A program made the translations under genes and the position numbers. Below are positions 1 through 64,000 of a DNA stretch of 64,000 bases, piece after piece. Every line of letters begins with the position of its first letter. The stretch's first letter is position 1. The notes beneath the pieces are model-generated. The model had not been told where the DNA came from. It worked only from the letters and a program-made list of their open reading frames with translations, and did not search any database. The stretch is from Hyphococcus sp. (lineage in GTDB: Bacteria; Pseudomonadota; Alphaproteobacteria; Caulobacterales; Parvularculaceae), in contig JANQJK010000023.1 of the NCBI GenBank assembly GCA_028281665.1, positions 1-64,000 on the forward strand, written 5' to 3'.

Positions 1-195
1 GATCTGAAGGCGGTTGAAGACGACTATGGCGTGAACATGTTACGGTTGGTCGTTGCAAATGGCTTTGTGGGTCGCCTTTTCGACAACTCAAGAGTGTCAA
101 AGTTTATTGAGCGTCGCCAGCCGGCTATTTTCGAGCAACTGATCACTCTTCAGGATAGTGTTGATTCTGATATCGGAACCGGCGCAAAGCACTAG
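1..195 (+). CDS. RepB/ParB-like plasmid partition protein, C-terminal end only
   Basis: The frame is open from the first base and stops at 193-195, giving the last 64 residues of a protein whose start lies outside the window. The segment with YGVNMLRLVVANGFVGRLF and DNSRVSKFIERRQPAI resembles the C-terminal part of the RepB plasmid-partition family, where a similar pattern (LL.LVVA.GYLAKLLDNARVVRFL) is common. Such proteins are ParB-related DNA-binding proteins of repABC plasmids, and chromosomal copies are frequent on alphaproteobacterial islands. The function here, partition or island-borne regulation, is inferred from this fragment alone. Confidence 0.5.
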   Translation, partial: DLKAVEDDYGVNMLRLVVANGFVGRLFDNSRVSKFIERRQPAIFEQLITLQDSVDSDIGTGAKH

Positions 196-287
196 ATCCA
201 ATATTATATGCCGAATTTCTGACAAGCTACGTTCATCGAGGTTCTCCTCTAGCGCTTGTTCGGCATCTTCGAGGTAAGATTCGGCAA

Positions 288-629
288 CTAAGCCTTGGAT
301 GGAGAGTGTTCATCGTTCGAAGTAAGGCCATCAAGAACAACGGGATCACGATCCGGAAATTCAACCACCAGATTAAGTTTTCCCCCCATCGCGTGAATAT
401 AATCGCGCAGCGTTGAAATGAGCATATCGCTACGCTTTTCCATTTGAGCGATCGTCACCTGCCTTTTGCCGAGCTTTGCGGCTAATGCAACTTGGGTTTG
501 CTGACGGGCTTTGCGTAAGTCCTGCAAAGTTTGCTGTTCGGCAATAAGTTTTTTCGAGAGCGCAGCGGCTTTAGCCCGTTGCGCTTTGGTCATTGTCTTT
601 TTGAAGACTTTTTCTGCTGCTATAGCCAT
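288..629 (-). CDS. higA: HigA-like antitoxin, XRE-family helix-turn-helix protein
   Basis: The protein has 113 residues. A basic, helical N-terminal segment (about 1-35) is followed by a helix-turn-helix of the XRE type (about 40-85), with QTQVALAAKLGKRQVTIAQME as the recognition region, and an acidic tail. It lies 18 bases downstream of a Gp49/HigB-like toxin gene on the same strand, and toxin-first order is typical of higBA. The start is supported by AGGAG nine bases upstream of the ATG. It is expected to neutralise the toxin and to repress the shared promoter by binding the inverted repeat at 1008-1027. The family call is firm; the symbol is by analogy. Confidence 0.75.
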   Translation of the reverse strand: MAIAAEKVFKKTMTKAQRAKAAALSKKLIAEQQTLQDLRKARQQTQVALAAKLGKRQVTIAQMEKRSDMLISTLRDYIHAMGGKLNLVVEFPDRDPVVLDGLTSNDEHSPSKA

Positions 630-647
630 TGTCGCTTACTCCTTTCT

Positions 648-995
648 TTATCGTTGGCTTAAATGGGCATCGAAACGTTCATCAGCTGTTTTGATGAGCC
701 GGCGATAGAATTTGGCTTTACTCCCGCCTGATTTGTCGCCTCCTACAAGCAAGATCCCTTTTCGATCGGGATCAAAAGCAAAGGCGACACGCCATACGCC
801 GTCAGCCGCATTAAATCGAAGTTCCTTCATGTTCGCGTGCTTCGATCCCTTTAAGGTGTCGGCATGGGGTCTGCTTAGTGTTGGGCCAAATGTCGCCAGG
901 AGCGTCACATGCGCCTCAACGGCTATTTTGACATCGTCTTTGAAGTCTTCAAATTCTGCCGCAAACTCCTCATGGAACTCTACAATCCAATTCAT
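648..995 (-). CDS. higB: HigB/RelE-type toxin, phage Gp49-like family
   Basis: The protein has 115 residues when started at the ATG at 995, which has GAGGG five bases upstream; the open frame continues further up but without a ribosome site. The sequence begins MNWIVEFHEEF, and the central MKELRF and WRVAFAFDP motifs followed by GGDKSG and a C-terminal FYRRLIKTAD are typical of the DUF891/Gp49 branch of RelE-superfamily mRNA interferases. Members cleave mRNA, usually on the ribosome. It forms an operon with the antitoxin gene downstream and probably serves to stabilise the island. Toxicity in this host is inferred. Confidence 0.75.
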   Translation of the reverse strand: MNWIVEFHEEFAAEFEDFKDDVKIAVEAHVTLLATFGPTLSRPHADTLKGSKHANMKELRFNAADGVWRVAFAFDPDRKGILLVGGDKSGGSKAKFYRRLIKTADERFDAHLSQR

Positions 996-1006
996 ATTAC
1001 CCTCGC

Positions 1007-1036
1007 AATATAGCATGAGAGCTATATAGTTTTCAA
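1007..1036 (-). promoter_or_regulatory. higBA promoter with overlapping operator
   Basis: On the minus strand TTGAAA (1031-1036) and TATATT (1007-1012) are separated by 18 bases, and the toxin ATG follows 12 bases beyond the -10. A perfect inverted repeat, ATATAGC and GCTATAT with a 6-base spacer (1008-1027), covers the -10 and most of the spacer. This is where an autoregulating HigA dimer would bind. The promoter and repeat are seen directly; the binding is inferred. Confidence 0.6.
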
Positions 1037-1068
1037 GCACTATTTTTGACGGTCGAAGTGTCAGATTT

Positions 1069-2373
1069 CTATAGTGAATTTCGGAGAAGGTCTGCGCTTA
1101 GTGATGTGGCAGTCCTCAAGCGAATGTTGCGGTGACGCTTCTTCCTGATTTTTGCTTTGACGGCCGCCAGCAATAATTCACCCCAGATTTCCAGCGCTTC
1201 TCGGCGTTCGGATAAAAGGTCATACATATTGTATCGCGAGGTAACGCGAGAAACGCCTGCCGATGTGAGTGCATGAGAAAGCAGAGCGCTAACGATATAG
1301 GGCGATGTCCCCTTTGATGCGAGTATCGTTGCGCCGGAATGACGAATGCTGTGCAGCGAGCCAGCGTGGCCTTCCAAACCTGCCAAACGTCTGGTTCTCG
1401 GAAAGGCGCGGGAGAGCGCATTGCGTTCAATAGAAGCATTTGATTTCGTCAATGACGTGAACAAAAACTCGGCACAATCATTGCGCCGATACGGATGGTT
1501 CAACGTTTCATCGATAATTTTCATGGCTTGAGGTGACAATGGAACGACCTCGGGTCTCTTTCCTTTCATCCTTGAGGCTGGAATGTGCCAAAGATCGCCC
1601 TCAATTTCTGCTACTTTGGCTCCCGCGACTTCGCCAGCCCGTTTGAGCGTCAACATTGCAAGCCTAATGGACAATGCAGTGATTGGATGCACTTTCGCCT
1701 CTGAATGATCCAATGTGATCCAAATGTCGGCGAGTTGATCGACCGTAAACCAATCCTCTTTTGGATTTTCAGGCAGCTTTTCAAATTTGGCCGTCGGATT
1801 ATCGACCTCGGCCATATCGAAAAAGGATCTCAATATCGTCAATACCCGATTGTGCGTCGTCAGCTTGCCGTCTAATTCTAATGGCCTCAGGATTTTGGAG
1901 ATATCAGACTTTTTAACTTCTGCGGTTGGCATTTTACCGATGACCGGCTCGGCGTGGAGTTGGAACCGCTTGGTTACGTCATAAAGGTAGCTCTCACGCC
2001 GCCCACGACGCCTTAGCCGAGTAAGGTAAAGTTCAAACGTGTCAGAGACAGTTTCTTTGGACTCTTCTTTTTTGCGTGATTGCGCTCGCTCGACGGCTGG
2101 ATCATCCCCATTGCGAATTCTAACGAGCAATTCGGAGGCTCTGTTGCGGGCGTCTTTCAGGAGGTATTGATTTTGATGATCGCCGAAGGGACCGATTGTA
2201 TATCGTTTCCGCTGCCCTTTTATCGCGTAGCGAAGCGTGAAGACTTTCTTTCCCTTGTTCGTCACGCGCAGGCTCAGCCCGGATAAGCCGGTGTCGCAGT
2301 AATCGATTTGTCCTTTCCCGTCTTCGTATCGCACGCCTCGAATAAATTTGTCCGTCAATTTGACTTTTGGCAT
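1069..2373 (-). CDS. Tyrosine-type integrase of the P4/DUF4102 class
   Basis: The protein has 434 residues from the ATG at 2373 (GAGGG upstream). It has the N-terminal arm-binding domain (about 4-85, with TDKFIRGVRYEDGKGQ and FTLRYAIKGQRKRYTIGPFG), a core-binding domain (about 105-190) and a catalytic domain. All catalytic residues of the family can be placed: R245 in LTLKRAGEV, K270, H341 and R344 in HSIR, H367, and Y381 in RYNMYD. It should therefore be active in integration and excision. It is transcribed away from the tRNA-Trp fragment at 2576-2620, about 200 bases upstream of its start, as expected for an island inserted at that tRNA. The last 30 residues are a basic extension beyond the usual end. 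Confidence 0.92.
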   Translation of the reverse strand: MPKVKLTDKFIRGVRYEDGKGQIDYCDTGLSGLSLRVTNKGKKVFTLRYAIKGQRKRYTIGPFGDHQNQYLLKDARNRASELLVRIRNGDDPAVERAQSRKKEESKETVSDTFELYLTRLRRRGRRESYLYDVTKRFQLHAEPVIGKMPTAEVKKSDISKILRPLELDGKLTTHNRVLTILRSFFDMAEVDNPTAKFEKLPENPKEDWFTVDQLADIWITLDHSEAKVHPITALSIRLAMLTLKRAGEVAGAKVAEIEGDLWHIPASRMKGKRPEVVPLSPQAMKIIDETLNHPYRRNDCAEFLFTSLTKSNASIERNALSRAFPRTRRLAGLEGHAGSLHSIRHSGATILASKGTSPYIVSALLSHALTSAGVSRVTSRYNMYDLLSERREALEIWGELLLAAVKAKIRKKRHRNIRLRTATSLSADLLRNSL

Positions 2374-2413
2374 AATAGAACCCTCGGTCGAAAAGTCAGA
2401 GGGCAGGGAGGAC

Positions 2414-2453
2414 TTGACCCTACAGGTCCCCAATAGGGTCCATATAGGGTCAA
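2414..2453. repeat. Clustered TAGGGTC repeats upstream of the integrase, candidate arm-type sites
   Basis: TTGACCCTA at 2414-2422 is the exact inverse of TAGGGTCAA at 2445-2453, and a third copy of the core, TAGGGTCC, lies at 2434-2441. The cluster sits 41 bases upstream of the integrase start and between it and the tRNA fragment, where arm-type binding sites of this integrase class are expected. It could also be an operator controlling integrase expression. Confidence 0.45.
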
Positions 2454-2575
2454 AAAAGCACGAAACTGCATGCAACGCCTCGCAACCGTCTGAAACGAAT
2501 ATTCCCTTTAATTACAAAGGGATAATACCACGGCTGCAACAGAATGAAATGGCGTGCGCATGCTCTTTGTGCAGA

Positions 2576-2620
2576 CTCCAAAACCGAGGGCCGGGGGTTC
2601 GAGTCCCTCCGCCCCTGCCA
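2576..2620 (+). other. tRNA-Trp(CCA) 3' fragment, island attachment site
   Basis: The segment begins with an anticodon loop CTCCAAA (anticodon CCA, tryptophan), then the 3' anticodon strand ACCGA, a T-arm with TTCGAGT loop, the acceptor strand CGCCCCT, G and an encoded CCA. The sequence upstream cannot supply the matching 5' anticodon strand, D-arm or acceptor strand, so this is a half-tRNA left by site-specific recombination in the anticodon loop, not a functional gene. The adjoining integrase supports this reading. Confidence 0.75.
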
Positions 2621-2894
2621 TCTAATTGTTTGAATATAAAAGAATTTTTAGTTCAGTAAAATGTTTACTCGGCAACCGTTTCCGTTCGTTTTTCCGAATA
2701 TTCGGCTTTTGTACGGTGTTAAGCAGGCTGTCAAAAGTGATTCGTTGGGGCAATTTTTTACTTTTAAACCGTCCAAATAGGCATATATTGTTTGTGAAGC
2801 GAGGTTTCCAGACTCTATTCGCACAAAAAGTCAAGAGCAGATTTGACTTATGCGTTAGTGCTATATACCAATTTCGAGATTACCCGCTGGCAGC

Positions 2895-3725
2895 GTGCTG
2901 TCAGCTCAGGAGCCGCTCTTCGGAGCGGCTCTTGCTCGATTAGGGGGCAAAAAAATAAAAACGTTTGTCTACGTCGATGGATTTAATTTGTACTACGGGG
3001 CGCTCAAAGGCACTCCGTATCGTTGGTTAGATATCAAATCGCTAACTGAAGAGCTGATTCCGCCGCAGTACAATGTTGAGAAAGTAAAATACTTCACTGC
3101 TCGGGTTTCAGGTGCCGAAGACCCGAACGCACCCGCAAGGCAACAAAAATACTTGTCGGCGCTTGCGGCGCAACAAGAAGTCGAAATTCATTTCGGTAAT
3201 TTCCTTGCGAAATCAATTTGGCGGCCATTAATTAATCTTCCTATTGCGGGCGCGAAAATCAGTTGCGGTAAAGACATTGTTCTCCCGCTTGGTAATCACC
3301 CTATAAAGGGAGGGTCGCTGAAACGCCCCAATCATTTGCCTGTTGGCGAACACTCGAAAAGTCATGCCCGCAAAAAAAGAAAGATCCGGCCATTGTCGGA
3401 CGCAGTCGTAGCTGAAGTGCACAGCATGGAAGAAAAAGGATCTGACGTGAATTTGGCGGCGCACTTACTGAATGATGCGTGGAAAAACATTTTTGATGCC
3501 GCCGTTGTGTTCTCGAATGACACCGATCTTGTAACTCCTATTAGGATGGTAACGGTGGAACGAAACAAAACAGTGTTTGTTGTTTGTCCAGGACGCTCTC
3601 CGATGCATCCAGCGTTAGAGACGGTAGCGACGTACAAGCGGCATATTCGCGGGAGACATCTATCGCGGAGTCAGTTTCCAAGCCCAATTCCAAACACAAC
3701 AATTACAAAACCTGCAAATTGGTGA
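2895..3725 (+). CDS. NYN-domain (PIN-like) nuclease, sole gene of a short island
   Basis: The protein has 276 residues if started at the GTG at 2895. It shows the NYN/LabA-DUF88 fold signatures: YVDGFN (D28, N31), KGSDVNLAAHLL (D184) and SNDTDL (D209, D211), the acidic set that coordinates metal in this PIN-like RNase superfamily. Between about residues 105 and 175 is a basic, low-conservation insertion, and the C-terminus (about 240-276) is Ser/Pro/Thr-rich. The start is uncertain: a strong hairpin covers codons 6-13, and an AGGGGG ribosome site at 2942 would fit an unusual start just before IKTFVYVDG. It is the only gene between two tRNA-Trp fragments. A role in RNA cleavage is family-based; any defence role is speculative. 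Confidence 0.75.
   Translation: MLSAQEPLFGAALARLGGKKIKTFVYVDGFNLYYGALKGTPYRWLDIKSLTEELIPPQYNVEKVKYFTARVSGAEDPNAPARQQKYLSALAAQQEVEIHFGNFLAKSIWRPLINLPIAGAKISCGKDIVLPLGNHPIKGGSLKRPNHLPVGEHSKSHARKKRKIRPLSDAVVAEVHSMEEKGSDVNLAAHLLNDAWKNIFDAAVVFSNDTDLVTPIRMVTVERNKTVFVVCPGRSPMHPALETVATYKRHIRGRHLSRSQFPSPIPNTTITKPANW
2910..2931. promoter_or_regulatory. C(UUCG)G tetraloop hairpin at the start of the NYN gene
   Basis: GAGCCGCTC and GAGCGGCTC form a perfect 9-bp stem closed by TTCG, a very stable tetraloop. No T-run follows, so it is not a standard terminator. It lies just upstream of the first conserved residues and of AGGGGG at 2942-2947, so it may be untranslated leader that insulates or controls the nuclease gene. 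Confidence 0.45.
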
Positions 3726-3859
3726 TCCGAATTGCGAAGCTAACTACATTTTCGGTTGGCGTCACATTCGGAAAACCACCCGTAACCCATTGATATTTGA
3801 ACGCCGAAACTGCACGAAAATTCCGAACGTGCGTTGTTTTTATTCAGCTTTCTGATGGC

Positions 3860-3942
3860 CTTCAAAACCCAGGTTCGGGGGTTCGTTCGGTCAACTGCGT
3901 TTGCTTCGCAAACGGTTTGACCTCACCCCTCCGCCCCTGCCA
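3860..3942 (+). other. Second tRNA-Trp-like 3' fragment, interrupted in the T-loop by a hairpin
   Basis: CTTCAAAACCC at 3860 aligns with CTCCAAAACCG of the first fragment, then GGGGGTTCG (T-arm 5' strand and start of the loop), and after a 41-base interruption CCCTCCGCCCCTGCCA, identical to the 3' end of the first fragment. The interruption contains an imperfect palindrome, GGTCAA and GTTTG against CAAAC and TTGACC, around CTTCG (3889-3922). The copy is degenerate and cannot be a working tRNA. It marks the border between island DNA and hemA. Confidence 0.6.
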
Positions 3943-3948
3943 GGCGCG

Positions 3949-5166
3949 TCAGGCGACGGCTCTCGCCAGCGCGCATTGAGACCAGATTTCCGACAGTGCG
4001 GAGACCAGCTGCTCGATGTCTTCATCGGAGTGGACCGGCGACGGCGTGATGCGCAGGCGCTCCGTTCCCTTGGGAACGGTCGGGTAGTTGATCGGCTGCA
4101 CGTAAATGCCGTGATTGGCGATCAGCCAGTCGGAAATCCATTTGCACTTAACCGGGTCTTTGACCATCACCGGCACAATGTGACTGGGATTGTCCAGCGT
4201 CGGGATGCCGATGGCCGCGAGTTTTGCGCGCACTGCCGCGACGCGGTCGCGCTGCGCCAGCCGCTCGCTGTCGCTTTCCTTCAGATGACGGATTGAGGCG
4301 AGGGCGCCGGCGGCGACCGATGGCGGCAACGCCGTTGTAAAAATGAACCCGCTCGCGAAGCTGCGGATAAAGTCGACCAGCGAGGCCGACGCCGCAATGT
4401 AGCCGCCCATGACGCCGAAGGCTTTGCCGAGCGTGCCTTCAATGACCGTGAGGCGGTCGCACAGCCCTTCGCGTTCCGCGATGCCGCCGCCGCGGGGGCC
4501 GTAAAGACCGACGGCGTGGACTTCGTCGAGATAGGTCATGGCGTCGTATTTGTCGGCAATGTCGCAAAAGGCGGCGATGGGGGCGATGTCGCCATCCATG
4601 GAATAGACGGACTCAAACGCGATCAGCTTCGGTGCGGCCGGATCGTCCGCCGCGATGAGGCGCTCAAGATCTTCTGGGTCGTTGTGCTTGAAAATCCGAC
4701 GTTCCGCCTTCGACTGCCTGATGCCCTCGATCATGGAGGCGTGGTTCAATGCGTCGGAGTATACGATGCAGCCCGGAATCTTTGACGCAAGCGTGCCGAG
4801 CGCGGCCCAGTTTGATACGTATCCGGAGGTAAACAGGAGCGCCGCTTCCTTCTGGTGAAGGTCGGCGAGTTCGCGCTCCAGTTTCACGTGGTAATGATTG
4901 GTGCCGGAAATGTTCCGCGTGCCGCCCGCGCCGGCGCCGCATTCGTCAATCGCCTGTTTCATCGCGCCGGTGACGACCGGGTGCTGTCCCATGCCGAGAT
5001 AGTCGTTCGAACACCACACGGTGATGTCGGCGGGGCCGTCGCCTGCGTAGTTTTTCGCCCGTGGGAAGGCGCCGGCCCGCCGTCCTATATGGGCGAACAC
5101 CCGGTAATTGCCCTCGTCGCGCAAGGCGTCCAACTGCTTAGTGAAAAACTGTTCGTAGTCCAACAT
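3949..5166 (-). CDS. hemA: 5-aminolevulinate synthase
   Basis: The enzyme condenses glycine with succinyl-CoA to 5-aminolevulinate, the first step of tetrapyrrole synthesis in alphaproteobacteria (cytosolic, PLP-dependent). The 405 residues start at MLDYEQFF, the usual family start; the open frame extends 12 residues further. D214 in YLDEVHAVG contacts the PLP ring and K248 in [10 protein letters not shown] forms the Schiff base, at the same position as in the Rhodobacter enzyme. The gene stands alone and ends six bases from the island border, so the island inserted just downstream of it. A Fur-like box lies about 150 bases upstream of the start. Confidence 0.96.
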
Positions 5167-5318
5167 TCTCTCCGGCGCGGCCTTTTTCGACCGCCGATGC
5201 ACATGACGTTCCGCTTTATGTAGTTAAGCCCCAGGGCCAGATTCGAAAGGGGTTTTCGCGTCTGAATGATAATTTGTCCACGCGGCGAATGCGCCGTCGG
5301 TTGAATTATTCTTGTAAC

Positions 5319-5333
5319 TGATAATCATTCTCA
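5319..5333. promoter_or_regulatory. Fur-like iron box between hemA and the acetyltransferase gene
   Basis: Read on the minus strand, TGAGAATGATTATCA matches the classical Fur box core; over the 19-base consensus (GATAATGATAATCATTATC) 14 positions agree. It lies in the shared upstream region of the divergent genes. Iron-responsive control of haem synthesis is well known, though in many alphaproteobacteria Irr or Mur rather than Fur performs it, so the regulator is uncertain. Confidence 0.4.
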
Positions 5334-5434
5334 AAACGGCGGTTCAGGCGCCGGCTTCTCGTTTTGACAGCGTCATCGTTGCGCTGCATCAAGCCCATGT
5401 TGGGTAACGCCTCAGAAAATGGAACCGCGAGGAC

Positions 5435-6034
5435 ATGTTTCAGTTGCGGCCTGCTGGATCGGCGGCTTTTGATCCCGTGCTTGTATGCGATCCGCTTTTG
5501 TTGCGTGCGCCGCATTTGCGCGACTTCGAAGCGTGGGCCGCCCTGCGCGCAGGCAGCCGCCCGCACCTCACGAAATGGGAGGACGACTGGACCGCGAAAG
5601 ACGTAACGGCGTCGTCGTTCCGCCGCAGATTGCGCTTGTGGGAACGCCAGCGTCGCGTGGCGGCCAGCCTGTCTCTGTTCGCCTATCGGCTGGACGGAGA
5701 GGCGCTGATCGGCGGCGTTACGCTCTCAAACATCCGCTTCGGCGCGTCCCGGTCTGGCGTGATTGGCTACTGGGTCGGGGACGGTTTTCTGCGGCGCGGC
5801 TTTGGCCGGATCATTGTTCGCGAAACGGTCAGACACGCTTTCGACGTTATCGGGCTTAACCGTGTCGAGGCGGCGTGCCAGCCCGGAAATGAAGCATCCG
5901 CGCGGCTTCTGGCCGGTCTCGGCTTTGAGCGGGAAGGGCGCGCCCGGGAATATCTCAGGATAAACGGGGCCTGGCGCGACCACGACATTTACGCCCTGAC
6001 GGCCGGAGATTGGGCGGGCGCCGCGCAGCGTTAA
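5435..6034 (+). CDS. GNAT N-acetyltransferase, RimJ/RimL-like
   Basis: The protein has 199 residues with a GNAT fold: the acetyl-CoA-binding region is IGYWVGDGFLRRGFGRIIV (about 110-128), followed by LNRVEAACQPGNEASARLLAGLGF (about 147-170), the signature of the ribosomal-protein-alanine acetyltransferase branch. The predicted role is acetylation of the N-terminus of a ribosomal or other protein in the cytosol. It is divergent from hemA. The exact substrate cannot be read from sequence; RimJ-like is the best family match. Confidence 0.85.
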   Translation: MFQLRPAGSAAFDPVLVCDPLLLRAPHLRDFEAWAALRAGSRPHLTKWEDDWTAKDVTASSFRRRLRLWERQRRVAASLSLFAYRLDGEALIGGVTLSNIRFGASRSGVIGYWVGDGFLRRGFGRIIVRETVRHAFDVIGLNRVEAACQPGNEASARLLAGLGFEREGRAREYLRINGAWRDHDIYALTAGDWAGAAQR

Positions 6035-6253
6035 CAGCGCTCCGGGGCCGTCCGGCTGAAAAATTGCACGACCCCGCTGGTCAAGCCCTTGCAGATCATT
6101 CCTCTCCGCGTGAAGATATGGTCCAGGACGACCTGTGGGGCAGGTGCGACACGCTTACCATCGCCGGCGGATAGCCGCGGTAATCGCGCAATGGGGCGAA
6201 CGGGTTCGGGGCCCGGGCTCGCGTATGTGTCGCCGAAAGGCGGTGGGGTACGA

Positions 6254-8284
6254 ATGCTTAATTTATTGACCGCGGCGGCTTCCGAAAGCGGTGTGTTGAC
6301 GGGCGATGCGGCGCTTGATCTCGGGCGCGGGGCGATCGCCGGCGCGCTGATCGTAGGCGCGGCATTTCTTGCCGGTTATGCGGCGATCCGGCGTAGCGGG
6401 CTTGCGGTTTGCGCGCTTCTCATGGTGGCGATGGCCGCGGCGTTGCAGTTTTCCTGGCTTGGCTTCCTGCCGGCGTTGCCTGCTGAGGGGGCGGTGCTGA
6501 TCCTCGGTCTGTTCGCTGCATCCGGCGTCATCTTCCTTTCCGCATCGGTCAATGTGGCGCGGTACAATCCGCTGCTCGGCGGCGTGATGTTTACCGGTGC
6601 GCTCATTCTTGGCGGTCTCGGCTTTATAAACTTCATCGACCGGGTTGATGTATCGGGGCTGATGCGCTGGGCGGCGATTGGCGTTGGCGGATTCGCGGTT
6701 GTTCTGGCGCTGACCCAGGCCGTGCGCGGAGACGCGGGTGCGCGTTTAATTCTGCCCGGCGTTGCTCTTGCGATCGCCGCGCCGCTGATCGGCCCGCTTG
6801 GTGCGATTGAGGACGTGTCCTCCATCGCGGCCCACGGGGTCTTCACGCTTGGTGTTCTGGGGGCGAGTCTGGTGGCGTTGACCGAAGGGTTTGCGCCGAC
6901 CGGCGCCAGTTCGACGCCGGCAATCGGGCAGTCATTCGTGACGCCGGACCAGGAAGCGCGCATGGCGTCGTCCTCCGGGTCGCGCGAACGGGCGGAAGTC
7001 ATTATCGACAGCCAGCTTGGCAGGGTCCTTGATTACTCCGGGGTTGGCATCTGGGACTGGAGCCCGGAAACGATTGAGCAGACGGAATCGCTGCCGGCGC
7101 TGCTTGGCGCGGACTCCAGTGCGCCATTTACCCCTGACGCCATGCGCCAGTTCATCCACAAGGACGATTTGAGAACGTTGGAGACCGAGGTGCTGGCGGC
7201 CGAGGACGGACCGTTCGACGTCGTGGTGAGACTCTTCAACGATCGCACGGTGCGCATGCGCGGCGCCCGCGCGGCGGCGGAAGAGGAAGGCGTTTTGGAG
7301 CGTATCGTGGCGTTTATTGAGCATGCCGACGCCAAGCTCGCCGAACGTGACAATGCGCGGCCGAAGGCTGACGCCAGCGCGGCGCCCGCGGACTTCGATA
7401 TCGACAAAATTGTCGCCGTCTTTCAGCCGATCGTTTCGCTAGGCGACAAAAAGACGGTCGGCTATGAGGCGCTGGCGCGCCTTGACGGCAAGGATGGCGA
7501 TACGGCCCAGCTGATACGAGCCGCCGCGCACGCCGGCAAATCCGGTGAGTTTGCGCAATCGATGCTGCGGCAGGCAGCGGCGTTTCTGGCGCAGGAGCGA
7601 AAGTCGAAGCGCGCGAGCGGCTCGGCTTTCGTGGCCATGAATGTTTCCTGGACGCAGATGGGCGACCCGGCTTTCGCCGGCGCCGTTGAGTCCGTGATGA
7701 AGGAGTTCGGATTGCAGAAAGGCGCGCTTGTCCTCGAACTGACCGAAGGCGAGGCCATTGGCAACGCCGATGCGGCGACGCCAGTGTTCCGTAAGCTGAA
7801 GGATCTGGGTGCGTTGCTTGCCTTTGACGATTTCGGCGCCGGCTTTTCATGCCTTTCCAATGTGCGTAAATACGATTTCGATTTTATCAAGATAGACAAG
7901 TCTTTCGCCGAGGATCTTGAGGACGAGGGCGACGGCGCCAAAATCGTCGGCGCGCTGGCGTCCATGGGCCGCGACCTTGGCCTTAAAGTGATCATTGAGG
8001 GCGTCGAAAGCGCCGCGGCCGCAAAGATCGCGGCGGGTCTCGGCTGCACTTACGGTCAGGGCTATGCGCTGGGCCGTCCGGCCGCCGCGCCGGCGCTCAA
8101 GGGAGACGAGCCAGCCAGCGCCGATCGCGACGAGAAGAAGACGGCGATCGCCAGGCCGGTGGACGACAAAACAAAAGCGGCGCCGGACGACGCCATCGAC
8201 CTGACGCCGGACCTCGCGGCGCAGCCCGCCAATGACGCAAAACCCATGCGGTGGCGCCCATGGACTCGCATTGGCGCGCGTTAG
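6254..8284 (+). CDS. Membrane-bound PAS-EAL cyclic-di-GMP phosphodiesterase
   Basis: The 676-residue protein starts at the ATG at 6254 (GGTGGGG upstream); a longer open frame lacks a ribosome site. It has a hydrophobic N-terminal half with about seven membrane helices (residues 1-215), a PAS-like segment (about 255-365, containing GIWDWSPE and FIHKDDL) and a C-terminal EAL domain (about 380-610). The EAL domain keeps the catalytic set: EAL at 405, N in MNVSW, E in LELTEGE, DDFG, K in IKIDKSF, E in IIEGVE, and the QGYALGRP end. It should hydrolyse c-di-GMP in response to a membrane or PAS-sensed signal. It may oppose PleD at 28639. The last 60 residues are charged and low in complexity. Confidence 0.88.
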   Translation: MLNLLTAAASESGVLTGDAALDLGRGAIAGALIVGAAFLAGYAAIRRSGLAVCALLMVAMAAALQFSWLGFLPALPAEGAVLILGLFAASGVIFLSASVNVARYNPLLGGVMFTGALILGGLGFINFIDRVDVSGLMRWAAIGVGGFAVVLALTQAVRGDAGARLILPGVALAIAAPLIGPLGAIEDVSSIAAHGVFTLGVLGASLVALTEGFAPTGASSTPAIGQSFVTPDQEARMASSSGSRERAEVIIDSQLGRVLDYSGVGIWDWSPETIEQTESLPALLGADSSAPFTPDAMRQFIHKDDLRTLETEVLAAEDGPFDVVVRLFNDRTVRMRGARAAAEEEGVLERIVAFIEHADAKLAERDNARPKADASAAPADFDIDKIVAVFQPIVSLGDKKTVGYEALARLDGKDGDTAQLIRAAAHAGKSGEFAQSMLRQAAAFLAQERKSKRASGSAFVAMNVSWTQMGDPAFAGAVESVMKEFGLQKGALVLELTEGEAIGNADAATPVFRKLKDLGALLAFDDFGAGFSCLSNVRKYDFDFIKIDKSFAEDLEDEGDGAKIVGALASMGRDLGLKVIIEGVESAAAAKIAAGLGCTYGQGYALGRPAAAPALKGDEPASADRDEKKTAIARPVDDKTKAAPDDAIDLTPDLAAQPANDAKPMRWRPWTRIGAR

Positions 8285-8302
8285 GAGCGATCGCTTCAAA
8301 AA

Positions 8303-8917
8303 CTAATTTAGCGGTTGGCCCGAATCCCGGGTCGACGCCCATTCTCGCGACAGCATGGCGCTTGTAACGCCGAGCTTTGCCAGCGCGCCGTTCCAGGCGT
8401 CGTCATGGCCGCCACTGAAAATCAGGTCGGCGTCGGCCCCGCAGTGCAGCCAGGCATTCATGGAAATTTCCTGTTCCAGTTGCCCGGCGCCCCATCCTGC
8501 GTGGCCGATGGCGAGGAGATATCTGTCCGGCGCCGGCCGTTTCGGTTCGCTGCCGCCGATATCGACAAGAATGTCGCGCGTCGCCGTCAGCGCAAGGCCG
8601 CCGGGCAGGGCGAGCGTCTTGTCGATTTCGTAGTCTGACGTATGCAGGACAAGGCCGCGCTCCGTCTGCACGGGTCCGCCAAAGAATACGTCCGTATATT
8701 GAGCATCCTCGGCCGGCTCGATGTCCAGCTGGTCCAGCAGGTCGGGGAACTCTACGTCGTCAAGGCGCTTGTTGACGATTACGCCCATGGCGTGATCGGT
8801 GTCGTGGGCGCAGATCAGGATGACCGACCGCTCGAATCTGGGATCGCCCATATTCGGCATTGCGATCAGCAATTGCCCGGCGAGAAAATCCTGCTGAGGT
8901 GCGTTGGAACCGGCCAT
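8303..8917 (-). CDS. yqgE: YqgE/AlgH family protein
   Basis: The protein has 204 residues and carries the whole UPF0301 (DUF179) signature: FLAGQLLIAMPNMGDPRFERSV at the N-terminus, GVIVNK, FFGGPVQTERGLVLH, and GHAGWGAGQLEQEI near residue 145. The function of the family is not established; it was named AlgH for an effect on alginate production in Pseudomonas. It is convergent with the EAL gene and divergent from the peroxiredoxin gene. Confidence 0.93.
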   Translation of the reverse strand: MAGSNAPQQDFLAGQLLIAMPNMGDPRFERSVILICAHDTDHAMGVIVNKRLDDVEFPDLLDQLDIEPAEDAQYTDVFFGGPVQTERGLVLHTSDYEIDKTLALPGGLALTATRDILVDIGGSEPKRPAPDRYLLAIGHAGWGAGQLEQEISMNAWLHCGADADLIFSGGHDDAWNGALAKLGVTSAMLSREWASTRDSGQPLN

Positions 8918-9043
8918 TACGCGATCTTAAGCTGCTCGCCCCATCGAGGCAAACGCGGGGCTCTTGCGCCGGATCGCGGTGTTCTGGACCTCCGCCGGAC
9001 CGCGCGTTATGACCCCGGGCGAAATCTTTAGGAGAAAACGCAG

Positions 9044-9526
9044 ATGACTATAGCCAAGGGCGACAAAATTCCGAGCGCCACTGTGATGATGGCGACCGAC
9101 GAGGGGCCGCAGAAGGCCGAAACGCAGGACGTGCTCGGATCGGGCAAAGTCGCTTTGTTTGCCGTGCCGGGGGCTTTCACGCCAACCTGTTCCGCCAAGC
9201 ACCTGCCGGGATTTGTCGAAAAAGCCGGCGAACTTGGCGCCAAGGGCGTCGACAAGATTGTCTGCATGTCGGTGAACGACGCCTTTGTCATGGACGCATG
9301 GGGCAAGGACCACAACGCCGGCGGCAAAGTGGAGATGCTTGCAGACGGCAATGGCGATTTTACGCGGGCGCTCGGCCTTACGATGGACGGAACCGGTTTC
9401 GGCCTTGGTGAACGGTCCCAGCGTTTCTCAGCGATCCTGGAGAACGGTGTCGTAACAGAACTCAATGTCGAAGCGCCCGGCGCCTTCGACGTCTCGTCTG
9501 CGGAGCATATGCTCGGCCAGCTTTAG
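9044..9526 (+). CDS. Peroxiredoxin, Prx5-like
   Basis: The 160-residue protein belongs to the atypical Prx5/glutathione-peroxiredoxin group. [15 protein letters not shown] holds the peroxidatic cysteine at about residue 49 inside the PxxxT/SxxC motif, and [17 protein letters not shown] is typical of the C-terminal half. It reduces hydrogen and alkyl peroxides in the cytosol using glutathione or glutaredoxin as reductant. A second cysteine (VCMS, near 75) could act in resolution. AGGAG lies ten bases before the ATG. Its stop overlaps the stop of rnhA on the other strand by four bases. Confidence 0.93.
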
Positions 9527-9942
9527 GCGCGCTCTGCACCGCGGCGGGCGAGTTCGTCCGCCCGTTCATTGCCGGGATGGCCGGCATGGCCTTTAACCCA
9601 GCGCCAGTCGATCTCGCGGTTCGCCGCGAGATCGTGGATCTCGATCCATAGATCCTTGTTCTTCACCGGCTTTCGTGAAGCTGTTTTCCAGCCATTGCGC
9701 TTCCAGCCGTGGATCCACGACGTAATGCCATTCTTCACATACTGGCTGTCCGTATAGAGAATAACTGGGCCGTCCGTCGCTTTCAGCGCTTCGATCACCG
9801 CCTGCATTTCCATACGGTTGTTGGTCGTCTCCGCCTCGCCGCCGAAGAGTTCGCGCTCATCGCCGTTTTCGGCGATCAGAACGCCCCATCCGCCGGGACC
9901 GGGATTGCCCGAGCATGCGCCGTCGGTAAAAATTTCGATCAT
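9523..9942 (-). CDS. rnhA: Ribonuclease HI
   Basis: The 139-residue enzyme begins at [20 protein letters not shown]; a longer frame adds 12 basic residues without family support. The four carboxylates are present: D in [10 protein letters not shown] in [14 protein letters not shown] in YTDSQYV, and D in NERADELAR, together with the catalytic histidine in [10 protein letters not shown]. It degrades the RNA strand of RNA-DNA hybrids, such as Okazaki primers and R-loops. Length and motifs are standard. Confidence 0.97.
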
Positions 9943-10014
9943 GAATGGGACCCGTTTACGACGACGACGCGTTAGCAAATGTGATGCGTGTTGGAAAGAC
10001 GGGCCGGGCCGTCC

Positions 10015-10968
10015 TCATCCGGCGAGTTTCAACGGGCTGTTGAAAACAACTTCCTCCGTCGCCGTCTCGACCGTTTCCACGACGATCGCGCGGCGCGCGG
10101 CGAGGGCTTTCAAGAACGCCTCCACCAGTTCTTCAGGGGCGGATGCGCCTGCCGACATGCCGATTGTCGAAACGCCCGCAAGCCGTTCGAAATCGAACGC
10201 GCCGGCGTCCTCGACGAGGTCCGCCTGCGCGGCGCCCGCGCGCAACGCCGTCTCGACCAGTCGGCGGGAATTCGATGACGTGTCCGATCCGATAACGAGA
10301 AAGAGATCCGCCCCCGGCGCGGCGGCTTTCACCGCATCCTGCCGGTTCGTCGTCGCGTAGCAGATGTCCTGGGTGTTCGGAGCGATGATATCGGGAAACC
10401 GCTTTTTCAGAGCGGCGATTATCTCGCCCGCATCTTCCACCGAGAGGGTTGTCTGGGTGACGTAGGCTTTCGGCCCGTCACGGTTTGGCAGCAGCGCGAC
10501 GTCAGCGGTCGTCTCTACGAGCGTCACCGCGCCGGCCGGCGCCTGGCCCATTGTGCCCACCACTTCCGGGTGGCCCTTATGGCCGACGAGGTAGACGTGA
10601 ACGTCGCGTGCGGCGTGACGGCGCGTCTGGGCGTGCACCTTGTGGACGAGGGGGCAGGTGGCGTCGATCGGCTGCAACCCGCGCGAGCGGGCGCCCTCAA
10701 GGACGGCGGTCGGTGCGCCATGGGCCGATATGATGACCGGGCGGCCCCTTTCGACATTGTCGATATCTTCAACGAAAACAGCGCCCATCGCCGCAAGGCG
10801 GTCGACGACATGACGATTGTGAACGATTTCGTGGCGCACGAAAACAGGGGCCCCGAACTGCTCAAGCGCCTCCTCCACCGTCCGGATCGCACGCTCGACC
10901 CCGGCGCAGAAGCCGCGCGGCGAGGCCAGCCGGACGCGAAGCGGCGTCTTGAGCGTCGTCGTCGTCAT
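10015..10968 (-). CDS. ispH: 4-hydroxy-3-methylbut-2-enyl diphosphate reductase
   Basis: The 317-residue enzyme catalyses the last step of the MEP isoprenoid pathway, making IPP and DMAPP with a 4Fe-4S cluster. The three cluster cysteines are C21 (RGFCAGVERA), C105 (DATCPLVHK) and C203 (DICYATTNRQ), and the catalytic glutamate lies in GHPEVVG. The start at MTTTTLKT has GGAGG at a good distance; the frame is open a further 26 codons. rnhA follows on the same strand 72 bases downstream, so the two may be cotranscribed. Confidence 0.96.
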   Translation of the reverse strand: MTTTTLKTPLRVRLASPRGFCAGVERAIRTVEEALEQFGAPVFVRHEIVHNRHVVDRLAAMGAVFVEDIDNVERGRPVIISAHGAPTAVLEGARSRGLQPIDATCPLVHKVHAQTRRHAARDVHVYLVGHKGHPEVVGTMGQAPAGAVTLVETTADVALLPNRDGPKAYVTQTTLSVEDAGEIIAALKKRFPDIIAPNTQDICYATTNRQDAVKAAAPGADLFLVIGSDTSSNSRRLVETALRAGAAQADLVEDAGAFDFERLAGVSTIGMSAGASAPEELVEAFLKALAARRAIVVETVETATEEVVFNSPLKLAG

Positions 10969-11117
10969 TTCTGGTTCCTCCCGAGCGAGCCGATCCGCGC
11001 CGTTGCGCCGGCCTGCGCAAATCGCTAGACGGTCTTGCGCAGTCAAGAAGGCGTCGCCAAGGCTGTAGCCGGGCGTTCCCGCGGCCTTTTCGTGTCGAGA
11101 TATAAGGGTTTCATTTC

Positions 11118-11672
11118 ATGAACAAAGCGTTAGCCGGCGCGCTTTTCGCCGCACTTACCGCCGTCTCGGCCTGTAGCAGCAGCAGGGAAGCGAAGCAGAA
11201 AAACCCCGCGCCTTGCCCGAACATCGTCGTCCTCGCGGATGCGGCCCGGTTCGTTCAGTTCGACGGCGAGGAAACTGTCGAGAATGTCGCCTATTCCGGC
11301 GAGATCACCAATGCGGTGATCGCCTGCCGTTATGTGGGAGCGGACCCAATCGAGGTCGAGGTCGATCTGACCATGGCGTTCGGCAAGGGCCCGAAAGGCG
11401 ACAATGGCCAGCGCGCCTTTAGCTACTTCGTCGCCGTTGCGCGCCGCGACCTTGAAGTCATCGCCAAGGAAGAATTCCCGGCGCCGGTTGAATTTACGGA
11501 CAAACGCCGCGTCGTCGTCTTTGAGGACGAAATCGACCGGATCACCATTCCCCGCGCCGGCGAAAACACCTCCGGGACGAATTTCGAGATCATCGTCGGG
11601 TTCAAGCTGACCCCGGAACAGGCGATTTTCAATCGTTCCGGCAAAAGTCTGAAGTTCCCCAGATTGCAATGA
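11118..11672 (+). CDS. Lipoprotein of unknown function, overlapping argS
   Basis: The 184-residue protein begins with a lipoprotein signal peptide, MNKALAGALFAALTAVSAC, with the lipobox cysteine at 19. The mature part is rich in beta-strand-like segments and has two further cysteines (CPNIVV and IACRYVG). No known domain was recognised. Its stop overlaps the argS start (ATGA), so the two are translationally coupled. A role at the cell envelope is inferred only from the signal peptide. Confidence 0.85.
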   Translation: MNKALAGALFAALTAVSACSSSREAKQKNPAPCPNIVVLADAARFVQFDGEETVENVAYSGEITNAVIACRYVGADPIEVEVDLTMAFGKGPKGDNGQRAFSYFVAVARRDLEVIAKEEFPAPVEFTDKRRVVVFEDEIDRITIPRAGENTSGTNFEIIVGFKLTPEQAIFNRSGKSLKFPRLQ

Positions 11673-13402
11673 CGCTGCTCGACGAACTGAGCGCGATCCT
11701 GGGCGAGGCCTTCGCCGCCGCCGGGCTGGACGCAGCCTATGGCCGTGTCGCGCGCGCCGACCGGCCGGATCTCGCGCAGTTCCAGTGCAACGGCGCGCTT
11801 GCTGCGGCAAAGGCGGCGAAACAAAATCCGCGTGCGCTGGCGCAGAGCGTACTCGACAAGCTGGACGCGTCGGACGTTTTTTCTGAAACCGCGATTGCGG
11901 GGCCGGGATTTATCAATCTGGCGCTGCACGATGCATGGCTTGCCGTCCGCGCAGACGGTCGCAATGGGTGGCGCTCGCCGTCGCTGGAAAAACTGGTGAT
12001 CGATTATGGCGGGCCCAATGTCGCCAAACCGCTTCATGTCGGTCATCTGCGCGCCGCGATTATTGGCGAGAGCCTGAAGCGGATCACCCGCGCCGCTGGC
12101 GACGAGGTGATCGGCGACGCCCATCTCGGCGATTGGGGCCTGCAAATGGGCCAGCTTATCTCCGAGCTGGAATTGCGCGAGCCCGACCTTCCTTACTTTG
12201 ACATCGATGCACAAGGCCCGTTCCCCGCCGATCCGCCGATTACCCTTGCCGACCTTGAAGCCATGTATCCGGCGGCGTCGGCGGCCTGCAAGGAAGACGA
12301 GGCGCGCGCCGGTCTGGCGCGCGAGGCGACGAAAGCGTTGCAGGACGGCCGGCCCGGATATCGAGCCCTGTGGCGACATTTTGTCGATCTGTCCGTTGCC
12401 GCGATGAAAGTGGACTATGCCGATCTCGGGGTCGATTTCGACCTGTGGAACGGCGAAGCCGACGCCGATCCGCTGATCCCGGAAATCGCCGACGATCTGC
12501 GTGACCGCGGTCTCCTTGAAACGTCCGATGGCGCGGAGATTATTCGGGTCGCCCGCGACGACGACAAAAAAGAGATGCCGCCGATCATCTTCCGCAACAG
12601 CCGGGGCGCTGTCGGCTATCACGCGACCGACGTGGCGACCATTGTCGACCGGGTGCGAAACATCGGTCCGGACCGCATGCTTTATGTGGTCGACGCGCGG
12701 CAACGGCTTCATTTCGAACAGGTTTTCCGCGCCGTGGATCGCGCCGGCTATTTCCGGGAAGACAGGCTAGAGCATCTCTGGTTCGGCACGATGAACGGCG
12801 AGGACGGCAAGCCGTTCAAGACACGCGAAGGCGGCACGCTGAAACTGCGCGACTTCATCGACATGGTGACCGACAAGGCCCGCGCGCGCCTTGTGGAAAA
12901 CGGGCTAGCCGAGGGGTACGGAGAGGCGGAAACCGCCGAGATTGCGCAGAAAGTGGGGATCGCCGCGTTGAAGTTCGCCGATCTCTCAAATCCGCGCACC
13001 AGCGACTACATTTTCGATATCGACCGGTTCACGTCCTTTGAAGGCAAGACCGGCCCCTACCTGCTCTACGCCAGAGCGCGTATCCGGTCCGTCCTGGCCA
13101 AGGCGACGGGCGCCGGCGGCGTCATCGCCATCGCCGCGCCCGAGGAGCGCGACCTTGCTTTGGCGCTCGCCGGCTTCGCGGACGCTCATCGCGACGCCTA
13201 TCAAAAGCGCCTGCCGCATATACTGTGCGAGCATGCATTCGGCCTCGCGCAGGCATTTTCGAAATTTTACGCCGCCTGCCGCATTGCCGACGAGGCCGAC
13301 GACGAGGTGCGCGCTTCGCGGATCGCTCTCGCCGAAGCGGTCGCGGCGCAGCTCGATATGATCTTCGACCTTCTCGGTTTGCCTGCTCCGAACCGCATGT
13401 AG
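11669..13402 (+). CDS. argS: Arginyl-tRNA synthetase
   Basis: The 577-residue class I synthetase charges tRNA-Arg. It has the N-terminal additional domain (about 1-105), the HIGH-type motif in PNVAKPLHVGHLRAA (about 117-131), a KMSKS-like region at FKTREGGTLKLRDFIDM (about 383-400), and the C-terminal DALR anticodon-binding domain (about 450-577, ending LFDLLGLPAPNRM-like). It starts within the stop codon of the lipoprotein gene. Length and motifs are typical. Confidence 0.97.
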   Translation: MTLLDELSAILGEAFAAAGLDAAYGRVARADRPDLAQFQCNGALAAAKAAKQNPRALAQSVLDKLDASDVFSETAIAGPGFINLALHDAWLAVRADGRNGWRSPSLEKLVIDYGGPNVAKPLHVGHLRAAIIGESLKRITRAAGDEVIGDAHLGDWGLQMGQLISELELREPDLPYFDIDAQGPFPADPPITLADLEAMYPAASAACKEDEARAGLAREATKALQDGRPGYRALWRHFVDLSVAAMKVDYADLGVDFDLWNGEADADPLIPEIADDLRDRGLLETSDGAEIIRVARDDDKKEMPPIIFRNSRGAVGYHATDVATIVDRVRNIGPDRMLYVVDARQRLHFEQVFRAVDRAGYFREDRLEHLWFGTMNGEDGKPFKTREGGTLKLRDFIDMVTDKARARLVENGLAEGYGEAETAEIAQKVGIAALKFADLSNPRTSDYIFDIDRFTSFEGKTGPYLLYARARIRSVLAKATGAGGVIAIAAPEERDLALALAGFADAHRDAYQKRLPHILCEHAFGLAQAFSKFYAACRIADEADDEVRASRIALAEAVAAQLDMIFDLLGLPAPNRM

Positions 13403-13718
13403 CGCCGCCGGGATGTTGCCGCGGCGCAACAGCATACGGAATTACTGTGAAATTTGTTCGTCATAATGCGTGAGCCGTCCGGTCACGGCGTTGTCTTCGA
13501 GCGAGGATCGGCTGCTAACGCGTTATGATTTGGAACAAACTTTTCCACAATCCCCCGTATACGAACAATATAACAACCACGACCGGATTGTCGCAGCAGC
13601 TGAGGATCGGGGGCGACTGTCACGAAGGCGTCATCTAAGGTTTCTATCGCCCGCCATGATCTTTGGGGTCGCGTACATGGCGCGGCGTTTCCTGTTAAAA
13701 ACCTTGGGGTTCGTGAAA
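13403..13718. other. Intergenic region upstream of the TonB-dependent receptor
   Basis: The 316 bases hold no convincing gene, although the receptor frame happens to be open back to 13470. A near-perfect inverted pair, TCATAATGCG (from 13461) and CGCGTTATGA (from 13519), flanks about 50 bases, and GAGGATCGG occurs twice (near 13502 and 13603). These may be binding sites for a regulator of the receptor. No clear sigma-70 promoter was assigned. Confidence 0.3.
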
Positions 13719-16700
13719 ATGAAACTGATGAATACGCTCTCCGCTGGCGCAGCGGCGATCGCGCTCTCGACCGCGTTTACCACGGTCGTGATGCCGACGC
13801 CTGCCGAGGCGCAGCAAACGACAGCCGACATCCGCGGTGTTGTCACCGACGGGTCCGGCGCGCCGCTTTCCGGCGCCTCTGTGACGATTTTAAATGAGAA
13901 TACCGGTTCGACACGACGCGTTACGACAGACGGTCAGGGCCGTTTCAGCGTGCAAAACCTGAATGTCGCGGGCAACTACACCATCACGGCCGCGGCGTCC
14001 GGTTTTCAGGGACAATCCGTCGAAGACGTTCGCCTGTCGCTTGGCGATACGACGGCGCTGAATTTCGCACTCACGAGCGGCGTGTCAGATGAAATCGTTG
14101 TCGTTGCAACGCGTTCGGCGCTGACGGAAGTTGCAATCGGCCCGAACGCGACGTTCGACTTCGATGACATTCAGGGCGCCCCGGCGGTCAATCGCGACAT
14201 CAAGGAAATCATCCGTCAGGATCCGCGCCTTTACATTGATGAATCCGAAGGCGACGGCCTGCAATGCGCCGGCGCCAGCCCGCGCTTCAACTCGCTGACC
14301 GTCGACGGCATTCGGCTGAATGATAACTTCGGACTGAACTCCAACGGTTATCCGACGGAACGCCTGCCGTTCCCGCTCGACTCGATCAACCAGGTCGCCG
14401 TCGAACTCGCGCCCTTTGACGTCGAATATGGCGGCTTTACCGGTTGTAACATCAACGCGGTGACCCGTTCAGGCGAGAACGAATTCCACGGCAGCGCCTG
14501 GTTCGACTACACGTCAGACACGTTCCGCGGCGGTTCCATCGAAGGCTCCTCGTTTGACAAAGGCGACTTCAGCGACTTCCGCTTCGGCGCGACGCTCTCC
14601 GGCCCGATCATCAAGGACAAGCTGTTCTTCTTCGCGGCGTATGAGAAGATCAACGAGACTGAAATCTTCGGCCGCGGTCCGGCGGAAGCGGGCGCCACGG
14701 GCGTGCAAGGCGTTAGCCAGGCCCAACTTGATCGCATCTTCAATATTGCGGAAACGGTTTACGGCTATGCGCCGACGCCGTTGCCGCCGTCAGCAGGCGA
14801 AGACGATGAGAAGATCCTCGCGAAGCTGGATTACAACATCAATGACAATCACCGGCTTGCGCTGACTTACAACTACATCAACGGCTTCAACCAGACGGCG
14901 TCGGACGACGACCCGGATGAATATGAATCCTTTGACCACTACTATCTGCGCAGCACGAAGCTTCGGTCCTATTCCGGTCAGATCTTCTCGGACTGGACGG
15001 ACAATTTCTCGACCGAGCTTCGGGTTTCGTTTACTGACAACGACACAGGTCAGGACTCAAACGACAATACGAGCTTCGGTGAAGTTCGCATTGAGACGTA
15101 TAACCCGGCGACAGGCGAAACAGCCGACGTCTATATCGGCGGCGACGATTCCCGGCAGGCGAACCAGCTCGCAACCGAAACCTTCAACCTGAAGTTCAAA
15201 GCCGATTACCGGATTAACAATCACTTCCTGACGTTTGGCTACGAGCAGGAAAAAGTCGATGTCTTCAACCTGTTCATCCAGCACACGCAGGGCGAATTCC
15301 GGTTCGACGGATCGAGCTTCAGTGATCTCGTCGCCGATCCGGATGCGGAAATCGACAACTTCGAATCCGGCGCGTTTGTCGACGACGTCTTCTACGGAAA
15401 CGCTGTCGGCACCAACAATCCGGCGGACGGCGCTGCGGAGTTCGGCTACACCACGCACTCGGTCTATGTGCAGGACGACATTGATCTCGGCGATCTGCAA
15501 CTCAATGCCGGTGTCCGTTTCGACTGGTATTCTTCCGACGACCTTCCGACCCTCAACCCGAATTTCGAGGCGCGGAACGGTTTCAACAACCAGACGACGT
15601 TCGACGGCGAGTCGCTCATCCAGCCGCGTTTCGGCTTCAACTATGACGCGGCGGACAACCTGACCATTCGCGGCGGCGCCGGCATCTTCTCCGGCGGCAA
15701 CCCGAATGTCTGGTTGTCGAACTCCTATCAAAACGATAGCCAGCGTACGTTCCAGAGCTATCGCGGCAATGTCTCGAATTTCGATGCGTTGTCCTGGGTC
15801 AATGGTGACGCCGGCAACGAAAACACGCCGTTCTGGGGCGTCCTCCAGGAGCAGTTCGACGAAGTTGCGAATGCGGCGGCGGCCAATGGAGGCGTCAATG
15901 CGGTTGATCCGAACTTCAAGATCCCGTCTCAGTGGAAAGCAGCCATCGGCGCGACCTACAGTTTCTGGGATGACACGACATTCATCGTGGATTTCCTCTA
16001 TACCAAGGACCGCGATGCGGCGGGCATTATTGACGCGACGCTGACGCAAATCGGCACGGCGCCGGACGGGCGTCCGATCTACAACCGGATCGACCGCGCC
16101 GACCCGGCCTGCGTTACGGATGTTACGTCTGCGGCGTGTATCGCGACCGATCGGCCGCGAAACAATGACTTCATCCTGACCAACAATGACGGCGGCAGCC
16201 AGAAAGTGATTTCTGCGGCGCTTTACAAAGACTACGAGTTTGACAGCGGCTTGCGCGCCAACTGGGGTCTCGGTTACGCGTTCACGGACGCCAAGGACCG
16301 CAACCCGATGACGTCGTCGGTTGCGTTCTCGAACTTCGTGAACTTCTCGACGTCCGATCCCAACAATCCGCCGCTGGCAACCTCGAACTACGAAGTGCCT
16401 CATCGCTTCACGGTTCGCGCCGGCGTCTCCTATCCGTTCTTCGGCGACTATGAGACGAGCGTCCGCCTGTTCGGTCAGATTTCCCAGTCGCGGCCCTACA
16501 GCTTCATCTTTGATGATGCAGGCGACGTCTTCGGCGACGAACTCGACAGCCGGCACCTGCTCTACGTGCCGACGGGCCCGGACGATCCGAATGTCGTCTT
16601 CAATCCGGGCTTCGATCAGGCGGCGTTCTTCTCGCTTGTCAACGCGGTGGGCCTTGACCAGTATGCCGGCGGTATCGCCCCGCGGAACGCCTTCCAGTCG

Positions 16701-17039
16701 GACTGGTTCTCGCAATGGGATCTGCGCTTTGAGCAGGAACTGCCGGGACTCTTTGACGGTCACCGCACGCAGATGTTTGTCGTCATCGACAATATCGGCA
16801 ACCTCATCAACGATGAGTGGGGCGTCGTCAATCAGGCGGGTTTCCCGGGCGAGGAAGACCTCGTCGCGCTTGATGAAGGCGTTACTAATGCGCAGGGCCT
16901 CGTCGGCATCAATGATGCGGGTCAGTATGTGTTCGACAGCTTCACCGGGGGCAGCATCAACACGGCGTCGGACATCTTCTCACCGGTCGTAAACGCGTCG
17001 GTATGGGAAATCCGCTTCGGCGTTCGTTACGAATTCTAA
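13719..17039 (+). CDS. Oar-like TonB-dependent outer-membrane receptor
   Basis: The 1106-residue protein starts at MKLMNTLSAG with a signal peptide ending near AEAQ. A carboxypeptidase-regulatory-like domain (about 32-115, GVVTDGSGAPLSGASVTIL) precedes a plug domain (about 135-245, with VDGIRLNDNF) and a large beta-barrel ending in the outer-membrane signature RFGVRYEF. This is the Oar/SusC-like type found in Bacteroidota, Myxococcus and several alphaproteobacteria; it imports a large substrate, often peptide or glycan, using TonB energy. The substrate cannot be inferred. A GTG two codons upstream is an alternative start. The gene is monocistronic and ends in a strong terminator. Confidence 0.9.
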   Translation: MKLMNTLSAGAAAIALSTAFTTVVMPTPAEAQQTTADIRGVVTDGSGAPLSGASVTILNENTGSTRRVTTDGQGRFSVQNLNVAGNYTITAAASGFQGQSVEDVRLSLGDTTALNFALTSGVSDEIVVVATRSALTEVAIGPNATFDFDDIQGAPAVNRDIKEIIRQDPRLYIDESEGDGLQCAGASPRFNSLTVDGIRLNDNFGLNSNGYPTERLPFPLDSINQVAVELAPFDVEYGGFTGCNINAVTRSGENEFHGSAWFDYTSDTFRGGSIEGSSFDKGDFSDFRFGATLSGPIIKDKLFFFAAYEKINETEIFGRGPAEAGATGVQGVSQAQLDRIFNIAETVYGYAPTPLPPSAGEDDEKILAKLDYNINDNHRLALTYNYINGFNQTASDDDPDEYESFDHYYLRSTKLRSYSGQIFSDWTDNFSTELRVSFTDNDTGQDSNDNTSFGEVRIETYNPATGETADVYIGGDDSRQANQLATETFNLKFKADYRINNHFLTFGYEQEKVDVFNLFIQHTQGEFRFDGSSFSDLVADPDAEIDNFESGAFVDDVFYGNAVGTNNPADGAAEFGYTTHSVYVQDDIDLGDLQLNAGVRFDWYSSDDLPTLNPNFEARNGFNNQTTFDGESLIQPRFGFNYDAADNLTIRGGAGIFSGGNPNVWLSNSYQNDSQRTFQSYRGNVSNFDALSWVNGDAGNENTPFWGVLQEQFDEVANAAAANGGVNAVDPNFKIPSQWKAAIGATYSFWDDTTFIVDFLYTKDRDAAGIIDATLTQIGTAPDGRPIYNRIDRADPACVTDVTSAACIATDRPRNNDFILTNNDGGSQKVISAALYKDYEFDSGLRANWGLGYAFTDAKDRNPMTSSVAFSNFVNFSTSDPNNPPLATSNYEVPHRFTVRAGVSYPFFGDYETSVRLFGQISQSRPYSFIFDDAGDVFGDELDSRHLLYVPTGPDDPNVVFNPGFDQAAFFSLVNAVGLDQYAGGIAPRNAFQSDWFSQWDLRFEQELPGLFDGHRTQMFVVIDNIGNLINDEWGVVNQAGFPGEEDLVALDEGVTNAQGLVGINDAGQYVFDSFTGGSINTASDIFSPVVNASVWEIRFGVRYEF

Positions 17040-17062
17040 GTCGTAACGTCCCTCCTAAACGG

Positions 17063-17094
17063 AAAAGGGCGGCTCAGATGAGCCGCCCTTTTTT
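17063..17094 (+). terminator. Rho-independent terminator of the TonB-dependent receptor
   Basis: A 13-bp stem, the A-run plus GGGCGGCTC against GAGCCGCCC plus T-run, closes on AGAT and runs into six or more T residues, 24 bases after the stop codon. Confidence 0.9.
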
Positions 17095-17127
17095 GTCAAA
17101 TCCGAGGCCCAGCGGAACAAATCTTAT

Positions 17128-17213
17128 CCGCTCATTCCGGCGAAAGCCGGAATCTCCAACGGCAGGCGCAGTTCTCGTTCGCATGAGATCCCGGCTTTCG
17201 CCGGGATGAGCGG
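17128..17213. repeat. Paired palindromic repeat (REP/BIME-like), copy 1
   Basis: Two hairpins, TTCCGGCGAAAGCCGGAA (near 17135) and TCCCGGCTTTCGCCGGGA (near 17189), lie head to head with CCGCTCAT and ATGAGCGG at the outer edges. It sits between the convergent TonB receptor and folE. Copies 2 and 3 are at 18404 and 32491. Confidence 0.8.
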
Positions 17214-17305
17214 TTTAAATGTGCATCCTTCAATCAGCTTGCAGAGCAAAAATGACCGGATGGCGAAAGGGCAATTTCTGCGAACAATTATCGGATTTGG
17301 AGTTG

Positions 17306-17905
17306 TTACTTCCCGATCAGACGCAGGAAGCGCTCCTCCGCTTTCGGGTCCGCCAGGAACTCACCCGTCATGGCCCGTGTCACGCAGGCGACGTCGGTCT
17401 TGTGAATGCCGCGGGTGGAGATGCACTGGTGTTCCGCTTCGAGGAGCACGGCGACGCCGCGCGGTTTCAGTGCGGTCTCGATGGCGTTTGCGATCTGGTT
17501 GGTGAGCGTTTCCTGACTTTGCAGGCGCCGGGCGAAGGCGTCGACGACGCGGGCGAGCTTCGAAATGCCGACCACCCGTTCCGCGGGCAGATAGGCGACA
17601 TGGGCCGTGCCGATCATCGGCTGGATGTGATGTTCGCAATGGCTCTCAAAGCGGATATTCCGCATCAGTACGATGTCCTGATAGCCTTCTACTTCTTCGA
17701 AGGTGCGCGACAGGATCGCCACCGGATCTTCGTCATAGCCGGCCAGGAACTCCTCAAAGGCGTCAACGAAACGGCGCGGCGTATCGACGAGGCCTTCCCG
17801 GCGCGGGTTCTCGCCGAAATAGGAGAGCAGGGTGCGGACTGCCTCTTCTGCGTCGTCGCGGGTCGCCGCTTCCGGCTGTTTCAACTGTATGGTCTCAGCG
17901 CTCAC
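17306..17905 (-). CDS. folE: GTP cyclohydrolase I
   Basis: The 199-residue enzyme converts GTP to 7,8-dihydroneopterin triphosphate, the first step of folate (and pterin) synthesis. It carries the zinc and active-site signature ESHCEHHIQPMIGTAHVAYLP, and the C-terminal QCISTRGIHKTDVACVTRAMTGEF. The GTG start at 17905 follows GAGGAGG and lies one base after the ribH stop, so it is translated as the last gene of the riboflavin operon. Both riboflavin and folate syntheses begin from GTP, which may explain the linkage, but folE is not usually the gene after ribH. Confidence 0.96.
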   Translation of the reverse strand: MSAETIQLKQPEAATRDDAEEAVRTLLSYFGENPRREGLVDTPRRFVDAFEEFLAGYDEDPVAILSRTFEEVEGYQDIVLMRNIRFESHCEHHIQPMIGTAHVAYLPAERVVGISKLARVVDAFARRLQSQETLTNQIANAIETALKPRGVAVLLEAEHQCISTRGIHKTDVACVTRAMTGEFLADPKAEERFLRLIGK

Positions 17906-17906
17906 G

Positions 17907-18380
17907 TCACGCCTCCTCAATGGATTTGCAAAGATTGATGGTTTCGAGGCAGGCAAGCGCGGCTTCCGCGCCCTTGTTGCCTGCTTTGGTTCCGGCCCGT
18001 TCGATCGCCTGTTCAATCGTATCGACTGTGAGGACGCCGAATGAGATGGGGACACCGGTTTCAGCGGCGGCTTTCGCAATACCGCTCGCGGCCTCGCCGG
18101 CCACATAGTCGAAATGCGGCGTCGCGCCGCGAATGACGCAACCCAGCGCAACGACGCCGTCATAACGGCCCGTCGCCGCCAGCTTTTTCGCGACGAACGG
18201 AACCTCATAGGCGCCGGGCGCCATGGCGAGATCGATCCGTCCATCGTCGGCGCCGTGCTGGCGCAACGCGCCCTTGGCGCCGTCGACGAGGCGTTCGACG
18301 ATAAAATCGTTCCAGCGCGTCGCGACAATGGCGATGCGCAGTCCCGCGGCGTTTAGATGTCCTTCGAATGATCCGCTCAT
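17907..18380 (-). CDS. ribH: 6,7-dimethyl-8-ribityllumazine synthase
   Basis: The 157-residue enzyme joins the pyrimidine intermediate with 3,4-dihydroxy-2-butanone 4-phosphate. Family motifs are RIAIVATRWNDFIVERLVDGA, APGAYEVPFVAKKLA (substrate binding), GCVIRGATPHFDYVA with the catalytic histidine, and PISFGVLTVDTIEQAIERAGTK. It follows ribB after a 118-base gap occupied by a palindromic repeat, and its stop is one base from the folE start. Confidence 0.96.
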   Translation of the reverse strand: MSGSFEGHLNAAGLRIAIVATRWNDFIVERLVDGAKGALRQHGADDGRIDLAMAPGAYEVPFVAKKLAATGRYDGVVALGCVIRGATPHFDYVAGEAASGIAKAAAETGVPISFGVLTVDTIEQAIERAGTKAGNKGAEAALACLETINLCKSIEEA

Positions 18381-18403
18381 GAGTTACCCCCGATGATCAA
18401 CAA

Positions 18404-18476
18404 CCGCTCATCCCTGCGAAAGCAGGGATCCACAAATGTCGGCGCCATGGATTCCCGCTTTCGCGGGAATGAGCGG
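18404..18476. repeat. Paired palindromic repeat (REP/BIME-like), copy 2, inside the rib operon
   Basis: Palindromes ATCCCTGCGAAAGCAGGGAT (18410-18429) and ATTCCCGCTTTCGCGGGAAT (18451-18470) are flanked by CCGCTCAT (18404) and ATGAGCGG (to 18476). It lies between ribB and ribH on the same transcript, where such hairpins can set mRNA stability and relative expression. Confidence 0.85.
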
Positions 18477-18498
18477 CGGGAAAGTCTCGTTTTATCGT

Positions 18499-19143
18499 TC
18501 ATCCCGTCGCCCTCATGCCGTCGGCGCCCTCCGTCGCCCGGCGATAATCCTGCACCGCTTTTACCGATATGATTTGCAATGCATGGCGCGCCGCGAATTC
18601 CTCAAGGTCGGGCAGGCGCGCCATCGTGCCGTCGTCATTCATGACTTCGCACAGCATGGCCGCCGGGGTGAGGCCGGCAAGCTTTGCGAGATCGACGCAA
18701 GCCTCTGTCTGACCGTCCCGTTCAAGGACGCCGCCGCCCATGGCGCGCAAGGGGAACATATGTCCGGGCGCGACGATGTCGTCAGGCGTCGATTTCGGAT
18801 CGATCAGCGTCCGGATCGTGTGGGATCGGTCGGCCGCGGAAATGCCGGTGGTGACGCCGGTCGCGGCTTCCACCGAGACCGTGAAGCGCGTGCCGAAGCC
18901 GGAGCGGTTGTCCTGGTCCGGCACCATCATCGGCAGGCTGAACTTGTCGATCAGGTCCGGCGCCAGCGCGCAGCATATGAGTCCGCGCCCTTCCTTGGCG
19001 AAGAAATTCACCTTCTCCGGCGTCACGAAATCGGCGGCGATGGTCAAATCGCCTTCGTTCTCGCGATCCTCATCATCGACGATGATGACAATTTCGCCGG
19101 TCTTGAAAGCGGCAATGGCTTCACGGACGGATGCAATAGGCAT
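18499..19143 (-). CDS. ribB: 3,4-dihydroxy-2-butanone 4-phosphate synthase
   Basis: The 214-residue protein is a stand-alone RibB domain. It makes the four-carbon riboflavin precursor from ribulose 5-phosphate. DDEDRENEGDLTIAADFVTPE (about 23-43) is the metal and substrate site, and GHMFPLRAMGGGVLERDGQTEA (about 127-148) is the second signature. Many alphaproteobacteria fuse this to a RibA (GTP cyclohydrolase II) domain; that domain is absent here and no ribA is in the window. The start overlaps the ribE stop by one base. Confidence 0.95.
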   Translation of the reverse strand: MPIASVREAIAAFKTGEIVIIVDDEDRENEGDLTIAADFVTPEKVNFFAKEGRGLICCALAPDLIDKFSLPMMVPDQDNRSGFGTRFTVSVEAATGVTTGISAADRSHTIRTLIDPKSTPDDIVAPGHMFPLRAMGGGVLERDGQTEACVDLAKLAGLTPAAMLCEVMNDDGTMARLPDLEEFAARHALQIISVKAVQDYRRATEGADGMRATG

Positions 19144-19796
19144 CAGTTCGCTCCTTCTTTTAAAAATCCGGTGGATTGCAGAAACTCGGTGGTAATGTCG
19201 CGCTCCTGCCGCCCGGCGACGAGGCGCTCGACATATTTTGCAAGGATATCGACTTCGAGATTGACGCGGTCGCCCACCGTTTTGCGGGGCAGCGCGATCT
19301 TGCCTTGCGTGTAGTCGATCAGCGTGACGTTAAACCAGTCCGGCCCGACATCGACGACCGTGAGCGACGTTCCGTCGATGGCGACATAGCCCTTGGTCAC
19401 GACGTAGCGCATCAGCGCCGGGTCGGCGGCGACAGTCACCCACAAGGCGTCGCGGTCTGCGCGAAACGCGGTGATAACGCCGGTTCCGTCAACATGGCCT
19501 TGCACGAAATGGCCGCCCATGCGCGTCGTCGGCGTCACCGATCGTTCAAGATTGACCGGATCGCCGACCTTCAGATCGCCGAGATCGGTGCGTTTCAGCG
19601 TTTCCGGCGCAAGGCCGACGGTGAATGCGGCGTCATCGAACGCCGTTACAGTCAGACAAACGCCGTTGACGGCAATCGAATCGCCCAGCGCGACGCCATC
19701 CAGAACCGTCGTCGCCGCGATCCTGATGTCGAAATGCTCGCCGCGAGCGCCCACGGATTCGACGGTTCCGATTTCCTCAACAAGGCCTGTGAACAT
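19143..19796 (-). CDS. ribE: Riboflavin synthase, alpha subunit
   Basis: The 217-residue enzyme dismutates two lumazine molecules to riboflavin. It consists of two lumazine-binding repeats, beginning MFTGLVEEIGTVE and, after about residue 98, GHFVQGHVDGTGVI. IAVNGVCLTV and AIDGTSLTVVDV are the repeated ligand-contact motifs. Its stop and the ribB start overlap, as do its start and the ribD stop (TAATG), so ribD, ribE and ribB are translationally coupled. Confidence 0.96.
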   Translation of the reverse strand: MFTGLVEEIGTVESVGARGEHFDIRIAATTVLDGVALGDSIAVNGVCLTVTAFDDAAFTVGLAPETLKRTDLGDLKVGDPVNLERSVTPTTRMGGHFVQGHVDGTGVITAFRADRDALWVTVAADPALMRYVVTKGYVAIDGTSLTVVDVGPDWFNVTLIDYTQGKIALPRKTVGDRVNLEVDILAKYVERLVAGRQERDITTEFLQSTGFLKEGAN

Positions 19797-20932
19797 TACG
19801 CGGCCTCCTTTCGTTGGCCGATCCAGTGCTGATCCGGGCCGTCGATTTCCGCACGCCTGAAGTGAAAACGGGACGCGTCGGCGAGGGCGCGGACGCCGTC
19901 GCCGCCGAAGGCCGGCTTACCGCCGCCGATTACGATCGGCGCAATGAACAGATGAAGCTCGTCAATGAGGCCCGCATCGAAAAATGCGCCCAACAGTTCG
20001 CCGCCGCCCTCGATCATTGCCGAATGAATATCGCGCTCGAAAAGCGCTGACAGCAAAGCGTTGAGATCCGGGCGGCCGTCATGGTCTGCGGGGAGAACGA
20101 GGGGCTCAACGCCCATTTCCCGGAAGGCCGCCAATCGGCGCGCGGGCGCTGCGGGCGTCGTTGCGAGCAAGGCCTGATTCCCGGCGCCGTTTCGTTCATA
20201 GGCTTTTGCGCCGGGCGGCGTGCGCGCCGTGGAGTCGAGTACGACCCGCGCCGGATACGAGGTTTCACCGTCTATGCGCGCGGTCAGGGCGGGATCGTCA
20301 GTGATCACGGTGTTTGCGCCGACGATGATCGCGTCTGCGTTCCGCCGCAGGAGGTGGCCGGCTTTCCGGCTTTCCGGCGCGGTGATCCATTGGCTTTCGC
20401 CTGCGGCGGTCGCGATGCGCCCGTCGAGGCTCATCGCGGTTTTGCCGACGACATATGGCCGCTTGTATTTTTGCGCGTGCAGCCAGGCGCGATTCAGATC
20501 GCGCGCTTCATCTTCGCAAAGGCCCGCCCGGACAGGGACGCCGGCGGCGCGCAGGCGCTCCGCCCCGCCGGCGGCAATCGGGTTGGGGTCGGCGACCGCA
20601 AACACGACCTCTCCTATGCCGGCCTCGATCAGCGCGTCAGCGCAGGGACCGGTTCGTCCCGTATGGTTGCAGGGTTCTAGGGTGACGAAGGCGGTTGCGC
20701 CCCGGGCCGCGTCGCCGGCTTCCTTAAGCGCCATGACTTCCGCGTGGTCGCGGCCGGGCCCGTCATGCCAGCCTTCGCCGACAATCTCGCCGGGCGGGCG
20801 CATGATGACGCAACCGACCATGGGGTTCGGCGCAACACGACCGGTCGCGCGACGGGCGAGATCGCAGGCGCGCCCCATGGCGTTGCGCGCCTTCACCGGC
20901 GTGATCGTCGCTGTGGTCCGGGCGTCGCCCAT
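19796..20932 (-). CDS. ribD: Bifunctional pyrimidine deaminase/reductase
   Basis: The 378-residue enzyme performs the second and third steps of riboflavin synthesis. The N-terminal deaminase domain (about 12-155) has the zinc ligands in HAE (63-65) and PCNHTGRTGPC (C88, C97). The C-terminal reductase domain (about 158-370) has PYVVGKTAMSLDGRIA, VGANTVITDDP and the GGGELLGAFF region. It is the first gene of the operon. The ATG is directly preceded by the T-run of a terminator that serves the FMN riboswitch upstream. Confidence 0.96.
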   Translation of the reverse strand: MGDARTTATITPVKARNAMGRACDLARRATGRVAPNPMVGCVIMRPPGEIVGEGWHDGPGRDHAEVMALKEAGDAARGATAFVTLEPCNHTGRTGPCADALIEAGIGEVVFAVADPNPIAAGGAERLRAAGVPVRAGLCEDEARDLNRAWLHAQKYKRPYVVGKTAMSLDGRIATAAGESQWITAPESRKAGHLLRRNADAIIVGANTVITDDPALTARIDGETSYPARVVLDSTARTPPGAKAYERNGAGNQALLATTPAAPARRLAAFREMGVEPLVLPADHDGRPDLNALLSALFERDIHSAMIEGGGELLGAFFDAGLIDELHLFIAPIVIGGGKPAFGGDGVRALADASRFHFRRAEIDGPDQHWIGQRKEAA

Positions 20933-20933
20933 G

Positions 20934-20976
20934 AAAAAGCCCCTCGGCCTAAACGCTTTCGTTCAATCCAAGGGGC
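20934..20976 (-). terminator. Intrinsic terminator abutting the ribD start codon, expression platform of the FMN riboswitch
   Basis: On the minus strand GCCCCTTGG (20968-20976) pairs with CCGAGGGGC (20939-20947, one G-T pair) and is followed by five T residues and then CATGG, the ribD start. It would stop transcription just before the coding region when FMN is bound, and it leaves no clear separate ribosome site. Confidence 0.75.
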
Positions 20977-21054
20977 GCATCAAAACAATCGATCGCCTAG
21001 GAGATCCCGGCACGCAAATCAGGCGTGAAACGGTCTCCCGGCGTCGTCTGTCTC

Positions 21055-21210
21055 GAACCTTCTACCATCCGGACTATGACCGTCGGCTCTGGACTCTCAC
21101 CAGGATCCTGCCTCTGCGCCATAAAGCGCGTCAGCTCGCGGGCTTGTCAGACGGGCAATTGCCCTGCTGCATTACCGCCGGTGGGGACTTTCACCCCGCC
21201 CCGAAGATTC
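21055..21210 (-). promoter_or_regulatory. FMN riboswitch (RFN element)
   Basis: The minus strand reads through the conserved RFN blocks in order: ATCTTCGGGGCGGGG, GTGAAAGTCCCCACCGG, GGCGGTA, GCAGGGCAATT, AGCCCGCGAGC, CAGGATCCTGGTGAGA, GTCCAGAGCCGACGGT and AGTCCGGATG, closing with AGAAGG, which pairs with the opening CTTC. It senses FMN and controls ribD-ribE-ribB-ribH-folE. The terminator at 20934-20976 is the likely expression platform. Confidence 0.95.
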
Positions 21211-21237
21211 GTGCGCGGATCGCTCCGCGCGTCAATG

Positions 21238-21266
21238 AATATAGGCTTCAATATTCAGGGCGGCAA
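21238..21266 (-). promoter_or_regulatory. Candidate promoter of the rib operon
   Basis: On the minus strand TTGCCG (21261-21266) and TATATT (21238-21243) are 17 bases apart. Transcription would start near 21231, about 20 bases before the riboswitch core, which fits a riboswitch leader. Confidence 0.5.
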
Positions 21267-21445
21267 GTGTGGACGGCGCCTCGCGGCCGGGCGCCGCAAA
21301 ACGAGCCTTTGCTGCGGCAAGCCGTTTTGGCGACCGCGCCGGCGACTTGCATTCGGCTCGCCATATCATCACCATGCCGCGGAATTCGCCGGCGCGGGGG
21401 CCCCTGGCCGGCTTTGTCATGCAATGCCATCAAAGGAGCCGCCCG

Positions 21446-23710
21446 ATGCGGAAATCGCTTGTTGTTTCAACCCTTGCCATCGCCGCCGCATTGACGGCGT
21501 GCGGGCAATCCGACGATGGGTCTACCGGCGCCCAGTCCGGCGCTGAGGACGGTGAGGAAACGGCAACCGTTGAGCCGGCGGCTGACTACTTTGCAGACGT
21601 TGCGCCGGCCGTGGCCGCCAATGACGCGGGCAACCTTTTGCTCTCTTCATATGACGGTCCCTATAGCGGCGTGCCCCACTTCGACGAGATGAGCCTGGAG
21701 GGCCTGAAGCCGGCGCTTGAGGCGGGCATGGCGCGCAATCTCGCTGAAATTGACGCGATTACGGACAATCCCGCGCCTGCGACATTCGCCAACACGATTG
21801 TTCCCCTGGAACGGTCCGGCGCTGACCTTGGCCGCGTTTTCACCTATTGGGGCATCTGGTCGTCAAACCTCTCCTCGCCGGAGTTTCGCGCAATCCAGGG
21901 GGAAATGGCGCCGGTTCTGTCGGCGTTTTTCACCAAGATCACGCAGAACGAAAAACTCTTCGCCCGGGTGAAGGCGGTCTATGAAGGCGACGAACTTGAA
22001 ACGCTGGCACCCGACGAACAACGCCTGGTCTGGCTGACCTATGACGGGTTCGCCTCCAATGGCGCGACGCTTGAGGGCGACGCGAAGAAGCGGTACGGCG
22101 AAATCAACGAGCGCCTGGCGGAACTTCATACGTCGTTTGCAAACAATGTTCTTGCGGACGAGGAAAACTACGTCACCTACATCACTGAAGATCGGTTGTC
22201 CGGCTTGCCGGAATCCTTCGTGACCGCAGCGGCTGCGGCTGCAACGGAGCGTGGCCGCGAAGGCGAATACGCAATCACCAATACGCGGTCGTCAATGTCG
22301 CCGTTTTTAACCTACTCCGACGAACGCGATCTGCGCGAAACAGTCTGGCGGACCTATTACAACCGCGGCGACAATGGCGACGTATTCGACAACAACGCCA
22401 TCATCGCCGAGATTTTGCAGCTGCGCCATGAGCGCGTGGGGCTTCTCGGGTATGAGAACTACGCGGCCTGGCGGCTTCAGAACCGCATGGCGAAGTCCCC
22501 GGACCGTGCGTTGGCGCTGATGGAGCAAGTCTGGCCCGCCGCTGTTGCGCGCGCGCGCGAGGAAGTGGCTGAAATGCAGGCGCTTGCGGATGCTGATGGG
22601 GCAGGGATCGCCATCGAGCCCTGGGATTACCGCTATTACATGGAGAAAGTCCGCCAGGCGAAATATGATCTGAACTCGGATGAAGTGAAACAATATCTGC
22701 AACTCGACAAACTGCGCGAGGCCATGTTCTTCGTCGCAGGCGAGCTTTTCAATTTCGAGTTCACGCCCGTCCCGGAGGGCTCCGTTCCTGTCTTCCACGA
22801 AGAGGTGAATGTCTGGGAAGTGACCGACAAGACCTCCGGCGACTATGTGGGCCTGTGGTACCTCGATCCGTTCGCGCGAACCGGCAAGCGGTCCGGCGCC
22901 TGGGCGACGAGCTATCGCGGCCATGAGGATTATGACGGGCGCAAGCAGACGCCGATCTCGGCGAACAACTCAAACTTTGTAAAGGCGCCGGAAGGCGAGC
23001 CCGTGTTGATCTCATGGGATGACGCGGAAACGTTCTTCCATGAATTCGGGCACGGGCTGCACACGCTGTCATCGAAAGCCCGCTATCCCACAACGAATGG
23101 CGGGGTGCGTGATTACACCGAATTTCAGTCGCAATTGCTGGAGCGCTGGCTTTCTACCGACAAGGTGATCGAGAGTTATCTCGTTCATCATGAAACCGGC
23201 GAGCCGATGCCGGACGAGCTGGTCGCGAAAATCAAGGCGGCGTCAACGTTCATGCAAGGCTTCGATACGGTCGAATATCTCGCTTCCGCGCTTGTGGATA
23301 TGAGATACCACACGACGGACCCGGAAGGGATCGACCCCGATGCGTTCGAGCGCGAGACGCTCGCCGAGCTGGGGATGCCGAAGGAAATCGTTATGCGCCA
23401 CAGAAGCACGCATTTCGGTCATATCTTTTCCGGAGAAGGATATTCCGCAGGCTATTACGGATATATGTGGGCCGATGTCCTCACCGCTGACGCAGCCGAA
23501 GCGTTCGCGGAGGCGCCCGGCGGGTTTTACGACAAGGATCTTGCAAACAGGATGGTCAATCACCTGTTCGCGCCCCGCAACTCTGTCGATCCGGCAGTCG
23601 CCTATCGGGTTTTCCGGGGCCGCGACGCAACGATCGATGCGCTTATGCGCGATCGCGGGTTTCCCGCGCCAGGCGACGGCGCCGGCGGCGATGCGAGCGG
23701 CGGGGAGTAG
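21446..23710 (+). CDS. Lipoprotein M3-family metallopeptidase, Dcp-like
   Basis: The 754-residue protein starts at the ATG at 21446 with AAAGGAG upstream. It opens with a lipoprotein signal, MRKSLVVSTLAIAAALTAC, so it is anchored in the cell envelope, followed by a low-complexity acidic linker. The rest is a peptidyl-dipeptidase Dcp/oligopeptidase A catalytic chain with the zinc motif HEFGH near residue 530 and the substrate segment HFGHIFSGEGYSAGYYGYMW near 650. It should cleave short peptides outside the cytoplasm. Classical Dcp and OpdA lack a lipobox. The 20-residue tail is Gly/Ala-rich. Confidence 0.92.
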   Translation: MRKSLVVSTLAIAAALTACGQSDDGSTGAQSGAEDGEETATVEPAADYFADVAPAVAANDAGNLLLSSYDGPYSGVPHFDEMSLEGLKPALEAGMARNLAEIDAITDNPAPATFANTIVPLERSGADLGRVFTYWGIWSSNLSSPEFRAIQGEMAPVLSAFFTKITQNEKLFARVKAVYEGDELETLAPDEQRLVWLTYDGFASNGATLEGDAKKRYGEINERLAELHTSFANNVLADEENYVTYITEDRLSGLPESFVTAAAAAATERGREGEYAITNTRSSMSPFLTYSDERDLRETVWRTYYNRGDNGDVFDNNAIIAEILQLRHERVGLLGYENYAAWRLQNRMAKSPDRALALMEQVWPAAVARAREEVAEMQALADADGAGIAIEPWDYRYYMEKVRQAKYDLNSDEVKQYLQLDKLREAMFFVAGELFNFEFTPVPEGSVPVFHEEVNVWEVTDKTSGDYVGLWYLDPFARTGKRSGAWATSYRGHEDYDGRKQTPISANNSNFVKAPEGEPVLISWDDAETFFHEFGHGLHTLSSKARYPTTNGGVRDYTEFQSQLLERWLSTDKVIESYLVHHETGEPMPDELVAKIKAASTFMQGFDTVEYLASALVDMRYHTTDPEGIDPDAFERETLAELGMPKEIVMRHRSTHFGHIFSGEGYSAGYYGYMWADVLTADAAEAFAEAPGGFYDKDLANRMVNHLFAPRNSVDPAVAYRVFRGRDATIDALMRDRGFPAPGDGAGGDASGGE

Positions 23711-24316
23711 TCACCCGCCCCAAACAGCTTTGACGCGGAGATCGCGGCCGCAGCCGGTGCGGTAGAATTTATACCGCACTGGATTATTCCTGTAGTAATC
23801 CTGATGGTAATCCTCCGCGCGCCAGAAGCGGTCCAGCGGGCGCACGGGCGTGACGATTTCCCGGCCGAGTTCAGCTTCGGCCGCCGCGACGGCGGCTTCC
23901 GCTGCGGTTTTTTGATCCGTGTTCTGATAAAAGATCGCCGTCGTGTAGGAATGGCCCCGGTCGCAAAACTGGCCGCCATCGTCGAACGGATCGATGTGAC
24001 GCAGGAAATAATCCGTCAGTTCGCGATACGATATGATTGACGGATCATAAGGAGCGCGGACGACTTCAAGATGGTCGGCATGGTTTCGATAGGTTGGGTT
24101 TTGCGTTTCGCCGCCCGCATATCCGGATACGACGTCGCCAACGCCATCGAGTTTTTCAAGGTCCGATTCAACGCACCAGAAACACCCGCCGGCGAAAACC
24201 GCTGTTTCATATTGGGGCGACGACGTGTCGCCGGCGTCTCCCGGCATGGTGTCTTGTGCGTATGCGGCGGCGAAAAACGTAAGAACCACGACGGCGACGG
24301 AGATGGCGCGGGTCAT
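23711..24316 (-). CDS. msrA: Peptide methionine sulfoxide reductase MsrA, exported form
   Basis: The 201-residue protein begins with a Sec signal peptide, MTRAISVAVVVLTFFAAAYA, so it is predicted to be periplasmic. GGCFWCVESDLEKLDGV contains the catalytic cysteine, and GHSYTTAIFYQN, DRFWRAEDYHQDYY and a C-terminal TGCG cysteine are typical of MsrA. It repairs S-methionine sulfoxide in envelope proteins. A periplasmic MsrA needs an electron source from a membrane thiol carrier, which is not seen here. It abuts the M3 peptidase gene, stop to stop. Confidence 0.94.
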   Translation of the reverse strand: MTRAISVAVVVLTFFAAAYAQDTMPGDAGDTSSPQYETAVFAGGCFWCVESDLEKLDGVGDVVSGYAGGETQNPTYRNHADHLEVVRAPYDPSIISYRELTDYFLRHIDPFDDGGQFCDRGHSYTTAIFYQNTDQKTAAEAAVAAAEAELGREIVTPVRPLDRFWRAEDYHQDYYRNNPVRYKFYRTGCGRDLRVKAVWGG

Positions 24317-24537
24317 TCAGATACTCCTTTTTCGCCACACACAAAAACCGGACTTAATACATGCTCGTTCCGCCTTCCGGGCGCCACCCCGCGTCCTTTC
24401 GATCACGTCAATTTTACGACAAGCAAGCGGGCGCCATGCCAAGTTGAAGACGCCGTTCACCGTTGCCAAATCCGGGAAAAGCCGGTTAGGTCGGCAGCGT
24501 CGCTGATCGTGGGCGGCGTCCGTTCGGGGATATCATT

Positions 24538-26769
24538 ATGATCAATCGGTCCGGCGCTCTCAGCGCTGTTTTCGCCTTGTTTCTGGCCGCATGCGGCGGT
24601 CAGGATCCCGTCAAACCCGAGAACCAGAAAGAGGAAGCGATGTCAGCGTCTCCCTTCGCCGCCGCCAGTGGCATTGAAGCGCCAAGGGTCGAGAAACGGC
24701 CCGTGGAATTCACCCAACACGGGATCACGCGAACGGACAACTATGCGTGGTTGCGCGACAGCGACTGGCAGCAGGTCCTGCGCGACCCGTCCACCCTCGA
24801 CGCGGATATCAGAGCGGCGCTGGAGGCGGAAAACGAATATTATGGCGCCGTAACCGCCGACCTCGACGGGGTGCGCAAGGCGTTGTTCGCCGAGATGCGC
24901 GGGCGGATAAAAGAAGATGACGCCTCTGTGCCGGCGCCCGACGGCAACTGGCGATACTGGGTCCGCTTTCGGGAGGGGGGCGAATATCCCGTCTTTGTGC
25001 GCGCGCCGCGGGGCGGGGGCGACGAGCAGGTCATCATCGACGGTGACAAGGAAAGCGCCGGAAGCGAGTTCTTTTCCATCGGGTCGGTCGATCACAGTCC
25101 CGACCATCGCTACGCCGCCTATTCCGTCGATCGTCTAGGATCTGAGTATTACACGATCCGCGTGCGCGAGATCGCGACCGGTGAGGAGCGGTCCGATGCC
25201 ATTGAAAGCGCCGATGCGTCCGGCGCCGTCTGGAGCGCCGACTCCTCCGGCTTCTTCTATGTAGAGCGCGACGACAACCAGCGCCCCGTGCGCGTCAAAT
25301 ATCACCGTCTGGGCGACGATGCCGCAAACGACGCCGTGATCTACGAAGAAGAGGACCCCGGCTTTTTTCTCGGCGTCGCAAAAAGCCAGAGCGGAGACTA
25401 TGTGTTCATTGGGGCCCAGAGTCAGATCACGAGCGAATACCGAGCCATCGCGGCCAATGATCCGCTGGGTGCTCCGGTGCTGATTGCCGAGCGCGATAAT
25501 GGCGTCGAATACGATGTCGAGCACCGCGGCGATGAGTTTATCATCCGCACAAACGCCGACGGCGCTGTCGATTACAAGATTGTCAAAGCGCCCGTCGCGG
25601 CGCCGGGGCGGGAGAACTGGACCGACTGGATACCCCATGAGGCGGGGCGTTACATTTCCGGATTCGTTCCGTTTAAGGATTATTTTGTGCGTTATGAACG
25701 CTATGACGCGCGCCCGCGCATCGTCATATCCACATATGACGGTGATGCTCATGAAATTTCATTCGATGAAGCGGCGTACAGCCTCGGCCTCAGCAGCGGC
25801 TACGAGTTCGACACGTCGACCGTTCGCTTCACCTACGAATCGCCGTCGACGCCGGAGCAGACCTATGACTACGACATGGGCTCGCGCGAACGCACGCTTC
25901 TGAAAACGCAGGAAGTTCCGAGCGGTCACGACCCGTCGCTCTATGTGGTGGAGCGTATCGACGCCGAAGCCGCTGACGGCGCCCGCGTTCCTGTGGTCGT
26001 CCTCCGGCTGAAGTCGACGCCGGTCGACGGTTCCGCGCCGGTGCTTTTGTATGGCTATGGCTCCTACGGCGCGACAATCCCCGACAGCTTCTCCACCACT
26101 AATCTGTCGCTTGTGGATCGCGGCATGATCTACGCCCTCGCGCATGTGCGCGGAGGCGCCGCCAAGGGCCGGCAATGGTATCTCGACGGCAAGCTCGACA
26201 AGAAGATGAATACGTTTACGGACTTTGCCGCCGCCGCCGATGCGTTGATCGAGAAAGAATACACGTCGCAAAAGAATATCGTCATCTATGGCGGGAGCGC
26301 TGGGGGCCTGCTGGTCGGCGCCACGGTTAATCTGCGGCCTGAACTTTTCGCCGGCGTGATTGCAGCCGTTCCGTTCGTCGACGTCATTACGACAATATCC
26401 GACGCGGATTTGCCGTTGACGCCTCCGGAATGGGAAGAGTGGGGCAATCCGATTACCAGCGCCGAGCAATATGGCTGGATCGCCGAATATTCGCCTTATG
26501 AAAATATTCGCGACACGGATTATCCGCCGATCATGGCGACGGCGGGCCTTACCGATTATCGCGTGACCTACTGGGAGCCGGCAAAGTGGATCGCCAGACT
26601 GCGCGACGACGCGCGCGGCGGTCCGTTTGTGTTGCGCACCAATATGGAGGCGGGACACGGAGGGTCGGCGGCCCGTTTTGAACGGCTCGATGAGCGTGCG
26701 CACCTTTTTGCATTTGCGCTGAAGGCTGTGGGCAAGGCGGACGTCGAACCGGTGAAGCACGGCGAATAG
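24538..26769 (+). CDS. ptrB: Lipoprotein prolyl-oligopeptidase family S9A peptidase, oligopeptidase B-like
   Basis: The 743-residue protein opens with a lipoprotein signal (lipobox FLAAC, cysteine near 20). An N-terminal seven-bladed propeller (about 120-450) filters substrates and a C-terminal alpha/beta-hydrolase domain (about 490-735) holds the triad: Ser in YGGSAGGLLVG (near 586), Asp in AGLTDYRVTYWEP and His in EAGHGGSA. Oligopeptidase B cleaves small peptides after Arg or Lys. E. coli PtrB is cytosolic; this one is exported and membrane-anchored. It lies near a lipoprotein M3 peptidase, suggesting peptide scavenging outside the cytoplasm. Confidence 0.92.
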   Translation: MINRSGALSAVFALFLAACGGQDPVKPENQKEEAMSASPFAAASGIEAPRVEKRPVEFTQHGITRTDNYAWLRDSDWQQVLRDPSTLDADIRAALEAENEYYGAVTADLDGVRKALFAEMRGRIKEDDASVPAPDGNWRYWVRFREGGEYPVFVRAPRGGGDEQVIIDGDKESAGSEFFSIGSVDHSPDHRYAAYSVDRLGSEYYTIRVREIATGEERSDAIESADASGAVWSADSSGFFYVERDDNQRPVRVKYHRLGDDAANDAVIYEEEDPGFFLGVAKSQSGDYVFIGAQSQITSEYRAIAANDPLGAPVLIAERDNGVEYDVEHRGDEFIIRTNADGAVDYKIVKAPVAAPGRENWTDWIPHEAGRYISGFVPFKDYFVRYERYDARPRIVISTYDGDAHEISFDEAAYSLGLSSGYEFDTSTVRFTYESPSTPEQTYDYDMGSRERTLLKTQEVPSGHDPSLYVVERIDAEAADGARVPVVVLRLKSTPVDGSAPVLLYGYGSYGATIPDSFSTTNLSLVDRGMIYALAHVRGGAAKGRQWYLDGKLDKKMNTFTDFAAAADALIEKEYTSQKNIVIYGGSAGGLLVGATVNLRPELFAGVIAAVPFVDVITTISDADLPLTPPEWEEWGNPITSAEQYGWIAEYSPYENIRDTDYPPIMATAGLTDYRVTYWEPAKWIARLRDDARGGPFVLRTNMEAGHGGSAARFERLDERAHLFAFALKAVGKADVEPVKHGE

Positions 26770-26774
26770 GCGCG

Positions 26775-28049
26775 TTACCGGCCGCGTTTGCGCAGACTCC
26801 GGCCGGCCCCGATAACGTCTTTGCCGAAGCGCTGACGGATCGCGTCTATGGCGTGTTCCTGGGCGGCGATCCGTTCCGTTTCCGCGTCGAAGAGATCGCG
26901 GGTCGGATTGGCGCCCTCCGCCGACAAGCCGGAAAAGCCAACGCCGATTAGGCGCCAGACGCCTCCCGGCGCTGCTTCATGCAGCATCCGTTTTGCGGCG
27001 GCGAATACAATCCGCGCAAGATTGCTTGGCGCGTCCAGAGTGATGCGCCGGGTGATTGTCTTGAATTCCCGTGATTTGAGCTTCAGCGTTATGACGCGCC
27101 CCTCGAAGCTGCTGGCTTTCATTCGTGCAGAAACTTTCTCGCACAGCTCCCATAATATGTCTTCCAGGAGCTGCGGATCGGTGATGTCGTTGTTGAACGT
27201 CGTTTCGGATGAGACCGATTTCGTGTCCCGTTCCGGCTTTACGCGCCGCGCGTCTTTCCCTTGCGACAGGCGCGCGAGGCGCAGCCCCAATTCGCCATAA
27301 CGGCGCGCGAGTTCGCTGGTCTCCATTTTTTGAAGCTGACCGACGGTTTTCAGTCCGTCGCTTTCAAGTTTCCGCGCCATGGCCTTGCCGACGCCCCAGA
27401 TCGCCGTGACGGGCAGAGCGGCGAGGAAATCCATGGTTTCGGCGCGACCGATGATGGAAAACCCTTTCGGCTTGTCGAGGTCCGACGCGACCTTCGCCAG
27501 GAATTTGTTGTGCGACAGGCCAACGGACGCCGTAACCCCGACCTCCTGCTCGATACGGCGCTGGAGGCGGGCGAGCATCACCGCCGGCGGCGCCCCGTGC
27601 AGGCGTTCGGTGCCGGACAGGTCGAGAAAGGCCTCGTCGATTGAAAGCGGCTCCACCATGGGCGTCAACGCCCGCATCATTTCGCGAATCCGGCGGCCCG
27701 CCTCCGCATATTTTGACATATTCGGCTTGATGATAACGGCGTCGGGGCAGGCGGCGTGCGCCTTGAACATCGGCATCGCCGACTTCGCCCCATAGGTGCG
27801 CGCCACATAGCAGGCCGTTGAAACGACGCCGCGGACGCCGCCGCCAATCAGGACCGGCTTGTCAGCAAGGCTCGGATCGTCGCGTTTTTCAATCGCCGCA
27901 TAAAAAGCGTCGCAGTCGATATGGGCGATCGTCAGGGAGAGGAGTTCCGGGTGCGAGACGACGTCCCCTCTGCCGCAGGACGCGCATCGCCGCGCATCCG
28001 AATCAGCGGGTGATTCGCAGGCTGTACAAAAAGCGGTCGCAAACTCCAT
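26775..28049 (-). CDS. dinB: DNA polymerase IV (Y-family) with N-terminal zinc-ribbon-like extension
   Basis: The 424-residue translesion polymerase has the catalytic acidic residues in IAHIDCDAFYAAIE (about 40-53) and SIDEAFLDLSG (about 140-150), helix-hairpin-helix and thumb segments, and the little-finger domain to about 400. Ahead of the polymerase fold lie about 35 residues with C8, C11, C22 and C25 spaced as a small zinc-binding element, absent from E. coli DinB. It ends SLRKRGR rather than an obvious clamp-binding peptide. It is divergent from divK. No GTTC-N7-GTTC LexA box was found upstream. Confidence 0.94.
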   Translation of the reverse strand: MEFATAFCTACESPADSDARRCASCGRGDVVSHPELLSLTIAHIDCDAFYAAIEKRDDPSLADKPVLIGGGVRGVVSTACYVARTYGAKSAMPMFKAHAACPDAVIIKPNMSKYAEAGRRIREMMRALTPMVEPLSIDEAFLDLSGTERLHGAPPAVMLARLQRRIEQEVGVTASVGLSHNKFLAKVASDLDKPKGFSIIGRAETMDFLAALPVTAIWGVGKAMARKLESDGLKTVGQLQKMETSELARRYGELGLRLARLSQGKDARRVKPERDTKSVSSETTFNNDITDPQLLEDILWELCEKVSARMKASSFEGRVITLKLKSREFKTITRRITLDAPSNLARIVFAAAKRMLHEAAPGGVWRLIGVGFSGLSAEGANPTRDLFDAETERIAAQEHAIDAIRQRFGKDVIGAGRSLRKRGR

Positions 28050-28052
28050 GGC

Positions 28053-28067
28053 TTAACAAAAGGTTAC
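28053..28067. promoter_or_regulatory. Candidate CtrA-binding site upstream of divK
   Basis: TTAA-N7-TTAC at 28053-28067 differs from the CtrA consensus (TTAA-N7-TTAA) in one base. A second pair of TTAA half-sites at 28184-28197 has a six-base spacer, one short. CtrA control of divK is known in Caulobacter. Such short sites arise easily by chance. Confidence 0.3.
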
Positions 28068-28190
28068 CGCGCCGACCCGCAGAAACAGCGGCGCTGCGCG
28101 TTTACAGGATAAACATTCAATTAAGACCTTTGATGCAAAACGTAACCAACGCAACGCCCGAATCGGTGTGCGCCGCGAAGGTATTAAAGC

Positions 28191-28595
28191 ATGTTAATGT
28201 CCGCGATGGTGAAAACTGAAACGCCGGCGGCGTCCAAAACGGTCCTGATTGTCGAGGACAACGAGCTGAACATGAAGCTTTTTCATGATCTGCTGGAGGC
28301 CCATGGCTATAACACGATAGAGGCGCGCACGGGGCCTGAGGCCCTCAAGCTTGCGACGGAAGAACGGCCGGATCTCATCCTCATGGATATTCAGCTTCCG
28401 GAGGTTTCCGGCCTCGAAGTTACGCAAAAAATTAAGAATGATGAAGAATTGGTTGATATTCCGATTATCGCCGTCACCGCGTTTGCGATGAAAGGCGATG
28501 AGGAACGCATTCGCCAGGGCGGGTGTGAAGACTATATTGCCAAACCAATTTCCGTCAGCACTTTTCTTGAGAAAGTGAAAAGATATTTGGACTAG
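28191..28595 (+). CDS. divK: Single-domain response regulator DivK
   Basis: The 134-residue protein is one receiver domain, with the acidic pocket in [22 protein letters not shown], the phosphorylated D66 in [17 protein letters not shown], the switch threonine in [18 protein letters not shown] and K in YIAKPISV. It matches Caulobacter DivK closely, including [11 protein letters not shown]. DivK controls polarity and cell division through the DivJ/PleC kinases and DivL-CckA. The ATG at 28191 has the best ribosome site (GAAGG, nine bases); in-frame starts at 28197 and 28206 remain possible. pleD follows 43 bases downstream, the conserved order. Confidence 0.95.
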
Positions 28596-28638
28596 GCTCC
28601 TGACGAAAACCGGGTAATCCCATTTGTCAGGGGGCTGC

Positions 28639-30012
28639 ATGACGGCGCGTGTCCTAGTCGTCGACGATCTCGAACCGAACGTTAAACTGCTCGAAGCGAA
28701 ATTGCGCGCCGAGTATTTTGACGTGCTTGGCGCATATTCCGGTCAGGAGGCGGTCGAGAAAGCGGCGTCCGAACAGCCTGACATTATCCTGCTCGATGTC
28801 ATGATGCCCGGGATGGACGGATTTGAAGCGTGCCGGCGCATCAAGGCCGATCCAGAAACAACGCATATTCCCATCGTCATGGTCACGGCGCTTGATCAGC
28901 AGGCCGACAGAGTGGCGGGGCTTGAGGCGGGCGCGGACGACTTCCTTACGAAACCCGTCGAAGACCTTGCGCTGTTTGCGCGGGTTCGCAGTCTGACGCG
29001 CCTCAAAATGATGACTGATGAGCTGCGCGCCCGGTATGCGACCGGCAAAGGCCTCGGCGTCGTCGAAAGCATTGACGTCGACACGAAGACGATGGAAAGC
29101 CGTATTTTCATCATCGACGATAATGACGAGCAGATCGAGCGTCTCCAGCGCGCGCTTGGCGAAGACTACGCCGTATCCCACGAGATGGATCCTGAAGTGG
29201 CGCTGAGCCGCGCGCGATCCGGCGATTTCGATCTGATTGTCGTTAACATGTCGCTCGAAGCGATGGACCCGCTTCGCCTTTGTTCCTCTATACGCTCATT
29301 TGACGAAACCAGGCTGACGCCGCTTCTGGCCGTGGTACGCCAGGGCGATACGCGCAAGCTCGTGCGCGCCCTCGATATCGGCGTTAACGACTATCTTACG
29401 CGGCCGGTGGACAAAAACGAACTGATCGCCCGCGTCACGACGCAATTGCGCCGAAAGCACTATGTCGATCAGCTGCGCTCATCGTTCCAGGCAAGCCTCG
29501 AAATGGCGGTAACGGATCAGCTCACCGGCCTTTACAATCGCCGCTATCTGGCAAGTCACCTGACGGCAATGTTCGACCGCGCCTACTGGACGGGACGCCC
29601 GCTGGCGGTGATGATTCTCGACATCGATCATTTCAAGAAGATCAACGATACCCACGGCCATGATGTTGGCGACAAAGTCATTCAGGAATTCGCTGAACGA
29701 ATTTCGCGTTCGGTCCGCGGCATCGATCTCGCCTGCCGATACGGTGGGGAGGAGTTCCTGATCGCCATGCCCGACACGGACGCCAGCTTCGCCGCTGTCG
29801 TCGCTGAACGGCTGCGCCACGAAGTCGCCACCGTGAAGTTCGTCGTAAACGGCGCCCGCGACGAACTCGACGTTACGGCTTCCATCGGCATCGCTTCCAC
29901 GGAGAACGGACCGGAAGACGATACCGCACAGAAGCTCATCAAGCGCGCCGACGAGGCGCTGTACGAGGCCAAAAACGACGGGCGCAACAAGGTCGTCAAC
30001 CGGGCCGCATAA
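28639..30012 (+). CDS. pleD: Response regulator diguanylate cyclase PleD
   Basis: The 457-residue protein has the PleD layout: a receiver with phosphorylated D53 (IILLDVMMPGMDGFEA), a second receiver (about 153-270) in which N203 replaces the aspartate, as expected of the adaptor domain, and a GGDEF domain (about 285-455) with GGEEF at 369-373. The inhibitory RxxD site is intact at 360-363. Phosphorylation drives dimerisation and c-di-GMP synthesis at the cell pole, controlling the motile-to-stalked transition in Caulobacter. It is probably cotranscribed with divK. Confidence 0.96.
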   Translation: MTARVLVVDDLEPNVKLLEAKLRAEYFDVLGAYSGQEAVEKAASEQPDIILLDVMMPGMDGFEACRRIKADPETTHIPIVMVTALDQQADRVAGLEAGADDFLTKPVEDLALFARVRSLTRLKMMTDELRARYATGKGLGVVESIDVDTKTMESRIFIIDDNDEQIERLQRALGEDYAVSHEMDPEVALSRARSGDFDLIVVNMSLEAMDPLRLCSSIRSFDETRLTPLLAVVRQGDTRKLVRALDIGVNDYLTRPVDKNELIARVTTQLRRKHYVDQLRSSFQASLEMAVTDQLTGLYNRRYLASHLTAMFDRAYWTGRPLAVMILDIDHFKKINDTHGHDVGDKVIQEFAERISRSVRGIDLACRYGGEEFLIAMPDTDASFAAVVAERLRHEVATVKFVVNGARDELDVTASIGIASTENGPEDDTAQKLIKRADEALYEAKNDGRNKVVNRAA

Positions 30013-30064
30013 GGTTAAGCGGGATCTTTGAAAGGCGTGCGCCGTTTGGACAAAAACGGGCGAC

Positions 30065-30090
30065 AAAAAAGGCCGCCAAAATGGCGGCCT
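30065..30090 (-). terminator. Rho-independent terminator of rpmG
   Basis: On the minus strand AGGCCGCC and GGCGGCCT form an 8-bp stem with a five-base loop, followed by six T residues. It lies 30 bases past the rpmG stop. Confidence 0.85.
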
Positions 30091-30119
30091 GTCAGATCGT
30101 CCGTGGCTGAACCGGCGCT

Positions 30120-30287
30120 TTACTTGATCTTGCCCTCTTTAAACTCAACGTGTTTGCGCGCGACAGGATCGTATTTCCGAACGACCATTTTCTCGGTCAT
30201 GGTCCGGGTATTTTTCTTGGTCACATAAAAATAGCCCGTATCCGCGGTTGAATTCAGGCGGATCTTGACGGTGGTTGGCTTGGCCAT
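30120..30287 (-). CDS. rpmG: 50S ribosomal protein L33
   Basis: The 55-residue protein begins [20 protein letters not shown] and ends [10 protein letters not shown], the standard alphaproteobacterial L33. It has none of the zinc cysteines, so it is the zinc-free form. The ATG at 30287 has GGAG eight bases upstream; the open frame runs on upstream without coding character. Confidence 0.97.
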
Positions 30288-30333
30288 CGGTGACTCCATC
30301 TGGCGCAGATGCGCCGGTCGCAGCGAGCGGCGG

Positions 30334-30361
30334 AAACTACTCAGGCGCGCCTTGATGTCAA
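30334..30361 (-). promoter_or_regulatory. Candidate rpmG promoter
   Basis: On the minus strand a perfect TTGACA (30356-30361) stands 16 bases from TAGTTT (30334-30339), about 45 bases upstream of the rpmG start. Confidence 0.4.
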
Positions 30362-30571
30362 GGCGCCCCGCCCCCTTAAACTGAACGAATCCGGCGCTTC
30401 CGGCGGGAAATAGGCCGGGCCGGGCGGGGGCGCGCCGTTGCCGGGGCGCCGCCGGCTTCACGGCCATGTGTATAACCGTCATTGGCCCTTCGGTTCGGGG
30501 GGAGGCATTTACGCCGGGAGAAGGGCCGCCCGGCATTCTGCGGGGCGGTTTTGACGGAGGATACGGATATC

Positions 30572-31036
30572 ATGGCTTTACTGCGATGGGTGCTGGCGCT
30601 GGCGGTCGGCGGATTTCTGGTGTTTTTTGGCGTCATGAAGTTTACGGGCGGCGCCCACATCTTTCCCTATATCGAATACAAGGCCGCCGCTGCGGGCGTT
30701 CCATTCGCGGAACTGGCCTATCCGCTCGGCAATTACGCCACCGGCGCGCTCGAACTCGTTGCCGGCATCCTGCTCATCGTTCCGGCGACGCGTGCGCTTG
30801 GGTCGAAGCTCGCGGTGCTGCCATTTCTGGGCGCGGTCGGATTTCACCTGTCGCCGTTCCTCGGGGTGACGACGCCGGACGGCTATGCCGACCCGAAACC
30901 GGCCGAGGTTCTCGCCGCCGGCGGACCGTTTGCGCGGTCCGACTTTTCCGAGGGCGCTTCGATGGCGCTTTTCATCATTGCGGTTGCAGGGCTTGTCGCC
31001 GCGATCATCAATGTCTTCGTGCAGAAAAGCCGTTAG
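30572..31036 (+). CDS. Small DoxX-like integral membrane protein
   Basis: The 154-residue protein has about four membrane helices (residues 3-20, 45-66, 75-95 and 130-150), with FFGVMKFTGGAHIF after the first, a pattern of the DoxX/DUF4345-like superfamily. The ATG at 30572 has GGAGG at a suitable distance. The function is unknown; relatives take part in quinone or thiosulfate chemistry or have no assigned role. It is convergent with purB, the two stops overlapping by four bases. Confidence 0.75.
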   Translation: MALLRWVLALAVGGFLVFFGVMKFTGGAHIFPYIEYKAAAAGVPFAELAYPLGNYATGALELVAGILLIVPATRALGSKLAVLPFLGAVGFHLSPFLGVTTPDGYADPKPAEVLAAGGPFARSDFSEGASMALFIIAVAGLVAAIINVFVQKSR

Positions 31037-32337
31037 TCGCCAAAAACGCGGGCGAAAATCGTATCGACGTGCTTGGTGTGCCAGCCGAGGTCAAACAGGG
31101 CTTCGAGGTCTTTTTCGGGCAGGTTCATGGCGACGTCCTTGTCCGCCTTGAGGAGGTCGAGAAACGCAGCCTCGCCGCGCCAGGCCGGCATGGCGTTGCG
31201 CTGAACCCATGAATAGGAATCCTCGCGGCTGGCCCCCGCCTGGGTCAGCGCCAGCAAAACCCGCTGCGAGAAAATCAGCCCGCCAAGCTTGTCGAGATTT
31301 GACTGCATCCGCTCCGGGTAGACGACAAGGTTTTCGACGACGCCGGCGACGCGCTGAAGGGCAAAGTCCAGATGAACCGTCGCATCGGGCGCGATGCCGC
31401 GCTCCACGGAAGAATGGGAGATATCGCGCTCATGCCAGAGGGCGACATTTTCCATCGCCGGTGTCGCGCACATGCGAACAAGACGGGCGAGCCCTGTGAG
31501 GTTTTCGGTCAATATCGGATTGCGCTTGTGGGGCATCGAAGACGAACCCTTCTGGCCCTTGGCGAAAAATTCCTCCGCCTCCAGAACTTCGCTGCGCTGC
31601 AGGTGACGGATTTCCACCGCAAACCGTTCGATTGACGATGCGATGACGCCGAGGGTCGTGAAGTAAGCGGCATGGCGGTCGCGGGGGATCACCTGTGTTG
31701 AAACCGGTTCGACGGCGAGGCCGAGCTTTTCCGCCACATACGCTTCAACGGACGGATCCACATTGGCGAAGGTGCCGACCGAGCCCGAGATCGCGCAGAC
31801 GGCGACCTCTTTACGCGCCGCTTCGAGCCGTTTCCGGGCCCGCGCGAACTCTGCGTAGAAGGTTGCGAGCTTCACCCCGAACGTGGTCGGCTCGGCGTGA
31901 ATGCCGTGGCTGCGCCCGACGCAGATCGTATCTTTGTGTTCGTTTGCGCGGGTTTTCAGCGCCGCCAGCAAACGGTCGAGCCCGGTGAGCAGAATGTCGC
32001 TGGCGCGCGCAAGCTGCACCGAAAGACAGGTGTCGAGCACGTCCGACGATGTCATGCCCTGATGAACGAACCGCGCTTCCGGGCCGATCAGTTCAGCCAG
32101 ATGCGTCAGGAAGGCGATGACGTCGTGTTTTACTTCCCGCTCGATTTCGTCGATGCGGTCGGAATCGAATTTTGCGTCCTTACCCTTTTCCCAGACGGTT
32201 TGCGCGGCTTCTTTCGGAATGACGCCAAGCTCCGCCATGGCGATAGCCGCATGGGCCTCGATCTCGAACCAGATCCGGTATTTCGTTTCCGGCGACCAGA
32301 TATCGGCCATTTCGGCCCGGGCGTAACGGGGGATCAT
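31033..32337 (-). CDS. purB: Adenylosuccinate lyase
   Basis: The 434-residue enzyme catalyses two fumarate-releasing steps of purine synthesis. It starts MIPRYARAEMADIWSPETKY. Conserved fumarase/aspartase-superfamily segments are HQGMTSSDVLDT, GRSHGIHAEPTTFGVKLA with the catalytic histidine, and the mobile loop GQKGSSSMPHKRNPILTENLTG with the catalytic serine. Length is standard. It is the last gene on its strand before the DoxX-like gene; tdh lies upstream on the same strand beyond a palindromic repeat. Confidence 0.97.
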   Translation of the reverse strand: MIPRYARAEMADIWSPETKYRIWFEIEAHAAIAMAELGVIPKEAAQTVWEKGKDAKFDSDRIDEIEREVKHDVIAFLTHLAELIGPEARFVHQGMTSSDVLDTCLSVQLARASDILLTGLDRLLAALKTRANEHKDTICVGRSHGIHAEPTTFGVKLATFYAEFARARKRLEAARKEVAVCAISGSVGTFANVDPSVEAYVAEKLGLAVEPVSTQVIPRDRHAAYFTTLGVIASSIERFAVEIRHLQRSEVLEAEEFFAKGQKGSSSMPHKRNPILTENLTGLARLVRMCATPAMENVALWHERDISHSSVERGIAPDATVHLDFALQRVAGVVENLVVYPERMQSNLDKLGGLIFSQRVLLALTQAGASREDSYSWVQRNAMPAWRGEAAFLDLLKADKDVAMNLPEKDLEALFDLGWHTKHVDTIFARVFGD

Positions 32338-32490
32338 CGCGTTGCTCCTTCTCCGACGACGCAAGTAGGCGCGGGCGCCGGGATTGTCAAAGGCGGTTGC
32401 GGTGTGAAACGCGGCAACATCGAACGCACGGTGTGTTTAAAACCGCGACGGTGTCCGGATTACACTTGTTTGCGTAATATCTGCGTTCTC

Positions 32491-32576
32491 CGGATTCCGG
32501 CTTTCGCCGGAAAGAGCGGGGGAGAGAATTTTTTCAAACCCTCAACCCGATCTCCCCGGCGAAAGCCGGGGTCCGG
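32491..32576. repeat. Paired palindromic repeat (REP/BIME-like), copy 3, in inverted arrangement
   Basis: Palindromes TTCCGGCTTTCGCCGGAA (32495-32512) and CCCCGGCGAAAGCCGGGG (32554-32571) are flanked outside by TCCGG and CCGGA, while the AGAGCGGG ends face inwards. This is the opposite pairing to copies 1 and 2. It lies between tdh and purB. Confidence 0.75.
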
Positions 32577-32646
32577 AAATGGCGGACTTCAGTATTGCTT
32601 GCATGTTGGATGGTGGGTTACGCCTCGCGGCTAACCCGGCCTACCA

Positions 32647-33681
32647 CTACCACTCCAGAATAACTTTCCCCGACTGGCCCGACCGCATGACGTCGAAGCC
32701 TTGTTGATAGTCGTCGATGGAAAAGCGGTGGGTGAGGATGGGCGATAAATCCAGCCCGCCCTGGAGCATTGCGCCCATTTTATACCAGGTCTCGAACATG
32801 CGCCGGCCGTATATGCCTTTGATCTCAAGCCCTTTGAAGATCACCTTGTCCCAGTCGATGCCGGCGCCGTTGGGCATGATGCCGAGCATGGCGACCTTGC
32901 CGCCATGGTTCATGGTGTCGAGCATGGACTGAAACGCCGAGACGACGCCGGACATCTCAAGCCCGACATCGAACCCTTCGGTCATTTTCAGGTCCGACAT
33001 CACGTCTCGTAATGACTCGTTTGCTACATTGACCGCGCGGGTCGCGCCCATCTTGCGCGCGAGATCCAGGCGGTAATCATTGACGTCCGTAACGACAACG
33101 TATCGCGCGCCCACAAACTTCGCGATCGCCGCGGCCATGATGCCGATGGGCCCTGCGCCGGTGATCAACACATCCTCGCCGACGAGATCGAAGGCGAGGG
33201 CGGTGTGCGTCGCGTTGCCGTAAGGATCGAAGATGGCGCCCATGTCGTCGGACACGTCGTCAGGCAACCGATAGACATTGAAAGCGGGCACGGCGACATA
33301 TTCCGCGAAGGAGCCCGGCCGGTTGACGCCGACCCCAAGCGTATTGCGGCAGAGATGGCGTTTGCCGGCGCGGCAGTTGCGGCAATAGCCGCAGGTAACG
33401 TGCCCTTCTGCGGACACCCGGTCGCCGATCTTGAAGGTTGCGTGTTCGGGATGAACCTCCGACCCGATATCCACGACCTCCCCGGAAAACTCATGGCCGA
33501 CCGTCATCGGCACGGGGATCGTTTTCTGCGCCCACTCGTCCCAGTTATAGATGTGCACGTCCGTGCCGCAGATCGCAGAGCGCTTCACTTTGATCAACAC
33601 GTCGTTCGGGCCGATGGTGGGCCGCGCCGTATCGGCGAGCCAGATGCCTTCCTCGGGCTTTGCTTTCATCAGGGCTTTCAT
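32647..33681 (-). CDS. tdh: L-threonine 3-dehydrogenase
   Basis: The 344-residue zinc-dependent medium-chain dehydrogenase oxidises threonine to 2-amino-3-ketobutyrate using NAD. The catalytic zinc cysteine is in [16 protein letters not shown], the glycine-rich [11 protein letters not shown] and [26 protein letters not shown] (structural zinc, four cysteines) follow, and [19 protein letters not shown] binds NAD. The start is [10 protein letters not shown]; the frame is open four codons further. Its product is cleaved by kbl, which lies 1.5 kb away instead of adjacent. Confidence 0.96.
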
Positions 33682-33787
33682 GAGCGGATCCAAGGGTTTT
33701 TGCGAGCTTGAGGCATATTAGCAGAGCGGGAGGACGTCTATAGATATTATCGAAAATACGTCCGAATGTTCCGTGCTATAGCGGCTT

Positions 33788-34687
33788 ATGCCGCTGCCCC
33801 CGCTCAATGCGATTCGCGCCTTCGAAGTCGCCGCGCGCCACCTGAATTTTTCGCGGGCCGCCGAGGAGCTTGGCGTAACCCAGGGCGCGATCAGCAAGCA
33901 GGTCATTCTGCTTGAGGATCATATCGGCGCAAAGCTGTTCGAACGCCTGCCGGGCGGTCTTTCCCTGACCCAGGAAGGGCACGCGATTCGAGATGCGTTA
34001 ACGCCGGCCTTCGCATTGCTGGAGGACGCATTCGGGCGCTACCACCGAAGGCCGCCGCGATCGAATGTCTGCCGTATTTCGACGCTCGCGTCGTTTGCAT
34101 CGCAGTTTCTGGCGCCGCGGCTCGATGCGTTTGAAAAAGAGAATCCGGATATTGCGCTGGAGATTTTGACGTCGGACCGCATTGTCGACCTCTCCCGAGA
34201 AGAGGTGGATTTCAGCGTTCGCTACGGCCGCGGCGGCAAGGAGGGCGTCATTGAGCGCCCGCTTTCGAAAGGGCTGCTGGCGCCGGTCGCCTCAACAGCG
34301 CTGATGCGCGACCATGAAGGAAAAGAGCCGGCCGCCTTTCTCTCTTCAGTGCGGCGGATCCAGACCTTTTCCAGCAATGAATGGGCGGCATGGTCGACGG
34401 CCGCCAGCGTAGACCTCGGCGGCGCGTCATCCACATTCATCATGGAGGACTTTCTGGTCGCGATCGAGGCGGTGCGGGCAGGCGAAGGCGTTGCGCTGCT
34501 TCCGGAACTGCTTGTGCGCCGTTCGATTGCCGGCGGTGACATGACGCTCTTTTCAGAAGTCTTCGTCGACTGGAAGTCGACATACTACACCGCCCATGTG
34601 CCGGGCGCCGTAAGGCGACCGCACATAAAACGCGCCTACGACTGGTTGCAGAAGGAGGTTGCAGAAAGCGCACCCTCGCGAGCCTGA
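33788..34687 (+). CDS. LysR-family transcriptional regulator, GcvA-like
   Basis: The 299-residue protein has an N-terminal winged helix-turn-helix (about 5-65, LNAIRAFEVAARHLNFSRAA then GVTQGAISKQVILLEDHIG) and a substrate-binding domain (about 92-290). Beginning PLPPLNAIRAFEVAARH is typical of the GcvA branch. It is divergent from tdh with 106 bases between the start codons, the usual position for a LysR regulator of its neighbour, so control of threonine or glycine metabolism is a reasonable inference. The AT-rich intergenic region is where an operator would lie. Confidence 0.9.
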   Translation: MPLPPLNAIRAFEVAARHLNFSRAAEELGVTQGAISKQVILLEDHIGAKLFERLPGGLSLTQEGHAIRDALTPAFALLEDAFGRYHRRPPRSNVCRISTLASFASQFLAPRLDAFEKENPDIALEILTSDRIVDLSREEVDFSVRYGRGGKEGVIERPLSKGLLAPVASTALMRDHEGKEPAAFLSSVRRIQTFSSNEWAAWSTAASVDLGGASSTFIMEDFLVAIEAVRAGEGVALLPELLVRRSIAGGDMTLFSEVFVDWKSTYYTAHVPGAVRRPHIKRAYDWLQKEVAESAPSRA

Positions 34688-34807
34688 CCCCATGACAATT
34701 TCTCATGGCGGCGTCGCCGGATTCGCGATTCCCCAAACTCCGTTGCGCGGTCATCTTCGTTTCAGACGTCCTCAACAGGACGCCCAAGAAAAGGAGAGAC
34801 TCGCCCC

Positions 34808-35125
34808 ATGTCACAGAAAACAAAAACAGCAACGCTTTTCGCCGCCGCCGCGCTTATGGCGTGCGCTTCACTCACGCAGGCCCATGCAGGCGCTTATGAA
34901 CTGCGCTTTGCCGAAGCGGCGCTTTCGACCGATAGCGGCGTCGAACGACTTTACGGCGAAATCGTCGCTGTCGCTGAGGAGTATTGCGACGATTACTTTC
35001 GCGGCTATCGCATGGTGAGAAACCGCGCGAACCGGGAACGGTGCGTCGACGACGTCATCGTCGATATCGTCAGCGATATCGATCATCCTCGGCTTTACGA
35101 AGAGCACGCCCGGTGGACGAACTGA
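34808..35125 (+). CDS. UrcA-family small exported protein
   Basis: The 105-residue protein has a signal peptide (MSQKTKTATLFAAAALMACA to about AHA) and a mature part with ELRFAEAALSTDSGVERLYGEI followed by paired cysteines (EEYCDDY and NRERCVDDV). This matches the UrcA family, common in Caulobacterales and sphingomonads, of unknown function and probably disulfide-bonded in the periplasm. It lies between the LysR regulator and kbl, whose stop is 52 bases away on the other strand. Confidence 0.75.
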   Translation: MSQKTKTATLFAAAALMACASLTQAHAGAYELRFAEAALSTDSGVERLYGEIVAVAEEYCDDYFRGYRMVRNRANRERCVDDVIVDIVSDIDHPRLYEEHARWTN

Positions 35126-35177
35126 ACAGCTTGCGGCGACGCCGCGCCGATCCGCATTTCGCGCCGGGCCCGCAAGT

Positions 35178-36380
35178 CTAAATGACGCCGACCTTGCGGC
35201 CCGCCGCTTTGAACGCGCTGACGGCCTGGTCTATCTGCTCGTCCGAATGGGCCGCGCACATTTGCGTTCTAATGCGGGCCTGGCCTTTGGGCACGACGGG
35301 GAATGAGAAGGCCGTTACGTAAACCCCTTCGTCCATCATGGCGGCGGCCATCTCGCCCGCCTTGCGCGCATCGGGGATCATCACCGGTATGATCGGATGC
35401 TCGCCGGGAAGGAGGTCAAAACCAGCCGCTGTCATCTGCATCCGGAACCGTTCCGCATTGCGAAAGAGCTGCGCGCGCAGGTCGCCGCCGTTGCGCACCA
35501 GTTCCAGCGTTTTCAGGGTCGCCCCGAGAAGGGCCGGCGTCAGCGCGTTTGAAAAGAGATAGGGGCGGGCGCGATTGCGCAGCAGATGAACCACCCGCTC
35601 CGATGCGCAGATATACCCGCCCATGCCGCCGCCCAGCGCCTTGCCGAGCGTGCCAGTCAGGATGTCGACGCGCTCGGCGACGCCGCAATGAGCGGGCGCG
35701 CCTTTGCCGCCGGGGCCCATGAAGCCGGTTGCATGGCAGTCGTCGACCATGACAAGGGCGCCGAATTCATCCGCAAGCGCACAAATTTTGTCGAGCTTGG
35801 CGATATAGCCGTCCATTGAGAAAACGCCGTCGGTGACGATCAGCTTCGTGCGGGCGTTGTCCGCGTCGGCTTTTTGCAATTGAGCGCGCAGATCATCCAT
35901 GTCGGAATTGGCGAAGCGATAGCGCTTGGCCTTGCACAGGCGCACGCCGTCGATGATCGACGCATGGTTCAGGGCGTCTGAAATGATGGCGTCTTCGGCG
36001 CCGAGGAGCGGTTCAAAGACGCCGCCATTCGCATCGAAGCATGCGGCGAATAAAATCGAATCCTCATAGCCGAGAAAGTCGGCGATCTCGCGCTCGACCC
36101 GGCGGTGCAGGTCTGTTGTGCCGCAGATGAAGCGCACAGACGCCATGCCGAACCCATAATCGTCCATGGTCGCTTTTGCGGCGGCGACAATGTCCGGGTG
36201 ATCGGCAAGGCCAAGGTAATTGTTGGCGCAGAAATTGAGGACCGTAGCGCTGCCGCCCTTGTGGTTGACCTCGATGACCGGCCCTTGGGGCGATGTGATT
36301 TCCCGCTCGATTTTTTCCAGGCCCTGCTCGCGTAGCTCGGCGATTGCGCCATCGATCCGGCGGTAAAACTGCTCGCGCAT
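35178..36380 (-). CDS. kbl: 2-amino-3-ketobutyrate CoA ligase (glycine C-acetyltransferase)
   Basis: The 400-residue PLP enzyme splits 2-amino-3-ketobutyrate with CoA to glycine and acetyl-CoA. It is in the alpha-oxoamine synthase family like hemA at 3949. [50 protein letters not shown] and the PLP lysine in DILTGTLGKALGGGMGGYIC are all present. Kbl works with Tdh to degrade threonine. Here a LysR gene and urcA on the other strand separate the two. Confidence 0.96.
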   Translation of the reverse strand: MREQFYRRIDGAIAELREQGLEKIEREITSPQGPVIEVNHKGGSATVLNFCANNYLGLADHPDIVAAAKATMDDYGFGMASVRFICGTTDLHRRVEREIADFLGYEDSILFAACFDANGGVFEPLLGAEDAIISDALNHASIIDGVRLCKAKRYRFANSDMDDLRAQLQKADADNARTKLIVTDGVFSMDGYIAKLDKICALADEFGALVMVDDCHATGFMGPGGKGAPAHCGVAERVDILTGTLGKALGGGMGGYICASERVVHLLRNRARPYLFSNALTPALLGATLKTLELVRNGGDLRAQLFRNAERFRMQMTAAGFDLLPGEHPIIPVMIPDARKAGEMAAAMMDEGVYVTAFSFPVVPKGQARIRTQMCAAHSDEQIDQAVSAFKAAGRKVGVI

Positions 36381-36758
36381 TTTGCCCTCATTCCCTTCAG
36401 CTTGCGTGACGTCCGACCCTGTGGCGCCGCAGGGTGCGCGCTGTCAATGAGATCGGCCGAGAGACGCGTGAGGAAGGCGACTCATCGCACGGCCCCGCCA
36501 AAATCCACGCGGGGTGATCGGTTTGTTTACAGTTCTGGAGGCGCGGCGAACGGCGGGCACATCTATTCCCGCTATAGGAATATTACCCGATTGCGCTCGC
36601 TTAATGATTGAATTATATCGGATATCGCCAGCGTTCGGGTGCTTATTAATTGAAATTGCAATATTTTTTCATTACTAGATTGTAATAAATGCCGCCCCGT
36701 GATAGTTTGCCCCTGAAAGCGCCCCTGCGTGGCGGCGTTCCCTTCTGGCGGGGTTTCG
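36381..36758 (+). promoter_or_regulatory. AT-rich intergenic region with a candidate promoter for the small pilin
   Basis: The 378 bases hold no convincing gene apart from possible upstream starts of the pilin. The part from 36590 to 36700 is strongly AT-rich for this genome. TTGAAA (36650-36655) and TACTAG (36673-36678) with a 17-base spacer form a plausible promoter directed at the pilin gene. Confidence 0.35.
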
Positions 36759-36908
36759 GTGGCGAAACGTTGGACAAAATCCTGGACGGCGGTGCGGCGA
36801 TTCCTTGCCTATCGCGGCGGGGTTACCCTCATTGAATACGCCGTCATGATTGCGTTGATCGTGATCGGCGTGCGTTTCGCGGTGTCCGCGATCTCGGGCG
36901 GGCAATGA
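36759..36908 (+). CDS. Orphan Flp/Fap-type (class IVb) pilin
   Basis: This 49-residue reading frame starts at GTG 36759 (GGCGGGG upstream; another GTG at 36729 is in frame). A basic leader (VAKRWTKSWTAVRRFLAYRGG) is followed by VTLIEYAVMIALIVIGV, the Flp prepilin core: cleavage after G21 by a TadV-type peptidase, glutamate at +5 (E26) then tyrosine, and a single hydrophobic helix. No tad/cpa assembly genes lie in the window, so it would depend on a remote system. It could also be a non-pilus pseudopilin-like peptide. Confidence 0.7.
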   Translation: MAKRWTKSWTAVRRFLAYRGGVTLIEYAVMIALIVIGVRFAVSAISGGQ

Positions 36909-36920
36909 TTGTCGTTGAAT

Positions 36921-36960
36921 GAGAAACGCCGTCCGCCCCATGGAAGCGGCGAACGGCGTT
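36921..36960 (-). terminator. Terminator hairpin between the pilin and porin genes
   Basis: AACGCCGT (36925-36932) and ACGGCGTT (36953-36960) form the outer stem, with inner CGCC/GGCG pairs. On the minus strand it is followed by TTTCTC, suiting the porin transcript that ends just before it; it may also stop the pilin transcript. Confidence 0.55.
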
Positions 36961-36982
36961 CGAATCAGCGTCGTCAGCTTTG

Positions 36983-37741
36983 TCAGAAGCTGGCGGACAC
37001 GCTGAGGCCCCACCAGAAGCCGCTGCTTTTGGTCGTGCCTGCAATTGAATCGTCGATGAACGATCCGCCGGCGATATCGGAACCGCCGTAACGCACCCCG
37101 GCAGCCACCGACGCGTCATCGGTCAGCGCGTAGCTGAGATCGGCGGTCGCTGCGCCATAAAGGTAGTCGCCGCCGGCATCGTCATCGATGACATAGCCAA
37201 TTGAGCCGCCAACATCGAAGCTGGTTTTCTCCGCCATTGGAAACGAATGAGAGACGCCGCCTTCAATTGTGAATGTATCGAACATGAAGTCCCGATAGAC
37301 ATAAAGCGACGGCGCAAGCGGCGCGTCGAGTGCAAGGCCTGCGTAGAGTTCCACTGTGTTGGCGCCGAGGCCGTCGCCGTCCTCTTCGAAGATGTCGAAA
37401 AAGCCGCTGGCGAGATCCGGGAAGGTGTAATACGTCACCCCGACATCGAAGCTCCAGCCGTCGCCAAGATCGCCGCCGTAGCCTGCGTAAAGATCGAGTT
37501 CTTCGCCTCCCGGCGTTACGACCAGATCATCGTCGCCGACTGGCAGGTTGAACCAGGCGCCGCCGTAAAACCCGCCATAGGAAAGTTCGACCGCCGGCTG
37601 GACGCTCGTTTCCGCAAACTGGACGCCGCGGAAAATGTATCGCGACTCAAATCCCAGCGTTGTTGAGACGCCGATGCCTTCAGCGCTCGCGCCGCTTGAA
37701 ATGCCTGCCAACGCCATTGCCAGCAATGCTGCTTTTTTCAT
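36983..37741 (-). CDS. TorF-family putative porin
   Basis: The 252-residue protein has a signal peptide (MKKAALLAMALAGISSGASA) and a beta-barrel-like body beginning GIGVSTTLGFESRYIFRGVQFA, the start signature of the TorF/gcw_chp porin family, and ending in aromatic F (LSVSASF). It is predicted to sit in the outer membrane. It is divergent from glnK-amtB, and family members are often found next to PII/ammonium-channel genes, so a role in outer-membrane passage of ammonium or small nitrogen compounds is a reasonable inference. GGAG six bases before the ATG supports this start; MEKQ four codons upstream is an alternative. Confidence 0.82.
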   Translation of the reverse strand: MKKAALLAMALAGISSGASAEGIGVSTTLGFESRYIFRGVQFAETSVQPAVELSYGGFYGGAWFNLPVGDDDLVVTPGGEELDLYAGYGGDLGDGWSFDVGVTYYTFPDLASGFFDIFEEDGDGLGANTVELYAGLALDAPLAPSLYVYRDFMFDTFTIEGGVSHSFPMAEKTSFDVGGSIGYVIDDDAGGDYLYGAATADLSYALTDDASVAAGVRYGGSDIAGGSFIDDSIAGTTKSSGFWWGLSVSASF

Positions 37742-38048
37742 TTGTTTCTCCATTTTTTGACCCCTCGCGAATGGCTGCATACGGAGCAACTTCGCTTGTC
37801 ATGGAGGAAAAGCTGACGGAAATTGACGCACTGCACAAGAGGCGATGGATGAAATGACGCAGAATATCGCCATAAAGTCCGAAAAAACTATAAAAAAAGA
37901 TGATTAGTGCATTATATTAGCGATATATGCTATTTATGCCTGCGACGAATTTGCCTTCGCAGCAAAGAATGTTGCGTCGCAATACTTCCTGTAATACGCT
38001 TGCTGCGAATCGCGAGGCTAAAACGCGAAAAGAGAGAGGCAAAAAAAG
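37742..38048. other. Divergent regulatory region between the porin and glnK
   Basis: The 307 bases hold no gene. They are AT-rich from 37860 to 37935 and contain an imperfect palindrome, GCATTATAT and ATATATGC (37909-37930). A sigma-54 (-24/-12) promoter, often seen before glnK, was looked for and not convincingly found. Confidence 0.3.
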
Positions 38049-38387
38049 ATGAAATACATTATTGCCGTCATCAAACCGCAAAAACTTGACGACACGCGCA
38101 ACGCCCTGACAGCTCTTGGCGTCGAGGGGATGACCGTTACCGACGTCAAAGGATTTGGCCGCCAGAAGGGCCACTCCGAAGTTTATCGGGGGGCGGAGTA
38201 TCAGGTCGACTTCATGCCCAAGGTGAAAATTGAAATTGCCGTTGAGGCCTCGCGCGCCGCGGCGGTCGTCGACGCGATCCGGACGGCTGCGAAGACCGAT
38301 CGCATTGGCGACGGAAAGATCTTCGTCCTTAGCCTTGAAGAAGCCGTGCGGGTGCGCACCGGCGAAACCGGCGCGGCAGCGCTTTAA
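38049..38387 (+). CDS. glnK: PII nitrogen regulatory protein GlnK
   Basis: The 112-residue PII protein begins MKYIIAVIKPQKLDDTRNAL. The T-loop carries Y46 and the uridylylation site Y51 (GHSEVYRGAEYQVDFMPK), the B-loop is TAAKTDRIGDGKIFV, and the C-terminal VRVRTGE is the ATP/2-oxoglutarate-binding end. It blocks the AmtB channel when nitrogen is ample and signals to NtrB and GlnE. amtB follows 17 bases downstream, the standard pair. Confidence 0.97.
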   Translation: MKYIIAVIKPQKLDDTRNALTALGVEGMTVTDVKGFGRQKGHSEVYRGAEYQVDFMPKVKIEIAVEASRAAAVVDAIRTAAKTDRIGDGKIFVLSLEEAVRVRTGETGAAAL

Positions 38388-38404
38388 CTGAAATGAGGGA
38401 TAAC

Positions 38405-39715
38405 ATGATTAAGAAAACCGCCCTGGCGGCGGCCTCAATTGCCGCTGTCTTGTCGACTACCGCCCTTGCGCAAGACGCCGCAGCAGCGCCGGCGCCGGCC
38501 TCCGATTCGACGGTATTTGTATTCAACACCCTTCTGTTCCTGATCGCCGGCATGGTCGTCATGTTCATGGCGGCCGGTTTCTGCATGCTGGAAGTGGGCC
38601 TTGTCCGCTCAAAGAATGCGGCGACGATCTGTCTGAAAAACATTGCGCTTTATTCGGTCGCCGGGCTGATGGTTTACCTTATCGGTTACCAGTTGATCTA
38701 CGGCGTAGCGGAAGGCGGGTTTATCGCGCCGCTCGATTTCTTTTGGAGCGCTGACGATTCCGATCCGACAGGAACCGGTTACTCCGCGAGTTCGGATTGG
38801 TACTTCCAGATGGTTTTTGTCGCCACGGCGGCGTCGATTGTTTCAGGGACGCTCGCAGAGCGCATCAAACTCTTTCCGTTCCTGATCTTCGTGGCGGTCC
38901 TTACCGGGATCATTTATCCGATCCAGGCGAGCTGGGTCTGGGGCGCCGGTTGGCTCGACGCCAATTTTGACGACTTCGCCGGCTCCACGCTCGTCCACTC
39001 CACCGGCGGCTGGGCGGCCCTTGCGGGCGCCATCGTGCTCGGATCGCGGAGCGGCAAATATGACGAAGGCAAAGTGCATCCGATGCCGGGTTCGTCGCTG
39101 CCGCTGGCGACGCTCGGGACATTCATTCTCTGGCTCGGCTGGTTCGGCTTTAACGGCGGCTCGCAGCTAGCCCTTGGCACAATTGAAGACGCCGCATCCG
39201 TTGCGAACATCTTCGTCAACACCAACATGGCCGCGTGCGGCGGCGTCGTCACGGCGCTGGTTCTGACGCAGGTTCTCTACAAGAAAGTCGACCTGACAAT
39301 CGTGCTTAACGGCGCCATCGGCGGGCTTGTCTCGATCACCGCCGAGCCGCTGGCGCCGGCTATCTGGCAGGCCATTCTCATCGGTTCTGTCGGCGGCGTC
39401 ATTGTGACGCTGGCGGTGCCGCTGCTCGACAAGCTGAAGATTGACGACGTCGTCGGCGCCATTCCGGCCCACTTGTTCTGCGGCATCTGGGGCACGCTCA
39501 TCGTGCCGCTGACCAATAAAAGCGAGGGGATCAGCTACATTAACCAGCTTATCGGCATTGTCGCCATTGGCGCATTTGTCTTTGTCATCAGCCTCGCGGT
39601 CTGGTACGCGCTTAAATTCACGCTCGGCGTGCGAGCGTCGGCCGATCAGGAACGTGTCGGTCTGGACAAATCCGAGCTGGGATTGGAAGCTTATCCGGAG
39701 TTCTCGCCGGGATAG
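38405..39715 (+). CDS. amtB: Ammonium channel AmtB
   Basis: The 436-residue membrane protein has a signal peptide (MIKKTALAAASIAAVLSTTALA) and eleven membrane helices. GFCMLEVGLVRSKNA, the DFAGSTLVHSTGGWAALAGA segment with the first pore histidine, WLGWFGFNGGS and AIPAHLFCGIWGTL with the second pore histidine are typical. It conducts ammonia across the inner membrane and is gated by GlnK. GAGGG seven bases upstream fixes the start at 38405. gltD starts 32 bases after the stop, suggesting one nitrogen-assimilation transcript. Confidence 0.97.
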   Translation: MIKKTALAAASIAAVLSTTALAQDAAAAPAPASDSTVFVFNTLLFLIAGMVVMFMAAGFCMLEVGLVRSKNAATICLKNIALYSVAGLMVYLIGYQLIYGVAEGGFIAPLDFFWSADDSDPTGTGYSASSDWYFQMVFVATAASIVSGTLAERIKLFPFLIFVAVLTGIIYPIQASWVWGAGWLDANFDDFAGSTLVHSTGGWAALAGAIVLGSRSGKYDEGKVHPMPGSSLPLATLGTFILWLGWFGFNGGSQLALGTIEDAASVANIFVNTNMAACGGVVTALVLTQVLYKKVDLTIVLNGAIGGLVSITAEPLAPAIWQAILIGSVGGVIVTLAVPLLDKLKIDDVVGAIPAHLFCGIWGTLIVPLTNKSEGISYINQLIGIVAIGAFVFVISLAVWYALKFTLGVRASADQERVGLDKSELGLEAYPEFSPG

Positions 39716-39747
39716 GCATTTAGGGAGAGTTCCCGATTACGGAACGC

Positions 39748-41178
39748 ATGTTGAAATTCACCTCGCTTGATCGCGAGACGCCTCCAAAACGAGATCCCGG
39801 CGCCCGGCGCCGGGATTTCGACGAAATATACAAGGCGTTTGCAGAAGATCATGCAGCGGCCCAGGCGGCCCGCTGTTCGCAATGCGGCGTGCCGTTCTGT
39901 ACCAATCACTGCCCGCTCGGGAACGATATTCCCGACTGGCTGAAACTTGTGGCGGAAGATCGCCTCGAAGAAGCCTATGCGGTTTCTTCCGCAACCAACA
40001 ACATGCCGGAGGTGTGCGGGCGCATCTGTCCGCAGGACCGGTTGTGCGAGGGCGCTTGCGTTATCGAACAGTCCGGACACGGAACGGTGACCATCGGCGC
40101 CGTCGAGCAGTACATCACCGAGACGGCCTGGGAAAACGGATGGATCAAACCGGTCGTTCCGTCCCATGAGCGCCCGCAGTCGGTGGGCATCATCGGGGCG
40201 GGCCCCGCCGGCCTGGCTGCCGCCGAAGAATTGCGCCGCGAAGGAGTGCAGGTCACTGTCTATGAGCGGTATGACCGGATCGGCGGTTTGCTGATTTACG
40301 GCATACCGAACTTCAAGCTTGAAAAACACGTGGTCGCCCGCCGCGCCGAGCATCTTCGTAAGAGCGGCGTTAAGTTCGTCGAAAATTTTGAAGTCGGCCG
40401 CGATGCGTCGCTGGCTGAGCTACGGGCCGATCATAACGCCGTGCTTATTGCAACGGGCGTTTACAAGGCGCGCGATCTGATTTGCCCTGGCGTCGGCAAT
40501 GAGGGCGTTGTCGCTGCGCTGGACTATCTGACGGCGTCCAACCGTAAAGGTCTCGGCGACGATGTTGCCTCGTTTGATTCCGGCGCGCTCAATGCGGAAG
40601 GCAAACGCGTCGTCGTGATCGGCGGCGGCGACACGGCCATGGATTGCGTGCGCACCGCCGCGCGCCAGGGCGCGAAGTCGGTAACCTGCCTTTATCGCCG
40701 TGACCGGAAAAATATGCCCGGCTCCGCCAGAGAAGTCGCGAACGCTGAAGAAGAGGGCGTTGTCTTTGAATGGCTTGCCGCGCCAAAGGCGGTTTCCGGC
40801 GACGCGGCGAAGGCGAATGGCGTGCGTGCGGCGCGCATGGAGCTTGGCGAGCCCGACGAAAGCGGTCGGCGCGCGCCGGTTGAAGTGGCCGGCGCCGACT
40901 TCGACCTCGAAGCGGATCTTGTCATCAAGGCGCTCGGGTTTGAGCCGGAAGACCTGCCGACGCTGTTCGGCGAGCCGGACCTCGCCGTTACCGCGCGCGG
41001 CACGGTCAAGGTCAACCCGTTGACCCTTGAAACCAAAGCGCCCGGCGTTTACGCCGCCGGCGATATTGTCCGCGGCGCATCGCTTGTTGTGTGGGCAATA
41101 CGCGACGGACGCGTCGCCGCCGAGGCGATCATAAAACAACTGAATGCCGCCAGCACCCGGCCGATTGCGGCTGAATAA
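39748..41178 (+). CDS. gltD: Glutamate synthase (NADPH), small subunit
   Basis: The 476-residue flavoprotein passes electrons from NADPH to the large subunit. The N-terminal region has two cysteine clusters, CSQCGVPFCTNHCPLGNDIP and CGRICPQDRLCEGACV, for 4Fe-4S centres. Two dinucleotide folds follow: GIIGAGPAGLAAAEELRREG for FAD and VVIGGGDTAMDCVRTAARQG for NADPH. The C-terminus has PGVYAAGDIVRGASLVVWAI. It precedes gltB by 13 bases, the reverse of the E. coli gltBD order. Confidence 0.96.
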   Translation: MLKFTSLDRETPPKRDPGARRRDFDEIYKAFAEDHAAAQAARCSQCGVPFCTNHCPLGNDIPDWLKLVAEDRLEEAYAVSSATNNMPEVCGRICPQDRLCEGACVIEQSGHGTVTIGAVEQYITETAWENGWIKPVVPSHERPQSVGIIGAGPAGLAAAEELRREGVQVTVYERYDRIGGLLIYGIPNFKLEKHVVARRAEHLRKSGVKFVENFEVGRDASLAELRADHNAVLIATGVYKARDLICPGVGNEGVVAALDYLTASNRKGLGDDVASFDSGALNAEGKRVVVIGGGDTAMDCVRTAARQGAKSVTCLYRRDRKNMPGSAREVANAEEEGVVFEWLAAPKAVSGDAAKANGVRAARMELGEPDESGRRAPVEVAGADFDLEADLVIKALGFEPEDLPTLFGEPDLAVTARGTVKVNPLTLETKAPGVYAAGDIVRGASLVVWAIRDGRVAAEAIIKQLNAASTRPIAAE

Positions 41179-41191
41179 GAAGACCGAGCCA

Positions 41192-44100
41192 ATGGAAGAC
41201 TGCGTCACCACCTATCAGGCGCGCCGCGACGCGCTGTCCGCTGCGGGAGCATACGATCCCTCGTCAGAGCGCGATGCGTGCGGCGTCGGCCTCGTTGCCG
41301 CGCTCGACGCCAGCCCGCGCCGCGAAATTGTTGAGATGGCGATCGCCGCGCTCAAAGCTGTCTGGCATCGGGGCGCCGTAGACGCTGATGGGAAAACCGG
41401 CGACGGCGCCGGCATTCGGCTCGGCGTTCCGCAGGATCTGTTCCGGGCCTTTGTCGAGCGCACAGGCCACAAGGCGGGCGACCGCGATATCTGTGTCGGC
41501 ATGATATTCCTGCCACGGACGAACTTCGCCATGCAGGACGCGGCGCGCACGATTGTCGAGTCCGAAATTTTGCGACGCGGCTTTTATATTTATGGCTGGC
41601 GTCAGGTGCCGGTCGATGCGAGCTGTCTTGGCGAAAAGGCTAACGCTACGCGCCCCGACATCGAGCAAGTGCTGTTCTGCGATCCGCTTGGGCGATCGCA
41701 GGAGGAGCTTGATCGCGTTTTGTACATTGTCCGCCGCCGTATTGAGAAATTGGCCCGCGAACAGGGGATGCACGAGCTTTACGTATGCTCTCTGTCGTCG
41801 CAGGACGTTGTCTATAAAGGTATGTTCCTCGCAGAGGACATCGATAATTTCTATACGGATCTTAAAGACTCGCGCTTTGCGTCGCGCTTTGCGATTTTTC
41901 ACCAGCGTTATTCGACAAATACGTTTCCTGAATGGCGTCTCGCGCAGCCTTTCCGCATGCTTGCCCACAATGGCGAGATCAATACGCTGAAGGGCAACCG
42001 CAACTGGATGAAGAGTCACGAAATCCGGATGGCGGCGGAAGTGTTCGGCGACGACGATGCGCGCGACGTCAAACCTGTTATACAGCCCGGTTCGTCGGAT
42101 TCCGCGGCCCTCGATCAGACTTTCGAACTGCTCGTACGCGCCGGGCGATCTGCGCCCGCAGCCAAGACGCTGTTAATTCCTGAAGCCTGGTCGAAACGCG
42201 CATCGCAGATTCCCGACCAATGGCGCGCGCTTTATGAATACTGCAATGCGGTGATGGAGCCCTGGGACGGGCCGGCGGCGATTGCGGCGTTTGACGGACG
42301 CTGGGCGATTGCCGGGCTTGATCGCAACGGTTTGCGGCCGTTGCGTTACGCCATTACCGAAGACGGCATCCTTGCGGTCGGATCGGAGACAGGCATGTGT
42401 CCGCTCGGCGAGCGTCGGGTCAAGGTTCGCGGCGCCGTCGAACCGGGCCGCATGATCGCCGTCGATTTCGACGAGGCGAAATTCTATACCGATAAGGAAA
42501 TTCTCGATTTTCTCGCTGACAAACATCCCTATACGGAGTGGACCGGCGATATTGTCGAGCTTGAGCCGGAGATCGGTCCGGGCCCCGAGCCGCGTCTGTT
42601 CCATGGCGAGGAGCTGGCGCGCCGGCAGGCAGGCGCCGCTTACGACCTTGAAGCGCTGGATCTGATTTTGCGCCCGATGGCAGAGACGGGGAAAGAAGCC
42701 GTCGGGTCCATGGGGGACGACACGCCGATTGCGGTTTTGTCCGACAACTATCGGCCGCTGTCGCATTTTTTCCGGCAGAATTTCAGCCAGGTGACCAATC
42801 CGCCGATCGATCCTTTGCGGGAAGACGGCGTTATGAGCCTGAAAACGCGATTTAAAAACCTCGGCAATATTCTCATCACGGACAAAACGCAGACTGACGT
42901 CTTCGTTCTGGAGAGCCCGGTTCTTTCCAACGGCATGTATGTGCGCCTGAAAGAACGGCTCGATCAAAAGACCGTGGAAATCGACTGCACCTATGCGGTT
43001 TCCGATGTCAGGCGCGATGGCACGGCGCTTGGCCGCGCGCTCGACCGCATCAAGGCCGAGGCCGAAGCGGCGGTGAAAGCCGGCGCCGGGCATGTCATCC
43101 TGACGGATGAACACCAGAACGGCGGCAAAATCGCGGTTCCGATGATCCTTGCGGCCGGCGGCGTGCATGCGCATCTGACCGATGTCGGACAGCGCTCTTA
43201 TTGTTCCATCATCGTGCGCTCCGCAGAATGCGTCGACGCCCATTATTGCGCCGTGCTGGTAGGGGTCGGCGCGACGGCGGTAAATCCGTATCTCGCATTT
43301 GATACGCTCACGGATAATCATGATCGCGGACGATACGGCAGCCTGACGCTTGGTCAGTGCATCGTCAATTACAAGTCGGCGCTCGAAGCGGGCTTGATGA
43401 AAATCATCTCCAAAATGGGCATATCGATCATCTCCGCTTATCGCGGCGGGTGTAATTTCGAGGCGCTCGGCCTCTCCCGAATGCTCGTCGAGGATTTTTT
43501 CCCGGGCATGACGAGCCGCATATCGGGGATCGGCCTTGCCGGGCTCGAGAGAAATACGGCAGCGCTCCACGCCAAGGCATGGAACACGGACGCGCCTCAC
43601 CTGCCGGTCGGCGGATTTTATCGTCACCGCCGGCGCGGGGAGCACCACGTCTTCGAGGCCGACCTCATCAGCGCCTTGCAGCAGGCCGTTCGTCATGAAG
43701 ACGCCGCCGCCTATGCGCGGTACTCCGAACTGCTGGAAACGCAGAAGCCCGCGCAAATTCGCGATTTGCTGAGAGCCCGGCCGTTGAGCGATGCGGTTCC
43801 CGTCGACCGGGTGGAAACGGCGCACGATATTCGGCGGCGTTTTGTAACGCCCGGCATGTCGCTGGGCGCGCTGTCGCCGGAAGCTCATGGCGCGCTGAAC
43901 ATCGCCATGAACAGGATCGGCGCGAAATCGGTGTCCGGCGAGGGCGGCGAGGTGCCCGAGCGCTATACGCCCCATCCGAACGGCGACAACGAAAACTCAG
44001 CCGTGAAACAGGTCGCGTCCGGGCGCTTCGGCGTGACGGCGCAATATCTCAATCAATGTCGTGAGATTGAAATCAAGGTGGCGCAAGGCGCCAAGCCTGG

Positions 44101-45706
44101 CGAGGGCGGGCAGTTGCCGGGTTTCAAGGTTACTGAATTTATCGCGCGTATGCGTCATTCGACGCCGGGCGTGACGCTGATTTCCCCGCCGCCCCATCAT
44201 GACATCTATTCGATCGAAGATCTGGCACAGCTCATTTACGACCTGAAACAGATAAACCCCCAGGCGCGCGTTTGCGTGAAGCTGGTTTCCATGTCCGGCA
44301 TCGGGGCCATCGCCGCCGGCGTCGCCAAGGCAAAGGCGGACACGATCCTTATTTCGGGGAATGTCGGCGGAACGGGCGCCAGTGCGCAAACGTCGATCAA
44401 GTTTGCCGGCGCGCCGTGGGAGCTGGGCCTTGCCGAGGCGCATCAGGTTTTGACGCTGAACAACCTTCGCTCCCAGGTGACGCTGCGCACCGATGGCGGC
44501 ATCCGCACCGGGCGGGACGTTGTCGTTGCCGCCATGCTGGGCGCGGAGGAATTCGGTATCGGCACCATATCCCTCGTCGCCATGGGCTGCCTGATGGTTC
44601 GGCAATGTCATTCGAACACATGCCCGGTCGGCGTCTGCACGCAGGACGACGCTTTGCGCAAAAAATTCGTCGGCACGCCGGACAACGTCGTCAATCTCAT
44701 GACCTTTATCGCCGAGGAGACGCGCGAAATCCTTGCATCGCTGGGCGCGTCATCCCTTGAAGACGTTATCGGCCGCGCGGACCTTCTCGATCAGGTGAAC
44801 CGCGGCGCCGCCCATCTTGACGATCTCGACCTGAACCCGATCCTCATCCGCGTCGACGCCGGGGGCAAACCGCAACGCTCGACACGGACGGGGCGAAACG
44901 AGGTCGCCGATACGCTCGATCAGCGGATATTCCCCGAGCTGACGCCGTTTCTGGAACGCCGGGAAAAGCTTCAGCTTTCCTGCCCCGTTAAAAACACGGA
45001 CCGGGCCATCGGCGCGCGCATTTCTTCGCATATCGTGCGGAAGTATAAGGTGGAGGATTTGTCCGAGGATCATTTGACGCTGCGTCTTAAAGGATCCGCC
45101 GGACAGTCGCTTGGCGCTTTCTCCGCACACGGACTGCGTATCGTGGTCGACGGCGACGCCAACGATTATGTAGGCAAGGGCCTTTCCGGCGCGACGATCG
45201 TCGTCCGGCCGGCGGACGGCGCCAGCAACGCCGACGACGCCATCATCGGCAACACCTGCCTCTATGGCGCGACGTCGGGTTATCTGTTCGCTGCGGGCAG
45301 GGCCGGCGGACGGTTCGCCGTCAGAAATTCCGGCGTGACAACCGTGATTGAAGGCTGCGCGGCCAATGGCTGCGAGTACATGACCGGTGGGGCCGCCGTC
45401 ATCCTCGGGTCGGTGGGCGCCAATTTCGGCGCAGGCATGACCGGCGGCGTGGCTTACGTCTACGACGACGAGACGGGGTTCGAGAATGTCGTTAACCCCG
45501 ATAACGTCGCCTGGCGCCGTTTTGTCGACGCAGAGGACATGGCCGAATGCCGGGGACTTATCGAACGGCACTGGCGCGAGACCCGATCGGCGCGCGCGCG
45601 CCAGACCCTTGACGACTGGGCGACCGCGTCGCTGAAGTTCTGGGTTGTCGAGCCGCTGGAAATCCTGGCCCGCAAGGGTATTGCCGCGACCGCCAAATCA
45701 GCCTGA
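41192..45706 (+). CDS. gltB: Glutamate synthase (NADPH), large subunit
   Basis: The 1504-residue enzyme makes two glutamates from glutamine and 2-oxoglutarate. The glutaminase domain (about 30-430) begins at C30 in ERDACGVGLVA, exposed after removal of the short propeptide. The central and FMN-binding synthase domains follow (about 480-1220), with the 3Fe-4S cysteines in RQCHSNTCPVGVCTQDD, and the C-terminal beta-helix domain (about 1260-1500) has GLSGATIVVRP. It starts 13 bases after gltD. The start at 41192 leaves a 29-residue propeptide, normal for the family. Confidence 0.97.
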   Translation: MEDCVTTYQARRDALSAAGAYDPSSERDACGVGLVAALDASPRREIVEMAIAALKAVWHRGAVDADGKTGDGAGIRLGVPQDLFRAFVERTGHKAGDRDICVGMIFLPRTNFAMQDAARTIVESEILRRGFYIYGWRQVPVDASCLGEKANATRPDIEQVLFCDPLGRSQEELDRVLYIVRRRIEKLAREQGMHELYVCSLSSQDVVYKGMFLAEDIDNFYTDLKDSRFASRFAIFHQRYSTNTFPEWRLAQPFRMLAHNGEINTLKGNRNWMKSHEIRMAAEVFGDDDARDVKPVIQPGSSDSAALDQTFELLVRAGRSAPAAKTLLIPEAWSKRASQIPDQWRALYEYCNAVMEPWDGPAAIAAFDGRWAIAGLDRNGLRPLRYAITEDGILAVGSETGMCPLGERRVKVRGAVEPGRMIAVDFDEAKFYTDKEILDFLADKHPYTEWTGDIVELEPEIGPGPEPRLFHGEELARRQAGAAYDLEALDLILRPMAETGKEAVGSMGDDTPIAVLSDNYRPLSHFFRQNFSQVTNPPIDPLREDGVMSLKTRFKNLGNILITDKTQTDVFVLESPVLSNGMYVRLKERLDQKTVEIDCTYAVSDVRRDGTALGRALDRIKAEAEAAVKAGAGHVILTDEHQNGGKIAVPMILAAGGVHAHLTDVGQRSYCSIIVRSAECVDAHYCAVLVGVGATAVNPYLAFDTLTDNHDRGRYGSLTLGQCIVNYKSALEAGLMKIISKMGISIISAYRGGCNFEALGLSRMLVEDFFPGMTSRISGIGLAGLERNTAALHAKAWNTDAPHLPVGGFYRHRRRGEHHVFEADLISALQQAVRHEDAAAYARYSELLETQKPAQIRDLLRARPLSDAVPVDRVETAHDIRRRFVTPGMSLGALSPEAHGALNIAMNRIGAKSVSGEGGEVPERYTPHPNGDNENSAVKQVASGRFGVTAQYLNQCREIEIKVAQGAKPGEGGQLPGFKVTEFIARMRHSTPGVTLISPPPHHDIYSIEDLAQLIYDLKQINPQARVCVKLVSMSGIGAIAAGVAKAKADTILISGNVGGTGASAQTSIKFAGAPWELGLAEAHQVLTLNNLRSQVTLRTDGGIRTGRDVVVAAMLGAEEFGIGTISLVAMGCLMVRQCHSNTCPVGVCTQDDALRKKFVGTPDNVVNLMTFIAEETREILASLGASSLEDVIGRADLLDQVNRGAAHLDDLDLNPILIRVDAGGKPQRSTRTGRNEVADTLDQRIFPELTPFLERREKLQLSCPVKNTDRAIGARISSHIVRKYKVEDLSEDHLTLRLKGSAGQSLGAFSAHGLRIVVDGDANDYVGKGLSGATIVVRPADGASNADDAIIGNTCLYGATSGYLFAAGRAGGRFAVRNSGVTTVIEGCAANGCEYMTGGAAVILGSVGANFGAGMTGGVAYVYDDETGFENVVNPDNVAWRRFVDAEDMAECRGLIERHWRETRSARARQTLDDWATASLKFWVVEPLEILARKGIAATAKSA

Positions 45707-45759
45707 TCTTTCCGGCTGTTCAGTTGCGCAAAACCGCCGACCGCTTTAGCGATCAATCT

Positions 45760-46959
45760 ATGCCCGTGTCCGAAGAATTCTACCGCATCAAACAGTTGCC
45801 TCCCTATGTCTTTGAGGAGGTGAACCGGCTGAAGGCGCAGCTTCGCGCCCAGCGCCGGGACATTATCGACCTCGGCATGGGCAATCCCGACATGCCGACG
45901 CCGCCCCATATCGTCGAGAAGCTGTGTGAAACGGCGCACGATCCGAAAGCGCACCGCTATTCGGTCTCGCGCGGCATTATCGGCCTGCGCCGCGCCATGG
46001 CGCGATATTACGAACGACGATTTAACGTGCGCCTTGATCCGGAAACGGAGATTGTCGCAACGCTGGGATCCAAGGAGGGTTTTGCCAATCTTGCCCAGGC
46101 GATCACCGCGCCGGGCGACGTTATCCTCTCGCCCAATCCAGCCTATCCGATCCACGCCTACGGCTTCATCATTGCGGGCGGCGTTATTGAGGCCGTGCCG
46201 GCGCTGACGCCGGAACTCTACCTCAAGGGGCTTCATGATGCGGTGGCGCGCCTTTCGAAAACGCCTCGGGCGATGGTGCTGAATTATCCGTCGAACCCGA
46301 CAGCGCAGATGGTGGGGCTGGATTTCTACAAAGAGGCTCTGGCGCTCGCGCGCAAGCACGACATCATCATTCTTTCTGATCTTGCCTATTCGGAGATCTA
46401 TTTCGGCGATGCGCCGCCATCGATTTTCGAAGTTCCCGGCGCCATCGCCAATGCGGTCGAGGTCAATTCATTATCCAAGTCGTTCGCCATGGCCGGATGG
46501 CGCGTCGGCATGGCCGTGGGCAATGCGCGCCTCATTGCGGCGCTCGCGCGCGTTAAATCCTATCTCGATTATGGCGCGTTCACGCCGATCCAGGTTGCTG
46601 CGGTCGCCGCCCTGGACAGCCCGCCGGACGTGATCGAGGGCATACGGAATATTTATCGGGCGCGGCGCGACGTGTTAATCGAGCATTTCGCCATGGCCGG
46701 ATGGGAGATTCCGGCGCCGGAAGCGTCCATGTTCGCCTGGGCGCCGATCCCCGAACCGTTTCGGGCCGGCGGATCGATCGAGTTTGCGAAAATGCTGATG
46801 GAAAAGGCGGAAGTCGCCGTCGCGCCGGGCCTTGGTTTCGGGGAGATGGGGGACGGTCACGTGCGCATCGGGCTCGTGGAGAACCAGCAGCGAATTCGGC
46901 AAGCCGCGCGCAATCTGAAAAAGGCGTTCGCCGAAATGAAGGTGCAATGCGCCTCCTGA
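45760..46959 (+). CDS. alaC: Alanine-type class I aminotransferase, AlaC-like
   Basis: The 399-residue PLP enzyme begins near FYRIKQLPPYVFEEVNRLKAQ and has DLGMGNPDMPTPPHIVEKLC, LNYPSNPTAQ, the SDLAYSEIYF segment and the PLP lysine in EVNSLSKSFAMAGWRVG. This pattern matches AlaC (glutamate-pyruvate transaminase) rather than LL-diaminopimelate aminotransferase, which is the main alternative. It follows gltB after 53 bases and would use the glutamate made there. A TTG start at 45724 would add 12 residues; neither start has a strong ribosome site. Confidence 0.88.
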   Translation: MPVSEEFYRIKQLPPYVFEEVNRLKAQLRAQRRDIIDLGMGNPDMPTPPHIVEKLCETAHDPKAHRYSVSRGIIGLRRAMARYYERRFNVRLDPETEIVATLGSKEGFANLAQAITAPGDVILSPNPAYPIHAYGFIIAGGVIEAVPALTPELYLKGLHDAVARLSKTPRAMVLNYPSNPTAQMVGLDFYKEALALARKHDIIILSDLAYSEIYFGDAPPSIFEVPGAIANAVEVNSLSKSFAMAGWRVGMAVGNARLIAALARVKSYLDYGAFTPIQVAAVAALDSPPDVIEGIRNIYRARRDVLIEHFAMAGWEIPAPEASMFAWAPIPEPFRAGGSIEFAKMLMEKAEVAVAPGLGFGEMGDGHVRIGLVENQQRIRQAARNLKKAFAEMKVQCAS

Positions 46960-46968
46960 ACCGGCGGC

Positions 46969-48306
46969 CTAGCGGTCAAAACGACCCTTCCAAAAGCCGA
47001 CGTCTTCGGCGTATTTGCCGACGACTTCGTCCATCGCCGAACTGACATTGAGATCGTCGAAACCAAGCCAGTCAGCCTGGTTGAGTTCCTCGGCGATGAC
47101 GACCTTGTTGATCAGCCAGAAATACGCGAATACCACGACGCCAAAAGCGCCAAGGGAGACACATCGGACCAGTTCCGCCAGTGTTGGAACGGTAAAGACG
47201 CCCTGTTGCATGGCTCCGACGATGACGCCTGCGACGAGCAGAATCGCCGGCACCCAGATATAAAGATAATACTGGGAGTTCCGATCGATCTGATAAAGCA
47301 GGTTTCGGACGAAGGTTTCGATGAAAAACGTGCGGAAGGGCAGCCAGATCATGACTTTGTGCCACTTCATGGCCCGTTCGGAGAGTTTCTGGGAATCCGT
47401 TTCGTCGCCGACGGTGACACCGCGCGCATTGCCGGTCACCTCACGGAAGCGGTCGCTGATCCTGCCGAGATAACGCGTCAGGAAGGAGCGCAGTTCGCGA
47501 ATGCTGTGCTGTTGCTGTTTCTGATAACCGGCATTGTGCAACAGCCCCATGGCGATCAACGCGATAACGCAAGCGCCGATCTTATAGTATTCTTGGATCG
47601 ACGCGGCGAAAACGGCCGCCGCCGTTGCAGACAGGATTAGAGAAAAGATAATCATCATGCGCCGGGCGTTGCCGTTAATCGTTTTGCGCATTTCGTTAAG
47701 GACATAGTAGCAGCGCCGGTCAAACTTGCGAAACATCATAATTGCGACAGCGCCTTCCGCATCTTCGTAGAGTGCATTCGGGTTGACCCGAAGGTGCGGG
47801 CGCTGATTGAAGAATTGACGGGCTTCAGTGAGATATTCGTCGCCGATTTCGTCCGACATGGCCGAGGTAAGCTTCTCCGGGAGATAACCTGTCCGAACGG
47901 CGATGGACCGAAACAGCACTCCGTCGAATTTCACATACGTCTTTGCGTCGGTGTAGTCATATGGCTGCGGCGCGGATTCTTCGTCATCGTCGATTTCTTC
48001 GTCATCGGGCAGGCTGAGCGCCAACTCGATCTCGGACTGCGCGCCGATTTCAGCCGCCGCGCCAAGGCGCGCATTGACCAGTGCGTTGCGGGCTGTGCGC
48101 GCCCGCACGGCGGCCTTGGGCAGAATCCCAAGCCGCCGCAACAAAAAAACGATTGGCCGAAAGGGTAATGCGATGAGCCGGAACAGGGGCTGAAAAAAGC
48201 GAACGGGCCCGCGGCCGAACACGCCAACGAGCAAAAGACCCGCAACCATTCCCGACGCCAGCCAGAATGGCCAGTACCCCGCAAACAGATCCTCGCTTAT
48301 CGGCAT
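46969..48306 (-). CDS. Multi-pass membrane protein of unknown function
   Basis: The 445-residue protein was not recognised. It has one or two membrane segments near the N-terminus (about 10-30 and 40-57), an Asp/Glu-rich linker (about 97-112), a soluble domain (about 115-215) with FFNQRPHLRVNPNALYEDAEG, two helices at about 218-255, a basic cytosolic-like loop, and two helices at about 350-410, followed by a short acidic tail. It is alone on its strand, convergent with alaC and divergent from the SAM-riboswitch leader. A sensor or transport role cannot be asserted. Confidence 0.85.
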   Translation of the reverse strand: MPISEDLFAGYWPFWLASGMVAGLLLVGVFGRGPVRFFQPLFRLIALPFRPIVFLLRRLGILPKAAVRARTARNALVNARLGAAAEIGAQSEIELALSLPDDEEIDDDEESAPQPYDYTDAKTYVKFDGVLFRSIAVRTGYLPEKLTSAMSDEIGDEYLTEARQFFNQRPHLRVNPNALYEDAEGAVAIMMFRKFDRRCYYVLNEMRKTINGNARRMMIIFSLILSATAAAVFAASIQEYYKIGACVIALIAMGLLHNAGYQKQQQHSIRELRSFLTRYLGRISDRFREVTGNARGVTVGDETDSQKLSERAMKWHKVMIWLPFRTFFIETFVRNLLYQIDRNSQYYLYIWVPAILLVAGVIVGAMQQGVFTVPTLAELVRCVSLGAFGVVVFAYFWLINKVVIAEELNQADWLGFDDLNVSSAMDEVVGKYAEDVGFWKGRFDR

Positions 48307-48489
48307 GGTCGGCCCCCCGAGCGCTATAAAAATCCCGCGTTAACTATATCGTTGAATAGGGTGAAAAAGAGAAGAGGGGTTCGCCTGAAGCGCGATTTTC
48401 CTTCGCCGCCGCCCGCCGCCCACCCTTGAAATTCAATGCCTCGCGGTTGGCGCTTTCGGCCAAATCGCCAAGAATCTTCACCGACCCTG

Positions 48490-48518
48490 TTGACGTTTTC
48501 GCGCCTGCGAAGTACATC
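48490..48518 (+). promoter_or_regulatory. Candidate promoter of metX-metB-hom
   Basis: TTGACG (48490-48495) and TACATC (48513-48518) are 17 bases apart; transcription would start near 48525, at the 5' strand of the riboswitch P1 stem. Confidence 0.5.
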
Positions 48519-48524
48519 CCCTGC

Positions 48525-48643
48525 AACTCATCAAGACCAGCCGAGGGACAGGCCCGTAGACGCTGGGGCAACCGCCAGGAAGTCAGACCGACTTTTTTGG
48601 AAAGGTGCCAATTCCTTCGGGAAGAGATTCCCGAGAGATGAGT
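48525..48643 (+). promoter_or_regulatory. SAM riboswitch, SAM-I-like (S-box family)
   Basis: P1 is formed by CTCATC (48527-48532) and GATGAG (48637-48642). Between them come the S-box blocks AAGACCAGCCGAGGGACAGG, CCCG, TGGGGCAACC and AAGGTGCCAATTCC in the right order, with a helix CGGGAAGAGATTCCCG late in the element. The consensus is that of SAM-I (or the SAM-I/IV group), which binds S-adenosylmethionine. It precedes metX-metB-hom. The alternative SAM-II class, common in alphaproteobacteria, is much smaller and lacks these blocks. Confidence 0.88.
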
Positions 48644-48725
48644 CGAACGAAGAAAAGTTTTTCGTTCGATCGGTCTCTAGCGAATTGCCTCTGATGAGCG
48701 ACGGAAACGACGCGGAGAAGAGGCA
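48643..48725 (+). promoter_or_regulatory. Expression platform of the SAM riboswitch: hairpin plus ribosome-site sequestering stem
   Basis: TCGAACGAA (48643-48651) and TTCGTTCGA (48661-48669) form a hairpin just after P1. Further on TGCCTCT (48686-48692) pairs perfectly with AGAGGCA (48719-48725), which contains the metX ribosome site AGAGG, seven bases from the ATG at 48731. No strong T-run follows either stem, so control is probably at translation initiation. Confidence 0.6.
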
Positions 48726-48730
48726 TTTTG

Positions 48731-49714
48731 ATGTCAGCCGTTTTGAAAGTTGAGGAAAGCGATCGGCGCGGCGCATGGCGCGACGAAGTTGTATCCTTGC
48801 CGGGCGATTTCACGCTCGACAGCGGCGAGCGCCTGAGCCGGCCACGGATCTGCGTGCGGCTTTACGGCGATCCGACAAAACCTGTCGTCGCGGTCGCCGG
48901 CGGCATTTCGGCGGGCCGCGTCGTCGCCGATACGGATGACGAAAAAGGCTGGTGGGCCGATTACGTTGCGCCGGGCCGGGTGATCGACCTTAAACATTAT
49001 TGTGTCCTCGGCTTCGACTTCCTTCCGAATGCGGAGGAAGAAGCGACTACCATTTCCACCGCTGACCAGGCCCGGGCGCTCGCCTTTGCCCTTGACGCGC
49101 TGGGCGTTGCAGCGCTTGGCGCGTTTGTGGGCTCGTCCTATGGCGGCATGGTCGCGCTGGCCTTTGCGGCCGCGTATCCGGACCGCGTTGCAAACCTCAT
49201 CGTGATTTCCGCCGCCGAGCGGCCACACCCGTTCGGCACGGCCCTCCGCGGCGTGCAGCGACGCATTGTTGATTTTGCCCGTCGACAAGGCGACGCCGCG
49301 GAGGGCGTCGCGTTGGCGCGCCAGCTTGCCATGGTGACGTACCGCACGCCCGTTGAGTTTGCGGCGCGGTTCGATCATGCGCCAGGGGCGGCGGCCGGCG
49401 ATCCTTATGCGGTTTGCGACTACCTTATCGCGCGCGGAAACGATTTCGGCATGGACCCGCAGCGTTTCATCACGCTTTCCGATTCCATTGACCGTCACAG
49501 CGTCGATCTGTCGAAGATCCGGTCCCGTGCGCTCTTTGTCGCCGCGCAGGGCGACCAGCTTTCGCCGCCGGCGGAGGTTCGTCGCTGCGCCGGCGCCGTC
49601 CCCCGCGCGCGTTATGTCGAAATCGTTTCCCAATATGGCCATGACGCCTTCCTCAAGGAAGCCGCGTCCATTGGCCCGTTCATTGACCGTTTTTTGAAGG
49701 AGTCCGGCAAATGA
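48731..49714 (+). CDS. metX: Homoserine O-acyltransferase, MetX-like alpha/beta hydrolase
   Basis: The 327-residue protein acylates homoserine for methionine synthesis. It has the alpha/beta-hydrolase nucleophile S136 in GSSYGGMVALAFA, Asp in VAAQGDQLSPPAE (near 281) and His in QYGHDAFLKE (near 311). GGISAGRVV replaces the canonical oxyanion-region sequence and the chain is about 40-50 residues shorter than classical MetX; both traits resemble the short MetX-like succinyltransferases of Xanthomonadales. Whether acetyl- or succinyl-CoA is used cannot be decided, though the metB partner favours O-succinylhomoserine. It is first in a SAM-riboswitch operon and overlaps metB (ATGA). Confidence 0.88.
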   Translation: MSAVLKVEESDRRGAWRDEVVSLPGDFTLDSGERLSRPRICVRLYGDPTKPVVAVAGGISAGRVVADTDDEKGWWADYVAPGRVIDLKHYCVLGFDFLPNAEEEATTISTADQARALAFALDALGVAALGAFVGSSYGGMVALAFAAAYPDRVANLIVISAAERPHPFGTALRGVQRRIVDFARRQGDAAEGVALARQLAMVTYRTPVEFAARFDHAPGAAAGDPYAVCDYLIARGNDFGMDPQRFITLSDSIDRHSVDLSKIRSRALFVAAQGDQLSPPAEVRRCAGAVPRARYVEIVSQYGHDAFLKEAASIGPFIDRFLKESGK

Positions 49715-50916
49715 CCAACCAACTTCACCGCGAAACCCTGCTGGCCAGCGCCGGCGTCTCCGCCGACCGTGCGCATAACTCTGTTGCGCCGCCGCTTCAT
49801 CTGTCTGCAAACTTTTACTGGAACGACCCGTGCGAGAAACCGGAATACGACTATTCGCGGTCCGGCAATCCGAACCGCACGCAGCTTGCAGAAGCGCTGG
49901 CGTCGCTGGAGGGCGGCGCGCGCGGCATTGTCACCTCATCGGGCATGGCCGCGGTCGATCTCGTGCTCAATCTCGTCGATCCGGGCGATGTCGTTCTCGC
50001 GCCGCACGATTGTTATGGCGGCACGCACCGGCTTTTGACGGCGCGCGCCAAGCGCGGGCACTTCAAAATCGTTTATGTCGACCAGACCGATCTGGCGGCC
50101 CTTGCGGCCGGTTTCGCAAAGAAGCCGAAGCTCGTCCTGGTCGAAACCCCGAGCAATCCGCTGCTGCGCGTTACGGACATTGAAAAAGTCGTCGGTTATG
50201 CGCGCCAGGCAGGCGCCATTGTCGTTGCCGACAACACCTTTCTGTCGCCGGCGTTGCAGCGCCCGCTGGACCTTGGCTGCGACGTCGTCATTCATTCCAC
50301 CACAAAATTCATCAACGGCCACTCTGATGTTGTCGGCGGCGCCGTCATCACAAAAGAAGAGGAGCTTGGGGAGGAGCTGGCCTGGTGGGCGAATTGCACG
50401 GGCGTTACCGGCGCGCCGTTCGACTCGTTCCTGACGCTGCGCGGCCTTCGAACGCTGTTCACGCGTATCGAGCGGCAGCAGGCGACCGCGAGTGACGTTG
50501 TCAATCTGCTCAAAAGCGACTCGCGCGTCGCCAAAATCTATTATCCGGGGCTGGAAAGCCATCCGGGTCATGAAATTGCCGCGCGCCAGCAGTCCGGGTT
50601 TGGTTCTATGTTCTCGGTCGAGTTCACCGATGAGATCGATGTGCTGGAGCTTCTTCGACGGCTTGAGATTTTTACCATTGCGGAATCCCTTGGCGGCTTT
50701 GAAAGCCTCGTCTGCGTGCCTGCCGCGATGACCCATGCCGCCATGACGCCGGAGGCAAGGGCGACGGCGGGCATTTCCAATCGGCTCGTGCGCTTCTCGA
50801 TCGGCCTGGAACATGGCGAAGATCTTGCTCGTGACGTTCTGGGCGCTCTTGACGGCGCCGTCGCAGACGGCAATGTCACATACCTGAACGAGCAGGCGGT
50901 CGGAGCATGTGCGTAG
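49711..50916 (+). CDS. metB: Cystathionine gamma-synthase
   Basis: The 401-residue PLP enzyme of the Cys/Met-metabolism family joins an activated homoserine with cysteine. YDYSRSGNPNRTQLAEALASLE, PHDCYGGTHRLL, NTFLSPALQRPLDLGCD and the PLP lysine K199 in HSTTKFINGHSDVVGG are family signatures, and SRSGNPNR with DCYGGTHR points to MetB. O-acetylhomoserine sulfhydrylase (MetZ) is the main alternative. It starts in the metX stop codon and overlaps the start of hom by ten bases. Confidence 0.9.
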   Translation: MTNQLHRETLLASAGVSADRAHNSVAPPLHLSANFYWNDPCEKPEYDYSRSGNPNRTQLAEALASLEGGARGIVTSSGMAAVDLVLNLVDPGDVVLAPHDCYGGTHRLLTARAKRGHFKIVYVDQTDLAALAAGFAKKPKLVLVETPSNPLLRVTDIEKVVGYARQAGAIVVADNTFLSPALQRPLDLGCDVVIHSTTKFINGHSDVVGGAVITKEEELGEELAWWANCTGVTGAPFDSFLTLRGLRTLFTRIERQQATASDVVNLLKSDSRVAKIYYPGLESHPGHEIAARQQSGFGSMFSVEFTDEIDVLELLRRLEIFTIAESLGGFESLVCVPAAMTHAAMTPEARATAGISNRLVRFSIGLEHGEDLARDVLGALDGAVADGNVTYLNEQAVGACA

Positions 50917-51905
50917 ACGTCATTGAAAAAGAACCGTCGAGGCGGTCCGTGAGCGAGGGAGTGGGAAAGATCCGAGTCGGCGTCGCCGGCCTTGGCCTTA
51001 TCGGCGAAGGGGCGGCGCTGCGGTTGATCGACGATGACGCTTACGCGTTTTGCGGGGCGCTCGTGCGCGACGCGACGCTTGCTCGGGATCAGATGCCGCG
51101 GGACGCGACCATTACCGATGACATTGATGCGTTTCTGGATACGCAGCCCGACGTTGTTATTGACGCACTGCCGGTCGCCGACGCCGGACGCATGCTGATC
51201 GAAAAGGCGTTGGCGCGTGGCGTCAGCGTTGTATCGGCGAACAAGCAGGCGGTCGCGGGAGCGTTGGCTCCTTTTTCATCGACGGCGCAACAAACCGGTG
51301 CCCGGCTCTTTTACTCCGCCTCCGTTGGCGGCGGTGCGCCAATGGTCGAAACGGTCAGGCGCGCGCGCGCCCACGGCGAGATTGTCGAGATGACGGCGAT
51401 CCTGAACGGAACGGTGAATTATGTCCTGACGGCGCTTGCGGACGGCTCGGCCTTTGAGGACGCTGTGCGCCGGGCGCAGGAGGCGGGCTTTGCCGAGCCC
51501 GATCCGACGGCGGATCTCTCCGGCGACGACGCGCGGGCAAAAATCTCCATTCTCTGTTTTGAGGCGTTTGGCGCCGAAGTCGATCAGTCTGGGATTGAGA
51601 CGCGGGCGCTCGACGCTGCTCTTGTGCAGGAAATCGCGCAGGAGGGCGGTGTCTTCAAACAGCTCTCGACAATCCGTAAGACCGACGACGGCGCCGTTGC
51701 GGCGTCGCTTTCGATTGTGAAGGTGGCGAATGACGATTTTTTCGCCGGCGTGAGGGACGAGGGCAACGCCCTGCGCATACGGACCGCCGACGGCCGCGAG
51801 TTCACGTGCGCCGACAAGGGCGCCGGTCGCGCGCCCACCGTCGCCAGCTTGTTTGCCGATCTTGAAGCCGCATGCGCCGGCCTGCCGCCGCGCCAATCGA
51901 ACTGA
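50907..51905 (+). CDS. hom: Homoserine dehydrogenase, short form
   Basis: The 332-residue enzyme reduces aspartate semialdehyde to homoserine, the substrate of metX. An N-terminal nucleotide fold (VGVAGLGLIGEGAAL) is followed by SANKQAVAG, ASVGGGAPMVETVRR, AILNGTVNYVLTAL and DPTADLSGDDARAKISIL. It lacks the C-terminal ACT domain of threonine-inhibited enzymes, so a dedicated, feedback-free isozyme for methionine is suggested. The ATG at 50907 overlaps metB; a GTG at 50949 with GAGG upstream may be the true start. Confidence 0.92.
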   Translation: MCVDVIEKEPSRRSVSEGVGKIRVGVAGLGLIGEGAALRLIDDDAYAFCGALVRDATLARDQMPRDATITDDIDAFLDTQPDVVIDALPVADAGRMLIEKALARGVSVVSANKQAVAGALAPFSSTAQQTGARLFYSASVGGGAPMVETVRRARAHGEIVEMTAILNGTVNYVLTALADGSAFEDAVRRAQEAGFAEPDPTADLSGDDARAKISILCFEAFGAEVDQSGIETRALDAALVQEIAQEGGVFKQLSTIRKTDDGAVAASLSIVKVANDDFFAGVRDEGNALRIRTADGREFTCADKGAGRAPTVASLFADLEAACAGLPPRQSN

Positions 51906-51917
51906 CCGCCGCAGAAC

Positions 51918-53069
51918 ATGTCCAGTGAAACGACATCGGCTGCGGGGGAACGTCTCCGCAGCGCCCGCCGGCTTGTCCTGAAAGTCGGGTCCGCGATTTT
52001 GTGCGCGCCGGACGGCGTGCGCGATACGTGGCTTGCGGCGCTGGCGGCGGAGCTTGCGTCCCTACGCAAGGCCGGCGTTGAAATCCTGATTGTGTCGTCC
52101 GGCGCCATTGCCCTTGGGCGCACGCGGCTGAAACTCGGACGCGGCCTCCGGCTTGACGAGAAACAGGCGGCGTCGGCGGCCGGACAGGCGGCGCTCGCCC
52201 ATGCGTGGCAGTCGGCCTTCGCCGCCCATGACTTGCCGGTTGCACAGGTTCTTCTGACCCTCGACGATACGGAGGACAGGCGGCGTTATCTGAATGCCCG
52301 CGCAACCTTCCGCACACTGCTCGACCTCGGCGCGATACCGGTCGTCAACGAAAACGATACGGTGGCGACAAGCGAAATCCGTTATGGCGACAACGACCGG
52401 CTTGCGGCCCATGCGGCGCAGATCGTCGAGGCTGATACGCTCCTCATTCTTTCGGATGTTGACGGCGTCTACGACGCGGACCCTCGGACAAACGCCGATG
52501 CGACGCGTTTTGACGTCATTGAAACGATCACGCCCGAGATTGAAAACGCCGCGGCCGGTCCCAATACTGAAACCGGCGTCGGCGCCGGCGGCATGGCGTC
52601 GAAGCTGGCGGCGGCGAATATCGCGGCCAAAAGCGGGTGTGCGACGATTATTGCGCCCGGCCATGTGGACGCGCCCCTTGGCCGTATTCTTGAGGGCGGC
52701 GCGGCGACGCTCATTCGCGCCAGCGGCTCTGCGTCTCGTGCGCGGCGGCGCTGGATCGCGGGCCGCCTGAAGCCCGCCGGGGAAGTCCACGTGGACGCCG
52801 GGGCGGCTGACGCCCTGCGCGGGGGCGCCAGCCTGCTGCCGGCGGGCGTGACCGGCGTTGAAGGCGCCTTTTCGCGCGGCGACGCCGTCGCCATTGTCGG
52901 GCCGGGCGGCGTTCCCATCGGCAAGGGCCTTTCCGCGTATCACAGCGATGAAATACGCCGCATCGCCCGGCGTCGGTCCGATGAGATCGAAAAGCTGCTG
53001 GGGTACAAACGCCGCCCCGCGGTAATCGAAAAGAATGATTTGGCGCTGCAAGAGAAACCGGAACAATGA
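51918..53069 (+). CDS. proB: Glutamate 5-kinase
   Basis: The 383-residue enzyme phosphorylates glutamate in the first step of proline synthesis. The amino-acid kinase domain (about 15-265) has RLVLKVGSAIL, IVSSGAIALGRTRL, NENDTVATSEIRYGDNDRLAA, SDVDGVYDADPR and GVGAGGMASKLAAANIA. A C-terminal PUA domain (about 285-365, GEVHVDAGAADALRGGASLL) is present. It starts 12 bases after hom and overlaps proA by four bases. Confidence 0.96.
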   Translation: MSSETTSAAGERLRSARRLVLKVGSAILCAPDGVRDTWLAALAAELASLRKAGVEILIVSSGAIALGRTRLKLGRGLRLDEKQAASAAGQAALAHAWQSAFAAHDLPVAQVLLTLDDTEDRRRYLNARATFRTLLDLGAIPVVNENDTVATSEIRYGDNDRLAAHAAQIVEADTLLILSDVDGVYDADPRTNADATRFDVIETITPEIENAAAGPNTETGVGAGGMASKLAAANIAAKSGCATIIAPGHVDAPLGRILEGGAATLIRASGSASRARRRWIAGRLKPAGEVHVDAGAADALRGGASLLPAGVTGVEGAFSRGDAVAIVGPGGVPIGKGLSAYHSDEIRRIARRRSDEIEKLLGYKRRPAVIEKNDLALQEKPEQ

Positions 53070-54328
53070 CTGCAATCGATGAGATGATGGCCAATGTTGG
53101 CCGCGCGGCGAAAGAAGCGCGGGCCGCCATGCGCGGAGCGTCCGCGGATATGAAAAACCGCGCGCTGATCCGGGCGGCGGAGAATATCGATGCGCGGCGG
53201 TCGGCGATTCTAGGCGCAAACGCGGCGGAGGTTGCAGCAGCGCGCGAGGCCGGCAGAACGAATGCGTTCATCGACCGCATGGCCCTCGACGACGGACGCA
53301 TCGACGGCATTTGCGATGCGCTGCGCGATGTTGCTGCGCTGGACGATCCTGTCGGGAAAACCCTTCGGGAATGGACCCGGCCAAACGGCCTTTCCATCGC
53401 ACGCGTCGCCGCGCCGATCGGGGTGGTGGCCGTCATCTACGAGAGCCGGCCAAACGTTACGGTCGATGCGGCGGCAATCGCGCTGAAGGCCGGCAACGCG
53501 GTCATCCTGCGCGGCGGCTCGGAGTGTATCGAAACCAACGGCGCGCTCTATGCCTGTTTTCGCGATGCGTGTGTTGGCGCCGGCTTGCCGGGCGCCGCCG
53601 CGCAGTTTGTTGCGACGCCTGATCGCGCTGCCGTCGGCGCCCTGTTGTCCGGCCTCGACGGCGCGGTCGATCTTGTCATTCCGCGCGGCGGGAAGTCGCT
53701 CGTTGCGCGGGTTCAGTCCGACGCCCGCGCGCCGGTGCTGAGCCATCTCGACGGCATTTGTCATGTTTACCTCGATCGCGACGCTGACGTGGAAAAGGCC
53801 GTTGCTATCGCCGTCAATTCGAAGATGCGGCGCACGGGCGTTTGCGGCGCTGCGGAGACATTGTTGCTCGACAAGGCCGCGCTAGACCGTCTGTGGCCGC
53901 CGGTCTCAACGGCGCTGCGCGAGGCGGGTTGCGAATTGCGCGCTGACGGCGCCATCCGCGCGTTGGACGACAATACGCTGGAGGCGACGGACGAGGATTT
54001 TTACACCGAGTATCTCGACGCCGTTATCAGCGCCGCGGCCGTCGACGGCGTCGCCGGCGCGATCGCTCACATTGCGCAATACGGATCCGGGCACACCGAG
54101 ACAATTGTCACGGAGAATCCGGACGCCGCCGATCAGTTCATTGCCGGCGTCGACAGCGCGATCATCCTTCACAACGCGTCGACCCAGTTCGCCGATGGCG
54201 GCGAATTCGGCCTCGGCGCGGAGATCGGCATCGCCACAGGGCGTCTTCACGCGCGCGGCCCGGTCGGCGTGGAGGAGCTGACGACCTACAAAAACGTAGT
54301 GCGCGGCGCGGGCCAGATCAGGCCCTGA
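53066..54328 (+). CDS. proA: Gamma-glutamyl phosphate reductase
   Basis: The 420-residue NADPH-dependent enzyme reduces gamma-glutamyl phosphate to glutamate semialdehyde. APIGVVAVIYESRPNVTVDAAA, LKAGNAVILRGGSE, LVIPRGGKSLVARVQ, the catalytic cysteine in KMRRTGVCGAAETLL and ELTTYKNVVRGAGQIRP are standard. It is translationally coupled to proB and ends the segment before the branched-chain attenuator. Confidence 0.97.
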   Translation: MTAIDEMMANVGRAAKEARAAMRGASADMKNRALIRAAENIDARRSAILGANAAEVAAAREAGRTNAFIDRMALDDGRIDGICDALRDVAALDDPVGKTLREWTRPNGLSIARVAAPIGVVAVIYESRPNVTVDAAAIALKAGNAVILRGGSECIETNGALYACFRDACVGAGLPGAAAQFVATPDRAAVGALLSGLDGAVDLVIPRGGKSLVARVQSDARAPVLSHLDGICHVYLDRDADVEKAVAIAVNSKMRRTGVCGAAETLLLDKAALDRLWPPVSTALREAGCELRADGAIRALDDNTLEATDEDFYTEYLDAVISAAAVDGVAGAIAHIAQYGSGHTETIVTENPDAADQFIAGVDSAIILHNASTQFADGGEFGLGAEIGIATGRLHARGPVGVEELTTYKNVVRGAGQIRP

Positions 54329-54488
54329 CCGCCAGCGATGGCAGATGATGCTAAATTTGTCTCAAAATCAGCAAGGGGTGCATTTTTTTCAAGGAAACCA
54401 GCCAGTTTATGGTTGTGTTTTAACTTAAAGCTGTTGTAAAGCCAGTTTCGCGTTGCAGCCATTGCAGCGCAGCAGAAAGGTCAAGTCA

Positions 54489-54635
54489 GTGCAGAGCATA
54501 CTGCATCAGGGAGGCATCGGCGATGTCGCGGGTTTATCCGCGACGTCGTTGCCGCTCGCGCTGCTCCTCGTCCTTCTTCTCGTGGTAGTCCTTATTAGCC
54601 CCTTCCGGGGAGCGGCAATGGAGCGCGCGCGGTAA
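54489..54635 (+). CDS. ilvL: Branched-chain attenuator leader peptide
   Basis: This 48-residue peptide starts at GTG 54489 with AAAGG upstream. Residues 21-36 contain 14 Leu, Val or Ile codons (LPLALLLVLLLVVVLI), then SPFRGAAMERAR and a stop at 54633. The layout resembles the E. coli IlvL leader, which also ends its Val/Ile run before a PP.GAA segment. The peptide itself is probably without function; its translation senses charged tRNA-Leu, -Val and -Ile and sets the fate of the terminator at 54662-54692. An upstream in-frame ATG at 54453 is less well placed. Confidence 0.85.
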   Translation: MQSILHQGGIGDVAGLSATSLPLALLLVLLLVVVLISPFRGAAMERAR

Positions 54636-54692
54636 CGAACGCAAAAACGACCTCCAAACAGCCCGCTCCCGAAAGGAAGCGGGATTTTTTTT
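54599..54692 (+). terminator. Transcription attenuator of the ilv-leu operon
   Basis: Four segments can be paired. Segment 1 CCCC (54599-54602) pairs with GGGG (54607-54610). Segment 2 GGGAGCGG (54608-54615) pairs perfectly with segment 3 CCGCTCCC (54663-54670), the antiterminator. Segment 3 CCCGCT (54662-54667) pairs with segment 4 AGCGGG (54678-54683) around CGAAA, followed by eight or more T residues, the terminator. Segment 1 follows directly on the last Ile codon, so a ribosome stalled in the Leu/Val/Ile run masks it and favours 2:3. Confidence 0.85.
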
Positions 54693-54747
54693 GACCGGGA
54701 CCCCGAAACGCAAACGAAACGACTGACAACGACAGCGAAAGCCAGGA

Positions 54748-56424
54748 ATGACAGAACTGAAAATCAAACGCTCCGATGCGATCACAAAAGGCCCCGCCAA
54801 GGCGCCGGCCCGGGCAATGCTGCGCGCCGCGGGTTATGGCGACCAGGATTTCGCCCAGCCGATGATTGCCGTCGTCAACACGTGGTCCACGGTGACGCCG
54901 TGCAATCTGCATCTGGGCGCGCTTGCGGAACCGGTGCGCGCGGGCGTGCGCGCCGGCGGCGCTACGCCCATCGACTTCAATACAATCGTTGTTTCCGACG
55001 GCATCACCATGGGCGGCGAAGGGATGCGCGCCTCGCTCATGAGCCGGGAGCTGATTGCGGACTCGATTGAACTCGCGGTTCGCGGACATTCCCTTGACGG
55101 TGCGGTCATCCTCGTCGGTTGCGACAAGACAATACCGGCAGCGGCCATGGCTCTTGCGCGGATGGATATCCCGGGCGTCGTTCTTTACGGCGGCACGATC
55201 ATGCCCGGCCATCTCGGCGACCGGGATCTTTCCATTCAGGATGTGTTCGAAGCGGTCGGCGCCCACGCGAAAGGCGATATTGACGACGAGGAGCTGGATG
55301 CTATCGAGCGGGCGGCATGCCCCGGCGCCGGCGCCTGCGGCGGGCAGTTTACCGCCAACACCATGGCCATGGCGCTGACATTTCTCGGCATCAGCCCCAT
55401 GGGCGCCGCCGATCCCCCGGCGACGGCAAGCGCCAAGTCGAAAGAGGCCGAGCGCTGCGGCAGGATCGTTGCGTCTCTGGCCCATGAGGGAACGACCGCG
55501 CGCACGTTCATAAGCGAAACATCGCTGCGAAACGCCGCGACCGCTGTCGTCGCCAGCGGCGGGTCGACCAACGCCGTGCTGCATCTGCCGGCGATTGCCG
55601 CGGAAGCTGGCATTGCATTTTCCATCGACGAGTTCGATGCGCTGTCGCGGACGACGCCGGTGATCACGGATCTGAAACCGGGCGGGCAGTATCTCGCAAA
55701 AGATCTCTATGCGGCGGGAGGAACGCCGCTGTTCGGCAAGCGCCTGGCGGACGCCGGCAAGATTGTCGACGCGCCGACCGTTACCGGCAAAACGCTGTTT
55801 GAGGAACTGGCGACCGCCGAGGAAACGGCGGGACAAAAGGTCGTCGGCAGTGTCGACAAACCGTTCAAGGAAACGGGGGGGCTGCGTATTCTTTATGGTG
55901 ACGTGGCGCCCGAAGGCGGCGTTCTTAAAACCGCGGGATATGGGGACGGCGCCTTTGAGGGCCGGGCCCGCATTTTTGAAAGCGAAGAAGAAGCCTTTGA
56001 CGCCGTGACCCACGGCAAGATTGTAGAAGGCGATGTTGTCGTCATCCGTTACGAAGGGCCGAAGGGCGGCCCCGGCATGCGCGAAATGCTCGCCGTGACG
56101 GCGGCGGTCGCCGGGCAGGGGCTCGCCGGCAAGGTTGCGCTTATTACGGACGGCCGGTTTTCAGGCGCGAGCCACGGCTTCGTCATCGGCCATGTTTCGC
56201 CGGAGGCGGCAGTCGGCGGGCCGATTGGCCTGCTCAAAGAGGGCGACCGCATCACCATTGATGCGGAAGGACGGCGCATCAATGGTGATGTCGACTGGGA
56301 CGCCCGCGCCAAGGAAATCAAACCACGTCAACCGAAAAAGATGGGCGGCGCTTTTGATAAATTCGGCCGGCTTGTCTCTTCGGCGTCGAAAGGCGCCGTC
56401 ACCATCGAATTGCCAGAGGATTAA
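54748..56424 (+). CDS. ilvD: Dihydroxy-acid dehydratase
   Basis: The 558-residue iron-sulfur enzyme dehydrates dihydroxy acids to the 2-keto acids of valine and isoleucine. Cluster cysteines lie in TVTPCNLHL (near 50), [13 protein letters not shown] (near 122) and [20 protein letters not shown] (near 192-199); [23 protein letters not shown] is the C-terminal signature. The cysteine spacing fits the 2Fe-2S type. It is the first structural gene after the attenuator. Confidence 0.97.
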
Positions 56425-56438
56425 GAGAAGGAAAGACC

Positions 56439-57452
56439 ATGATTAAGCTCTATACGGAAAATGACGCTAACCCGGCGGCTGTGAAAGGCGCGCCGGTCGC
56501 CGTCATCGGATATGGCAGCCAGGGCCGAGCCCACGCCATGAACCTTGCGGCCTCCGGTTGCCAGGTGATCGTCGGCGTGCGCCCCGGGGGCGCCGGTGAA
56601 AAGAAAGCGCAGGAAGACGGTCTCGAAACGGCGAGCGTCGCCAGCGCGACGAAGCAGGCGAAGCTGATCGCGATCCTGACGCCCGACATGACCCACGAAG
56701 AAATTTTCAAGGCGGACATCGAGCCCAATCTAAATGAGGGGGACGCCGTTCTCGTTGCGCACGGCTTCACCGTTCTTTACGGCCGCATCCAGCCGCCAAA
56801 GAATGTCGACGTCATCCTAGTTGCGCCGAAAGGGCCCGGCGACCTTGTCCGCCGCGAATATGAACGCGGTCGCGGCGTTCCATGCCTCTTTGCGGTCCAT
56901 CAGGACGCAACGGGCAAAGCCAAAGAACGCGCGCTCGCCTATGCAAGCCTCATCGGCGGCACGGCGGCCGGCGCCATCGAAACAACGTTCAAGGAAGAAA
57001 CGGAAACCGACCTGTTCGGCGAACAGGCGGTCCTTTGCGGCGGCGCGTCGGAACTGGTCATTGCCGGTTTCGAAACCCTGGTGGAAGCCGGCTACAAGCC
57101 GGAAATCGCCTATTACGAATGTCTTCATGAGCTGAAGCTTATTGTCGACCTTTTCTACGAAGGCGGCATTACGCGCATGCATGAGTTCATTTCCGAAACG
57201 GCGATGTATGGCGATTTCGTTTCCGGCCCGCGCGTCATCAACGCGGAGACGAAAGAGCGGATGCGGGAAGTCTTGAAAGACATTCAGGACGGATCGTTCG
57301 CACGCGAATGGATTTTGGAAAACCAGGCCGGCAAACCCCGTTACCAGCAGATGTGGCAGGCCGACCTTGATCACCCGATTGAGAAAACCGGCAAGGAACT
57401 GCGCGAAATGATGTCCTGGCTGAAACCGGGCGCCAACACAAAAGACGAGTAG
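56439..57452 (+). CDS. ilvC: Ketol-acid reductoisomerase
   Basis: The 337-residue NADPH enzyme isomerises and reduces acetolactate. The Rossmann motif is [17 protein letters not shown], followed by [32 protein letters not shown], the metal-binding [14 protein letters not shown] and [14 protein letters not shown]. It is the short class I form, with normal length. It lies 14 bases after ilvD and four bases before ilvB. Confidence 0.97.
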
Positions 57453-57456
57453 AGAA

Positions 57457-59268
57457 ATGGCTGACGCTGCCGCGAGACCGAAAGCGAAGACCAAAAGACG
57501 TGCGCGCACTCGTGTCGCAAAGGCGGGCGCCGAGCTACTGCTCGACGCGCTTGAGGAGCAGGGCGTCGAAGTCATTTTTGGCTATCCCGGCGGCGCCGTC
57601 CTGCCGATCTACGATGCGCTGCATCAGCGCGATACGATCAAACACATCCTGATGCGCCACGAACAGGGCGCCGTTCATGCGGCGGAGGGCTATGCCCGCT
57701 CGACCGGCAAGGTCGGCGTCGTGCTGGTCACCTCCGGTCCGGGCGCCACGAACGCCGTGACCGGTCTTGCGGATGCACTGCTCGATTCAATTCCCGTGGT
57801 CTGCATCACCGGGCAGGTGGCGCGCCCGTTCATCGGCACCGATGCGTTTCAGGAATGCGACACCACCGGGATCACTCGGTCGTGCACGAAGCATAACTAT
57901 CTGGTGCAGTCGGCGGCTGAACTGTCAGGCGTCGTCCACGAGGCGTTCCACGTTGCCCGGCGCGGGCGTCCCGGACCGGTCCTGATCGATATTCCGAAGG
58001 ACACGCAGTTTGAGGAGGCGGCCTACACGACCCGTGAGAACGCTAAGAATCGCAACTGCATTGTGGTGCCGGACGTTAATCGGGCCGAAATCGATCAGGC
58101 GATCGACTTGATGCGGTACGCACGGCGGCCGGTCTTCTATACGGGCGGCGGCGTCATCAATGCCGGGTCGGAGGCTTCCGCGACGCTGCGCGCGCTGGCG
58201 CGCGCCACCGGATTTCCGGTGACGTCGACCTTGATGGGACTCGGCGCCTTTCCGGCTTCCGATCCCCAATGGCTTGGCATGCTCGGTATGCACGGCAGTC
58301 TTGAGGCGAACAACGCCATGCATGACTGCGACCTGATGATCTGTGTCGGCGCCCGGTTTGACGACCGCGTGACGGGACGGCTCGATGCGTTCTCGCCGGG
58401 GTCGCGGAAGATCCATATCGATATCGATCCCTCGTCGGTAAACAAAAACGTCCCGGTCGACCTGCCAATCATCGGCGACGCCGGCGCAATCCTCTCGGCG
58501 CTTCATGGCGAATGGCAAAACCGCGAGAAGAAAGACAAACACGACAAGGATCGGATCGCCGACTGGCTGACGCAGATCGACGGCTGGCGCGCGCGGGCGT
58601 CCTACAGTTTTGAAAACTGCGACAAGCACATCAAACCGCAACACGCCGTTCAGCGCCTTTTTGAATTGACTCGTGGCAAAGACGTGTATGTCACGACGGA
58701 AGTCGGCCAGCATCAGATGTGGGCGGCGCAGCACTTTGAGTTTGACGAACCCAACCGCTGGATGACGTCCGGAGGGCTCGGCACCATGGGATACGGACTG
58801 CCGGCCGCGCTTGGCGTTCAGGTTGCGCACCCCGACGCGTTGGTGATCGATATCGCCGGCGATGCGTCGGTGCAGATGACGATGCAGGAAATGTCGGCGG
58901 CGGTGCAATACGATCTGCCCATCAAGATCTTTATCCTGAACAACGCCTATCTCGGCATGGTCCGTCAGTGGCAGGAACTGCTTCACGGCGGACGGTACTC
59001 TCATTCCTATTCGGACAGCCTGCCGGATTTCGTGAAGCTTGCCGAAGCCTATGGCGGCGTCGGCTTGCGCGCGGAAACGCCGGATGAGCTTGATGGCAAG
59101 ATCAAAGAGATGATTGCGGTCGACAAGCCGGTGCTGTTCGACTGCGTTGTCACGCACGAAGAGAACGTGTTTCCGATGATTCCGTCCGGCGCCGCGCACA
59201 ATGAAATGTTGCTGGGCGGGAAAGTGACGGGCGACGAGATCAGCGACGAAGGGAAGGTGCTGGTGTGA
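57457..59268 (+). CDS. ilvB: Acetolactate synthase, large subunit
   Basis: The 603-residue TPP enzyme makes acetolactate from pyruvate (and acetohydroxybutyrate with 2-ketobutyrate). It has GYPGGAVLPIYDAL, the TPP-activating glutamate in RHEQGAVHAAEGYARSTG, a central FAD-binding region (RFDDRVTGRLDAF), and the metal/TPP site GDASVQMTMQEMSA with NNAYLGMVRQWQ. A 20-residue basic extension precedes the family start. It ends in GTGA overlapping the small subunit. ilvI is an equally used name. Confidence 0.96.
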   Translation: MADAAARPKAKTKRRARTRVAKAGAELLLDALEEQGVEVIFGYPGGAVLPIYDALHQRDTIKHILMRHEQGAVHAAEGYARSTGKVGVVLVTSGPGATNAVTGLADALLDSIPVVCITGQVARPFIGTDAFQECDTTGITRSCTKHNYLVQSAAELSGVVHEAFHVARRGRPGPVLIDIPKDTQFEEAAYTTRENAKNRNCIVVPDVNRAEIDQAIDLMRYARRPVFYTGGGVINAGSEASATLRALARATGFPVTSTLMGLGAFPASDPQWLGMLGMHGSLEANNAMHDCDLMICVGARFDDRVTGRLDAFSPGSRKIHIDIDPSSVNKNVPVDLPIIGDAGAILSALHGEWQNREKKDKHDKDRIADWLTQIDGWRARASYSFENCDKHIKPQHAVQRLFELTRGKDVYVTTEVGQHQMWAAQHFEFDEPNRWMTSGGLGTMGYGLPAALGVQVAHPDALVIDIAGDASVQMTMQEMSAAVQYDLPIKIFILNNAYLGMVRQWQELLHGGRYSHSYSDSLPDFVKLAEAYGGVGLRAETPDELDGKIKEMIAVDKPVLFDCVVTHEENVFPMIPSGAAHNEMLLGGKVTGDEISDEGKVLV

Positions 59269-59840
59269 GCCCGGTTCAGTCTCAAAGCACCCAAAAGGCT
59301 GCGCCGTCGCAATCGGTCTACCCGGTCAGCCCGGATCAGGGCGCCGCGGCGGAGTCGATCATCGCCATTATCGTCGATAATGAGCCGGGCGTTCTGTCGC
59401 GGGTGGTGGGGCTGATTTCGGCCCGCGGCTATAATATCGAAAGCCTGACCGTCGCCGAAACCGACGTTGAGAAACACACCTCGCGCATTACGGTCGTCAC
59501 GCGCGGCACGACCGCGAAGATCGATCAGATCAAGGCGCAGCTTGGCCGGCTGGTGCCGGTGCGCCGGGTCATTGACGTAACCGCCGAGAGCGACGCGCTT
59601 GAGCGCGAACTGGCGCTCGTCAAAGTCCTGAACGAAAGCGACCATCGCGTAGAGTCGCTTCGCGTTGCAGACATCTTCCGCGCCCGCGTCATCGACACGA
59701 CCCGCTCATCGTTCGTTTTCGAAGTCACCGGGTCGCGAGAGAAGATCACGGCGTTTATCGACCTGATGAAACCTTTGGGATTGAAGGAAGTCTCGCGAAC
59801 AGGCGTCCTCTCGATCCGCCGCGGCGTGGAGACAGACTGA
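59265..59840 (+). CDS. ilvH: Acetolactate synthase, regulatory small subunit
   Basis: The 191-residue protein has an N-terminal ACT domain (about 30-100, IIAIIVDNEPGVLSRVVGLI and SARGYNIESLTVAETD), which binds valine for feedback inhibition, and the C-terminal half with ELALVKVLNESDHRVESL and EVTGSREKITAFIDLMKPLGL. The GTG start at 59265 overlaps the ilvB stop, so subunit translation is coupled. About 25 residues at the N-terminus are extra. ilvN is a synonym. Confidence 0.96.
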   Translation: MSPVQSQSTQKAAPSQSVYPVSPDQGAAAESIIAIIVDNEPGVLSRVVGLISARGYNIESLTVAETDVEKHTSRITVVTRGTTAKIDQIKAQLGRLVPVRRVIDVTAESDALERELALVKVLNESDHRVESLRVADIFRARVIDTTRSSFVFEVTGSREKITAFIDLMKPLGLKEVSRTGVLSIRRGVETD

Positions 59841-59872
59841 TGCAAAGCCTCCGCCCACATCGACTTAGTCCC

Positions 59873-59894
59873 GCGTGAGGGCCGACCCTCACGC
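59873..59894. repeat. Perfect hairpin between ilvH and leuA
   Basis: GCGTGAGGG and CCCTCACGC form a 9-bp stem with a CCGA loop and no T-run. It may be a processing or stability element in the ilv-leu transcript, or a binding site. Confidence 0.5.
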
Positions 59895-59934
59895 ATGTTG
59901 AGCCGAGTAACGATCAACACGAAGGACTAATCTC

Positions 59935-61497
59935 ATGACCGAAGAACCACACGTAAAGATTTTCGATACGACCCTGCGCGATGGCGAACAGGCGCCCGGG
60001 TTTTCCATGTCCACGGACGCCAAGCTGGTTGTCGCGCGGGCTCTTGCAGCGGCCAATGTAGACATTATGGAGGCGGGCTTTGCGGCGGCGTCTCCCGGCG
60101 ACGCCGCCTCGATCCGCACCGTTGCGGAGGAGATCGAGGGCCCGACCATTTGCTCGCTGTCGCGATTGAACCCGGCCGATATCGACGCGTCGGCGCAGGC
60201 GCTTGAGCCCGCCCGGAAGAAGCGCATTCACACCTTTATCGGCACGAGTCCGCTTCACCGTGACGCCAAGCTGAAAATGTCGAAGGAGGAAATCCTCAAG
60301 GCGATTTCCGAAACCGTCGCCTATGCGGCGTCCGCCTGCGACGATGTCGAGTTCTCGCCCGAGGACGCCATTCGCACGGAGCGCGACTACCTTGCCGACG
60401 CCGTGCAGGCGGCTATCGAGGCCGGAGCGCAGACGATCAATATACCCGATACGGTCGGCTACACGACGCCTGAGGAAATCACCGATTTATTCCGGTTTCT
60501 GATTGCAACGGTTCCGGGCGCGGAGGGGGTGACGTTTTCCGTTCACTGCCATGACGACCTCGGCATGGCGGTGGCGAATTCCCTGGCGGCGGTGCGCGGC
60601 GGCGCCCGTCAGATCGAATGCGCGATTAATGGCATCGGGGAACGCGCCGGCAATTGCTCCATGGAAGAAGCGGTCATGGCGCTGGCGACGAGGCGCGATT
60701 TCTTCGGTTGCGCGACGCAGATCGATACGACGAAGCTCTATCCCGCGAGCCGCGCATTGTCACGCGTCACCCACAATCCCATTCCGCGCAACAAGGCAAT
60801 CGTCGGAAAGAACGCCTTCGCCCATGAGGCCGGCATTCATCAGCATGGCGTGCTCGCCGACAAGCGTACCTATGAGATCATGGATGCGGAATCCGTCGGC
60901 ATGCCGTCAAACACCATTGTGCTTGGGAAACACTCGGGCAAGCACGCGGTCATGGCCCGGGCGAAGACGCTTGGCTTCAGCGTTTCGAAGCAGAAAATCG
61001 AAGATATCTTCCCGGCGTTTAAGCGCCTGGCGGATACCTGCCGCGAAGTCACTGACGCCGACCTCGTGAAGCTGCTAACCGGAAACGCCGAAAGCGACGG
61101 GCGGATCGGCCCCTGGCGTATGCGCAAAACGGAGTTGCATGTGGATATGGAAGGCGAGACGCGTCCCCACGCCCGCATTACCATGGAGCACGATAATGGC
61201 GAGCGGCGCACCGTGCGTCATCGCGGCGAGGGGCCGATCGACGCGGCGTTTGCTGCGGTGTGCGCAATCACCGGCGTGCCGGCGCGGATCAACATCCTTG
61301 ATCTTCATCACGTGGCGACGGAAGGCGTCGTTCGCGCCGAGGCCATTATCGATGTCGGCGACGAACAGTTTTCCGGCAAGGCCGAGGAAGTTGACGTCGC
61401 GGATGCGGCCGTCGCGGCATTCGTCGCCGCGGTTAATCAGGCGGCCGCTATCCAGAGCGGCAGGGCCGTCTCGTCTGCAATAGAAAACGTTTCCTGA
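59935..61497 (+). CDS. leuA: 2-isopropylmalate synthase
   Basis: The 520-residue enzyme condenses 2-ketoisovalerate with acetyl-CoA, the first step specific to leucine. [17 protein letters not shown] opens the TIM-barrel, [20 protein letters not shown] holds the metal histidines, and [17 protein letters not shown] belongs to the subdomain. The C-terminal LeuA allosteric domain (about 390-510) binds leucine. It follows ilvH after 94 bases that hold a hairpin but no clear terminator. Confidence 0.97.
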
Positions 61498-61505
61498 GGT
61501 CCGCC

Positions 61506-62909
61506 ATGACAGCAAAGTCCTTATTCGACAAACTCTGGGAACGGCATGTCGTTGTCGATGAGACCGCCGACAGCCCGGCGGTCCTGTTTATCGACCTTCA
61601 TCTCACCCATGAGGTGACGTCGCCACAGGCCTTCGCCATTCTCAGTGAACGCGGGTTAAGGGTCCGTCGCCCCGATCTCACCATCGCAACGCTGGATCAT
61701 TCGACGCCGACATTGCCGGCGGACGAAAATGGCGAGCTTCCCTATGGGACGCCGGAAGCGAAGGCGCAGGTCGAAACGCTGATTGCGAATTGCGCCGAAT
61801 ATGGCGTTGAACTCTTAGGCATGGGCGACCCGCGCCGGGGCATTGTCCATGTCATCGGGCCGGAGCTCGGTTTGACGCAACCGGGCAAGACCATCGTTTG
61901 CGGCGACAGTCACACATCGACCCATGGCGCATTCGGCGCGCTCGCCTTTGGCATTGGCACCACGGAAGTCGGACATGTGCTGGCGACGCAGTGCATCTTG
62001 CAGCGAAAACCGAAATCCATGCGCGTCACGTTCGAAGGTGAAACGCCGGCGGGCGTGACGGCGAAAGACATGGCGCTTGCCATGATCGCTGAAATCGGCG
62101 CCGATGGCGGGCAGGGATATGCGATTGAATATGCCGGGCCCGCGGTTGAGGCGCTGTCCATGGAAGCGCGCATGACCCTTTGCAATATGTCGATCGAAGG
62201 CGGCGCCCGCTCCGGCATGGTGGCCCCGGACGACAAAACCATTGCATGGCTTGAGGGGCGTGACCGCGCGCCGAAGGGCGGCGCCTGGGACGCGGCGGTC
62301 AGCGACTGGCTTTCGCTGCGAACTGACGAGGGCGCAACGTTTGACAAGGAAGTCGTAATCGACGCGTCTGAACTGAAGCCGATGATTACCTATGGTGTTT
62401 CGCCGGACGCCGCGGCGGCGGTGGATGCGCGAGCACCGGCTGCGGCGAGCGACGAGGAGCGCCGCGCGGCTGACTACATGAAACTTGAAGGCGGCCGGCC
62501 GTTTACGGAAAACAGCGTCGACAAGGTGTTTATCGGCAGCTGCACCAACTCAAGACTCTCCGACCTTCGTCTCGCCGCGGAGATCATGCGCGGCCGCAAG
62601 GTGAGGGACGGCGTCGTCGCGCTCATTGTGCCGGGATCGGAAGCCGTGCGCCGCGCTGCGGAGGAAGAGGGGCTCCACAAGGTGTTTCTGGATGCGGGCG
62701 CCGAATGGCGCGAGCCCGGATGCTCTATGTGCATCGCCATGAATGGCGATGCCGGCGCGCCGGGCGACCTCGTCGTTTCCACCTCGAACCGCAATTTCAT
62801 GGGCCGTCAGGGCAAGGACGTCCGCACGGTGCTTGCCAGCCCGGCCACTGCGGCGGCGAGCGCGATCGAGGGCCGCATTGCCGATCCGCGCCCCTACCTG
62901 GAGCAATAA
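61506..62909 (+). CDS. leuC: 3-isopropylmalate dehydratase, large subunit
   Basis: The 467-residue aconitase-family protein isomerises isopropylmalate with Leu[33 protein letters not shown] is the substrate segment, and the 4Fe-4S cysteines lie in [13 protein letters not shown] and [11 protein letters not shown]. It begins [16 protein letters not shown] eight bases after leuA and is followed three bases later by leuD. Confidence 0.97.
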
Positions 62910-62912
62910 CTC

Positions 62913-63494
62913 ATGTCGTTCGAACCGTTTCGCACCCTGACATCAAAAACGCTGGTTTTGCCGGCGGAAAATATTGATACGGATCAAATCATCGCCGCCC
63001 GCTTCCTGACGACAACGTCGCGGGATGGCCTCGGAAAAGCGGCGTTCTACGATTGGCGTTTTGACGAGAACGGCGCGCCGAAAAATTCGTCGCCCTTCAG
63101 CGGCTACGACCCGGCGGCGCAAAAAATACTGGTGGCCGGCGCGAATTTCGGTTGCGGGTCGTCGCGAGAGCACGCGCCCTGGGCGCTCTACGACCTTGGG
63201 TTTCGGGCAGTCGTCAGTTCCGACATCGCTGACATCTTCACAAGCAACGCGCTGAAAAATGGATTGCTTCCTGTAGAAGTTGACGAACAGACCCATCGGA
63301 CGTTGCTCGATGCGCCCGGCGAAGAAGTAAGTGTGGATCTTGAAGGTCAGACGCTCCGATTTGGCGGCGACCGGCAGGCCGCGTTCAAGGTGGAGCCGTT
63401 TGCACGGCGATGCCTCCTGGACGGCGTTGATCCGCTGGGACACCTCCTCAATCAGGTCGATGCCATCGAAGCCTATGAAAGCGCGCGCCCGTGA
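62913..63494 (+). CDS. leuD: 3-isopropylmalate dehydratase, small subunit
   Basis: The 193-residue subunit completes the isomerase with LeuC. ENIDTDQIIAARFL and GANFGCGSSREHAPWALYDLGFRAV are the swivel-domain signatures, with NALKNGLLPV close by. Its stop overlaps the GTG start of leuB. Confidence 0.97.
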   Translation: MSFEPFRTLTSKTLVLPAENIDTDQIIAARFLTTTSRDGLGKAAFYDWRFDENGAPKNSSPFSGYDPAAQKILVAGANFGCGSSREHAPWALYDLGFRAVVSSDIADIFTSNALKNGLLPVEVDEQTHRTLLDAPGEEVSVDLEGQTLRFGGDRQAAFKVEPFARRCLLDGVDPLGHLLNQVDAIEAYESARP

Positions 63495-64000
63495 CAAAAA
63501 AGATTGCCTATCTGCCGGGCGACGGCGTTGGTCCCGAAGTCGCCGGTGCGGCGCGGCTTGTTACTGAAGCGGCGGCGCGGAAATTTGATTTCCCGATTGA
63601 GATAAAGGACTGCCTCTTCGGCGGCGCCGCCATCGACGCTTGCGGCGATCCGTTCCCGGCGGACACGAAAGAGATCTGCCAGGCGTCCGACGCCATTTTG
63701 CTTGGCGCCATCGGCGGGCCGAAATGGGACAATGCGTCGAAACGGCCCGAACCGGGTCTCCTCGCACTGCGTAAGGATCTAGGGTTGTTCGCCAATCTGC
63801 GGCCTGTGAAAATTTTTGATGGGCACGAGGCGAAATCGCCCCTCAAGGACGATCGTGCGCGGGGCGTGGATATCATGTTCGTGCGTGAACTCACCGGCGG
63901 GATTTACTTTGGCGACCGAGAAGAAGGCGAGGACGCGGCGTGGGACCAGTGCGCATATTCCCGCGAGGAAGTGGAGCGGGTCGCACGCGTTGCGTTCGAG
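63491..64000 (+). CDS. leuB: 3-isopropylmalate dehydrogenase, N-terminal part
   Basis: The gene starts at GTG 63491 (GTGA overlap with leuD) and runs off the window after 170 codons; the full family length is about 360 residues. IAYLPGDGVGPEV, LLGAIGGPKWD, LRKDLGLFANLRPVK and VRELTGGIYFG are diagnostic of LeuB. It oxidises and decarboxylates 3-isopropylmalate to 2-ketoisocaproate with NAD. Confidence 0.95.
   Translation, partial: MTKKIAYLPGDGVGPEVAGAARLVTEAAARKFDFPIEIKDCLFGGAAIDACGDPFPADTKEICQASDAILLGAIGGPKWDNASKRPEPGLLALRKDLGLFANLRPVKIFDGHEAKSPLKDDRARGVDIMFVRELTGGIYFGDREEGEDAAWDQCAYSREEVERVARVAFE

Follow-up and report, generated by a model that had tools for sequence, protein, structure and literature searches.

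A probable ilv-type multivalent transcription attenuator heads the ilvD-first ilv-leu cluster of a Parvularculaceae genome, with a second candidate leader before leuA

The ilvDCBH-leuACDB cluster of the studied genome is, with high confidence, controlled by an ilv-type multivalent ribosome-mediated transcription attenuator. The analyzed window is a 64,000-nt stretch (positions 1–64000 of one contig) of a 3.35-Mb assembly, and the attenuator occupies the region between proA (ending at 54328, same strand) and ilvD. The closest named matches of ilvD are those of Aquisalinus sp. (79% identity) and Parvularcula oceani (71%); Aquisalinus belongs to Parvularculaceae, Alphaproteobacteria. We observe here the attenuator parts, their conservation and covariation, and the effect of stalls in predicted folding. 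The parts of the attenuator and the genes that follow it, in an order ilvD-ilvC-ilvB-ilvH-leuA-leuC-leuD-leuB that is kept in relatives, are as follows.

54476..54480, plus strand: likely Shine-Dalgarno sequence of the ilvD leader (AAAGG), read from the sequence
54489..54635, plus strand: leader ORF, 48 sense codons and TAA (GTG start at 54489, TAA at 54633–54635)
54549..54596, plus strand: control-codon block LPLALLLVLLLVVVLI, codons 21–36, 14 of 16 being branched-chain codons
54549..54557, plus strand: segment 1 (TTGCCGCTC), a perfect 9-bp complement of 54610–54618
54607..54618, plus strand: segment 2 (GGGGAGCGGCAA), partner of either segment 1 or segment 3
54662..54670, plus strand: segment 3 (CCCGCTCCC), also the 5' arm of the terminator
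54662..54692, plus strand: intrinsic terminator, hairpin 54662–54683 and then eight T's at 54685–54692
54748..56424, plus strand: ilvD, the first controlled gene (ORF and ilvD family alignment)
56439..57452, plus strand: ilvC (ORF, conserved gene order)
57457..59268, plus strand: ilvB, acetolactate synthase large subunit (ORF, gene order, relatives compared)
59265..59840, plus strand: ilvH, acetolactate synthase small subunit (ORF, conserved gene order)
59935..61497, plus strand: leuA (ORF, conserved gene order)
61506..62909, plus strand: leuC (ORF, conserved gene order)
62913..63494, plus strand: leuD (ORF, conserved gene order)
63491..64000, plus strand: start of leuB, which continues beyond the window end (full length 348 aa)

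The predicted leader peptide, VQSILHQGGIGDVAGLSATSLPLALLLVLLLVVVLISPFRGAAMERAR, contains nine Leu, four Val and one Ile within the 16 codons of the control block. No other 16-codon stretch in any of the six frames of the window is as rich: unrelated stretches have at most 11 branched-chain codons, and the best stretches in 60 dinucleotide shuffles of the whole window do not exceed 11 either. Hence a short leader with clustered end-product codons is present, as seen from the ORF, the shuffles and the relatives, its translation being predicted. The likely Shine-Dalgarno sequence and the start GAGGTCAAGTCA[G]TG are kept in four close relatives, with ATG used in one. A strong hairpin (54518–54545) is also observed within the leader ORF, immediately 5' of the control block.

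Downstream of the block, GGGAGCGG (54608–54615) in segment 2 is a perfect 8-bp complement of CCGCTCCC (54663–54670) in segment 3, and an intrinsic terminator is found between the leader and the first structural gene. The terminator hairpin is nearly invariant across 24 relatives. The 1:2 pairing is seen in the window and in the closest relatives, the complementarity of segment 1 being retained in two of them (L002, L005) and retained with a mismatch or wobble in two more (L003, L004); over the genus as a whole, segment 1 does not keep its position. By itself a terminator-like pattern would be unremarkable in the window (two found, 1.1 expected), and chance is excluded because the leader, the pairings and the terminator combine and are conserved. 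The pattern scan yielded no sigma-70-like promoter upstream of the leader, a scan that alphaproteobacterial promoters often fail, and no Rfam leader family (Leu_leader, Trp_leader and others) matched the ilvD leader at the gathering threshold.

The initial annotation had described a 48-codon leader with 14 branched-chain codons among 16, 1:2, 2:3 and 3:4 pairings that exclude one another, and a strong terminator, and had read these as a full attenuator of the enterobacterial type acting on ilvD and perhaps on all eight ilv-leu genes. Its coordinates were reproduced, the pairings and the run of eight T's were located in the sequence, and the sequence, the relatives and the folding agree with the proposed type of control.

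From this arrangement we infer transcription, stalling, termination and a response to each amino acid. RNA polymerase would transcribe the leader, followed by a translating ribosome. When charged tRNA-Leu or tRNA-Val (probably also tRNA-Ile) is scarce, the ribosome would stall in codons 21–36 and cover segment 1, leaving segment 2 (54608–54615) free for segment 3 (54663–54670), so that the terminator would be blocked and the operon read. When the amino acids are plentiful, the ribosome would reach the stop codon, segment 2 would be covered or paired with segment 1, and the terminator at 54662–54692 would form.

To compute what stalls would do to the folding, each codon in turn was put in the A site of a ribosome, and the RNA 3' of that ribosome was folded. 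The predicted antiterminator values are 0.77–0.88 for codons 21–35, 0.32 for Ile36, 0.11 for Ser37, and about zero elsewhere; therefore, the permissive zone coincides with the control block, and stalls at the control codons, not elsewhere, are predicted to favor the antiterminator. The zone is stable to shifts of the ribosome footprint by ±4 nt. Among 26 near relatives it usually ends directly past the last branched-chain codon (14 times at an Ile|Ser boundary), and over all loci 56% of permissive codons are branched-chain, compared to 30% of other codons.

Equilibrium folding gave no permissive zone for the E. coli ilvL positive control, and no or hardly any zone for several relatives (L003, L032, L049). 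As it failed on the E. coli control, we added a truncated-transcript proxy, with the transcript cut at the terminator loop as a stand-in for co-transcriptional folding. With this proxy E. coli ilvL shows a permissive zone that runs through its Ile codons and scarcely further, and the zone is recovered in those relatives that were re-examined. The proxy blurs the upstream edge of the zone in most loci, and hence only its 3' edge is informative. Given the failures of equilibrium folding on the control and several relatives, we regard these predictions as supportive, not decisive.

The same predictions bear on which amino acids are sensed. Three had been proposed in the initial annotation; for Leu and Val, with many codons in the permissive zone, sensing is well supported by the folding model, and for Ile, with one codon at the 3' edge, it is less secure. 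Three-way Leu/Val/Ile sensing is plausible and not more than that, because Ile36 is the sole Ile codon in the block, its antiterminator value is 0.32, and this is lost if the upstream RNA re-pairs: when re-pairing is allowed, the prediction for a stall at Val34, Leu35 or Ile36 is termination. It is thus a serious, if minority, possibility that the attenuator works but termination is relieved by shortage of Leu or Val and not of Ile, the more so as the earlier Ile codons, 4 and 10, fall outside the permissive zone. Against this, nearly every same-genus leader has an Ile codon at the end of its block, in most of them the predicted zone stops right behind that codon, and several relatives (L015, L023) have extra Ile codons within the block. 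How one leader weighs three amino acids may now be tested codon by codon.

Comparative support for the 2:3 pairing comes from both duplex energies and compensating changes. In 52 loci the best duplex between the leader and the terminator 5' arm has the mean energy of –17.6 kcal/mol, compared to –12.8 kcal/mol for shuffled upstream regions, and about 50 loci have a complement of segment 3 at a comparable distance. Within the genus, terminator covariation is uninformative, as the hairpin hardly varies, and counting 2:3 pairs on the model-fitted alignment fails for distant relatives, since gaps fall in segment 2. For this reason we used a swap test instead, exchanging the upstream regions among 23 distinct terminator arms (one locus per arm): the energies sum to –395.7 with own leaders and to –354.8 with exchanged ones (sd 10.9, p = 0.00025). 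In distant relatives, compensating changes that keep the mutually exclusive 2:3 antiterminator are seen, as in AGGTAGCGGG with CCCCGCTACC (L038) and AGGCGCGGGG with CCCCGCGCC (L078), and also in L026 and L063.

Conservation in relatives, suggested in the initial annotation as a check, is extensive. A leader rich in branched-chain codons followed by a terminator is found upstream of ilvD in 23 of 23 same-genus loci with readable upstream DNA (L001–L023); the N-terminal halves of these leaders differ freely, and their ends resemble LLVVVLLISPxRGAAMEPAR. A covariance model built from 24 near relatives (R1) matches 100 of the 249 genomes of the order. It has one credible copy in the source genome, other matches being weak; the next best one (E = 0.05) is a terminator-like hairpin and was rejected as a second copy. 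Comparable arrangements are seen in genomes resembling those of Hyphomonadaceae, Maricaulis and Brevundimonas, as well as in Lysobacter, Luteimonas and even Obscuribacterales bins. In nearly all examined loci the element precedes ilvD, the exceptions being G229 (L163) and G160 (L174), where it precedes ilvC-ilvB; this suggests that the attenuator stays with the operon head when the gene order changes.

These data document an ilv-type attenuator that is widespread in Caulobacterales-type Alphaproteobacteria, where it heads a combined ilv-leu operon, and supply a covariance model for an element unrecognised by Rfam. As a separate observation, a leader rich in branched-chain codons and a GC-rich terminator precede ilvD in distant lineages, Obscuribacterales (L054, L096) and Lysobacteraceae (L063, L078, L083), where ilvD and the ilv-leu gene order are related as well; joint transfer of the operon and the attenuator might account for these cases.

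Because the parts of the attenuator are strictly conserved at the operon head across the order, it is also improbable that a DNA-binding regulator or Rho is the main control and the leader a minor modifier. Such layers of control are carried by many ilv and leu operons elsewhere, and no promoter or operator has been characterised at this locus, which leaves some room for them. It is very unlikely that the leader ORF encodes a functional small hydrophobic protein, the terminator just ending a short transcript: the block could span a membrane, judging by its hydrophobicity, and there is a sub-threshold Pfam match to the KASH domain (probably by chance), but the N-terminal halves are unconserved, whereas relatives keep the Leu/Val/Ile block, the spacing and the RNA pairings, and a protein gives no role to the 2:3 pairing, yet compensating changes preserve it. 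Finally, proA is the immediate upstream neighbour in the same orientation, but a plain terminator of the proBA operon beside a chance leucine-rich ORF is a reading of negligible probability, rejected as contradicted by conservation: the control block beats every shuffled window, the leader and terminator accompany ilvD with no proBA found upstream (L118, L119), and the element precedes ilvC in G229 and G160.

Multivalent sensing by one leader is a textbook feature of ilvGMEDA, and among the closest parallels to the ilvD attenuator is the E. coli ilvGMEDA leader (ilvL). Both have a multivalent Leu/Val/Ile leader with a C-terminal GAA motif, and the CCGAAAGG terminator loop followed by T8-GACC is common to both. 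In E. coli K-12, R1 finds the ilvGMEDA leader region with 22.9 bits (E = 3.5e-6 over 901 bases). The differences are in the leader length (32 codons in E. coli, 48 here), in isoleucine content (five Ile codons in E. coli, one in the Leu-rich block here), and in the controlled genes (ilvGMEDA and the ilvD-first ilv-leu cluster, respectively). With the Pfam family IlvGEDA_leader (PF08046) the window peptide scores 16 bits, below the cut-off of 25 (E = 0.009), a likeness in working only.

Among Alphaproteobacteria, an ilvBN attenuator with tandem Ile and Val codons has been described in Caulobacter crescentus (Tarleton et al., 1994, cited in PMC4117421). Going by that secondary description, it is likewise a case of ribosome-mediated attenuation of branched-chain synthesis, but it precedes ilvBN, whereas here ilvD and the combined ilv-leu cluster follow. 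Leaders of ilvB/ilvBNC in Corynebacterium also have Ile, Val and Leu codons and a terminator before the ilv operon (PMC1262725, PMC11857589, PMC10272879); they differ from the ilvD leader in operon, phylum and RNA sequence. As R1 matches the E. coli leader, the peptide is PF08046-like, the terminators are alike, and the Caulobacter case is known, we assign the ilvD attenuator to a known type; its Leu-rich block and its place before an ilvD-first ilv-leu cluster set it apart from known cases. A literature search, mostly outside subscription papers, showed neither this leader nor the second one considered below to be described in this family, and the survey of proteobacterial attenuators by Vitreschak et al. 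(2004) may cover related cases.

Intergenic gaps in the cluster are small or negative, with the exception of the 94-nt gap between ilvH and leuA. A pattern scan of the operon gave no sigma-70-like promoter and, over both strands, 12 terminator-like patterns, where shuffles predict 10.8. Given these gaps, the count near expectation and the lack of an internal promoter match, a single transcript spanning all eight genes is plausible. Within the cluster, the identity of ilvB is about 80% in most of the genus and only about 44% in G008, G017 and other families, the 44%-identical gene occupying the same place in the gene order (the 57457–59840 slot; G008, G017, G028, L033–L049), an apparent in-place gene replacement in the acetolactate synthase slot. 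Separately located ilvB genes in nine relatives have no leader rich in branched-chain codons within about 1 kb upstream.

The exceptional ilvH-leuA gap contains a second candidate leader, which is the more surprising part of the locus. Its parts are the following.

59840–59937, plus strand: second leader between ilvH and leuA (uORF, hairpin and Shine-Dalgarno-hiding stem)
59840..59878, plus strand: uORF MQSLRPHRLSPA-stop, whose ATG overlaps the ilvH stop (TGATG)
59865..59871, plus strand: anti-Shine-Dalgarno arm TTAGTCC, in the Leu-Ser-Pro codons of the uORF, pairing with 59924–59930
59873..59894, plus strand: covarying hairpin of 9 bp in the leuA leader, five of nine pairs being changed on both sides
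59922..59930, plus strand: leuA Shine-Dalgarno sequence AAGGA (59922–59926) and hiding 3' arm GGACTAA (59924–59930), based on pairing and predicted accessibility

The uORF is open in the same frame in 23 of 23 same-genus loci examined, many starting at or beside the ilvH stop. It ends with R-L-S-P-A-stop in the window and with LLLSPAR in relatives; over the same-genus loci the motif is RLSPA, or LLLSPAR/LLLITAR, or a near variant. The gap folds with –31.6 kcal/mol (z = –3.6 relative to shuffled sequence). For the 59873–59894 hairpin in 12 sequences we observe 21 cells with changes on both sides, compared to the shuffled mean of 7.9 (none of 500 shuffles is as high), and sliding the partners abolishes the pairing. 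The outer, Shine-Dalgarno-hiding stem is nearly invariant, so that its own covariation support is weak. A T-run is absent from the second leader, and a comparison with Rfam up to E = 10 gave no match.

With a ribosome at the Leu codon, the predicted accessibility of the leuA Shine-Dalgarno sequence increases from 0.27 to 0.66 (mean of 26 loci). Judging by this model and by analogy with a known element, the second leader is probably a translational attenuator responding to leucine, the leucine specificity being deduced from the LLL subtype, as the window subtype has one Leu codon at the critical place. Covariance models of the two subtypes (R2 and R3) give matches almost confined to this family, with one weak R3 match outside it (E = 0.035) and no R2 match in any other genome among 289 sampled across the class; where inspected, the matches precede leuA. 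The second leader is apparently family-restricted and so far undescribed.

The analogous element is the actinobacterial LEU element before leuA, in which uORF leucine codons pair with the leuA Shine-Dalgarno sequence and there is no terminator (PMC1262725). Both features recur in the second leader, where a codon stretch of the uORF that includes leucine pairs with the leuA Shine-Dalgarno sequence, although in a part of the LLL subtype the pairing partner is just upstream of the latter. Unlike the LEU element, the second leader lies inside an ilv-leu operon, is coupled to ilvH and is independent in sequence, and the window uORF contributes a single Leu codon to the paired stretch. The LEU element also has a conserved pseudoknot, and none was identified in the second leader, for which only nested structures were computed.

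Since a second leader precedes leuA, the ilvD attenuator is probably not the only control of the leu half of the operon. The ilv-leu superoperon may then be under two-tier control, a view almost as easily believed as doubted: the ilvD transcription attenuator would respond to Leu, Val and Ile for all eight genes, and the leuA translational attenuator would act as an extra, leucine-specific gate on the leu genes, a Leu codon of its ilvH-coupled uORF forming part of the helix by which the leuA Shine-Dalgarno sequence is hidden. If the second leader acts in this way, transcriptional and translational attenuation would share the work in one operon, the latter by a mechanism until now proposed for actinobacterial leuA.

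Two other regulatory RNAs are found in the window. A SAM-I riboswitch (48525–48644, plus strand; Rfam RF00162, 86.2 bits) is followed by an alpha/beta-hydrolase-like ORF at 48728, probably a homoserine acyltransferase, and a PLP-enzyme-like ORF at 49711, both probably involved in methionine synthesis. An FMN riboswitch is located at 21053–21212 on the minus strand (Rfam RF00050, 95.5 bits).
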